Shown: in pieces, positions 1-39,372 of the stretch
How the letters are laid out: every line of letters starts with the position of its first letter
Position numbering within the stretch: the first letter of the stretch is position 1
NCBI GenBank assembly: GCA_025361205.1
Contig: JANYAS010000050.1
Span: forward strand, 1-39,372
Length of the DNA stretch: 39,372 nucleotides
Reading direction: 5' to 3'
DNA from: Holophagaceae bacterium
GTDB lineage: Bacteria; Acidobacteriota; Holophagae; Holophagales; Holophagaceae
Program-made: the position numbers and the translations under genes
Notes under the pieces: generated by a model
What the model was told of the DNA's origin: nothing
Database searches by the model: none
What the model saw: only the letters and a program-made list of their open reading frames with translations

Positions 1-2
1 GC

Positions 3-1145
3 AGCCAGATCACGGACATCCGCAAGATCAAGTCGGCCATGAAGGAGGCCACCCGCATTTACGCCAAGCTCCGCAAGATGGGCGTGCCCATTCAGTACCT
101 CAACGTGGGCGGCGGTCTTGGCGTGGATTACGACGGCAGCAAGACCACCTTCAGCAGCTCCATGAACTACACCATCTCCGAGTACGCCGCCGACGTGGTC
201 TACACCACCAAGGACATCTGCACCCAGGAGCAGGTGCCCATGCCGGACCTGCTCAGCGAGTCGGGACGGGCCATCGTGGCCTATCACGAGGTCCTGGTGG
301 TGGACATCATCGGCCTCATCGACACCACCCACACCAAGTATTCCGTGACGCTCACCGGCAACGAACCCCAGATCCTCAAGGAGCTGGCCTACACCCGCGA
401 CAACATCTCCGTGAAGAACTTCGCCGAGATGTACCACGACGCCATCACCCAGAAGGACGAGCTGCTCACCCTGTTCAACCTGGGCTACCTGGGCCTGGTG
501 GATCGCAGCAAGGGCGAGACCCTGTTCTGGGAAGTCTGCCGGAAGCTGTCCCGCATCCTGAAAAGCAAGAGCCTCAAGTACATTCCCGAAGAGTTCCAGG
601 ACCTCAACAAGAGCCTGGCGGATAAGCTCATCGCCAACTTCAGCATCTTCCAGTCCATGCCGGACCACTGGGCCATCGAGCAGCTGTTCCCGGTCATGCC
701 CATCCACCGGCTCAAGGAGAAGCCCGCCCTATCTGCCACCCTGTGCGACATCACCTGCGACAGCGACGGGAAGATGGAGAAGTTCATCGACCTGAAGGAC
801 GTCCGCGACGAAATCCCCCTCCACGAACCCCGCGGTGGCGAGGCCTACTACGTGGCCTTCTTCCTCACGGGCGCCTACCAGGACATCCTGGGCATGCGGC
901 ACAACCTCTTCGGCGCGCCCAACGAGGCCCACATCGTGGTCCACGAGGACGACACCTTCAAGATCCAGCACATCGTCAAGGGCGACACGGTGGATCATGT
1001 GCTGCGGAGCGTCCACTACGATCCCGACGTGCTGATCCAGGGACCGCAATCCAAGCACAAGGCCAGTTCCAAGAGCGATGCAGCCGAGGCCCTAAAGGCC
1101 CTGCTCACTGAGGAGCGGAAGCTGCACACCTACCTGGAGATATGA
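3..1145 (+). CDS. speA: Biosynthetic arginine decarboxylase, C-terminal part (5' end outside window)
   Basis: PLP-dependent arginine decarboxylase converts arginine to agmatine, the first step of agmatine-route polyamine synthesis in the cytoplasm. The frame is open from base 3, so the gene begins upstream of the window. About 380 of the roughly 630 residues usual for SpeA are present. Visible SpeA signatures are the glycine-rich PLP phosphate-binding loop (NVGGGLGVDYDG), ESGRAIVAYHEVLVVD, the FQSMPDHWAIEQLFPVMP segment, the DITCDSDGK motif with the active-site cysteine, and the C-terminal GGEAYYVAFFLTGAYQDILG block with HNLFG. The stop is TGA at 1143-1145. The next gene is on the same strand after a gap of about 130 bases. 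Identification is firm; only the N-terminal third is missing. Confidence 0.95.
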   Translation, partial: SQITDIRKIKSAMKEATRIYAKLRKMGVPIQYLNVGGGLGVDYDGSKTTFSSSMNYTISEYAADVVYTTKDICTQEQVPMPDLLSESGRAIVAYHEVLVVDIIGLIDTTHTKYSVTLTGNEPQILKELAYTRDNISVKNFAEMYHDAITQKDELLTLFNLGYLGLVDRSKGETLFWEVCRKLSRILKSKSLKYIPEEFQDLNKSLADKLIANFSIFQSMPDHWAIEQLFPVMPIHRLKEKPALSATLCDITCDSDGKMEKFIDLKDVRDEIPLHEPRGGEAYYVAFFLTGAYQDILGMRHNLFGAPNEAHIVVHEDDTFKIQHIVKGDTVDHVLRSVHYDPDVLIQGPQSKHKASSKSDAAEALKALLTEERKLHTYLEI

Positions 1146-1272
1146 CCTCAGGAGGGCCGGTACCAATGGACCCGGGAGGAGTCCCCGCAATTAGTCATCA
1201 TTGGCAAAAAACCTGCCGAAAGGTCTTTCAATCACCCGTCGGTTCCCGGTGATCATCTGGTCCAACTCCCCT

Positions 1273-3813
1273 ATGACCCCTTCCATCATCAGCGCCCCCC
1301 CTCAAATTTCCTGGTTCCGGAGAATCCCCCTCTGGTTGCGGCTGCTGTTGCTTCTGGCACCCGTCTACATAGCCTGGATGGCAACCTACCCGAGTCCATC
1401 CGTGCGGCAACGGTCGGTTGAACTCGGCTATCTCTTGGTGCTCCAGGCCTTGACTGTTCGGGTTCTCTGGCGTGCGGCCAAGCGGGAAGATACCCCTGCG
1501 GGATTCAGTGCCGGACTCCGTTTGATGGCCGCGGGCTTTGCCATGGTTTTCATCGCCACGGCCCTCATCCCAATCGCCGCCTGGCTTCAGAAGGTCCGAT
1601 CTCCCATCGGCCTGGTGGACATCATCTTCCTCAGCAACTATCCGCTCATCTTCATTGGCCTGGCCAGGCTCCCGCGCACGAAGCGCTCCCTCACCGGCCT
1701 CACTCGGATTCTGCTGGATGCAGCAGCGTTCTTGGTGGGCGTCGGAGTCCCTCTCTGGGTGTTTGCCATTCACCCTTCCCTGGCGAAATCCCTGAGCTTT
1801 GCCTCCGTCCTCGGCATCGTCTACCCCATGATGGCCTTCCTGGGCGTGATGGCCCTCAACATCGTGCTGCTCCGGTGCAACCCCTTTCCCAACCGTGCGG
1901 CCTTCAACCTGCTCCTCACCGGCATCGGAATCTCCTGGCTGGCAGACCTACTGTTCAGCATCCAGGTGAATTTCGGAGCAAGTTTCCCTGGTTTGAGCTA
2001 TTGGGGGAACATCATCAACGCGGTATCGCTGATTCTGACCCTTGCCGCCGCCTGGCGTCTGGGGCACGATCCGGCCCCAACAGCGCACCTCCAGCCAGCA
2101 GCCTTCAGCCCGATCCCCTTATTCACCATCGTGGTTGTATCACTATTCCTCATCAAATTGCTTGGGACCGGGCTGAATGGTCCCACCCTCCAGCGTGTGC
2201 TCGTCGGGGTGATCCTCCTCATTTTCGTAATGTTCCTGCGAGAGACGCTGGCCGTACGTGACAGCCTCCGTTGGGCGACCGAGGCGGCGACCGTCGAGCT
2301 CCGGGCCCGCTTCGAGGCCCTGGTGCGCTATTCCTCGGACATGATCCTCGTCACGGATCAGCTGGGGCACGTGAGCTTCGCGAGCCCGGCAGCCACGAAG
2401 GTCCTGGGCATCAGCGCGGAACGCCTGAACGGCAGACGGCTCACCGAATTTCTTCATCCAGAGGATGTGGCACCCGCCACCGGCTTCCTCCAGGACCTGC
2501 TCAGCCACCCCGATACCCTCATTCATCAGTGCAGGATGCGGCGCATTGATGACAGCTGGCGCACGCTCGAACTTTCCGGCAGCAACCTCCTCGACGACCC
2601 CGCCGTCCGTGGGCTGGTGCTGAATGCCAGGGACATCACCGAACGACACCGGCTGGAGGATCAACTGAGGGAGGCGCAGAAAATGGAGGCCGTGGGCCGC
2701 CTGGCGGGAGGGGTCGCCCATGACTTCAATAACCTGCTCAGCGCGATTCTCGGCAACGCCGAACTTGCCGAGGCCCACCTTCCCGAAGGACACCCTGCCG
2801 GGCGGGACCTGAAGCGCATCTATGGGGCCGCCACCCGGGGCGCCGCCCTGACGGGTCGTTTGCTGGCCTTCTGCCGACGCGATTCCCCGGAATCGAAAAC
2901 CATCAATCCCGCCCAACTGGTCAAGGGGGTGACCCCCCTTTTGGAAGGGCTGCTGGGGGAACGCATCCCGCTGGTTATTGACATCGGTCGGCGCGTCTGG
3001 CCCATCACAATCGATCCGAACGAACTGGAGCAGGCGCTTTTGAATATGGCCGCCAACGCGAGGGATGCCATGCCCGACGGGGGGCGTCTGACCGTGGCCG
3101 TTCGGAACCTCACCCTTCCGGAAGCCCAGGTCACCCCCTACCTGCCCATCGCCGCTGGCGAGGCTGTGGCCCTGGACGTCACAGACACTGGCACCGGCAT
3201 GGACGAAGCCACCCTCAAGCACCTGTTCGAGCCCTTCTTCACGACCAAGGTCCGCGGCAAGGGGACAGGCCTTGGGCTGGCCTCCGTCTATGGCCTGGTC
3301 AAGGGCGCCCAGGGTGGCATGGACGTTCGTTCCACCCCCGGGCAAGGCACGACCATCCGGTTGGTTTTTCCGCGCGCCAACATGCCGCTCGAGGAACCGG
3401 ACACCGATCCTGGCGCCCAGCCCCTTCAGGGCAGTGAAACCATTCTGCTGGTGGAGGACGAACTGTCGGTACGGGAGACCACCCATCGCCTCCTCGCCGC
3501 AAACGGCTATGCCGTCCTTGCGGCCGGGAATGCTGACGAGGCAAGGTCCCTTCTCCGGAGTCTGCCCGGGGTCATTCATCTCCTGCTCACCGATGTGATC
3601 ATGCCGGGGGACAGCGGCCCGACTCTGGCTGCCGAACTGGTGGGGTCCCACCCTGGACTAAGGGTCCTTTACATGTCGGGATACACCGCCGATGAACTGG
3701 GCCCCCATGGCTTGGCGCGTCCCGATGCGCCCCTCCTCCGCAAACCCTTCACCGTCGGGCAGCTGACGCGGCGCCTGAGGGCCGTGCTTGCTGGCCCACC
3801 TGGGCGGATCTAG
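1273..3813 (+). CDS. Membrane-anchored PAS hybrid sensor histidine kinase with C-terminal receiver
   Basis: Sensor kinase of unknown signal. Numbered from ATG 1273 (846 aa), about ten hydrophobic segments fill residues 15-340. A PAS domain follows (about 345-460), then a HisKA dimerisation/phosphoacceptor domain with H483 in GGVAHDFNNLLSAILGNAEL. The HATPase domain has an N box (NMAANARDAM), DTGTGMD and GKGTGLGLA. A receiver domain (about 725-840) carries D774 in LLTDVIMPG and a conserved Lys in LLRKPF. The membrane region resembles no sensor family I can name. Start choice is uncertain: an in-frame stop lies at 1192, TTG 1201 and GTG 1249 are alternatives, and none has a well-spaced ribosome site. 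No partner response regulator is adjacent, so phosphate probably goes through the built-in receiver to an unlinked output. The gene ends 4 bases from the convergent downstream gene. Confidence 0.9.
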   Translation: MTPSIISAPPQISWFRRIPLWLRLLLLLAPVYIAWMATYPSPSVRQRSVELGYLLVLQALTVRVLWRAAKREDTPAGFSAGLRLMAAGFAMVFIATALIPIAAWLQKVRSPIGLVDIIFLSNYPLIFIGLARLPRTKRSLTGLTRILLDAAAFLVGVGVPLWVFAIHPSLAKSLSFASVLGIVYPMMAFLGVMALNIVLLRCNPFPNRAAFNLLLTGIGISWLADLLFSIQVNFGASFPGLSYWGNIINAVSLILTLAAAWRLGHDPAPTAHLQPAAFSPIPLFTIVVVSLFLIKLLGTGLNGPTLQRVLVGVILLIFVMFLRETLAVRDSLRWATEAATVELRARFEALVRYSSDMILVTDQLGHVSFASPAATKVLGISAERLNGRRLTEFLHPEDVAPATGFLQDLLSHPDTLIHQCRMRRIDDSWRTLELSGSNLLDDPAVRGLVLNARDITERHRLEDQLREAQKMEAVGRLAGGVAHDFNNLLSAILGNAELAEAHLPEGHPAGRDLKRIYGAATRGAALTGRLLAFCRRDSPESKTINPAQLVKGVTPLLEGLLGERIPLVIDIGRRVWPITIDPNELEQALLNMAANARDAMPDGGRLTVAVRNLTLPEAQVTPYLPIAAGEAVALDVTDTGTGMDEATLKHLFEPFFTTKVRGKGTGLGLASVYGLVKGAQGGMDVRSTPGQGTTIRLVFPRANMPLEEPDTDPGAQPLQGSETILLVEDELSVRETTHRLLAANGYAVLAAGNADEARSLLRSLPGVIHLLLTDVIMPGDSGPTLAAELVGSHPGLRVLYMSGYTADELGPHGLARPDAPLLRKPFTVGQLTRRLRAVLAGPPGRI

Positions 3814-3817
3814 CGGC

Positions 3818-4297
3818 CTAGGCCCAGCGCGCCTCGGGCTTCTGCTTCCAGAGCCAGATGATGTAGTCCACGTTTTTCGGCACGGCGCCCAGGGCCTTGA
3901 GCCTTGTCATGGTTTGGCCCCGGTGGTGCTGGGTGTGCAGGCAGACCTGCAGCAGCGCATCCGTCACGGAGATCAGGCAGGGCGGGTCTGGGAACCAGGG
4001 CACGTGCACGACGCGGGCCAACGAGGCCTCGTCGAGGCCCCGGCCCAGCGCTCTAAACACCTGATGGCTGGCTTCGCACCGGGTTTTTAGAGACAGAAAG
4101 CCCAGCAGAGGCCGTTCGGGAAGGGCCACCGCATCTCCCTTGAGCACCTGGAGGAAGGCCTCTTGGACCGATACCAGATGCTCCGTCCGGGTACGCAGTT
4201 CCTCGTCCTCCAGAGCAGCGGAGGCCCCCCAAACCCAGAAGAAGGTCGCGTCTGCCCAAGCCATGTGGGCGAGGAGGTCTTTCAATGGACCGATCAT
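3818..4297 (-). CDS. DinB/YfiT-family putative metalloenzyme
   Basis: A 159-aa protein of the DinB four-helix-bundle superfamily, whose members include metal-dependent thiol transferases and many uncharacterised stress-related proteins. The family's C-terminal metal-ligand motif is visible as CLHTQHHRGQTMTRLKALG, and the N-terminal helix begins LLAHMAWADATFFWVW, matching the usual helix-1 pattern. ATG 4297 is preferred over the longer open frame to 4378 because GGAGGG lies 3-8 bases upstream and the family signature starts right after it. It converges tail-to-tail with the hybrid kinase and diverges from the dehydrogenase at 4477. Substrate and thiol cofactor cannot be predicted. Confidence 0.75.
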   Translation of the reverse strand: MIGPLKDLLAHMAWADATFFWVWGASAALEDEELRTRTEHLVSVQEAFLQVLKGDAVALPERPLLGFLSLKTRCEASHQVFRALGRGLDEASLARVVHVPWFPDPPCLISVTDALLQVCLHTQHHRGQTMTRLKALGAVPKNVDYIIWLWKQKPEARWA

Positions 4298-4476
4298 GGT
4301 CCCTCCGAAGTGTGATGGGCATTCTACCCCTGGGATGGGGCTGCCGCCCCCACCGGAAGGATTTAGTGAGGCGCTCAAACCTACCGGAAGTCATCCCCCC
4401 TGGGACGGCGATTTCCCGGAGAATGGGGACCACCTCATCTCCAGCATTCGGACTTCAAGATCATCAGGAGGCACAC

Positions 4477-5364
4477 ATGGACATTCAGCGCATCGGCGTC
4501 GTCGGCTGCGGACTCATGGGCTCGGGCATCGCGCAGTGCGCGGCGGAAGCCGGCTGTCAGGTTTGGGTCAAGGAGGCCGACGAAACCCTGCTGGCCAAGG
4601 GGCTGGCCCGGATCACCGGCGCCTGGGACCGGGCCGTGGCGAAGGGAAAGCTCACCGAAGATCAGCGCAGCACTTGGCTCCCGAACCTCCATGGCACCCT
4701 CGCCTTTGCCACCCTGGCGGACTGCGACCTGGTGGTGGAGGCCATACCGGAGCGCCTCGACCTCAAGCTGCAGACCTTCGGGGAGCTCGACCGAGTGCTG
4801 GGGCCCACGGCGCTCCTCTGTACCAATACCTCCAGCTTGTCCGTGGCCCAGCTCAGCCCGGCCTTGTCACCGCACCGGCTGTCCCGGCTCGCGGGACTGC
4901 ACTTCTTCAACCCCGTCCCCGTCATGCCCCTGGTGGAGATCATCCGCACCCTGGCCACCGGCGAGGACACCCTTACCGTTCTGCGCGCCTTCGTCCAAAA
5001 ACTGGGCAAGACGGCCGTGATGGCCCCCGACGCGCCGGGCTTTGTGGTCAACCGTCTTCTGGTGCCCTACCTCCTGGACGCCATTCGCTGCGCCGAGCAG
5101 CGCCTGGCCACAGTCGAGGACCTCGACACCGCCATGAAGCTGGGCTGTGGCCACCCCATGGGCCCGCTCCACCTCAGCGACTTCATCGGGCTCGATACCA
5201 TGTCGAGCGTGGCCGAAGTGTTCTTCGACGCCTTCGGGGAACCCCGGTACAAGGCCCCCGCCCTGCTCCGCCAGCTCGTCGCCGCAGGCCGCCTGGGCCG
5301 CAAGACCGGCTCCGGCTTCTACCGCTGGGAGGGCGAAAAGCGGATGGAGGCAATGCCCCTGTGA
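4477..5364 (+). CDS. hbd: 3-hydroxyacyl-CoA (3-hydroxybutyryl-CoA) dehydrogenase
   Basis: A 295-aa NAD(P)-dependent enzyme of the single-domain-pair 3-hydroxyacyl-CoA dehydrogenase family (typical length about 280-300). It interconverts 3-hydroxyacyl-CoA and 3-oxoacyl-CoA in short-chain fatty acid oxidation or butanoate metabolism. The Rossmann loop GVVGCGLMGSGIAQ is at residues 7-20. The catalytic block reads TNTSS (116-120) and LHFFNPVPVMPLVEII (H142 is the catalytic base). The C-terminal dimer domain contains DAPGFVVNRLLVPYL and a GRKTGSGFY ending. AGGAG at 4466-4470 sets ATG 4477. It stands alone, with no thiolase or crotonase beside it, so pathway direction is open. Its upstream region (4298-4476) is a divergent promoter shared with the DinB-like gene. 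Confidence 0.93.
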   Translation: MDIQRIGVVGCGLMGSGIAQCAAEAGCQVWVKEADETLLAKGLARITGAWDRAVAKGKLTEDQRSTWLPNLHGTLAFATLADCDLVVEAIPERLDLKLQTFGELDRVLGPTALLCTNTSSLSVAQLSPALSPHRLSRLAGLHFFNPVPVMPLVEIIRTLATGEDTLTVLRAFVQKLGKTAVMAPDAPGFVVNRLLVPYLLDAIRCAEQRLATVEDLDTAMKLGCGHPMGPLHLSDFIGLDTMSSVAEVFFDAFGEPRYKAPALLRQLVAAGRLGRKTGSGFYRWEGEKRMEAMPL

Positions 5365-5387
5365 CGGCCTCCAGGTAGTCTGGCGAC

Positions 5388-5738
5388 ATGCTCGACTTCC
5401 TCCTGATCCCCGCCGTTCTGCTCGTTTCCTTCGCGCTACGCGCCGTGCACCGGGGGGAGCACCGCCTGCACGGGCACCTCATGGCGGTCGCCTTCACGGT
5501 GGTCGCCCTGCGGATGCTCCTGTGGCCCCGGGCCTATTCCACCCGCCTCCTGGAAGGAGGGTTGATCGTGCTCGGCCTGGCGGGCGCCACGATGGTGCTG
5601 GGTCGGATGGCTCTCGCCTGGCGGGAAGGACGCAGTCACCGGGCCCACATCCCCAAGGTCCACCGGGCCTTAGGGATCCTGACGCTGGTCACCTTTGGGT
5701 TGGCCATGGCCATCTGGCTCATGCGAAACCGGACCTGA
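5388..5738 (+). CDS. Small membrane protein, DUF420-like
   Basis: A 116-aa protein with about four hydrophobic segments, at roughly residues 1-18, 28-48, 54-74 and 92-112. Histidine-rich loops (HRGEHRLHGHLMAVAF and HIPKVHRALGILTLV) recall the histidine pattern of DUF420/YozB membrane proteins, some of which sit near haem-copper oxidase genes. The resemblance is by eye only. ATG 5388 lies 24 bases after the dehydrogenase stop, so it may be co-transcribed, but the ribosome site is weak. Function unknown. Confidence 0.6.
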   Translation: MLDFLLIPAVLLVSFALRAVHRGEHRLHGHLMAVAFTVVALRMLLWPRAYSTRLLEGGLIVLGLAGATMVLGRMALAWREGRSHRAHIPKVHRALGILTLVTFGLAMAIWLMRNRT

Positions 5739-5775
5739 ATGGGGCTGGCGTTCGTACCGAGAGAGAAATATCTTT

Positions 5776-5854
5776 CACCAGTGAGGAACGGTGAGGGCCG
5801 GTGAGAAACCATTTTCTCTTCACCGCTTCTCACCGTTTCTCACCGTTCCTCCCC
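5776..5854. repeat. GGTGAG-rich palindromic repeat, copy 1 (full)
   Basis: The left arm carries GTGAGGAACGGTGAG followed by another GGTGAGAA unit. The right arm is the reverse complement, built from three CTCACCG-type units. A perfect 13-bp pairing joins 5783-5795 (GAGGAACGGTGAG) and 5839-5851. The first 32 bases (5776-5807) are identical to 36130-36161. The element lies between convergent genes and could form a long hairpin acting as a bidirectional terminator or RNA-stability element. It resembles a REP/BIME-like dispersed element. Confidence 0.8.
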
Positions 5855-5949
5855 GGCAACAGGCTTGTTCCCTGGTTTGAACCTCCTCCACGATAGGGAA
5901 CCGAACCGATGGCTGTCCCAAATCCCCTTCGTCCTTTGTAGACATGGAA

Positions 5950-6633
5950 TCAGAGCCCCAGCATCCGCCGGACTTCCTCCATGCGGCGGCGGCTGATGGA
6001 CAAGCGACCCGAGGCCAGCACCAGCTCGTCCTCGGCAGTCACTTCCCGCACGGCATCCAGGCGCACCAGAGCGTTGCGATGGACCCGCATGAAGCCGTGA
6101 TCGGAAAGTCGCTCCTCCCAGTGGGCGAGCGTCCCGTCCACGGGCAGTCGCCCTTCCGGCGTCCAGGCCATGCAATCCCCCAGGTCCGCCATCAACGCCT
6201 CCACCTCCTCGGGCCGCAACAAACGCGTGGCACCCTTCTTCCGCACCGGCAGACGCAGCCATTCTTTCTGTAACGGCTCGTCCTTGGGCCGGATGCGGGA
6301 CAGCGCCTGAGCCACCCCCACTCGCGAAATGGGCTTCAGCAAGTAGTGCACCGCCCCACCCGCGAAGGCCTCGATGGCATGCTGCGGATAGGCCGTCACG
6401 AAGACCAACGAAGGCCTCGGTTCCGGCAGCATGTGCATCAGCTCCGTGCCCTTGATCCCCGGCATCTCGATGTCCAGGAACACCGCGTCCGGCCTGTGTT
6501 CCGCAATGGCGGCCAGTCCGACCCGGCCATTTTCCGCCGAGGCGACCACAGCCACACCCGGCAGTTCCGACAGCAATTCCACCAGATGCTCCCGGGCTAG
6601 CGGTTCATCCTCGATGACCACGATGCGGATCAT
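5950..6633 (-). CDS. LytTR-family response regulator (pair 1)
   Basis: A 227-aa cytoplasmic response regulator. The N-terminal receiver (residues 1-115) has the acidic pocket VVIEDEP, phospho-acceptor D54 in DAVFLDIEMPG, a Thr/Ser in FVTAYPQ and Lys in YLLKPIS. The C-terminal LytTR DNA-binding domain (about 130-225) contains HWEERLSDHGFMRVHRNALV, the typical LytTR core. ATG 6633 overlaps the TGA of the upstream kinase (ATGA), has GGAGG upstream and therefore decides the start. Such regulators bind direct repeats in target promoters. The target is unknown, and no export or autolysis genes are adjacent. Confidence 0.92.
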   Translation of the reverse strand: MIRIVVIEDEPLAREHLVELLSELPGVAVVASAENGRVGLAAIAEHRPDAVFLDIEMPGIKGTELMHMLPEPRPSLVFVTAYPQHAIEAFAGGAVHYLLKPISRVGVAQALSRIRPKDEPLQKEWLRLPVRKKGATRLLRPEEVEALMADLGDCMAWTPEGRLPVDGTLAHWEERLSDHGFMRVHRNALVRLDAVREVTAEDELVLASGRLSISRRRMEEVRRMLGL

Positions 6634-7655
6634 GCCTGCCTCCACTGGAACGCCACGCGATGACGGCCTTCCACCATGCCCATGTGCAGATCCTCAGGAT
6701 TCTCCAGACGTTGTCGGAGGGTCTCAAGGGCCGTCCCCGTGCCCTTCTCAGAACTTGCGCCAGTCCCCGGGTCCTCCACCCAGATCCAGAGTGCGCCATC
6801 CTTGCACTCGGCGCCGATGCGCACTTCCCCGCCCTGCTCCAGGGGCACCACTCCGTGCTTCACGGCGTTCTCCACCAGGACCTGCAGGGACAACGGGGGG
6901 ATCGGCGCGGTTTCCAGGGCTTCCGGAATCTCGATGGAAACCTTGAGACGAGCGCCGAGCCTCGCCTGCTCGATGCCCAGATAGGCCTCCACAAACTCCA
7001 GTTCCTGCTTGAGTGGAATGGTGGGACAGTCGGAGACCTCGATGACCTTCCGAAGCAGCTCAGCCAACCGCTCGGTCGTGGCCTGGGCTCCCCGGGGATC
7101 GGTCTCGATCTGCGCATGAAGCGTGTTGAGGGTGTTGAAGATGAAGTGGGGTGCTAGCTTGCCGCGAAGGGCGGCCTGGGAAGCCTGGTTCGCCAGTTCA
7201 CGCTGACGCTCGGCTTCCAGACGATAGGCCGTCATGCGATGGAAAACCACGCCAAGCAGAACGCTCACCAGCAGCAGGATGACGAAATGCTGCCAGGGGT
7301 CCGCCGCCGAAAGGACCAGGACAGGACTGGCCTTCCCCGACTGGGACATCAAGCCTGAAAGGAAGCCTGGGTATCCATCAAGGATAAGGCTCCCCAGGAA
7401 CAGTCCCAGCCCCCAGGCCTTCATCCAGCCAGCCCAACCCGTCATTCGCCCCCGCGGGAAGACCAGGGTGATGATCGCCACCCCGCCCAGAACTCCGAAG
7501 ATGAAATCGCCATGCCATCTCACGGCGAGGCGCTGCAGCGGCGGAAAGGCCTCCATCAGGAAGCCGAGTCCTAGATAGGGACCCACTTCCCAAAACGGTG
7601 TGGCGGCGCAGGCCAGCTTTTCCCAGAAGCGTTTATTGATGGCTTGGAATGTCAT
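6630..7655 (-). CDS. LytS/YehU-type sensor histidine kinase (pair 1)
   Basis: A 341-aa membrane kinase. Hydrophobic segments fill residues 25-140. The His_kinase (PF06580-type) motif KLAPHFIFNTLNTLHAQI has H170 as the phosphorylation site. A HATPase domain follows with LQVLVENAVKHGV and a degenerate G box (WVEDPGTGAS, GTGTALETLRQRL). GAGGGG sits just upstream of ATG 7655, so this start is preferred over GTG 7670. The 3' end overlaps the regulator gene by 4 bases, indicating translational coupling. The ligand is unknown, and the membrane part does not resemble the 5TM-LYT domain in any obvious way. Confidence 0.9.
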   Translation of the reverse strand: MTFQAINKRFWEKLACAATPFWEVGPYLGLGFLMEAFPPLQRLAVRWHGDFIFGVLGGVAIITLVFPRGRMTGWAGWMKAWGLGLFLGSLILDGYPGFLSGLMSQSGKASPVLVLSAADPWQHFVILLLVSVLLGVVFHRMTAYRLEAERQRELANQASQAALRGKLAPHFIFNTLNTLHAQIETDPRGAQATTERLAELLRKVIEVSDCPTIPLKQELEFVEAYLGIEQARLGARLKVSIEIPEALETAPIPPLSLQVLVENAVKHGVVPLEQGGEVRIGAECKDGALWIWVEDPGTGASSEKGTGTALETLRQRLENPEDLHMGMVEGRHRVAFQWRQA

Positions 7656-7740
7656 GAGATCCCCTCTCACCCAAGCCTATGGAAATCCCCAGGGATCCCC
7701 TCCGGAACTTTACGAGCGGCGACGGCGGCCCGCGAACGGT

Positions 7741-9045
7741 TCACCAGGGATCCCGAACGGTCTTCCCCGCCTGGGCATGCCGCAGGGCCTTGAGGCCGAT
7801 GTCGCGACGGACCTGCATGCCGGGCCAGCCCACCTCCGGGAGGGCGGCCTCGATGGCGGCGCGGGCGGCGGCCAGGTCCGGCGCGGAGGTGGCGAGGTTC
7901 AGCACGCGGCCCCCGTTCGTCAGCCACTGTCCGTTCTGCTCCCGGGTGCCGGCGTGGATGACCGTGATGGCAGGCGTCCCGATCGAAATGGGCACGTCCT
8001 TCTTGGCCCCTTCGGGATAGTCCTCGGCGGCCAGCACCACCGCGATGGCGGTGTGGGGCTTCACCTTCAGGTCGCGGGGGATCAGCCGGCCTTCAGCCAC
8101 CTCCAGCAGCAGGGCCCCCAGATCCTCGTCCAGCAGCTGCATGAGCACCTGGGTTTCCGGGTCGCCGAAGCGCACGTTATATTCGAGGAGTTTTGGTCCC
8201 GAGGCCGTCCACATGACGCCCAGGAAGAGCACGCCCCGGGCTTCAAGGCCGTCCTGCTGGAGGCCCCTCACGGTGGGTTCCACCAGCTCAGTGCGCATGA
8301 GCTGAATGTCCTCGGCCCGCAGGAAGGGGATGGGACCGAAGGCACCCATGCCCCCGGTATTGGGACCCTGATCGTCCTCGAAGATGCGCTTGTGGTCCTG
8401 GCAGGCAGGCAGCAGCGCATAGGCCGCGTGCTCAGCATCTACATCCACCAGCACATGCAGGGAGAGTTCCATGCCCACGAGGGGCTCCTCGAAAACGACC
8501 GTCTTGCTGCCCTCCCCAAACTGCCCCGCCATGAAGGCCCGGAAGGTGGCCAGGGCCTCGGTCTCATCCGAGGCCAGCACCACGCCCTTGCCGGCGGCCA
8601 GGCCATCAGCCTTCAGCACGATGGGATAGCTATAGGGCCAGGTGCGGACCAGCGCCTCCCCTTCGGCTAGCTCCGTCACTGTGTGGCTGGCCGCGCAGGG
8701 GATGCCGTGGCCCTGCATGAACTCCTTGGCGAAGGCCTTGCTGCCCTCCAGCCGGGCGGTGGCCGCGTCGTGGCCGAAGACGGGAATGCCCAGGGCTCGC
8801 ACCGCATCCGCCACGCCCGCCACCAAGGGCACTTCCGGCCCCACCACCAGGAGGTCAGGGCGGTTCTCGGCGCACCAGGCCGCCACCATCGCCGGGTTCT
8901 CCTGATCCAATGCCACCCGGTGGCCCAGTTCGGCCAGGGCATCGCTCCCGGGGGCAGACACCAGCTCCACGGCCGCTGCGGAGGCCTTGAGCTTCAGGGC
9001 CAACGCGTGTTCCCGGCCACCGGAACCGAGGAGCAGGATCTTCAT
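7741..9045 (-). CDS. purD: Phosphoribosylamine-glycine ligase (GAR synthetase)
   Basis: A 434-aa ATP-grasp enzyme that joins phosphoribosylamine and glycine in de novo purine synthesis. The N-terminal MKILLLGSGGREHALALK is the PurD signature. ATP-grasp elements follow (YPIVLKADGLAAGKGVVLA, VVFEEPLVGMELSLHVLVD). GPNTGGMGAFGPIPFL and the C-terminal YNVRFGDPETQVL metal/substrate motif are also present. The length is normal for the family. GGAGG just before ATG 9045 fixes the start. It is not in an operon with other pur genes; it lies between the two LytS/LytTR operons. Confidence 0.97.
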   Translation of the reverse strand: MKILLLGSGGREHALALKLKASAAAVELVSAPGSDALAELGHRVALDQENPAMVAAWCAENRPDLLVVGPEVPLVAGVADAVRALGIPVFGHDAATARLEGSKAFAKEFMQGHGIPCAASHTVTELAEGEALVRTWPYSYPIVLKADGLAAGKGVVLASDETEALATFRAFMAGQFGEGSKTVVFEEPLVGMELSLHVLVDVDAEHAAYALLPACQDHKRIFEDDQGPNTGGMGAFGPIPFLRAEDIQLMRTELVEPTVRGLQQDGLEARGVLFLGVMWTASGPKLLEYNVRFGDPETQVLMQLLDEDLGALLLEVAEGRLIPRDLKVKPHTAIAVVLAAEDYPEGAKKDVPISIGTPAITVIHAGTREQNGQWLTNGGRVLNLATSAPDLAAARAAIEAALPEVGWPGMQVRRDIGLKALRHAQAGKTVRDPW

Positions 9046-9303
9046 GAGGACCTCCATCGTTCAGTATCACCCTGGGCCATCTAGCCGGGCACTTGAAGAC
9101 CCGGCACGGGGAAGCTCTGACTGGCCCCTGCAAAATCGCCGTTCGCCAACCCCTGGGACGGGTTACCCCTGATCCATGGCCCTGAACCTGGCCTCGTCCC
9201 ATGTTGACGGTTGTCCTCCCCCCGCGCAGCGATTCACCGCTCCGGGCTCCCTTTCCCCCTGCCACCGAGTGGACTCCGGTGGCCCTTCCCTTTCGGAGGC
9301 TCT

Positions 9304-9876
9304 ATGAACCGCATTGCAAGGTCTCTTGGTGTGGCAACTCTCGCCCTCGTCGGCATCGTCCTCTCTGCGGAGGACTTTCAGCCGCTGATGAAGGTCACCC
9401 AGGCCACCTGGCCTGAAAAGCAGCACATCGGCGTAATCTGCGACTACCGGGCGAACGAGGCCCAGGTATGGGCCCTCGCCAAGGCGGCTGGCGAAGGTGC
9501 GTTCATCACCGTGGCCGACACCCGGGTGGCCGAACAGGCAACTTCCGCTGCCACGATCCTGGCGAATCACCAGGCGGACTATGTGGTGCTGATGCCCCAC
9601 GACCGCCTGTTCCGCGACGGCTCCTTCGGCGCCACCGTCGCCATCAACCGGCTGGCAAAGCGGGGCGTCCCCGCCATCGGAACCACCCCCGTCGCACTGA
9701 AGCAGGGCGCCGTGTTCAGCCTGGGCGAGGGCACCGAGGGCCGGATCCTGGTGACCGACAGGCCCATCGGAACGGTGGATGTCATCCTTCCAAATCGCAC
9801 CCAGGCCAACCAGAGGGGCGGCCTGTTCATCCAGGAGAAGGGCATGGCAACCATCGCCGTGCATTCTGCAAGATGA
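9304..9876 (+). CDS. Secreted periplasmic-binding-protein-like protein
   Basis: A 190-aa protein with an apparent Sec signal peptide at residues 1-22 (Arg/hydrophobic/Ala, cleavage near VLSAEDF). The mature part has alternating strand/helix texture. Its GVPAIGTTPVALKQGAVFSLG segment recalls the C-terminal lobe of ABC-type substrate-binding proteins of the PF04392 kind, but at about half their length. GGAGG before ATG 9304 supports the start. It diverges from purD and ends before a strong hairpin terminator. No transporter genes are nearby, so a sensing or unknown envelope role is as likely as transport. Confidence 0.7.
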   Translation: MNRIARSLGVATLALVGIVLSAEDFQPLMKVTQATWPEKQHIGVICDYRANEAQVWALAKAAGEGAFITVADTRVAEQATSAATILANHQADYVVLMPHDRLFRDGSFGATVAINRLAKRGVPAIGTTPVALKQGAVFSLGEGTEGRILVTDRPIGTVDVILPNRTQANQRGGLFIQEKGMATIAVHSAR

Positions 9877-9889
9877 GCCGAAGTTCTTC

Positions 9890-9922
9890 GCAGGAAAGCC
9901 CGGCCAGGCCGGGCTTTCCTGC
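9890..9922. terminator. Bidirectional hairpin terminator
   Basis: A perfect 16-bp inverted repeat (arms 9890-9905 and 9907-9922) around a single base. The core is AAAGCCCGGCC/GGCCGGGCTTT. It lies exactly between two convergent genes (stops at 9876 and 9925), so it should end transcription from both sides. Confidence 0.85.
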
Positions 9923-9924
9923 GT

Positions 9925-10677
9925 TCAGAGCCACTCACCAAACTGATCCCGAAAGGTGCGGCTCAAGGTCAGGCGGGTGCCGTCCCTCATGATCACGAGG
10001 TAGTCCCCTCCGGTCCAGGGCTGGAATTCCTTGATGCAGTCCAGGTTCACGATGGCGGAGCGGTGGACGCGCCTGAACTGGGCCGGGTCCAGACGGTTCA
10101 GCACACCGGTCATGGTCTGGCGAAGCAGGTGGGAAGTTCCTTCGACGTGCAGGCGCACGTAGTTGTCCTCGGCCTCGATCCACTGAATGGTCGCCGTCTT
10201 GACTAGGACATACCGATCCGCCTGCTTCACCAACAGGCGGTCCACCCAAGGACGTTCCTGACGAAGCCCCGCGAGGAGCGCCCCCAGATCGGGTCCCTTG
10301 TCGCCGTTTGGCGGCGTGCACCAGCGTCGAGCCCGCTCCAGGGCCTGATGGAACCGCTCGGGCGAAAATGGCTTCAACAGGTAGTCGAGGGCGTGAACCT
10401 CGAAGGCGTGGAGCGCGTGCTGATCGTAGGCGGTGATGAAGAGGGTGGGCGGCATGCGGTCCGCCCCGATCGCCTCCACCACACCGAAACCGTCCAACTC
10501 AGGCATCTGAATGTCCAGGAACACTAGATCCGGCGAAAGCTCCTCGATGGCCTTCACGGCCTCCAGGCCGTTGGCGCACTCCCCGGCCACGTCAAAATCG
10601 GTGGCTCGCCGGAGCAGGTGCCGGATCCGCTGACGAGCCAGTGGTTCGTCATCCACCAGCAGGGCTCGGAGGTTCAC
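9925..10677 (-). CDS. LytTR-family response regulator (pair 2)
   Basis: A 250-aa regulator with a receiver (residues 1-120; LLVDDEP, D55 in LVFLDIQMPELDG, ITAYDQHALHAFEVHALDYL then LKPF). A linker and a C-terminal LytTR domain follow (about 150-250; IEAEDNYVRLHVEG, FRRVHRSAIVNLDCI). The domain layout matches AlgR/LytR-type regulators. The start is GTG at 10677, overlapping the kinase stop as GTGA. It is only moderately similar to the regulator at 5950, so the two pairs are unlikely to be a recent local duplication. Confidence 0.92.
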   Translation of the reverse strand: MNLRALLVDDEPLARQRIRHLLRRATDFDVAGECANGLEAVKAIEELSPDLVFLDIQMPELDGFGVVEAIGADRMPPTLFITAYDQHALHAFEVHALDYLLKPFSPERFHQALERARRWCTPPNGDKGPDLGALLAGLRQERPWVDRLLVKQADRYVLVKTATIQWIEAEDNYVRLHVEGTSHLLRQTMTGVLNRLDPAQFRRVHRSAIVNLDCIKEFQPWTGGDYLVIMRDGTRLTLSRTFRDQFGEWL

Positions 10678-11753
10678 GATTCCGCCTCTGCATCCAGGGG
10701 CAACCGCAGGATCACGAGCGTACCTCGGCCAGAAGCACCGAGGATATCGAGCCGATGCTTCCCCTTGTAGAGGAGGCCCAGCCGCGACCGCACATTCGCC
10801 AGACCCACACCTTCCCGACCGGAAACAAATCCTTCCCCATCGTCCTGAATCTCAATTACCAGATCACCGGACTCCTTCCGCACCCCCAGGCGCACGGTGC
10901 CACCCTGGGGCCGGTCGGCGAGCCCATGTTTCAGGGCGTTCTCGACCAGCGGCTGAAGGATGAAGTTGGGCACGCGGACCTCCATCAGCTCAGCCGGAAT
11001 CTGCAGCTCCACCCGCAGCCGGTCCTGGAAACGGATCTGCTCGATGCCGAGGTAGTCCTGGATGAAGACCAGCTCCCTGCGGAGGGTCACCCACTGATCC
11101 TGGGGGGCTTCCAGGGTCGTGCGGAGGAAATCCCCCAGGCGGCTGATCATCGTGTCCGCGCCATCGGGGTTGGAATGGACCAGGGCGGCGATGGAATTGA
11201 GCGTGTTGAACAGGAAGTGGGGCTGGAGCTGCATCCGCAGGGCCAGGTTCTGAGCCTCCGCGAACCGGGTCTCCAGGCGCGCAGCCTCGACTTCCCGGGC
11301 TTTGTATTTCCAGTAGATGCGCAGGCCATGGAAGGCGGCCACCACCGCCCACATGAACAGGAGGTTCGTGTGGAAGTAGGCGCGGTAGAAGCGGGGCAGT
11401 CCCTTGACCGCCATGGCCAGATCCAGCGGCTTCCGCCAGTCCCTGGACTCCACCAGGAGTGAAATGATGTAGGCCAGGAAGAGCCCGAGGGCGGCCACGA
11501 CCACGCTGGCCAGGAGATGCAGGGTCCACGTCCGCCACTGCGACCAGGCAAAGGATTCGATGGGCCGCCGGTTTGCGAGCCACAGCAGGAACAGCCCCAG
11601 CAGGCCCCAGGTTCCGTTCTGAAGGAGGTTCATCACTAGGAGGCGCACGATCGACGCCGAGGGGTACATGGCCAGGTCCCAGGTGGCCATGTAAAGCCCC
11701 ATGAGAGCCCAGATGCCCCAGTACCAGCCCCACCTCAGCCCCATGCGGTCCAT
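10674..11753 (-). CDS. LytS/YehU-type sensor histidine kinase (pair 2)
   Basis: A 359-aa membrane kinase. Four hydrophobic segments lie in residues 8-145, followed by a short coiled-coil-like linker (KYKAREVEAARLETRFAEA). The phosphoacceptor motif MQLQPHFLFNTLNSIAAL has H179. The HATPase domain has QPLVENALKHGL, DDGEGF and GVGLANVRSRL. ATG 11753 is the first start and ATG 11744 is equally possible; both have a weak GAGG upstream. It is translationally coupled to the regulator at 9925. The sensing segment is unlike that of pair 1, suggesting a different stimulus. Confidence 0.9.
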   Translation of the reverse strand: MDRMGLRWGWYWGIWALMGLYMATWDLAMYPSASIVRLLVMNLLQNGTWGLLGLFLLWLANRRPIESFAWSQWRTWTLHLLASVVVAALGLFLAYIISLLVESRDWRKPLDLAMAVKGLPRFYRAYFHTNLLFMWAVVAAFHGLRIYWKYKAREVEAARLETRFAEAQNLALRMQLQPHFLFNTLNSIAALVHSNPDGADTMISRLGDFLRTTLEAPQDQWVTLRRELVFIQDYLGIEQIRFQDRLRVELQIPAELMEVRVPNFILQPLVENALKHGLADRPQGGTVRLGVRKESGDLVIEIQDDGEGFVSGREGVGLANVRSRLGLLYKGKHRLDILGASGRGTLVILRLPLDAEAES

Positions 11754-11905
11754 GCCTCAAGCCTAGATGGGTGAGGGGCTTCCCGCCAGTCACATAGGGG
11801 CGAAAGGGTGGTTTCCAGGGGTGGCTGAATCCTGGGATAACTTGGTCGAGAATGCGTGCACGGAACTTCCAGTAGGGAGTAGGATGAGCGCGCCGGGAGG
11901 TCTGC

Positions 11906-12451
11906 ATGGCCACGATCACCTTAAATGGAAGCCCCACCCGCACCTGCGGTGAACTGCCCCTGCCGGGGTCGGGCACACCCCCCTTCACCCTCACGCGCCA
12001 TGATCTCAGCGAGTTCACCAGCGTGGATCTGGTGGGCCAGCGCGTGCTGCTGAGCATCTTCCCCAGCCTGGACACGTCCACCTGTGCCGAAAGCGTGCAG
12101 AAGTTTAACCACCTGTCGGCCGATCTGGCCGACACGGTCATGCTCTGCGTCTCCATGGACCTGCCGTTCGCCCAGGGCCTGTTCTGCGGGGCCCAGCGCC
12201 TGGACCGGGTGGTCCCCGCCTCCGCCTTCCGGCACACCGAGTTCGGCCAGGCCTTCGGCGTCACGATCATTGACGGACCCATGCGGGGCCTGTTCGCCCG
12301 GGCCGTCGTGGCCCTGGACGAGAACGGCACCGTCGTCCACACGGAACTGGTGCCGGAACTCACCCACGAACCCGACTACGACCTGGCCCTCCACGCGATC
12401 CGAAACCACCACCACCCCTGCCCCGAGGACGCCCTCGAGAGCACGGAGTAG
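11906..12451 (+). CDS. tpx: Thiol peroxidase (atypical 2-Cys peroxiredoxin)
   Basis: A 181-aa thioredoxin-fold peroxidase that reduces H2O2 and organic peroxides with thioredoxin as donor. The peroxidatic Cys is C60 in DTSTCAESVQKFN and the resolving Cys is C94 in DLPFAQGLFCGAQRL, both in the classic Tpx contexts. The N-terminal GSPTRTCGELPLPG is also typical. It is slightly longer than the usual 165-175 aa because of a polar C-terminal tail. GGAGG five bases upstream of ATG 11906 fixes the start. It diverges from the kinase at 10674 across about 150 bases and is followed by a GGTGAG-type hairpin repeat. Confidence 0.95.
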   Translation: MATITLNGSPTRTCGELPLPGSGTPPFTLTRHDLSEFTSVDLVGQRVLLSIFPSLDTSTCAESVQKFNHLSADLADTVMLCVSMDLPFAQGLFCGAQRLDRVVPASAFRHTEFGQAFGVTIIDGPMRGLFARAVVALDENGTVVHTELVPELTHEPDYDLALHAIRNHHHPCPEDALESTE

Positions 12452-12485
12452 GCCAACCCCGGCCCCGCAGTTCCAGGTATTAATG

Positions 12486-12556
12486 CCGGTGAGGAACATT
12501 GAGTAACGGTGAGAAGACAAGCTGCAGTCTCACCGACCCTCCCTGTTCCTCACCGG
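12486..12556. repeat. GGTGAG-rich palindromic repeat, copy 2
   Basis: A 71-bp element whose ends are a perfect 13-bp inverted repeat (CCGGTGAGGAACA at 12486-12498 and its complement at 12544-12556). The interior has AACGGTGAGAAG, the unit also seen near 5.8 kb and 36.1 kb. It lies between convergent genes (tpx and leuD), where a terminator would be expected. Confidence 0.75.
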
Positions 12557-12636
12557 ACGAATTCTATTCCCCTCACCACGAGTGCCCTGTCTGGCTCTTG
12601 CGTCAACGCAACCGAGGTTTGTTCGGGGATTGGTGA

Positions 12637-13131
12637 CTAGCTCCGCGTGGCCATCAGCCTGGCCCGCGTGTAGGGGATGAGCCCGCCCGCGTCCATGATG
12701 CCCTTGCGGGCGGCGGGCAGTTTCACCTGGTCGTAGGTCTTGCCGGTGGTCCGGTTGACCACATGGTCTTCCGTGATCTCCAGATCGTCCCCTACCGAGG
12801 CCCCGATGTCGGGGCAGATGACGACCTGCAGGCCCAGGTTGATGCTGTTCTGGAGGAAGATGCGCGAAATGCTCTTCGCCACCACGGCCACGTCGTGGCC
12901 CTTCAGGGTCGAGCAGGCCTGCTCCCGGCTGGAGCCGCAGCCGAAGTTCTCGCCGCCCACGATGATGGAGCCCGGCGCGAAGGCCTTGGCCCTGAGCTTG
13001 GCGTTGAAGTCCGTGCGGTCCGCGAAGGCGAACTGGGGGGTTTCCGAGGGCAGCACCGTGGCCATGTAGCGGCCCGGGTAGATGTCGTCGGTGCTGATGT
13101 CGTTCTCGAGCTTGATGATCACTTTGGCCAT
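12637..13131 (-). CDS. leuD: LeuD-type dehydratase small subunit (3-isopropylmalate dehydratase family)
   Basis: A 164-aa swivelling-domain subunit of the archaeal/short LeuD type, which forms an aconitase-fold hydro-lyase with the LeuC subunit. ENDISTDDIYPGRY at the N-terminus and GGENFGCGSSREQA (residues 59-72) are the family signatures. The substrate-contacting loop reads Y22-M-A-T-V. As I recall it, homoaconitases of this family carry an Arg two residues after the Tyr (YLRTT) to bind a distal carboxylate, so its absence here argues for an uncharged side chain on the substrate. ATG 13131 begins one base after the leuC stop. Substrate may be isopropylmalate, citramalate/citraconate or a relative; the neighbouring genes favour something other than plain leucine synthesis. 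Confidence 0.88.
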   Translation of the reverse strand: MAKVIIKLENDISTDDIYPGRYMATVLPSETPQFAFADRTDFNAKLRAKAFAPGSIIVGGENFGCGSSREQACSTLKGHDVAVVAKSISRIFLQNSINLGLQVVICPDIGASVGDDLEITEDHVVNRTTGKTYDQVKLPAARKGIMDAGGLIPYTRARLMATRS

Positions 13132-13132
13132 A

Positions 13133-14422
13133 TCAGGCTCCCTTCCTGGGGTCGGTGATGACGCCGGTGATGGCGGACGCGGCTGCCACCACCGGACTGC
13201 AGAGGTAGACCTCCGACTTGGGGTTCCCCATGCGGCCCTTGAAGTTGCGGTTGGTGGTGCTGAGGGCGGTTTCCCCGTCCCCCAGGGCGCCTTCGTGGAC
13301 GCCCAGGCAGGGACCACAGCCGGAGTTCATCACCACAGCGCCGGCCTTCATGAAGTCCTGGATATAGCCCTTGTCCAGGGCCTGGCCGAAGATCTTGCTG
13401 GAGGCAGGAAACACCAGCATGCGGGTGCCCTCCGCGACCTTCTTGCCGCGCAGGATGGCCGCCGCGTCGGCCAGATCATCCAGGCGGCCGTTGGTGCAGC
13501 TGCCGATGACAATCTGCTGGATGCGCTTTCCCACGACCGCCCCGATGGGCTTCACGTTATCCACCATGTGCGGGCAGGCGATCTGCGGTTCCAGGGCGGA
13601 CACGTCGATCTCTACCGTGCGGATGTACGTGGCGTCCGGATCCGGCGTCACACAGTCGATGGCATCGGTGACGCCCGCTTCCTCCCGGAGGTAGCGAACC
13701 GTCTCCTCGTCGCCCGGCACGATGCCGGAAGTCGCCCCGGCCTCCACACTCATGTTGCAGATGGCGATGCGACCGCTGGTGCTCATTTTGCGAATGGTCT
13801 CCCCATGGAACTCCAGCACCTTGTAGTTGGCGCCCTGGGCCGTCAGCTCGCCGATGAGGCGGAGGATGAGGTCCTTGGGGCCCACGAAAGGCGGGAACAC
13901 GCCCTTCACCACCACCTTGATGGTGGCGGGCACTTCGATATTCATGGCGATGCCCAGGGCCCAGGCCGAGGCCATTTCCGTGGCGCCGATGCCGAAGCTG
14001 AAGGCGCCCAGGGCCCCGTGGCTGGTGGTGTGGGAATCCGTGCCCACCACCACGAAGCCGGGCCGCACGTACCCGAACTCGGGCAGGATCTGGTGGCAGA
14101 TGCCGCCCACGTCACCGCGGATGTCATGGAATTTGGCGATCCCGGTGGCGGCCACGAATTCCCGGATCTTCTTATGGTTCGTGGCGGTCTTGGGAGACTC
14201 GGCCGGCACGCGGTGATCGAAGATGATGGCGATCCGGGCGGGATCCCAGACCTTGGCGGTCAGCCCGGTGCCCTCAAAGACTTCCTGGAACTGATTGATC
14301 ACTAGCGCCGCATTCTCGTGGGACATGGCGAGATCCACCTGGGGTTCCACCACCTCCCCCGCTACCACGGCGGGAAGGCTCGCAGCACGGGCCAGGATTT
14401 TTTCAACAACCGTCATGCCCAT
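13133..14422 (-). CDS. leuC: LeuC-type dehydratase large subunit (3-isopropylmalate dehydratase/homoaconitase family)
   Basis: A 429-aa large subunit with the [4Fe-4S]-binding cysteines C309 (VIGSCTNGRL), C369 and C372 (NSGCGPCLG). It also has the active-site GTDSHTTSHGALGAFSFG block. Its length fits the two-subunit archaeal-type enzymes rather than the roughly 470-aa enterobacterial LeuC. It catalyses stereospecific dehydration/rehydration of a 2- or 3-hydroxy diacid. GGAG lies 8 bases before ATG 14422; ATG 14416 is an alternative. leuD follows directly. No leuA or leuB of ordinary type is next to it; the upstream genes are a CoA-transferase, a CoA-lyase and an IDH-like dehydrogenase. Confidence 0.92.
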   Translation of the reverse strand: MGMTVVEKILARAASLPAVVAGEVVEPQVDLAMSHENAALVINQFQEVFEGTGLTAKVWDPARIAIIFDHRVPAESPKTATNHKKIREFVAATGIAKFHDIRGDVGGICHQILPEFGYVRPGFVVVGTDSHTTSHGALGAFSFGIGATEMASAWALGIAMNIEVPATIKVVVKGVFPPFVGPKDLILRLIGELTAQGANYKVLEFHGETIRKMSTSGRIAICNMSVEAGATSGIVPGDEETVRYLREEAGVTDAIDCVTPDPDATYIRTVEIDVSALEPQIACPHMVDNVKPIGAVVGKRIQQIVIGSCTNGRLDDLADAAAILRGKKVAEGTRMLVFPASSKIFGQALDKGYIQDFMKAGAVVMNSGCGPCLGVHEGALGDGETALSTTNRNFKGRMGNPKSEVYLCSPVVAAASAITGVITDPRKGA

Positions 14423-14451
14423 GGGGATCTCCTTAGGGGTCGTTCCAAAGT

Positions 14452-14528
14452 AACCTGTGCAGTTCAGGTTGTTTTGCTACGGCCCCTTATGCCGGACCGC
14501 AATAGTAACGACCAAGTTATTGTAACGA
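14452..14528 (-). promoter_or_regulatory. Putative leuC upstream control region with repeats
   Basis: The gap upstream of leuC holds a 19-bp inverted repeat AACCTG-N7-CAGGTT (14452-14470). Further out is CAATA...TATTG (14500-14522), overlapping two direct GTAACGA copies (14505-14511 and 14522-14528). The AT-richer block stands out from the surroundings and may be a promoter with an operator. The regulator is unknown, and no consensus was matched. Confidence 0.3.
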
Positions 14529-14534
14529 AACGGC

Positions 14535-15731
14535 TCAGATGATGCCTTTGGCTTTCAGGTCGGCCTGCTCAGCCTCTGAAATCCCGAGGGCTCCGAAGAC
14601 CTGTTGATTGTGCTCGCCCAGCGAGGGAGGTGGGGTCTCCACGGTGCCGGGGGTCTTCTCAAACAACGCCGTAAGGCCGAAGACCTCCACCTCGCCAAAT
14701 CCTGGCACGGCCACCTTCTGCAGCACCTTCCTGTGTTCCATCTGGGGCTGGCGCAGGGCCGCCTCCAGGGTCAGAATGTCGCCGCTGGGCACATCCTTCG
14801 CATTCAGTGCTTCTACCCAGAAGCCCGTTGGCCTCTGGGCCAGCCGAGCCTCCAGCAGGGGCGTGAGTTCCTTGCGATGTCTCTTGCGGGTGTCGCGTTC
14901 CGCGAACTGCGGATCCGCCTTCAGCTCCGGCAGCTCCAGCACATCACAGACGGCCTCCCACTGCTCCTGCTTATTGGCCGCGATGTTGATGTGGCCATCC
15001 TGGGTGCGGAAGGTGCCACTGGGCGCGGCCGTGAAGTTATCGTTGCCCATGAGGACGGGCTGCTCGCCGCCGATCAGGAGGTTGGCGGCCACCCAGCCCA
15101 TGAGCGGCATGATGCTATCCAGTAGGGCGATGTCGATGAACTGCCCCTCCCCGGTGCGTTCCCGGTGGAACAGGGCTGCCATCACGGCGAAGGCCGCATT
15201 CAGCCCCCCCACCGTATCGCAGACGGGGAAGCCCGTACGCAGTGGGTTCAGCCGCTCGTCGCCGTTCACGGCCATCTCGCCCGAGAGCCCCTGGATGATC
15301 TGGTCATAGGCGGGTTTCAGCGCATCGGGGCCGGTCTGGCCGAACCCCGAAATGGCGCAGTAGATGAGCTTGGGATTGAGCTCCACCAGGCTCTTGTAGC
15401 CGAGGCCCAGCCGCTCCATGACCCCGGGACGGAAGTTCTCCACCAGGATGTCAGCGGCCTTCACCAGGCGGCGGAACAGCGCCTTCCCTTCGGGCGACTT
15501 GGTGTTCAGCGTGATGGACAGCTTGTTGCAGTTCTGGGCCAGGAAACTGGTGCCCATGAGCTTCTTGTTAAGGTCGGGGAGGATACCCAGCTTCCGGGCC
15601 AGGTCCCCATCCTTGGGGTTCTCCACCTTGATGACCTCGGCCCCCAGCAGGGCCAAGTGCAGCGTCGCAAACGGCCCGGACAGCACATTCGTGAGATCCA
15701 GAACCTTGATGCCTTCGAGAATCTTCGCCAT
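14535..15731 (-). CDS. Class III (CaiB/BaiF) acyl-CoA transferase
   Basis: A 398-aa family III CoA-transferase, which moves CoA between carboxylic acids through a mixed-anhydride/thioester on an Asp. GIKVLDLTNVLSGPFATLHL at the N-terminus and VENFRPGVMERLGLGY are standard. The catalytic Asp is D172 in FPVCDTVGGLNAAF, equivalent to D169 of formyl-CoA transferase. Length is typical. ATG 15731 has GAGGTAGG upstream. Known relatives act on formate/oxalate, carnitine, benzylsuccinate, mesaconate, citramalate and others, so substrate cannot be read from sequence. Its position between a CoA-ester lyase and LeuCD suggests it activates the acid that the lyase cleaves, or releases the free acid for LeuCD. 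Confidence 0.9.
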   Translation of the reverse strand: MAKILEGIKVLDLTNVLSGPFATLHLALLGAEVIKVENPKDGDLARKLGILPDLNKKLMGTSFLAQNCNKLSITLNTKSPEGKALFRRLVKAADILVENFRPGVMERLGLGYKSLVELNPKLIYCAISGFGQTGPDALKPAYDQIIQGLSGEMAVNGDERLNPLRTGFPVCDTVGGLNAAFAVMAALFHRERTGEGQFIDIALLDSIMPLMGWVAANLLIGGEQPVLMGNDNFTAAPSGTFRTQDGHINIAANKQEQWEAVCDVLELPELKADPQFAERDTRKRHRKELTPLLEARLAQRPTGFWVEALNAKDVPSGDILTLEAALRQPQMEHRKVLQKVAVPGFGEVEVFGLTALFEKTPGTVETPPPSLGEHNQQVFGALGISEAEQADLKAKGII

Positions 15732-15755
15732 CGACCTACCTCAAAAACGAATGGG

Positions 15756-15822
15756 CCACGGATAAACACGGATGAACACAGATAAAAAGAAGGCATCCGT
15801 GTTCATCCGTGTTTATCCGTGG
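15756..15822. repeat. CACGGAT-type palindromic repeat overlapping the lyase stop codon
   Basis: Two perfect 24-bp inverted arms (15756-15779 and 15799-15822) separated by 19 bases. They are built from CCACGGATAAACACGGATG and its complement. The right arm contains the final codons and the TGA (15803-15805) of the HMG-CoA-lyase-family gene, so the repeat supplies the protein's last few residues (A-T-D-K-H-G). It probably also acts as the hairpin between the two genes. Confidence 0.85.
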
Positions 15823-16735
15823 CAAAAACAGATTTTCCGACAGGGACGAGCGGCCCTGTCTTGTAGACGCAGCCGGGGAGGTCCCGGCCGAAGTGGGCGG
15901 CCACATCCCGGGTCACGCCGATGACGACGGCGAGGTCGATGTCCGTGCGCTGGCCCGTGCGCTGGAGGCCGTGCACGAGGTCCTCCGTGGCCACGTTGCC
16001 GGCCGCCACCTTGGTAAAGGGGCAGCCGCCGAGACCGCCAAAACTGGTCTCGATGGCTGCGACGCCGGCTTCCATGGCCGCATAGACACTGGCCATGCCC
16101 AGGCCATAGGTGTCGTGGATGTGGGCGGTGATTTCGGCCTTGGCATCCAGTGCCAGGACCTTTTGTACGTAGCGCCGGACCTGGCTGGGATGGGCGTGAC
16201 CGGCGGTATCCGCCAGGCTGATGGCAGTTAGCCCGGCTTCCAGATACGCGGCGACGATGGCCAGCACGCGGGCCTCGTCGATGGCGCCCTCGAAACCGCA
16301 GCCGAAGGCGCTCTGCACGCTCACCTGCACCTTACGCCCGGCCTGCTTGCCTTCCAGGGCCGTGGCGATGATGCGGCGGGTGGCGTCCTCGGTGCTCATG
16401 CCCGTGTTCTTGCGGCTGTGCGTATCCGAGGCGGACACGCCCATGCAGATGAGCTGCACGCCCCCGTCCAGGGCCCGCTCCAGGCCCTTCTCGTTGAGCA
16501 CCAGACCCGACAACACGGCGCGGTGGGATTCCTTGGCAAGGATCCGAAATAGTTCATCCGTGTCCGCCATCTGGGGCACCTTGTCGCCCCGCACGAAGGA
16601 GCCCACCTGGACGATATCCACCCCCGAATCCGCCATGCGGCGGATCCAGTCGAGCTTGGTTTCAGTCGGCACAACCGCGGACTCGGCCTGAAGACCGTCG
16701 CGGGGGCCGACTTCGTGGATGAGAATCGGGTTCAT
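15803..16735 (-). CDS. HMG-CoA lyase family C-C lyase (HMG-CoA / citramalyl-CoA lyase-like)
   Basis: A 310-aa TIM-barrel lyase that cleaves 3-hydroxy-3-methyl-acyl-CoA-type thioesters to acetyl-CoA plus a keto acid. Catalytic signatures are HEVGPRDGLQ (R12, D13), the metal ligands H205 and H207 in TAHIHDTYG, and the GLGGCPF loop with C238. An oddity is the position matching the catalytic Glu of HMG-CoA lyase (IEV.SFV), which appears as Gln (Q43 in IVQVGSFV). This suggests altered chemistry or substrate. The last residues and stop lie inside a palindromic repeat. ATG 16735 is the natural start. Neighbouring CoA-transferase, LeuCD and IDH-like genes make citramalyl-CoA or a similar ester a reasonable guess over HMG-CoA. 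Confidence 0.85.
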   Translation of the reverse strand: MNPILIHEVGPRDGLQAESAVVPTETKLDWIRRMADSGVDIVQVGSFVRGDKVPQMADTDELFRILAKESHRAVLSGLVLNEKGLERALDGGVQLICMGVSASDTHSRKNTGMSTEDATRRIIATALEGKQAGRKVQVSVQSAFGCGFEGAIDEARVLAIVAAYLEAGLTAISLADTAGHAHPSQVRRYVQKVLALDAKAEITAHIHDTYGLGMASVYAAMEAGVAAIETSFGGLGGCPFTKVAAGNVATEDLVHGLQRTGQRTDIDLAVVIGVTRDVAAHFGRDLPGCVYKTGPLVPVGKSVFATDKHG

Positions 16736-16754
16736 TGAAAAACCTCTGGTCTTT

Positions 16755-16817
16755 AACCGCAGATGACGCAGATAACAACCTCAAGCCCTATCTGCGAAAT
16801 CTGCGTCATCTGCGGTT
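16755..16817. repeat. GCAGATGACGCAGAT-type palindromic repeat
   Basis: Perfect 19-bp inverted arms (16755-16773, AACCGCAGATGACGCAGAT; 16799-16817). They lie immediately downstream of the IDH-like gene (stop at 16824) and upstream of the lyase gene, with a T/A-rich edge at 16818-16837. It probably works as a terminator or RNA-end structure. A degenerate relative sits at 18151-18239. Confidence 0.8.
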
Positions 16818-16823
16818 CAATTT

Positions 16824-17942
16824 TTAAAGTTTTTTTGCAATCGCTTCGCCCATCTCAAGGGTCGTGGCGCTGCCGCCCATGTCGTAGGTGCGGACCTGGC
16901 CTTCGGCGATGACGGCGGCGGTGGCGGCCTCCAGGCGGGTGCCCTTCTCGGTCTCCCCCAGCCAGTCCAGCATCATCTTGGCGGCCAGGATGGTGGCGAT
17001 GGGGTTCACCTTGTACTGCCCTACGTACTTCGGCGCGCTGCCGTGGCTGGGCTCGAAGACCGCCAGCTTTTCGCCGATGTTGCCGGAGCAGCCGAAGCCG
17101 AGACCGCCCACCATCTGGGCCGCGAGATCGCTGACGATGTCGCCGAAGAGGTTGGTGGCCACCATCACACCGTAGTTTTTCGGGTTCTTCAGCATCCACA
17201 TAGTGATGGCGTCCACGTTGGCGTCGTCCATGGCGATGCTGGGGTAGTCCTTGGCGATGCGCTTGCCGGTCTCCAGAAACATGCCCTCGGTGGCGCGCAC
17301 CACGTTGGCCTTGTGGATGACCGTGACCTTCGGATAGCCGAATTCCTTGGCATACTCGAAGGCCGCGCGAATGATGCGGTCACAGCCCTTCTGGGTGTTG
17401 ATCTTGCAGGTGATAGCGAACTGGTCGCCAGGAATATCTGCGAAGTGCCCGAAGGGCTTGCTCAGCTTCTTCAGGCAGGCCTTCAACTCGTCAGGTACGG
17501 GGCTGAACTCCACGCCCGCGTAAAGATCTTCCGTGTTCTCCCGGAAGATCACCATATCAATGCCTTCCTTATAGTTCAGGGGATTGCCCGGGTAGCCCTT
17601 GCAGGGCCGCAGGCAGGTATAGAGATCGAACATCTGCCGCATGCGGACGATGGGGCTGCGGTAGACGAGCCCCTTCCCCTTCAGCTCAGGCACCAGCTCA
17701 GCCTCGGCCTCCTTCACCGGCTTGGAGGTGATGGCCCCGAACATGGCGGCCTGACTGTTGTTCAGCAGGTCGATGGTGCGCTGAGGGAAGGACTCACCTT
17801 CCTTGCACCAGAACTCCCAGCCGATATCCCCGTGGGTGTAGGCGGCGTCGAATTTCAGCGCGTCCAGGCAGATCCGGGCGGCTTCCATGACCTCGACGCC
17901 AACCCCGTCACCAGGCAACCACGCGATGTTGTATTGGCTCAT
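16824..17942 (-). CDS. Isocitrate/isopropylmalate dehydrogenase family enzyme (beta-decarboxylating)
   Basis: A 372-aa metal-dependent oxidative decarboxylase of 2-hydroxy diacids. N-terminal LPGDGVGVEVMEA, MVIFRENTEDLYAGVEF, and the C-terminal HGSAPKYVGQYKVNP are family marks. K305-Y306 match the Lys-Tyr pair that gives NADP preference in E. coli isocitrate dehydrogenase. The substrate helix reads YRSPIVRMRQMFDLY. It keeps the Ser used by IDH (S96) but has Ile where IDH has Asn, and it lacks the Leu-rich pattern of LeuB. So it is neither a standard Icd nor a standard LeuB; homoisocitrate, 3-methylmalate, tartrate/malate or isocitrate are possible. GAGGAG 9-14 bases upstream sets ATG 17942. 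It is the first gene of the five-gene minus-strand block. Confidence 0.88.
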   Translation of the reverse strand: MSQYNIAWLPGDGVGVEVMEAARICLDALKFDAAYTHGDIGWEFWCKEGESFPQRTIDLLNNSQAAMFGAITSKPVKEAEAELVPELKGKGLVYRSPIVRMRQMFDLYTCLRPCKGYPGNPLNYKEGIDMVIFRENTEDLYAGVEFSPVPDELKACLKKLSKPFGHFADIPGDQFAITCKINTQKGCDRIIRAAFEYAKEFGYPKVTVIHKANVVRATEGMFLETGKRIAKDYPSIAMDDANVDAITMWMLKNPKNYGVMVATNLFGDIVSDLAAQMVGGLGFGCSGNIGEKLAVFEPSHGSAPKYVGQYKVNPIATILAAKMMLDWLGETEKGTRLEAATAAVIAEGQVRTYDMGGSATTLEMGEAIAKKL

Positions 17943-18260
17943 GATCAGGCTCCTCGGGAAGAAAGGTAGGGGTCCAGGCACGCGTGCTGGATTCGACCAA
18001 TGATGACGTCCCTGTTAAGTTTGGGCCCCGACGGCCATCACAAATCCCGCTGAAATCGTCTGATCGGGGAAAGTCCCCCAACAAAGTGTCAAACCAGGAA
18101 CCCACTCCTTACCAGGGCGCGGCAGTGCGAAGGGAAAGACTTGAAGCTGAAACTGCAGATGTTGCAGATTTGCGCAGATGAAAAGATGCATTGAAAACTG
18201 AGGCACTATCCATCTGCGCCATCTGCGCCATCTGCGGTTAAATTTTTCAGGTTTCTTTTA
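17943..18260. other. 318-base gene-free stretch between polA and the IDH-like gene
   Basis: No credible coding frame. The part next to 17942 should contain the promoter and leader of the IDH-like gene. The part next to polA (18151-18239) is the degenerate GCAGAT repeat. I see no riboswitch or RNA gene. Confidence 0.6.
18151..18239. repeat. Degenerate GCAGAT-type inverted repeat downstream of polA
   Basis: The left arm (18151-18180) has three GCAGAT units. The right arm (18210-18239) has CATCTGCGC repeated and ends CATCTGCGGTT. The arms pair with several mismatches over about 29 bp. The right arm lies 21 bases past the polA stop and is followed by a T-rich run, so it may serve as the polA terminator. 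It is related to the element at 16755. Confidence 0.65.
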
Positions 18261-21059
18261 TTACTTGCAGGCCAGCCAGCTGGCGCCCGTTCGCACCTCC
18301 GCCGCGAGCCGAACGCCCAGGGCGCCGAGGTCGTCAGCCCCTTCCATGGCGTCCTTCAGTAAGGCCGCGGCGTGCTCCAGCTCCTCCGGCGGGGCCTCCA
18401 TCAGCAGTTCGTCGTGGACCTGGAGCAGCAGCCGCGCCTGCAGTCCGGCGGCCTGGAGGCTGCGGTGCAGGCGCACCATGGCCCGGCGCATGATGTCTGC
18501 CGCGGTGCCCTGCACGATGGTGTTCACCGCCTCGCGCAGTCCCTGGGACTGGAATTGTTTATTGGGGTTCTCTAGCTCGGGGATACGCCGGATGCGGCCC
18601 CAGTGGGTGCGAACCAGACCCTCTGCCAGGGCCTTTTCCTTGGCACCCTCGATCCAGGCCGCCACCTTCGGCATGCGTTCGAAGTAGCGCTCGATGAAGG
18701 CCTTGGCCTCCTTCTGCGAGATGCCCAGGTTGGCCGCCAGCGCGAAGGCACCCTGGCCGTAGAGCAGGCCGAAATTCACGGCCTTGGCCTTGCTGCGGTC
18801 GTCCGCGCTCACCTGTTCCATGGGCACGCCCATCACCTCTGAGGCGGTGCGGCGGTGAATGTCCTCCCCGGCCTCGAAGGCCGCCAGCAAGAGCGGGTCC
18901 TTAGCCAGACCCGCGACCACGCGCAGCTCGATCTGACTGTAGTCCGCATCCAGGAGCACCCAGCCGGGCTCGGGCACGAAGGCGCCGCGGATGGCCCGGC
19001 CTTCCTCGGTGCGGATGGGGATGTTCTGCAGGTTGGGATCGCTGGACGCCAGCCGTCCCGAGGCCACGGCCGCCTGGTGCAGGCGCGTGTGCACGCGGCC
19101 CGTGACGGGATTCACCATCTGGGGCAAGGCTTCAACGTAGGTACCCAGGAGCTTCACCATCTGGCGGTGCCGCAGTAATTCGCTGGCGATCTCGGCACCC
19201 TGCTCTTTCGCCAGTTCCTGGAGCACGTCCTCGTCCGTGCTGGGCGCCTTAGTCTTACCCGTGTACTTCACGGGCTTGTAACCCAGTTTGCCGAAGAGGA
19301 TGCCGCCCAACTGGGCGGGGCTGTTCAGGTTGAAGGGCTCGCCGGCCAACTCGATAACACGCGTTTCCGCGCGTTTCCGCTCGCCATGCATGCGCGCGGC
19401 GAGATTGGAAAGGACTTCCAGGTCGAGCCGAACGCCATGGCCTTCCAGGGCTGCCAGAACATCGACCAGCGGCAAGTCCACTTCTTCGTAGAGAAGCCTC
19501 AGCCGCTCATCCGTGAGTTTCTCCCGCAGTTTGCCGCAGAGCCGCAGGGCCAGATCGGCGTCCTCGGCCGCATACTGCACCGCGTGCTCAAACTCGGCCT
19601 CATCGAAGCGCTTCTGGGCCTTGCCCTTCCCCACCACCTCCTCGAAGGCGATGGGCTTCACATCCAGGAGGCGCACGGATAGGTCGTCCAGGTTGTGGCG
19701 GACGCCACTCTCCAACAGGAAGCTGAGCACCATGCTGTCGTCGACCAGGCCCGCCACCGGCAGGCCGTGGCGGGTCAACACCTGGAAGTCGTACTTGAGG
19801 TTCTGGCCGCACTTGCCCACGGTGGGATCCGCCAGCAGCGGCGCCAGGACCCGCCGGACCTCAGCAAAGGGCCGGTTACGGGCATCCAAATGGGGCGCCA
19901 GTTCCGCGAAGAAGGTTTCAGGCTTGCCCCGCAAATCCAGCAAGGAGGCGGGCAGGCCGCTGTCCGGCAGCAGGCCCGGCAGCGAGCCTTCCGTATCGGT
20001 GGTGGCGGGCTTCAGGTGGGCCAGGGGCACATAGAGGCCCTCGTTCGGCGCCCAGGCCAGGCTCAGACCCACGATGTGGCCCCGGGTGGGATCGATGCTG
20101 GTGGTTTCCGTATCGAGGCCGAAGCGCCCGGCGGCCCTGCAAGCGGCCACGGCGGCTTCCAGATCCTTGAGGTTAGCTGCGGCCCGGTAGGTCCGCTCGT
20201 TGCCGGCCTCTTTGGCGCTTTGCGTGAACTCCTTGGTGAGGGTCTGGAAGCCCAGTTTCTTGAAGGTCTCCCGGGCCTTCGCCTCGTCCACACCGGAATA
20301 GACAAGATCCTTCGGATGCAGGGGCAGGGTCAGATCGGTCACCACGGTGACGAGCCGCTGGGTGAGATCCAGCCATTCCGCAGCCGTGTCCAGACCCTCG
20401 CGCTGCTTGGGTTTGAGGTTGGCCTTGGCGGCGATGACGCCTGCCAGACTCCCGTACTTTTCCAGCAGCAGGGCCGCGCCCTTCTCGCCGATGCCCGGCA
20501 CCCCCTTCACGTTGTCCGAGGCGTCCCCCACCAGGCTGAGGAAATCCACCACCTGCTCGGGCCATACGCCCATGCGGGTCTTCACGCCCTCCCGGTCATG
20601 CCAGATCTCGCCGTCCTTAGTGTTGAGCACCTGGATGTGCAGGTCGTCGTCCACCAGCTGCAGCAGATCCTTGTCGGGGCTGACGATGACCGAGGGCAGG
20701 CCGTGGGCGGCGGATTCTCGGGCCAGGGTGGCCATCACGTCATCCGCCTCATAACCATGGAGTTCGACGATGGGAATGGAGAGGGCTTCCACCAGCTGGC
20801 GGATCATGGGGATCTGCGGCCGCAAGTCCTCCGGCATCGCGGCGCGGTTGGCCTTGTACTCGGGATAGATCTCGTGCCGAAAGGTGGGCTCAGGCGTGTC
20901 GAACACGCAGGCGATGTGGGTCGGTTTGTGTTTCTCCAGCAGCTGCAGTACCAGCCGAGTGAATGTATACGCCGCGCCGTTCTTCAGTCGCGGATTGGCG
21001 AAGTAGGCCCGAAATATGAAGGCGAAGGTGTCGATCAAGTAAAGGCGGTCTTCAGTCAT
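18261..21059 (-). CDS. polA: DNA polymerase I
   Basis: A 932-aa, three-domain repair/replication polymerase. The 5' nuclease domain occupies about residues 1-290 (YEADDVMATLA, SPDKDLLQLV, GDASDNVKGVPGIGEKGA). The 3'-5' proofreading domain is about 300-510, with all catalytic acids visible: D316 and E318 (DTETT), D424 (NLKYDF) and D500 (YAAEDAD). The polymerase domain has motif A D705 (DADYSQIELR), motif B (RSKAKAVNFGLLYGQG, with F763 at the ddNTP-discriminating position) and motif C VHDELL (882-886). It is therefore a proofreading enzyme, unlike Taq. ATG 21059 has only a weak ribosome site. Length is normal. Confidence 0.98.
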   Translation of the reverse strand: MTEDRLYLIDTFAFIFRAYFANPRLKNGAAYTFTRLVLQLLEKHKPTHIACVFDTPEPTFRHEIYPEYKANRAAMPEDLRPQIPMIRQLVEALSIPIVELHGYEADDVMATLARESAAHGLPSVIVSPDKDLLQLVDDDLHIQVLNTKDGEIWHDREGVKTRMGVWPEQVVDFLSLVGDASDNVKGVPGIGEKGAALLLEKYGSLAGVIAAKANLKPKQREGLDTAAEWLDLTQRLVTVVTDLTLPLHPKDLVYSGVDEAKARETFKKLGFQTLTKEFTQSAKEAGNERTYRAAANLKDLEAAVAACRAAGRFGLDTETTSIDPTRGHIVGLSLAWAPNEGLYVPLAHLKPATTDTEGSLPGLLPDSGLPASLLDLRGKPETFFAELAPHLDARNRPFAEVRRVLAPLLADPTVGKCGQNLKYDFQVLTRHGLPVAGLVDDSMVLSFLLESGVRHNLDDLSVRLLDVKPIAFEEVVGKGKAQKRFDEAEFEHAVQYAAEDADLALRLCGKLREKLTDERLRLLYEEVDLPLVDVLAALEGHGVRLDLEVLSNLAARMHGERKRAETRVIELAGEPFNLNSPAQLGGILFGKLGYKPVKYTGKTKAPSTDEDVLQELAKEQGAEIASELLRHRQMVKLLGTYVEALPQMVNPVTGRVHTRLHQAAVASGRLASSDPNLQNIPIRTEEGRAIRGAFVPEPGWVLLDADYSQIELRVVAGLAKDPLLLAAFEAGEDIHRRTASEVMGVPMEQVSADDRSKAKAVNFGLLYGQGAFALAANLGISQKEAKAFIERYFERMPKVAAWIEGAKEKALAEGLVRTHWGRIRRIPELENPNKQFQSQGLREAVNTIVQGTAADIMRRAMVRLHRSLQAAGLQARLLLQVHDELLMEAPPEELEHAAALLKDAMEGADDLGALGVRLAAEVRTGASWLACK

Positions 21060-21105
21060 AGCCCCAGTTTGGCAGGCTGCGTCGAGAACTTAGGTGGCAA
21101 GTGTG

Positions 21106-21930
21106 TCAGGCCACCCTATAGACCCGGCGCATCAGCCGCTCCCACCAGGCAGCAGGAATGAGCAACTTGAGCTTGCCCACCCAGAAGGCGTCACGCCCGA
21201 CTACCAGGCGCCGGGGCGGGTGGGCCGCGTTCAGGGCCCTCAACATCTTCCGGGCGCAGGCACCTGCGTCCAGGGCGTGGCGCTCTGCCTGGTGCTGTCG
21301 GAGGGCCAGGTAGCTGGTGATGACCGTCTCATAGCGTGTACCTCGGGCCCGAGCTGGCAGGTCGCCACAGGCCTTCACGAGGGTCTCCCGGAATGCCGTG
21401 CGGATGGCTCCGGGTTCCACCAGCACCACCGCCACCTCTCGGCCCACTTCCAATCGCAAGGTCTCCGCCAAGGCCACCACCGCATGCTTGGAGGCGTTGT
21501 AGGGCCCGGCCAGGGGAATGGATAGGCGTCCCAGCATGGAGGCCACCTGCAGGATCCGCGCGCCAGGTTCGCGTCGCAGCAACGGCAGGAAGGCGTTCGT
21601 GACCGCTTGGAGTCCGATGACGTTGGTCTCGAATTGCGCCCGGAGTTCCTCCGGACGTAGGAGTTCAAGGGGGCCCACCTGACCGTAGCCCGCGTTGTTC
21701 ACCAGGGCTTTCAGGTGCAGATCGGTGCAGGCTGCCACTGCTCCTGCAATGCTGGCCGAATCCGTCACATCCAGCAGGATGACGCGGAGATCCTCCCCCT
21801 GGGGCAGGTCCGCCAGGGACTCCAGACGCCGGGCTGTAACCACCACGCCCCAACCGGCCTCGCGACAGAGGGGCACCAGGGCACGCCCGATACCTGATGA
21901 ACAGCCTGTGATGATGACCCAGTTCCGCAT
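21106..21930 (-). CDS. SDR-family NAD(P)-dependent oxidoreductase
   Basis: A 274-aa classical short-chain dehydrogenase. The cofactor loop TGCSSGIGRAL is at residues 8-18, NNAG at 78-81, and the catalytic Ser-Tyr-Lys are S131, Y144 and K148 (PYNASKHA). An Arg cluster after the second strand (VTARRLESL) suggests NADP(H). The C-terminal 60 residues are basic and hydrophobic (KLKLLIPAAWWERLMRRVYRV), which may attach it to the membrane, as in lipid- or retinol-type SDRs. An AGGA lies 11-14 bases upstream of ATG 21930. Substrate unknown; it sits between polA and a terminator. Confidence 0.88.
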   Translation of the reverse strand: MRNWVIITGCSSGIGRALVPLCREAGWGVVVTARRLESLADLPQGEDLRVILLDVTDSASIAGAVAACTDLHLKALVNNAGYGQVGPLELLRPEELRAQFETNVIGLQAVTNAFLPLLRREPGARILQVASMLGRLSIPLAGPYNASKHAVVALAETLRLEVGREVAVVLVEPGAIRTAFRETLVKACGDLPARARGTRYETVITSYLALRQHQAERHALDAGACARKMLRALNAAHPPRRLVVGRDAFWVGKLKLLIPAAWWERLMRRVYRVA

Positions 21931-21949
21931 TGGTCCATCCTTTCACAAA

Positions 21950-21984
21950 CCGCAAAAGGGGCGCCTTCTGCGCCCCTTTTGCGG
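21950..21984 (-). terminator. Hairpin terminator for the small secreted protein gene
   Basis: A 14-bp perfect stem (21950-21963 and 21971-21984, CCGCAAAAGGGGCG and complement) with a 7-base loop. It lies just past the stop of the minus-strand gene at 22001 and ahead of the SDR start. Confidence 0.75.
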
Positions 21985-22000
21985 CATCATTCGTGCGGTA

Positions 22001-22300
22001 TCACTTCTTCTTCGCAGGCTTGGCGGCTTCCTTCTTGGCGACACCCTTCGACTCTATTTTCGTCGCCACCTGCTTGTAGGTGACGGTCACCTTGTCGCCA
22101 GCCTTTAGGGCGTCCTTGCCTGACGTGTTGCCATCGGTATAGAAGCGCCATTCCTCCTTGCCCAGGTCCAGGGTGAAGCTGTCGGCGGCGACTTCCTTCA
22201 CCAGCCCGGTCTTTTGGTAACTGGCGGCGGCGGCAGCCCAGCCGAGGGCAGCGCCGAGCAAGGCCGTGGCGGAAAGGACTGCGAGGGATTTCATTCGCAT
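22001..22300 (-). CDS. Small secreted/periplasmic protein of unknown function
   Basis: A 99-aa protein with a signal peptide (MRMKSLAVLSATALLGAALG, probably cut near AAAAAS). A short beta-rich mature region follows (GLVKEVAADSFTLDLGKEEWRFY ... GDKVTVTYKQ). This strand pattern is reminiscent of small OB-fold-like DUF5666/NirD-type secreted domains. A Lys/Ala-rich tail (KKEAAKPAKKK) closes it. AGGAGAG upstream supports ATG 22300. It follows the ispH-ubiA fusion gene with a 48-base gap and has its own terminator. I do not recognise the family. Confidence 0.7.
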   Translation of the reverse strand: MRMKSLAVLSATALLGAALGWAAAAASYQKTGLVKEVAADSFTLDLGKEEWRFYTDGNTSGKDALKAGDKVTVTYKQVATKIESKGVAKKEAAKPAKKK

Positions 22301-22348
22301 AAGGCTCTCCTGGAGAAAAAGGTGGCCACAGGCTAACAGAAATTCCTG

Positions 22349-24070
22349 CTAGACCAGTGCCAGCAGGCCCACCAGGTAAAAACTGAGGTCCACGCTGAGC
22401 TCGAAGCGGTTCTTGCCGGTGGTGAACCGCTCGTGGAAGAGCCACAGGTAGAGCACCGGGTAGGCCGCGCAGACCACCAGCACCAGGGCTACGATCATGG
22501 GGTGGCCCTGGCTTCGGTTCTCGAAGGTGAGCCAGAGGGTGCCGGCCAGCAGGGTGCCCAACAATACGAGCAGCACGGTCTTGGTGACGGCCTTCCCCAG
22601 GAAGATCGTCAGGGTCTCCTTGCCGACAATCTGGTCGTTCTGCATATCCCGGATTTCGTAGACCACCGTGCGCACGAAGGCCAGGACGCCCACCAGGTAG
22701 ATGGCCGCGAAGGCCCGCAGATCCCAGACCCGCCCTTCCTGCCACACGGGGATGATGACCGCCACCGTGGCCAGGGCCAGTGCCACCACCACGTCCTTGG
22801 AGCCAGGTATGCTCCGCAGACTGAATTCCCTGCCCCCGAACCGGAAGCGTCGCTTGTAGGTGACGCCCACCAGGGCGGCCCCCGTCACAACAATGAGAAC
22901 CTTGGTCCCCAGGCTGGCTGCCAACCCCAGGGTCAATGCCAACGCCACCAAGGCCGAGACCATCAGGATCCGCCGGTTACGCTCCAGGAAGCGGGCCCGG
23001 GCGGGACCCTTGGCCCCGAGCCCGAGGGGATCCAGGAAGGGACTGAAGAGGTACATGGCAAGCACGTAGGCGGCCGTGAGCACGGGATAGCGCCAGCCCA
23101 GGGGCAGCCCCAGCCAGCGATGCACACCGAGGGTCATCAGCCCCGCGCCCACCGCCATCAGGGACGAGCTGCCGAAGGCCGCCTGCAGGAAGCTACGCCA
23201 GCGGCTGGGGCCATCGCCCAGCTGCTCCAGGACGTCCACCACTTCGTCCACCAGCCAGGTGGGCGTGGAAGCCCCAGCCAGAACTCCCACGGTCTCCTTG
23301 CCGGAAAAGGGGCTCAGGTCCAGTTCGGCGGCAGTTTCCACGTACTGCACGGGCTTGCCGTAGTGGTGCGCGAGTTCGGCCAGATGTTTGGTGTTACTGG
23401 AGGCCTTGCCACCCACCACGATCACGGTATCCACCGTTCGGGCCAGCACCTTGGCCTCGTCCTGGCGCATCCAGGTGTCTTCGCAGATGGTGTTCTCGAA
23501 AACCCCGTCGCCAGCGCGGGTGCGGAGGTAGTCGGTGATCGCGTGGTAATCCTTCACCGTGAAGGTGGTCTGTGCCACCACCAGCACCTTCTTCAACTGC
23601 TCGTCCGGGATGGCTTCCGCTTCGGCCATGGTCGCCACGATGACGCTGCCGCTTTCGGCAAAGCTGCGGTGGGCCACGCTCTCCGCATGCCCGTGGCTGC
23701 CGAGGATCACCGTGAAGTAGCCCTTAGGGCTCCATTTCTTGATCTTGTGGTGGACCTTCGCCACCTCGGGGCAGGTGGCGTTGACGATCTTCAGTTCACC
23801 CTTGGCCTGGCGCTCCTTGAGGCCACGCAAATCCTGGATGGGAATGCCGTGGGCCCGGATCACCACCGTGCCGTTCTGCACCTGATCGGGCGTCTCGGCC
23901 ACCGCCACACCCCGCTTGCCGATCAGCTCCAGGGCCTGCGGGTTGTGGATGAGGGGCCCGAGGGTCTGCACCGTCCGCCCATCGCTCCGCACCGAAGCCT
24001 CCAGCACCGCGTCCATGGCGCGTTTTACGCCCCAGCAGAACCCGGCGGTCTTGGCGACGATGACTTTCAT
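22349..24070 (-). CDS. ispH: Fused IspH (HMBPP reductase) and UbiA-like prenyltransferase domain
   Basis: One continuous 573-aa frame. Residues 1-285 are 4-hydroxy-3-methylbut-2-enyl diphosphate reductase, the last MEP-pathway step giving IPP and DMAPP. The three [4Fe-4S] cysteines are C12 (TAGFCWGVKRA), C100 (NATCPEV) and C196 (NTICEDTWMRQ). Substrate residues H42, H74, H128, E130 and T168/T169 and the GGKASSNTKHL loop are also visible. Residues about 295-573 are a multi-pass membrane domain of the UbiA superfamily. It has YKRRFRFGG...SIPGSKDVVVA and the second Asp motif R474-DMQNDQIVGKETL (D475, D479). The first UbiA motif (NDxxDxxxD) is not recognisable, so activity is uncertain. The start ATG 24070 gives the exact IspH N-terminus. 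No stop or frameshift separates the halves. Confidence 0.9.
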   Translation of the reverse strand: MKVIVAKTAGFCWGVKRAMDAVLEASVRSDGRTVQTLGPLIHNPQALELIGKRGVAVAETPDQVQNGTVVIRAHGIPIQDLRGLKERQAKGELKIVNATCPEVAKVHHKIKKWSPKGYFTVILGSHGHAESVAHRSFAESGSVIVATMAEAEAIPDEQLKKVLVVAQTTFTVKDYHAITDYLRTRAGDGVFENTICEDTWMRQDEAKVLARTVDTVIVVGGKASSNTKHLAELAHHYGKPVQYVETAAELDLSPFSGKETVGVLAGASTPTWLVDEVVDVLEQLGDGPSRWRSFLQAAFGSSSLMAVGAGLMTLGVHRWLGLPLGWRYPVLTAAYVLAMYLFSPFLDPLGLGAKGPARARFLERNRRILMVSALVALALTLGLAASLGTKVLIVVTGAALVGVTYKRRFRFGGREFSLRSIPGSKDVVVALALATVAVIIPVWQEGRVWDLRAFAAIYLVGVLAFVRTVVYEIRDMQNDQIVGKETLTIFLGKAVTKTVLLVLLGTLLAGTLWLTFENRSQGHPMIVALVLVVCAAYPVLYLWLFHERFTTGKNRFELSVDLSFYLVGLLALV

Positions 24071-24648
24071 GGAGGCCCCATAATCCTGACCGGATTGGTC
24101 GGGTTACCAATCATAACGCCCAGACTGAAGTGATGCACGCTCTGAGGAAAGAAGGAGGCACCACCGCCCCCCAGAATCCCCTGGCCGGCACAGACCGTAA
24201 GGAGTCGGAACGGAATAACCATTGCTTTTGTTGGCCCCCATCCGCGATGCAACCGCAAGGAAAGACCCGCACGCCTATGTGGTTCACAGGTCAAGGGTCC
24301 TGACTCGGGCCTACGGCCCTCGCCCCTTCGGGGCCGCCATCGCCTGCGTCGATGCGGTCCTATTCGCCTTACGGCGAATAGTGACACCGCGGGGCGCGCG
24401 GATGGGCGCTCCCTGCCAACGCATGCATTGGCGGGGATCTAAGGTCAACCCGAAGGGCGGGGGCGGCGGGGAGGCTCCGGCTCCGCGAACGCACGCGAGC
24501 GGGAGGGCCCTGCGGGGCAGGGCCCGTCAGACGGAGGGCCATGCTATGTCAGGCTCGTCGGCCGATGTCCCGCATCGGTTCTCCTCACCTTCCTTGCCTG
24601 ACTCGCCCGCCGCCCCCGCAAAAACAATGGTTATTTCGTTCCGACTCC
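24071..24648. other. 578-base gene-free stretch holding an inverted-repeat element
   Basis: Bases 24071-24197 should hold the promoter/leader of the ispH fusion gene. The rest is the 24198-24651 element. A plus-strand open frame (24222-24908) crosses the region but has Pro/Arg/Gly-rich composition and runs antisense into the WecA-like gene, so I do not call it. Confidence 0.6.
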
Positions 24649-24651
24649 TTA
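24198..24651. mobile_element. 454-bp element with 33-bp terminal inverted repeats (MITE-like)
   Basis: The ends are 33-bp inverted repeats (24198-24230 and 24619-24651) matching at 31 of 33 positions. Each begins TAAGGAGTCGGAACG and runs on to AATAACCATTG. The interior is very GC-rich and full of short hairpins, for example the perfect CTATTCGCC/GGCGAATAG palindrome near 24361-24381 and GGGCCCTGC/GCAGGGCCC near 24510. No transposase is encoded. No clear target-site duplication was seen. It may be a non-autonomous transposon or a structured RNA/REP-type element. Confidence 0.7.
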
Positions 24652-25788
24652 GGCCCACTGATCGGGGCCCGGGGGCTGCTCGCTATGGGAAGGGGACGCA
24701 AGCGATTCGACGGAATTCACGTGGCGCCGGGGGTGCAGCAGGGCTCTATCCACGAACACCACCGCTGCCAGGAGGACCAACGCCCCCAGACCGAGGTACG
24801 ACACCGGCTGGGCCCAGGCCCTGGGCAGATCCCGGGCCATGGGTAAGGCGGCCAGCGACAACAGCAGGGGTGACACCACCCAGGCCCGTCCGCCCAGGTG
24901 GTCCATGAGCCAGTGGTGCAGGTGACTCCGATCCGCGTGGCCCAGAGGCTGACCGGTGGTCCACCGGATGGCCACGACTGTGGTCACATCCAGGATGGGG
25001 TAGGCCATGAGAAAAAACGCCAGACCGCGATGCCAGGGCAGCGACCGGTTCAACACCAGGATGGCGAAGAGGGTGCCCAGGGCCAAGGCCCCGGCATCCC
25101 CCATGAAGTGGCGGGCCTTGGGATAGTTTAGGAGCAGCAGCACCACCAGCACCCCCCAGAGTGGTGCTGCCCCGGCCCCCAGCAGGGACCCGGGGCCCAC
25201 GCTGAGCGCCGCCAGCAACAAGAGGGAGAAGCCCAGGGACAGACCATTGAGCCCGTCGATGAGGTTGAAGGCGTGGGGAATCGCCCAGTACCACATGGTC
25301 AGCAGGGGGAAGTACACCTGGGCGTGATTGGGGATGTTGAAGCCGAACAGCGTCACGTTCTGGCTGAGGTGAAGCATCTCCCAGGTGTGCACTGCGGCCA
25401 GGGGTAGGGCCAGCAGCAGCCCGACCAAGGCCTTCCACCGGGCCCGCAGGTCATAGCGGTCATCCAGAATGCCCAAGGCGCCCATGACCACCACCGTGCC
25501 CCATTCCAGAGAGGTCATGCCCAGGGAGAGCCAGCCCATCAGCTTGGCCCCCACTATCACGATCAGCAGCACCAGCCCCCCGATCAGGGGGATGGCCCGG
25601 TCGTGCTGTTTCCGCCCCGAGGGCTCGTCCATCCAGCCCAGGGGCCCCACCCACTTGGCCAACGCCAACACCAGGACCAAGGTGGCCAGGGCGAAGGCTA
25701 GCGCGATGCGGATGGCTGACGGCATGAACGACCAGGGAAGACGGGTTTGAAATGCAGTTTCAATTGGATGAGACCACCCTATCTGCAT
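24649..25788 (-). CDS. WecA/MraY-family undecaprenyl-phosphate sugar-1-phosphate transferase
   Basis: A 379-aa polytopic membrane enzyme (about ten or eleven segments) that transfers a sugar-1-phosphate from a UDP-sugar to a polyprenyl phosphate, starting O-antigen, enterobacterial-common-antigen-like or exopolysaccharide synthesis. Visible motifs are GGLVLLIVIV after the first loop, GILDDRYDLRARWK (Asp pair), FNLIDGLNGLSLG, KARHFMGDAGALALG and the HADRSHLHHWL loop of the WecA group. AGGA upstream supports ATG 25788. The stop TAA (24649-24651) is the outermost triplet of the adjacent inverted-repeat element, so the natural C-terminus may have been altered. MraY itself is less likely because of the HxHH loop and the context. 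Confidence 0.88.
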   Translation of the reverse strand: MQIGWSHPIETAFQTRLPWSFMPSAIRIALAFALATLVLVLALAKWVGPLGWMDEPSGRKQHDRAIPLIGGLVLLIVIVGAKLMGWLSLGMTSLEWGTVVVMGALGILDDRYDLRARWKALVGLLLALPLAAVHTWEMLHLSQNVTLFGFNIPNHAQVYFPLLTMWYWAIPHAFNLIDGLNGLSLGFSLLLLAALSVGPGSLLGAGAAPLWGVLVVLLLLNYPKARHFMGDAGALALGTLFAILVLNRSLPWHRGLAFFLMAYPILDVTTVVAIRWTTGQPLGHADRSHLHHWLMDHLGGRAWVVSPLLLSLAALPMARDLPRAWAQPVSYLGLGALVLLAAVVFVDRALLHPRRHVNSVESLASPSHSEQPPGPDQWA

Positions 25789-25952
25789 AGGGGTTCCTTT
25801 TCTAATGATACTGTGGCGACGGAAGCCCCATGCTCAGCACTGAAGGCGACTAAAGTCATGAAGTTGATGCTGCCTTCGGTGGACGCGGACTCCTGCCCAG
25901 GGAAGGCCATACACTGAATCGTTGGCAGACAGAAAAACGCGAGATCCCGAAC

Positions 25953-26324
25953 TTGTCTGTGACGTTCTCCCAACCCTCGCTTCCCAAACGAATTCCCCCC
26001 ATGCATCTGGCCATCGCGTCGTGCTACGCCGGGCTGGTGGGCGACCCGGAGTTGAGGGTCCAAATTTTCAGCCGAATCCACGTGGAATGCGAGGCCTCCA
26101 TCGACGGCCTCAAAGCCATCACCGGGCAGCCAGAGCTCCTGCTGAAGACCAACCCCACCCTGCAGCGCTCCATCCTGCACCGCTTCTCCTGCCTGGATCC
26201 CATGAACCACCTGCCGGTGGAGCTGCTGCGCCGCTACCGGGCGGGCGACCGCGACCCCCTCACCGGGCGAGGCATCCTGCTCTCCATCAATGGCATCGCT
26301 GCGGGCCTCCGGAACAGCGGCTGA
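25953..26324 (+). pseudogene. ppc: C-terminal remnant of phosphoenolpyruvate carboxylase
   Basis: About 110 codons translate to the end of PEP carboxylase. From ATG 26001 the match includes LAIASCYAGLV, ITGQPELL, LDPMNHLPVELLRRYRAGD and the terminal INGIAAGLRNSG (family consensus ...GIAAG.RNTG). Weak likeness continues a little upstream (to about 25955). The frame is open back to a stop at 25851, but the large catalytic body (about 750-800 residues) is absent. A fragment this short cannot be active. It probably marks a deletion or rearrangement next to the WecA-like gene. A short protein with a TTG (25953) or ATG (26001) start remains possible. Confidence 0.65.
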
Positions 26325-26328
26325 CCGA

Positions 26329-27507
26329 TTATTCCGCCGTTGCACCGAGGGGTTCCAACGGCGGCGCGGCCGTGATCCAGCGGCGACGCAGGGCCCGTTC
26401 ACAGCGGCTGGAGATGGTCCTCGCCACCAGCCAGCCCAGCAGCCAGGAGAGGGCCACCGCCGGGACGTACCAGAGGACGCCCCACCAAAGGCCCCCACTG
26501 CACGCCCGAAAGACTCGGACCACCAGGAACACCACGAACATGTGGGTGAGGTAGATCTCGTAGCTCAGGCGTCCAAAGGAGCGCAGCCAACCCGTGCCCG
26601 GGAATGGGTGGGCGGGGGTGCTGGTTTCCTGCCAGTGGAAGGAGAGGACCAGACCCACTGCCGACCCAGTCAGCACGAGAAGAACGCCGTTTCCCAGGAC
26701 GGGCCAAAGTTTTCCTTCAAAACAGAACACGGCCACCAGGCCCCCCGTACCACAAGCTCGCAGCAACATCACAGCCCAGCGTCGCTGCGGACGGAAGCGG
26801 GCCGCGATGAGGGCCCCGAGGACCCCAGCGGCAATGCCGGCCATGCCCGGCAGGTAGGCCTTCTCCTGCCAGATTTCGTTCCCCGCCAAAGCGGCCCTGG
26901 CAGCCGGTAGCGAAAGCGCGAGGAGGACCAAGACGGGCACCAGGAACCTGTCCCGGCGAAGCCCCAGGCACAGCAGGGGAAAGCCCAGGTAGAAGACCTC
27001 TTCGATGGAGAGGGACCACAAAACATCCCAGCCGCCCGGAAGGTAACCCGTGTGCCCCTCGTACCAGTTCAGGTGCAGGCCCAGCGCCGAAAAGATGGCC
27101 CGAGGGAGGGACTGATTGGCGTGACTGATGACATAGTCCCGGGCCCCTACCAGGTGCAGCACGCTGAGAACAGCCACCAGGATCGCCAGGCAGGGGAGGA
27201 TCCGCGCGGCGCGGCGGACGTAGAAGGTGCGGACGTCGATGGCGCCCAGGCTGCCCCAGCGGATCAATGTGTTCGTCGTGATGAGAAACCCCGAGATCAC
27301 GAAGAACACGAACACGGCCTCGTACCCGTTGTAGATCAGCGCACTGAGCAGCCATTTTGGCAGGAAAGTAGCCAGCACCCCTTGCTTGAGGGGAATGCGC
27401 AACCCCACGTGATGCATCACCACCAGCACGATGGACAGGCCGCGCAGGAGGTCGATGCCAGGGCTGCGGGCCGGGAGGGCCACTACGGGCCGATCGGAGC
27501 CGGTCAC
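26329..27507 (-). CDS. Acyltransferase family 3 (OafA/YrhL-like) membrane protein
   Basis: A polytopic protein (about ten membrane segments) that O-acylates cell-surface sugars. The family opening PGIDLLRGLSIVLVVMHH, with the catalytic-type His, is followed by FFVISGFLIT, the RRAARILP motif and WSLSIEEVFYL. The late GRLSYEIYLTHMFVVFL segment is also typical. The start is uncertain: GTG 27507 is used here (392 aa). The open frame reaches GTG 27615, but that lies inside a terminator hairpin, so it is not credible. It may act on a surface polysaccharide begun by the WecA-like enzyme 0.5 kb downstream. Confidence 0.85.
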   Translation of the reverse strand: MTGSDRPVVALPARSPGIDLLRGLSIVLVVMHHVGLRIPLKQGVLATFLPKWLLSALIYNGYEAVFVFFVISGFLITTNTLIRWGSLGAIDVRTFYVRRAARILPCLAILVAVLSVLHLVGARDYVISHANQSLPRAIFSALGLHLNWYEGHTGYLPGGWDVLWSLSIEEVFYLGFPLLCLGLRRDRFLVPVLVLLALSLPAARAALAGNEIWQEKAYLPGMAGIAAGVLGALIAARFRPQRRWAVMLLRACGTGGLVAVFCFEGKLWPVLGNGVLLVLTGSAVGLVLSFHWQETSTPAHPFPGTGWLRSFGRLSYEIYLTHMFVVFLVVRVFRACSGGLWWGVLWYVPAVALSWLLGWLVARTISSRCERALRRRWITAAPPLEPLGATAE

Positions 27508-27602
27508 GAGCGACTCGACAAGACAGGGATCAAGCCATTCATTTGCATGCTTCAGTCTATCTGAGCAGAGCCCAGTGACCGGCTTCCGGGAAACCCAAAA
27601 GG

Positions 27603-27634
27603 AAAAGGCCCCCACCTTTCAGCGGGGGCCTTTT
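27603..27634 (-). terminator. Rho-independent terminator of the nor gene
   Basis: An 11-bp perfect stem (27603-27613 AAAAGGCCCCC; 27624-27634) with a 10-base loop. On the minus strand it ends in GGCCTTTTCCTTTT. It lies 17 bases past the nitric oxide reductase stop. Confidence 0.88.
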
Positions 27635-27650
27635 CTCCTTACGAAAAGAC

Positions 27651-29882
27651 TCAGTCCTCAGCCACCGCAAAGGCCGGGGCCGCATCCGCAACTTCACGGT
27701 TAGGCACGGTTTTCTCGGCAGTCCGCCAGCCCCAGGCACCCATGACGGCCTTGAAGGTGAAGAGGATCACGGCGAGGGCGCCGAAGCCGAAGATCACGTC
27801 GCCCGGCACGCGCAGCCAGGTGAAGGTGCGCATGAGGGGGCTCTGCACCACTGCGGCGCTACGGGCATACCAGGTGCCGTGTTCGAGGCTCTGGACGAAC
27901 TGGTAGAGGCCGCTGGGGATCAGCGAGCACACCAGCATGAGGATCAGGCCCAGGTTCAGGCCCCAAAAGCCGAAGCCCAGCCACTTCTCGTCCCAGGCCT
28001 TGTCGGGGGTCATGCCGCGCAGGGAGAACAGCATGAGCGAGATCGCCAGGAAGCCGTAGACCCCGAAGAGCGCGGCGTGGCTGTGGATGGGCGTGGTGTT
28101 GAGGCCCTGGCTGAAGTAGAGGATCGAGGGCGGGTTGATCATCATACCGAAGACGCCGGCGCCGATCAGGTTCCAGAAACACACGGCCGCGAAGAACTTG
28201 AAAGGCCACTCGTAGCCGCTGCCGATGGCGCGGCCGGCCTTGAGGCTCTGGGCGATCTCGAAGCCCACGATGGTGAGGGGCACGATCTCCAGGGCGCTGA
28301 ACACGGAGCCCAGGGCCGAAATGGAGGCCGGGGACCCCGAGAAGTAGAGGTGGTGGAAAGTGCCGATGATGCCGCTGCCCAGGAACAGGCCCACGGAGAG
28401 GCTCACGGCGCGCAGGGCGGTGCTTTCGCGCAGCAGGCCCATGCGGGTGGTGAGCAGGGCGATGGCCACCGTGGCGAAGACTTCGAAGAAGCCCTCCACC
28501 CAGAGGTGAACCACCCACCAGCGCCAGTATTCGGCCATGGCGATGTGGGTTTCCCGGGTGTACATGAAGCCCGCGGAGTAGAACAGCGGGATGGCGATGG
28601 CGGACAGCACGAAGAGTTTGAGCAGGCCCACCCGCCCCTTTTCGCCGCGTAGGGCAGGCAGCAGGGCCCGCACCACCATCACCAGCCAAAAGACCATGCC
28701 GACGGTGAGGAGGATCTGCCAGAGGCGGCCCAGTTCCACGTATTCGTAGCCCTGGTGGCCTAGCATGAAAGAACCCGACAACTTGCCGATGATGGCCTGG
28801 TGGGCGCCGGTCAACGCGCCGACGACCACCACCACGAGCGCCACCAGCAGGCCGGCGACGCCGAGCCACTGGCCCTTGGGTTCCTTGGCACTGAGCTTGG
28901 GGCCCAGGTAGAGGCCCGTGGCCAGCCAGCAGGTGGCGATCCAGAAGACGGCCAGTTGTAGGTGCCAGGTGCGGGAGGCGGCGTAGGGCAGGATGCGGGA
29001 GAGATCAAGACCGTAGAGTCCGTTACCTTCCACGGCGTCGTGGGCCGTGAGGATCCCCATGCCGATCTGCACCAGGAACAGGGCCATGGCCACGGCGAAG
29101 TAGATGGCGGCCCAGCGCTGGCTGGGGGTGGCGGGCGCCGCGGGAATGGCCATGGGCTCGGGGAAGGCCTCCGCGGGCTGGCTGGCGTGATGCCAGATCA
29201 TGAGGCCTACCCCCAGGATCAGCAGCACGATGGACAGGATGCTCCAGAGGTGGCTGATGGGGGTGATCGTGTTGCCGACCAGGGGCTCCTGGGGCCAGTT
29301 CTGGGTGTAGCTATGGGCCGTATCGGGGCGGCGGGTCGAGGCGCTCCAGGCCGTCCAGAGCCAGAAGTCGGCCACGCGCTCGGCCTCCTGCTGCGTCGGG
29401 ATCCAGCGCGCGGGGATAGCAGCTTCTTTGTCGCCCCCGAAGGCGACCTTCGCCAACTCGGCGCGGGTCTGGAGGTAGGCCTGAGCTTGCGAGGCACCCA
29501 GCTTCAGGGTGCCGGTGGTTGTTTCATAAGTGTTTGTCTGAAATTGGGAGATGGTGCGAGCCTTGGCTTCCGCCAGGGATACGCCCTGGGATGAGACGCC
29601 ATCCAGGGTATGGGCCGCCCACTGGTGCAGCGCCTTGGCCGTCCAGTCCGGGGCCAAATAGGAACCGTGGCCCAGGATGGAACCGATGTGCTGGCCCCCA
29701 TGGCCCAGGTAGCTGACCTGGCCGGCGAGGATCTGGCCGGGCCCCACCAGCAGGGTGCCATCCTCGGCCACCACCCGCTGAGGTATCGGCGGCGCGTTTT
29801 GGGCGATCTGCCTCCCACCCAACCCCAGCACGCCAAAGCCCGCCAGGAGCACCAGCAACACCAGCCACCACCTTGCCTTCAT
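27651..29882 (-). CDS. norB: Quinol-dependent nitric oxide reductase (qNor, single subunit)
   Basis: A 743-aa haem-copper-superfamily enzyme reducing 2 NO to N2O at the inner membrane with quinol electrons. An N-terminal membrane segment leads to a periplasmic cytochrome-c-like domain without a CxxCH haem motif, the qNor hallmark (residues about 30-210). The catalytic core follows. The low-spin haem ligand is H307 (RTWHLQLAVFW). FeB ligands are H459 (WWVVHLWVEGFFEVF, with the nearby Glu residues E463 and E467), H510 and H511 (GTFHHLYFSG). Haem ligands H600 and H602 are in TPIHSHAALFG. GGAGG sets ATG 29882. It stands alone, without norC, nitrite reductase or a nearby regulator, which fits NO detoxification or a partial denitrifier. 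Confidence 0.96.
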   Translation of the reverse strand: MKARWWLVLLVLLAGFGVLGLGGRQIAQNAPPIPQRVVAEDGTLLVGPGQILAGQVSYLGHGGQHIGSILGHGSYLAPDWTAKALHQWAAHTLDGVSSQGVSLAEAKARTISQFQTNTYETTTGTLKLGASQAQAYLQTRAELAKVAFGGDKEAAIPARWIPTQQEAERVADFWLWTAWSASTRRPDTAHSYTQNWPQEPLVGNTITPISHLWSILSIVLLILGVGLMIWHHASQPAEAFPEPMAIPAAPATPSQRWAAIYFAVAMALFLVQIGMGILTAHDAVEGNGLYGLDLSRILPYAASRTWHLQLAVFWIATCWLATGLYLGPKLSAKEPKGQWLGVAGLLVALVVVVVGALTGAHQAIIGKLSGSFMLGHQGYEYVELGRLWQILLTVGMVFWLVMVVRALLPALRGEKGRVGLLKLFVLSAIAIPLFYSAGFMYTRETHIAMAEYWRWWVVHLWVEGFFEVFATVAIALLTTRMGLLRESTALRAVSLSVGLFLGSGIIGTFHHLYFSGSPASISALGSVFSALEIVPLTIVGFEIAQSLKAGRAIGSGYEWPFKFFAAVCFWNLIGAGVFGMMINPPSILYFSQGLNTTPIHSHAALFGVYGFLAISLMLFSLRGMTPDKAWDEKWLGFGFWGLNLGLILMLVCSLIPSGLYQFVQSLEHGTWYARSAAVVQSPLMRTFTWLRVPGDVIFGFGALAVILFTFKAVMGAWGWRTAEKTVPNREVADAAPAFAVAED

Positions 29883-29931
29883 GGGAACCTCCATCTTTGG
29901 CGCATCTGAACGCCGAAGAGCAGTGTTCCAT

Positions 29932-29972
29932 GGATTTTGTATATTTAGGATCTTCTATTCTTAATTGTGATC
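29932..29972 (-). promoter_or_regulatory. AT-rich promoter region upstream of qNor
   Basis: A short AT-rich island in otherwise GC-rich DNA, 50-90 bases before the nor start. On the minus strand it contains AAGATCC followed by TAAATATAC. The first half faintly recalls an NsrR half-site (AAGAT), but the second half does not match, so no regulator is assigned. It may also drive the divergent gene at 30094. Confidence 0.3.
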
Positions 29973-30093
29973 CTGGACACGCCACCCACCTTTTCCTTGG
30001 TGCCCCCACTGCTGGGAAAACCTCTGGCCGGCCTGGGCCTATTCCAAGTACCTTGGGCTTGGTTATTAGAGCTTTGAAAGGGAATCGTCGTCC

Positions 30094-30534
30094 ATGGCCC
30101 ATCCCGCGCTATTGCCCGTCGTTCTGACCTGCAACACGGATCTGCGTTTCATCGACCTGATCCAGGTGGTGGGCGCGGAGTTCCTCAAGCACCTGAGCTT
30201 CAACCAGGATGACGGTGAGCGCCTGTGGCTGGCCATCCAGGAGGGCATTGCCAACGCCATGCGCCACGGTAACAAGCTGGACAAGGACCTGCCCCTGAAG
30301 GTGACCTTCACCCCGCGCGCAGACCGGTTCGAGATCCGCATCGAAGACAAGGGCCCGGGCGTGGACCTGGACGCCCTGCCGAACCCCAACTTACCCGAGA
30401 ACCTGCTGAAGCCCGGCGGCCGCGGCGTGTTCTTCATGCGGCAGGTGATGGACGAGGTCTCCATGGAACGCACTCCCTCGGGCTCCACCCTGGTATTGGT
30501 GAAGGCCCGCAAGGTGCGTGAACCCCACACGTGA
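30094..30534 (+). CDS. RsbW/SpoIIAB-like ATP-binding protein (HATPase_c_2)
   Basis: A 146-aa GHKL ATPase of the anti-sigma-factor/serine kinase type. The N box is LAIQEGIANAMRHGN, the G1 box IRIEDKGPGVDLD and the G2 box GGRGVFFMRQVMDEV. Members bind a sigma factor and phosphorylate an anti-anti-sigma protein, but no sigma, STAS or PP2C gene is nearby. It overlaps the downstream membrane protein gene by GTGA, so the two are made together. ATG 30094 has AAAGGGA at 11-17 bases upstream. Its partner must be encoded elsewhere. Confidence 0.88.
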   Translation: MAHPALLPVVLTCNTDLRFIDLIQVVGAEFLKHLSFNQDDGERLWLAIQEGIANAMRHGNKLDKDLPLKVTFTPRADRFEIRIEDKGPGVDLDALPNPNLPENLLKPGGRGVFFMRQVMDEVSMERTPSGSTLVLVKARKVREPHT

Positions 30535-31157
30535 CCACTCCAAACTGGCGGCGGCGGGCCCTCTGGTTGTCTGGCCTGACGATCAGTTACAACCTGGTGG
30601 AAGGTCTTGTGTCCATGGTCTTCGGCTGGGCCGACGATTCGGTGGCCCTCTTCGGCTTTGGCGCTGACAGCTTCATCGAAGTGGCCTCGGCCTGCCTGGT
30701 GCTCTGGAAGCTTATGGACCACGGGAATCTTGAGCGGGAACGCAAAGCCACGCGCGGCATCGGCTGGCTCTTCGCCTTCCTAGCCGCCGGAATCGCCGGG
30801 GGCGCCATTCTTCAACTCACGGCCCGGACGCATCCCCCCACCACCTTGCCCGGCCTCGTCATTTCCCTCCTGTCTCTTTCCTTCATGGCCTTCCTTTGGC
30901 AAGCGAAACGCCAGGCGGCCCGGGCAATGGACAGCGCTACGCTGATGGCTGACGCCGCCTGCAGCCTGGCCTGCATCCAGCTTTCGGGGGTGCTCTTCCT
31001 CGGCAGCCTGCTGTTCCTGCTGGCGCCCGCCCTCTGGTGGGTGGATGCCGCTTCGGCGCTGGGGCTGGCGCTGCTCATCGGCAAAGAAGGCATCAGCATG
31101 ATCCGCGCCGCCCGTAGCGAACACTTTACCGGCGGGTGTGGGTGCGGGCACGACTGA
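30531..31157 (+). CDS. Cation-efflux-like (CDF/TMEM163-type) membrane protein
   Basis: A 208-aa protein with about six membrane segments. Paired acidic segments, FGFGADSFIEVASACLVLW and DSATLMADAACSLACIQLSG, lie at the positions where cation diffusion facilitators carry metal-binding His/Asp. The cytoplasmic C-terminal CDF domain is missing and the protein ends in a Cys/His-rich tail (GGCGCGHD). This fits the truncated TMEM163-like branch, probably a heavy-metal (Zn-type) transporter. GTG 30531 overlaps the upstream stop (GTGA). It ends directly against the convergent DUF190 gene. Confidence 0.75.
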   Translation: MTTPNWRRRALWLSGLTISYNLVEGLVSMVFGWADDSVALFGFGADSFIEVASACLVLWKLMDHGNLERERKATRGIGWLFAFLAAGIAGGAILQLTARTHPPTTLPGLVISLLSLSFMAFLWQAKRQAARAMDSATLMADAACSLACIQLSGVLFLGSLLFLLAPALWWVDAASALGLALLIGKEGISMIRAARSEHFTGGCGCGHD

Positions 31158-31493
31158 CTACAACTTGGCCAGGCCCGGTTCGTTGATGAAGCCGCACTCG
31201 GCGGGCATGCGCACGTAGAACATGGACAGGCCTTCGCTCTCCACGAAGGCCAGCAGCCGCTCGGCTTCCTCCTCGCTGGCCATGAAGGTCACCTCCACGG
31301 GCAGGTCGCCCGCCAGCTCGATGAAGTGATCCGCATGAATAAGGCCATGGCGACCGAACCCGGCGATGGCCTTGAAGGCAGTGCCTCCTTTGAGCCCCAG
31401 CCGACGCGCCTCTTTCAGCAGCCACTCGTAGACCAGGGTCCCGTGCTTGGTCCGGTCTTCCTGCACGTAGAAAATCAGGTAGGTGCCCTTCAT
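31158..31493 (-). CDS. DUF190 PII-like protein, partner of CrcB
   Basis: A 111-aa cytoplasmic protein of the DUF190 family (PII-like ferredoxin fold). YLIFYVQEDRTKHGTLVYEW at the start and LLKEARRLGLKGGTAFKAIAGFG are typical. It begins one base after the crcB stop, a linkage common for this family. It probably modulates or accompanies fluoride export; the biochemical role is unproven. Confidence 0.88.
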   Translation of the reverse strand: MKGTYLIFYVQEDRTKHGTLVYEWLLKEARRLGLKGGTAFKAIAGFGRHGLIHADHFIELAGDLPVEVTFMASEEEAERLLAFVESEGLSMFYVRMPAECGFINEPGLAKL

Positions 31494-31494
31494 T

Positions 31495-31881
31495 TCAGCC
31501 CCTTACAAAGGCCTTGACGGTCCACAACCCCAGCATGGTCATCGTCAACGAACCCGCCAGGTGAAATCCCATATGGGCGGCCGCCCAGGTGTACTCCCCC
31601 CGGGTCAGCAGGTGCACTGCCTCCGCCGAAAACGTGGAGAACGTGGTCAGGCCCCCCAGAAAACCCGTGATGATGAGCAGCCTCGCCTCGGGCGCCAGCC
31701 CCGGATGCTGGGCGAAGACGGCCACGGCCACGCCCACCAGGTAACCTCCCACCAGGTTCGCCGCCAGGGTGCCCAGTGGCAGCGTGGGCAGCAGCGGATT
31801 CATGAGGGCACCCAGCCCCCAGCGCAGCCAGGCACCCAGCGCCGCGCCGATTCCCACCGCCAGAACGGAAAGCACACCCAT
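31495..31881 (-). CDS. crcB: Fluoride ion channel CrcB/Fluc
   Basis: A 128-aa, four-segment membrane protein that works as a dual-topology dimer exporting fluoride. Conserved features are [15 protein letters not shown], the pore Asn in [14 protein letters not shown], and [16 protein letters not shown] with the phenylalanine/Thr pore track. Length is typical. It has GGAG upstream of ATG 31881. Only 39 bases separate it from the upstream gene, leaving no room for a fluoride riboswitch, so expression is likely constitutive or driven from upstream genes. Confidence 0.95.
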
Positions 31882-31920
31882 GGGACTAGGCTCCTCGCAT
31901 CCAGGTCGGTCTGGGTCGGA

Positions 31921-32835
31921 TCATTTCGCCAGCTCCCCGGCCCGGACGAAGCGCACCTGCCCTTTCGTGCGCGGCACCAGTTTCTCCAGGGCCTCAACAG
32001 TCTCGGGGTAGATGTGGCCAATGATGAGCACGAAGCCATCCTTCTCCGCCAGCTTGAGGGCCCGTTCCCACTGTTTCTCCATGGCGGGGAAGGCCTTGTC
32101 GTCGTCCAGGAATACCCGTCGTTCCACGGCGGGTACACCCAGGTGTTCAGCCACGTCGTAGGCCACGCTGTCCTTCTCTGTGCGGCTGTCCACGAAGAAG
32201 TACTTCCGCGCCTTGATCTCCTGCAGCACCCAGCCCATGCGCGTGCGATCCGGCGTGATGCGGCTGCCCATGTGGTTGTTCACGCCCACCCGGTAGGGGA
32301 TGGCATCGAGGGCCAGCCGCACCCGGCGGCGCACCTCGGGCTCCGACAGGTTGAAGAGGATGGCGTTGGGGCCCGGATCGTGCCCGGGACCGGGGTAGCC
32401 GATGGGCTCCATGGGCAGGTGCAGCATCACCTCCTTGCCCATGCGGTGGGCGATGTCGGCGCTGTCTTGGGTGTATTCCTGATAGGGCAGCACGGCCACG
32501 CTGAAGGGCACCGGCAGACTGCACAGCCGCGTCACCAGCTCCGGCTGGATGTAGCCGAGATCGTCGATGATGAAGGCGAGGCGGGGGAGGGTGGCTGCGG
32601 GTTCCGGGCTCTGAGGTTTGGCAGCCTCAGAGGGTGGCTTCGCCTTCGGCTCAGCCATTTTCTTCTCGGGTTTTTTGGATTCCGGCTTGGGTGCCTCGTG
32701 CTTCGCGGGCTTGTCACGTCGGTCGCATCCCTGCTGTCCCAGCACCAGGCCGGCACTTAGGCCCAAGGCCAGCATGAGGATGGCCCATCCCACCAGGGCC
32801 AGGGTGGGGGTGCGCTTGCCCTTGCCTCGAGCCAT
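31921..32835 (-). CDS. Divergent polysaccharide deacetylase (YibQ-like)
   Basis: A 304-aa envelope protein. It has one N-terminal membrane segment (residues 11-35), a Lys/Pro/Glu-rich spacer (40-82), then a NodB-like barrel of the divergent polysaccharide deacetylase family (PF04748). Family marks are LAFIIDDLGY, VMLHLPMEPIGYPGPG, VGVNNHMGSRITPD and FFVDSRTEKDS. It probably acts on cell-wall or surface glycans in the periplasm. Its ATG overlaps the stop of the upstream S41/PDZ gene (TGATG). This gene pair, CtpA-like plus YibQ-like, is often seen together near envelope-maintenance genes. Confidence 0.88.
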   Translation of the reverse strand: MARGKGKRTPTLALVGWAILMLALGLSAGLVLGQQGCDRRDKPAKHEAPKPESKKPEKKMAEPKAKPPSEAAKPQSPEPAATLPRLAFIIDDLGYIQPELVTRLCSLPVPFSVAVLPYQEYTQDSADIAHRMGKEVMLHLPMEPIGYPGPGHDPGPNAILFNLSEPEVRRRVRLALDAIPYRVGVNNHMGSRITPDRTRMGWVLQEIKARKYFFVDSRTEKDSVAYDVAEHLGVPAVERRVFLDDDKAFPAMEKQWERALKLAEKDGFVLIIGHIYPETVEALEKLVPRTKGQVRFVRAGELAK

Positions 32836-34058
32836 CAGTGAAGGGGCTTCTTCAGCACCGCCGGTGGCACCCCCGGGACCTTCGACTCCGAATCATCCTT
32901 GGTGGCCACCGTGGGCTTTGCAGCGGGGGGAGGCGCCGCCAGGGCCGTCAGCACGCGGGCCAGGGGATCATCCGTGTCAGTCAGTTTAAGCACCTGATCC
33001 GGCACCACGCCCTGGCGGTCCAGTTTCTCCCCGCCGAGGCCGATCCAGCGCTTGAAGACCAGTTCCACCGCCCCGCCCTGCTTCAGGGGGAACCGGCCGC
33101 GCTCGACGCCGAGGCCCGGGGTCCGCTCGCCAAACGTCTTCGCCCCGCCCTTCTTGAGACAAGTGGCCAGGACTTCCGGGGCGCCGAGGGTCGAACGACC
33201 CAGCAGCAGCGCCAGACGGGTGAAGGGGATGCCGGTGCCCGAAACGGCCAGCTCGCGATCCGACTTGCCAGCCTCCTGCAGGGTGGCAAAAGAACCCTTC
33301 GCCCCCAGCACTCCTGCCAGGGCGGCCGCTTCTTCCATGGAGCCTTGGTCACATTGGCGGAGGTCCAATACAAGGGTTTGGCTGCGATCCGCATTGGCAA
33401 GGGCCTTGTTCATTTCTTCGGCTCGGCCCCGCGTCAGGTCCGGCAGGGAGACCAGCAGGGCGCCCTGCCCCTGCTTGACAGACACGACCTGCCGGGCCTG
33501 CCGCTGGCGCGGGACGGTGGTCTTGGTGAGATCCCCGGTCGCGTTATAGCGGTAGATATCCAGCGAAGAGCCCTCAGGCCCGTGCAGCTTGCGCTCCATG
33601 GCCCAGGCACTCAGCAGGCCCACCGAATCGCCATCCAGCTTTCGGATCACGTCCCCGGCCTGGATGCCGGCCTTGGCGGCAGGCCCGCCAGGGATCACGG
33701 CCACCACCGTGGCGTAGATGGCGCGCTTGACGACCACCAACCCCACCTCGGCGGGACCAGGATCGGGCAGGCGCAGGTCCTCCGCCGACAAGTAGGCATT
33801 GAGCGGGTGGGAGCGCTCCAGCACCGCCTGGACCCCGCCGGCGACGACCTTCTCCATGTCGGGGGGATCCACGTAGTTCTGTTGCACCAGGGAGAGCACG
33901 TCCTGGATGTCGGACAGCCCCGCCAGCGGATCCTGGGGCATGGCCTTGGCGCCCACCTTCGGCTGGGCCTTGGGCGGTGTGCCCTGCTGGAGCACCGGCA
34001 AGGTGAAGGCGGCCACCAGGGGCAGCGACAGGACAGAGAGCCAGGTTCGGGCGTGCAT
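32835..34058 (-). CDS. S41/CtpA-type PDZ protein, apparently catalytically inactive
   Basis: A 407-aa secreted protein with signal peptide (MHARTWLSVLSLPLVAAFTL), a helical N-terminal region, a PDZ domain (about 105-170; VIPGGPAAKAGIQAGDVIRKLDG) and an S41 protease core. By eye, RSTLGAPEVLA (289-299) aligns with the active-site segment T-A-S-A-S-E-I-L-A. This puts Gly292 in place of the catalytic Ser. GERTPGLG aligns with GEPTYGKG, so Leu316 replaces the catalytic Lys. It would therefore be a pseudo-protease or scaffold. ATG 34058 is chosen because it starts the signal peptide; the open frame to 34418 is read-through antisense to nothing recognisable. It is coupled to the deacetylase gene. 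Confidence 0.82.
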   Translation of the reverse strand: MHARTWLSVLSLPLVAAFTLPVLQQGTPPKAQPKVGAKAMPQDPLAGLSDIQDVLSLVQQNYVDPPDMEKVVAGGVQAVLERSHPLNAYLSAEDLRLPDPGPAEVGLVVVKRAIYATVVAVIPGGPAAKAGIQAGDVIRKLDGDSVGLLSAWAMERKLHGPEGSSLDIYRYNATGDLTKTTVPRQRQARQVVSVKQGQGALLVSLPDLTRGRAEEMNKALANADRSQTLVLDLRQCDQGSMEEAAALAGVLGAKGSFATLQEAGKSDRELAVSGTGIPFTRLALLLGRSTLGAPEVLATCLKKGGAKTFGERTPGLGVERGRFPLKQGGAVELVFKRWIGLGGEKLDRQGVVPDQVLKLTDTDDPLARVLTALAAPPPAAKPTVATKDDSESKVPGVPPAVLKKPLH

Positions 34059-34110
34059 CGGCCTAGTGTACGTGGAAACGGGCCGACCGCCCTCAGCTAT
34101 CAGCGGCCGA

Positions 34111-34428
34111 TCAGGCCTTGAGGTCGAGGGTGGCCTTGAACAGCTCGTCGCCGGTCTTGAGGACCTTGAGGTTGGCCTTGTACATGATCTCGAAGCCCAT
34201 GCCCTGCACGGTCTCAGTGGCCAAGTCCACATTCGCGGCACCAGGGCCGGCGGGTGTGGGATCTTCTGCAAGACCCCACACCCGCACCCCCCCCGAGGCT
34301 TCAGCCACCAGGTCGAGGCGCTTGGCCTTGAATCCGCCCGACTGCTGGTTGGCCACGTTGTTGGCCTGCACAGCCAGCCCTGCGCTTGAGGCGCGAAGAC
34401 CGGAGAGTGCGATGCCAACTACGTCCAT
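34111..34428 (-). CDS. Solitary flagellar rod-type protein (FlgC-like)
   Basis: A 105-aa protein with the two ends of flagellar axial proteins. The N-terminal part is ALSGLRASSAGLAVQANNVAN and the C-terminal helix contains MGFEIMYKANLKVLKTGDEL. The middle is very short. This matches minimal rod proteins such as FlgB/FlgC. No other flagellar gene is in the window, so it is either a dispersed flagellar component or a co-opted homologue. The ribosome site is not obvious. Confidence 0.8.
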   Translation of the reverse strand: MDVVGIALSGLRASSAGLAVQANNVANQQSGGFKAKRLDLVAEASGGVRVWGLAEDPTPAGPGAANVDLATETVQGMGFEIMYKANLKVLKTGDELFKATLDLKA

Positions 34429-34458
34429 GGGGATCTATCGGCCTCCCCGGGGTGGACT

Positions 34459-35550
34459 TTAAATTTTTTTGAACCAGTTGCTGCCTGACTGGAACCCCTT
34501 TTGCTTCGCGGCGGTCTGGGTGTGGCGGGCCAGGGCCAGATCGATGAGCCGGGTCAGCAGCTCGGCATAGGGCACCCCGTTGGCCGCCATCATCTTGGGA
34601 TACATGGAGATGCTGGTGAAGCCGGGGATGAAGTTTAATTCGTTGAGGAAGATGCGGCCGGTCAGCCGCTCCAGGAAGAAGTCCACCCGGGCCATGCCAT
34701 AACCATCCGAGACGCCGAAAGCCTTGGCCGCCAGCTTCCGCACCAAGTCGGCCAGCTCGTCGGGAATCTTGGCGGGAATCTCCGTGCGGCTCCGGCCGAG
34801 GAGGTACTTGTCCTCGAAGGTGTAGAACTCGTCGGCCACGATCACTTCTCCGGGCGCCGAGACCAGGGGCTCGTCGCCGCCCAGCACGGCCACCTCGATT
34901 TCCCGGATGTCGAGCCCCTGCTCCACCAGCACCCGACGGTCAAAGGTGAAGGCCCGGTCCAGTGCTGCCACCAGATCCCCGGCGGCCTTCACCTTCTCCA
35001 CCCCAATGCTGCTACCCAGGTTGGCGGGCTTCACGAAGAGAGGCAGGCCCAGCTTCGCGCATTCCGCGAGACAGCCTGGGCGCTCGCGCTGCCAGCGCTC
35101 CTCGGTCAGGCCCACATAAGGCACCACGGGCAGCCCCTCGGATTCCCACAGGCGCTTGGTGATCCACTTGTCCATGCCAGCGGCCATGGCAAGCAGCCCT
35201 GCCCCGGTGTAGGGCCGGTGCAACAGCTCCAGGTAGCCCTGGATCTGGCCGTCCTCGCCCCCGGCGCCGTGGAGGGCGTTAAAGAAGAGATCCGGCAGCG
35301 GCGTCGCTTCCGCGCCCTGCTCCAGGGGAAGGAAGGGGTGGGCGCTGCGTTCCGGCTGCTCCCCCGCCGCCAGTCGCGCGAAGGGATCGCCGGTCACGAC
35401 CCAGACGCCGTTCCGGGCGATGCCCATGGGCCGCACCTCAAAACGAACGGGATCCAGGTGCTCCGCAATGGCCCGTGCCGTGACGATGGAGACTTCGTGC
35501 TCGGGGGATTCCCCGCCGAAGAGAAGACCGACACTCCGTTTGCTGTACAT
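34459..35550 (-). CDS. ddl: D-alanine--D-alanine ligase
   Basis: A 363-aa ATP-grasp ligase making D-Ala-D-Ala for peptidoglycan. Visible motifs are LLFGGESPEHEVSIVTA, NALHGAGGEDGQIQGYLELL, VKPANLGSSIGVEKV and FLNELNFIPGFTSISMYPKM. ATG 35550 with GGAG upstream and the family N-terminus is preferred over the longer frame to 35631, which would overlap coaD's divergent start. The 67-base gap to coaD holds both promoters. The YPKM ending is the usual Ddl form rather than a VanA-type signature, but I cannot exclude D-Ala-D-Lac activity from sequence alone. Confidence 0.95.
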   Translation of the reverse strand: MYSKRSVGLLFGGESPEHEVSIVTARAIAEHLDPVRFEVRPMGIARNGVWVVTGDPFARLAAGEQPERSAHPFLPLEQGAEATPLPDLFFNALHGAGGEDGQIQGYLELLHRPYTGAGLLAMAAGMDKWITKRLWESEGLPVVPYVGLTEERWQRERPGCLAECAKLGLPLFVKPANLGSSIGVEKVKAAGDLVAALDRAFTFDRRVLVEQGLDIREIEVAVLGGDEPLVSAPGEVIVADEFYTFEDKYLLGRSRTEIPAKIPDELADLVRKLAAKAFGVSDGYGMARVDFFLERLTGRIFLNELNFIPGFTSISMYPKMMAANGVPYAELLTRLIDLALARHTQTAAKQKGFQSGSNWFKKI

Positions 35551-35617
35551 GGCTCCATGGTATCGCCAACGAGTCGCCATGGGATCGGGTACGCTGGTGC
35601 AAAGCTCTGGAGTCTTC

Positions 35618-36103
35618 GTGCGGTCAGCCATCTACCCCGGCTCATTCGATCCTGTGACCACCGGCCACTGGGATCTCATCCAGCGGGCGGCCAAGCTGGT
35701 GGACCGGCTCGTGGTGGCCGTGCTGCACAATCCCGCCAAGGCCCCCGCCTTCAGCGTGGACGAGCGCTTGCTAATGTTGAAGGAGCTCACGGCCTCCCTG
35801 CCCCATGTGGAGGTTACGACCTTCCATGGCCTGCTGGTGGACTTCGCCAAGTCCCAGGATGCCCAGTTCATCGTCCGCGGCGTACGGGCCTTCAGCGACT
35901 TCGAATACGAATTCCAGATGGCCCTCATGAACCGCAAGCTGGCGCCAGAGCTGGAGACTGTCTTCCTCATGCCCAAGGAGAAATACAGCGCCGTGAGCAG
36001 CCGCTTCGTCCGCGAGATCGGCAGCATGGGCGGCAACCTGTCGGACCTGGTGCCCGAGATGTTGAAGGCACGCATCGCGGGGCGGCTGGCCGGCAGGCCC
36101 TAG
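35618..36103 (+). CDS. coaD: Phosphopantetheine adenylyltransferase
   Basis: A 161-aa nucleotidyltransferase that adenylylates 4'-phosphopantetheine to dephospho-CoA. AIYPGSFDPVTTGHWDLI contains the T/HxGH nucleotide-binding motif. VRGVRAFSDFEYEFQMALMN and the SSRFVREI motif near the end are diagnostic. Length is exact for CoaD when GTG 35618 (TGGAG upstream) is the start. It diverges from ddl. The 3' side is followed by a GGTGAG-type repeat. Confidence 0.96.
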   Translation: MRSAIYPGSFDPVTTGHWDLIQRAAKLVDRLVVAVLHNPAKAPAFSVDERLLMLKELTASLPHVEVTTFHGLLVDFAKSQDAQFIVRGVRAFSDFEYEFQMALMNRKLAPELETVFLMPKEKYSAVSSRFVREIGSMGGNLSDLVPEMLKARIAGRLAGRP

Positions 36104-36129
36104 GACCGGGATAAGAGGGCAAGGGATAT

Positions 36130-36161
36130 CACCAGTGAGGAACGGTGAGGGCCGGTGAGAA
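36130..36161. repeat. GGTGAG-rich repeat, copy 3 (half element)
   Basis: 32 bases identical, in the same orientation, to 5776-5807 (CACCAGTGAGGAACGG then TGAGGGCCGGTGAGAA). The complementary right arm is missing. It lies between coaD and the radical SAM gene. Confidence 0.8.
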
Positions 36162-36254
36162 GGCAAAAGGTCTGCCCCCAGGCCAGTGGTATCGTTGGGG
36201 GATGGCGTATTGCCGTGACTCTGGCCACGGGAGCGCCCCACTCCAAGGCTCTCC

Positions 36255-37760
36255 ATGCGCGTCACCCTTGTCCACCCCGCCGGCTTCAACTTCGTCCCCG
36301 GACAGCCGGATTTCACCGTACTGGCCAACCGGCTCGCCCCCCTGGGCATCCTGTCCCTGGCGGCCTGGCTAGAAGGGCATGGCCACCCAACGGCCGTCCA
36401 TGATTGCCTCGGGCCCCAGGCGCCAGCCACGCTGGAAGAGCATGTGGCCCTGATCCTCGCCACCCAGCCCGACCTGGTGGGTTTCTCGGCCACCACCTCC
36501 GGGTTCATGGATGCGGCGGATATGGCGGCCCTGCTTAAGGCGGCACGCCCGGAGCTGCGCGTGGTGGTGGGCAATGCGCATGCCTCGAGCCTGGGAGCGC
36601 CGCTGTTGGAAAGCTTCCCTGAACTGGATGCGCTCTGCCTGGGCGAGGGCGAAGGCCCCATGCTGGATCTGGCCGATGGGAAGGCCCCGGCCGACATCCC
36701 GAACCTGGTGTGGCGCGACGGGGATCGCATCATCACCAATCCACGGCGGGCACGCCTCCACCATCTCGACGACCTGCCCTTCCCGGCCTACGAAAAGCTG
36801 GCCGATTTCCCCAAGGGCTACCACCTGCCCCTCTTCAGCCACGTGAAGCGCCTCGGGGCCACCATGATCACCTCACGAGGCTGCCCCTACACCTGCTCCT
36901 TCTGCGACCGCACGGTCTTCGAGCATGTATACCGGTTCAACAGCCCGGCCTACATCTACGCCCACATGAAGCACCTGCGGGACCGCTTCGGCGTGCGTCA
37001 CATCAACTTCTACGATGACCTCTTCACGGCGCAGCAGGGCCGCATCACTGAGCTGTGCCAGCGCCTCATCGACGAGCCCCTGGGCATGGATTTCAACTGC
37101 ATCATCCGCACGGGCCACACCTCGGACGAGCTGCTGGCCCTTCTGAAACGGGCGGGCTGCCTCATGGTGAGCTTTGGTGTGGAGAGCGCCGACCCCGGCC
37201 TGATGGCGCGCCACAAGGCGGGCGTGACCTTGGAGGCCGTGCGCGAAACCGTGGCAAAGGTCCACGCCGCGGGACTGCGGGCCAAGGGACTGTTCATCTT
37301 CGGGCTGCCTGGGGAAACGCCGGAGACCTTCCAGTGCACCAGCGACTTCATCCTGTCGCTGGATCTGGACGACATGAACCTCACGAAGTTCAGCCCCCTC
37401 CATGGGGCGCCCCTATGGGCCGAATGCGTGGCGGGCACCGAGGGCGAATTCAACGAGGACTGGCGCCTGCTTAACTGCCTCAACCCGGTCTTCCTGCCCA
37501 AGGGGTTCGACTCCCGGGAACAGATGACGGCGATCTACAACGCCCACATCAAGCGGTTCTACACCAGCAAGGCCTACCAGCACCGCTTTGGCGAGCGCCT
37601 CTGGCAGCACCGGCGGAGCCTGCTGCACCTGCTCCGCCACCTGCCCCAGACCCTCGCGGCCAAGCGCTACTTTGGCTCGAAGGGTGACGGCGACACCGGA
37701 TCCTACGCTCGCCACCCCCGTCAGCCCGTGGGCTTGCAGCCCAGGCCCCTCGGCCAATGA
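36255..37760 (+). CDS. Radical SAM protein with N-terminal B12-binding-like domain
   Basis: A 501-aa protein. Residues 1-150 have the Rossmann-like cobalamin-binding-domain pattern of class B radical SAM enzymes (LVHPAGF, PLGILSLAAWLEGHG, DLVGFSATTS, VVVGNAHAS, LGEGEGPMLDL). The canonical DxHxxG histidine motif is not seen. The radical SAM core (about 200-420) carries the 4Fe-4S cysteines C210, C214 and C217 (SRGCPYTCSFC), then INFYDDLF, SFGVESADPGLM and GLFIFGLPGETPETF. The C-terminal 80 residues are basic and variable. Relatives include methyltransferases and cyclases; substrate unknown. ATG 36255 has an AAGG at 10 bases. Confidence 0.88.
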   Translation: MRVTLVHPAGFNFVPGQPDFTVLANRLAPLGILSLAAWLEGHGHPTAVHDCLGPQAPATLEEHVALILATQPDLVGFSATTSGFMDAADMAALLKAARPELRVVVGNAHASSLGAPLLESFPELDALCLGEGEGPMLDLADGKAPADIPNLVWRDGDRIITNPRRARLHHLDDLPFPAYEKLADFPKGYHLPLFSHVKRLGATMITSRGCPYTCSFCDRTVFEHVYRFNSPAYIYAHMKHLRDRFGVRHINFYDDLFTAQQGRITELCQRLIDEPLGMDFNCIIRTGHTSDELLALLKRAGCLMVSFGVESADPGLMARHKAGVTLEAVRETVAKVHAAGLRAKGLFIFGLPGETPETFQCTSDFILSLDLDDMNLTKFSPLHGAPLWAECVAGTEGEFNEDWRLLNCLNPVFLPKGFDSREQMTAIYNAHIKRFYTSKAYQHRFGERLWQHRRSLLHLLRHLPQTLAAKRYFGSKGDGDTGSYARHPRQPVGLQPRPLGQ

Positions 37761-37785
37761 TTTGGCCGGGGTCCTGGGGCCTTTT
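37743..37785 (+). terminator. Hairpin terminator after the radical SAM gene
   Basis: An outer stem AGGCCCC (37743-37749)/GGGGCCT (37776-37782) encloses an inner perfect stem CGGCCAA/TTGGCCG (37751-37757, 37762-37768). A TTTT run follows. It overlaps the stop codon and lies between convergent genes. Confidence 0.6.
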
Positions 37786-38154
37786 CTAGCCGAGAATCCG
37801 CTCGACGTCCGTCACGCGCATCACGACTGCGGCACGACACCATGGGTACTTCGCCCTCAGCCGCTCGTGGAGCGCATGGCCGGACTGCAGCTCCGCCGTC
37901 CCCGTGAGGCGGAAGCCCAGCGCAAAACCAGAGGAGCCACCCTTGCTCCCGATGACCATCTGGATCCACGGGTTTTGTTCGAGATTGGCCTGCGTCACCC
38001 GGTAGCCCCCGGCGGGAAACACAAGGGTCGCATCGTCGATGGCTTCGAGGTAGCTCTGCCACGTCGCCACGAGGTGAGGGCCATCTGGCCCATTCGTCAC
38101 GAAGGTCGCAGGGCCTTCGGCTTCAAGCACGGCGCAAACGGTGGCATCAAGCAT
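37786..38154 (-). CDS. Pyridoxamine 5'-phosphate oxidase-like flavin-binding protein
   Basis: A 122-aa split-barrel protein of the PNPOx-like superfamily. GPATFVTNGPDGPHLVATWQSY at the start, LVFPAGGYRVTQANLEQNP in the middle and FRLTGTAEL are the usual fold signatures. Members bind FMN, haem or F420. This one is short and lacks an obvious full PdxH active site. GAGGGG lies about 10 bases upstream of ATG 38154. It stands alone between the radical SAM gene and recG. Confidence 0.8.
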   Translation of the reverse strand: MLDATVCAVLEAEGPATFVTNGPDGPHLVATWQSYLEAIDDATLVFPAGGYRVTQANLEQNPWIQMVIGSKGGSSGFALGFRLTGTAELQSGHALHERLRAKYPWCRAAVVMRVTDVERILG

Positions 38155-38288
38155 CAGGTGACCCCTCTGGATTCACCGTAGCATTGTGACCGTCGAAACA
38201 CGGGGTACCGGCAGCGTGCAGGGTCGAGATGGATGCAATGAACGAATGGAGCCGGTGATGGACCTTAAATTCGTACCGCTGGCCTGGT

Positions 38289-39350
38289 TCAGCTCACGTC
38301 CGCCAGCTTCAGTCTCACCTGTTCCCGCCTCAGCCACTCGGTCTGGGCCTCACTGAGGCCCAGGACCAGGGCCCGGTCGGCGGCTTCCCGGCAGCGCAGG
38401 AGCAGGGCCCGGTCGCGCACGAGGTCGGCCACCTGAAACTCGGGCAGGCCGGCCTGTTTCACGCCGAAGAACTCGCCGGGGCCGCGCAGCTCCAGGTCGC
38501 GCTGGGCGATGCGAAAGCCGTCCTGGGTCTCCACCAGGGTCTGCAGCCGCTCGGTTTCGGAGCCGCTGATCATGAGGAAGTGGCTGCGGTGCGCCCCGCG
38601 CCCCACGCGGCCCCGCAGTTGGTGGAGCTGGCTGAGGCCGAAGCGCTCGGCGTGGTCCACCACCATCACGGTGGCATTGGGCACGTCCACGCCCACCTCG
38701 ATCACCGTGGTGGCCAGGAGAATATTTGCTTCACCTCTGACGAAGCGCCCCATGCGGGCCGCCATGTCATCGGCCTTAAGCCGACCGTGGACCACCTCAA
38801 TGGCCACCTCAGGAAAGATGGCCCGCAGCAGCGCCTCCATGGCCTGGATGTCGCGCAGCTGGACCTTGCCCTCGTCGGAGGGATCGATGCTTGGACTCAC
38901 CACGAAGGCCTGGCGGCCCTCGGCCAGTTCCCGCCGGATCTGCTCCCAGGCCCGTTCGGCGAATTCGGGTTTGTGCAACTTCGTGGTGATGGGCTGGCGA
39001 CCCGGCGGCAGTTCGTCGAGCACGCTTTGGTCCAGATCCCCGAAGACTGCCAGGGCCAGCGATCGCGGAATGGGCGTGGCGCTCATCACCAGCCAGTGGG
39101 GATCCCCGCCCTTCTCCTTCAGCGCCTCGCGCTGCTTCACCCCGAAGCGGTGCTGCTCGTCCACCACCACCAGTTGCAGCTGGTGAAAGCCCACGGCCTC
39201 CTGGAACAGGGCGTGGGTGCCCACCACGTAGCGGGCTTCGCCACTGGCGATGCGGGCCAGGGCCGCCCGCTTCTCGGCGACCTTCATGCCACCCAGTAGC
39301 AGCTGCATGGATCTAGCCTGGTCGCCGAGGTAGCGCTGGAAGCTGGCGGC
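38289..39350 (-). CDS. recG: ATP-dependent DNA helicase RecG, C-terminal part (5' end outside window)
   Basis: RecG remodels stalled replication forks and Holliday junctions. About the last 354 residues are present. Helicase motif Ia/Ib-region text (VVGTHALFQEAV), motif II DEQH in VVVDEQHRFGVKQR, motif III SATPIPR, motifs IV-VI with ATTVIEVGVDVPNATVMV and QLRGRVGRGAHRSHFLM are visible. The RecG C-terminal ELRGPGEFFGVKQAGLPEF is also present. The frame stays open past ATG 39308 (S-F-Q-R-Y-L-G-D-Q...), so this ATG is internal and the gene continues beyond the window. The true sequence stops at the G run beginning 39351. Confidence 0.95.
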   Translation of the reverse strand, partial: AASFQRYLGDQARSMQLLLGGMKVAEKRAALARIASGEARYVVGTHALFQEAVGFHQLQLVVVDEQHRFGVKQREALKEKGGDPHWLVMSATPIPRSLALAVFGDLDQSVLDELPPGRQPITTKLHKPEFAERAWEQIRRELAEGRQAFVVSPSIDPSDEGKVQLRDIQAMEALLRAIFPEVAIEVVHGRLKADDMAARMGRFVRGEANILLATTVIEVGVDVPNATVMVVDHAERFGLSQLHQLRGRVGRGAHRSHFLMISGSETERLQTLVETQDGFRIAQRDLELRGPGEFFGVKQAGLPEFQVADLVRDRALLLRCREAADRALVLGLSEAQTEWLRREQVRLKLADVS

Positions 39351-39372
39351 GGGGGGGGGGGGGGGGGGGCCC
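39351..39372. other. Terminal poly-G run, probable artefact
   Basis: Nineteen consecutive G (39351-39369) followed by CCC, inside what should be recG coding sequence. It would encode poly-Pro where RecG has conserved residues, so it is probably a cloning or sequencing artefact at the contig end. Confidence 0.8.

Follow-up and report, generated by a model that had tools for sequence, protein, structure and literature searches.

A single frame for IspH and a UbiA-fold domain

The locus described here raises the question of what a UbiA-fold membrane domain does when it forms one protein with IspH, an essential enzyme of isoprenoid synthesis that is the last of the MEP pathway and elsewhere a drug target. 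Within the window (i.e. the whole stretch of 39,372 nucleotides of the Holophagaceae contig JANYAS010000050.1 that was analysed), the minus strand from 24070 to 22349 carries a single frame of 573 codons that runs from ATG to stop without interruption, and orthologous frames of 564-584 aa occur in many genomes. The first-pass annotation of this DNA had placed an uninterrupted IspH-UbiA frame at 22349-24070 (leaving the strand unstated), which is borne out by the frame itself and by the occurrence of the same frame in relatives, and the single-protein fusion is hereby confirmed as real. Structure prediction, which that annotation had proposed as a check, gave an AlphaFold2 model (mean pLDDT 80) with an IspH fold, a poorly defined linker at residues 286-295 and UbiA-fold helices, and a second model, of the relative at locus L057, has the same helices. 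Foldseek matched both halves of the model, finding the IspH structures 3dnf and 3szu first and UbiA structures after them. The linker proper (residues 282-289; 23204..23227, minus strand) varies in length among lineages.

The IspH half

The N-terminal half (residues 3-281; 23228..24064, minus strand) matches PF02401 (LYTB) with 263.5 bits (E 2.5e-78; cut-off 24.5) over positions 1-266 of the 267 in the profile, and TIGR00216 with 251.5 bits (cut-off 187.85). The three cluster cysteines, all encoded on the minus strand, are invariant among the fusions: C12 (24035..24037) and C100 (23771..23773) in 77/77 each, and C196 (23483..23485) in 78/78. H42, H74, H128, E130, T168, S224, N226 and S268 are present as well and essentially invariant in an alignment of 76-79 sequences, the exceptions at active-site positions being Ser/Ala variation at 225 and a single Thr/Ser at 168. 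The domain is thus a complete IspH with its three cluster cysteines and its substrate His, Glu and Thr, as had been read from the sequence initially.

A search of the whole genome of this Geothrix-like bacterium found no IspH besides the fusion, and no second IspH was found in nine other fusion-lineage genomes examined. Since it is the only IspH of its genome and its catalytic residues are invariant or nearly so, we infer that the IspH half must be the working HMBPP reductase of the cell.

The UbiA half

The C-terminal half (residues 290-573; 22352..23203, minus strand) is a UbiA-fold membrane domain of 8-9 membrane helices, modelled by AlphaFold2 as eight long helices and a short ninth. PF01040 (UbiA) matches residues 371-545 with 45.2 bits (cut-off 34.2), over profile positions 71-234 only, and because the match starts at position 71 the segment of the first Asp motif is not recognised by this profile. 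Foldseek relates the half to AfUbiA (4tq3/4tq4) and ApUbiA (4od4) with E about 1e-5, and gives UBIAD1 chain 8djk as a weak fold match; a sequence search of the PDB with a profile of the UbiA half found no UbiA chain. The multi-pass UbiA-like domain of roughly 280 residues proposed earlier is therefore upheld, both by PF01040 above its cut-off and by the fold of the predicted structure.

None of the NCBIfam equivalogs for MenA, UbiA, MqnP, heme O synthase or DGGGP synthase is reached by this half (best 34.9 bits against a cut-off of 238), and the fused UbiA domains of other lineages likewise reach no NCBIfam prenyltransferase cut-off. That it might be the MenA, MqnP, heme O or DGGGP enzyme of the cell was considered and rejected: the scores do not support it, and MqnP-like and heme O-like genes are encoded separately. 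In fact, when the genome was searched for separate copies of both partners (a check that the first-pass annotation had named), there was no separate ispH, and four other UbiA-family genes were present (one MqnP-like, two heme O synthase-like and one assigned to none), all of them below the strict equivalog cut-offs, with the MqnP-like one passing TIGR01475. The unassigned gene (L006, 602-2280) lies directly after a 261-aa frame and before a D-Ala-D-Ala carboxypeptidase-like gene. The genome also has two polyprenyl synthase genes separate from the fusion, and a weak sixth UbiA match (C45) was discarded, as it falls inside a polyprenyl synthase gene.

An altered but conserved active site

The second Asp motif, which had been noticed at the outset, is intact: residues 474-486 (RDMQNDQIVGKET; 22613..22651, minus strand) hold the DxxxD of RDMQNDQIVGKETL, with D475 and D479 invariant in 47/47 Holophagaceae and in most other lineages. 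The remark that there was no clear first motif was also right, SPFLDPLGL standing in its place, without gaps against the NQLNDTKTF of Nitrospinota. This degenerate segment (residues 343-367, SPFLDPLGLGAKGPARARFLERNRR; 22970..23044, minus strand) aligns gaplessly across the fusions, with MY before it and P and F after it. Relative to NDxxDxxxD, AfUbiA N68, D72 and D76 correspond to S343, D347 and L351 (equivalences to AfUbiA being mapped by sequence motif, not by coordinate superposition), so that only the D72 position is kept. A conserved basic loop (residues 417-429, SLRSIPGSKDVVV; 22784..22822, minus strand) contains the invariant P422 and K425, and both K425 and the near-universal Tyr (equivalent to AfUbiA Tyr139) are invariant in Holophagaceae.

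The importance of these positions is known from AfUbiA, where Mg is coordinated by two first-motif residues (N68, D72) and two second-motif residues (D198, D202); N68A, D72A, R22A and K146A abolish GPP binding, while D198A and D202A weaken it 45-fold and 21-fold, and in EcMenA function is lost on mutating the equivalents of the motif residues and of Tyr139 (PMC4106721). Among the 47 Holophagaceae sequences the N68 equivalent is Ser in 25, Thr in 17, Ala in 3 and Asn in 2 (i.e. S/T/A in 45/47), and the D72 equivalent is Asp in 44 and Glu in 3. Other lineages differ: Arg occupies the D72 position in all six sequences of Nitrospinota group A (L109-L114; LTNQLLRPKE), whereas Nitrospinota group B and a third group keep the equivalents of N68, D72, D198 and D202. 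The third Asp of the first motif (D76) is lost in every fusion examined. The second motif is broken in two other Acidobacteriota families, with D198/D202 changed to V/N in f18 and D198 to N in f8; these losses (V/N and N) are seen at loci L091 (genome G021) and L143 (genome G006), where the IspH is intact. To explain the broken site, the full-length tree requires five changes, of which well-supported branches force at least four, although some of the changes may be reversals, since the label "broken" rests on few positions and two Holophagaceae keep the Asn.

The altered site is not simply decaying. Pairwise comparison of 21 Holophagaceae genes gives a median dN/dS of 0.090 in the IspH half and 0.19 in the UbiA half, compared to 0.098 for the altered first-motif segment (residues 338-370) and 0.058 for the second motif (residues 463-492), the most constrained part; ranked by conservation in Holophagaceae, the first-motif segment also falls within the top 7% of 25-residue stretches of the UbiA half. 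Low dN/dS together with this high conservation means that the UbiA site, changed as it is, is kept under strong purifying selection and is not drifting.

Distribution and origin

When 84,980 species genomes were scanned, 53 loci emerged, and in about 48 of them one frame (569-583 aa) holds the whole protein. They come from many Geothrix and other Holophagaceae genomes, isolates included (e.g. Geothrix fermentans DSM 14018), and from MAGs labelled Nitrospinota or Nitrospirae, and many of the fusion loci overall are from MAGs. Geothrix is an Fe(III) reducer, and such cultured carriers make the fusion experimentally testable. With a profile of the UbiA half, the fusion was found in 15 of the 119 genomes of a sampled draw of Acidobacteriota (from the genus, the family and the class to which this bacterium belongs, as well as from two other families) and in 19/24 genomes of the Nitrospinota group, with strong fusion matches in 11/77 genomes of the third group. 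Frames with a profile match are always of fusion length unless truncated by a contig end, a weak match of 274 aa being the one other exception, and with these same exceptions all matches below E 1e-12 lie in fusion-length frames, leaving no clear separate-gene version of the UbiA half. Five Nitrospinota genomes gave no match; in four of them no IspH is detectable and in the fifth a fragment of IspH lies at the end of a contig, whereas fusion-less genomes of the Acidobacteriota and the third group mostly carry a separate IspH. Viral contigs gave one match, to the IspH part only.

In a tree with 15 separate IspHs, the 38 fused IspH domains form one clade (support 100/98), with long branches among the separate IspHs restricting any statement on the nearest outgroup. 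Because the fused IspHs form one clade and share the same frame across lineages, the data point to a single old fusion and not to a sequencing error; most simply, judged by these sequences, one fusion event would have been followed by vertical descent or by transfer between phyla. Two observations had been named beforehand as fatal to the fusion, a sequencing error between its halves and relatives that always have two genes, and neither came true: a search of related genomes, also suggested at that time, found the two-domain protein as one gene in Holophagaceae, other Acidobacteriota, Nitrospinota and the third group. That sequencing or assembly joined two genes by mistake is accordingly almost inconceivable and was rejected, given the identical single-frame architecture in about 48 scan loci, in isolates and in other phyla.

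Relation to known systems

The first-pass annotation had implied that the architecture was new, which it is not. Rao et al. (2015) reported a set of 47 IspH-UbiA fusions, which according to them belong without exception to sulfate reducers, stated the function of the UbiA half to be unknown, suggested that IspH supplies a UbiA-like prenyltransferase and is itself localised by the UbiA half, and obtained mostly truncated protein in expression attempts; CDD subgroup PT_UbiA_5 is a feature of their fusions (PMC4746011). The window protein has the defining arrangement, UbiA at the C-terminus of IspH in one protein, and shares with the "Rosetta stone" fusions of Desulfobacterales the order and size of an IspH followed by a 9-helix UbiA-like domain, as well as the presence of separate UbiA/MenA genes in the genome (PMC4746011). 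By their published description, however, the Desulfobacterales proteins have two DXXXD motifs, whereas the window protein has only the second, and the earlier set was confined to sulfate-reducing anaerobes, in contrast to the Acidobacteriota (Geothrix/Holophagaceae) and Nitrospinota reported here (PMC4746011). The IspH-RPS1 fusions of Firmicutes (NF000907) likewise have an N-terminal IspH in a two-domain protein, but their partner is ribosomal protein S1, and only the IspH part of the window protein matches that model (264 bits against a cut-off of 624).

What appears to be new are the Acidobacteriota and Nitrospinota members, their probable single origin, the lack of a second IspH, and the loss of the first motif with its independent repeats. 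The spread to these phyla and the repeated loss of UbiA catalytic residues are absent from the 2015 report, and no later work studying the fusion in Acidobacteriota or Nitrospinota was found in the open-access literature.

What the UbiA half may do

The permanent joining of IspH to a membrane UbiA domain leads one to ask in what way the IspH step connects with prenyl metabolism in the membrane. The first-pass annotation held that the fusion tethers precursor supply to the membrane and perhaps to a prenylation step. The first part largely stands, as the fusion is real and should tether IspH, which very likely is membrane-anchored if the predicted helices insert. The prenylation step is doubtful, as this lineage, and others independently of it, carry substitutions at residues on which GPP binding by AfUbiA and the activity of EcMenA depend. 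In the mechanism that we propose, the N-terminal half would make IPP and DMAPP on the cytoplasmic side via its 4Fe-4S cluster, while the UbiA-fold half would hold it in the inner membrane, with its pocket presumably on the same cytoplasmic face. The pocket of this lineage retains the second Asp motif, the Tyr and the Lys and has lost the first-motif Asn and the third Asp, because of which ordinary Mg-dependent prenyl transfer would be unlikely as its main job. It would rather anchor IspH or act as a scaffold, so that precursors are made next to the membrane prenyl enzymes, and might still bind a prenyl-phosphate lipid. Whether selection maintains the domain chiefly as an anchor, a scaffold or a binder of prenyl lipids, and less as a classical prenyltransferase, is, in our judgement, an even call. 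The repeated loss of prenyl-diphosphate-binding residues argues for localisation or scaffolding, perhaps with ligand binding, as the shared function, and against the simple idea that IspH feeds a prenyltransferase. A bare anchor is doubtful in turn, because the equivalents of D72 and D198/D202, the Tyr and the Lys are kept and motif 2 is the most constrained part; moreover, motif 1 retains its Asn and Asp in other lineages, Mg binding could still be possible with Ser or Thr, and no operon partner conserved across phyla hints at a scaffold.

An active UbiA prenyltransferase, fed by the attached IspH through a high local concentration of IPP and DMAPP (the latter perhaps as direct donor), is less probable than the anchoring reading. 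It stays a serious rival, with altered Mg binding, because motif 2 and the Tyr are invariant in this lineage, as is K425, with the strongest purifying selection on motif 2. The fold, the second Asp motif and the Tyr are shared with AfUbiA/ApUbiA (PDB 4tq3-4tq6, 4od4/4od5), of which AfUbiA binds DMAPP (4tq4); one Nitrospinota group and the third group retain all four Mg-coordinating residues, and in five Nitrospinota loci an O-methyltransferase-like gene lies just downstream. Compared to AfUbiA/ApUbiA, however, the fusion has the Asn and third Asp of motif 1 replaced, besides having IspH attached, and transfer has to be reconciled with at least four changes at residues that AfUbiA and EcMenA need, with the absence of the third Asp from every fusion examined and with the failure to reach any NCBIfam prenyltransferase cut-off. 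Rather improbable, although suggested by analogy, is a prenyl-diphosphate sensor, in which the UbiA pocket would bind a long-chain prenyl phosphate and feed back on the activity or stability of IspH. In humans, UBIAD1 binds to HMG-CoA reductase, from which geranylgeraniol or a geranylgeranyl lipid displaces it, whereas its N102S variant stays bound and resists geranylgeraniol (PMC4374513), and N102 is equivalent to AfUbiA N68 (PMC4106721), i.e. the position at which Holophagaceae often have Ser. There too a UbiA protein is physically linked to a reductase that supplies isoprenoid precursors, and UBIAD1 is among the fold matches (if a weak one); the likeness is nevertheless one of working only, between proteins that are not close relatives, the eukaryotic pair being separate proteins of the mevalonate pathway with a known regulation that is putative here (PMC4374513). 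Loss of the Asn should also weaken prenyl-diphosphate binding, so that at most some lineages could sense in this way. A slightly fainter prospect still is that the UbiA half, as a pseudoenzyme, senses prenyl lipids of the membrane and thereby controls IspH activity, certain lineages having lost the ligand site in the manner of N102S; if true, bacteria would have, within a single protein of the MEP pathway, an equivalent of the UBIAD1/HMG-CoA reductase pairing.

Genomic neighbourhood

Across the fusion loci of the examined lineages, no operon partner is conserved between phyla. In Geothrix the neighbours are polA and an SDR gene, one Holophagaceae group has cytochrome c assembly genes nearby, and one Nitrospinota group has parA/parB-like genes (identified by eye, from sequence); in the Arg-bearing Nitrospinota lineage such genes lie directly downstream of the fusion in three loci (L131-L133). 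The O-methyltransferase-like gene of the five Nitrospinota loci (Methyltransf_2 with a dimerisation domain; L057 9749-10756, and L056, L058, L127 and L129) directly follows the fusion on the same strand, and its product could act on a prenylated product.

In the window itself, a 99-aa secreted-looking protein is encoded just downstream of the fusion (22001-22300, minus strand), with weak matches to DUF5666 and ExtJ that are both below cut-off. A 239-aa frame at 25779-26498 (minus strand) has no Pfam match and overlaps its neighbours, and may be a real gene or a chance frame. Further along, the protein encoded at 27651-29894 (minus strand) is NorB-like, combines a cytochrome c-like domain with a COX1 domain and is probably a quinol-dependent nitric oxide reductase.
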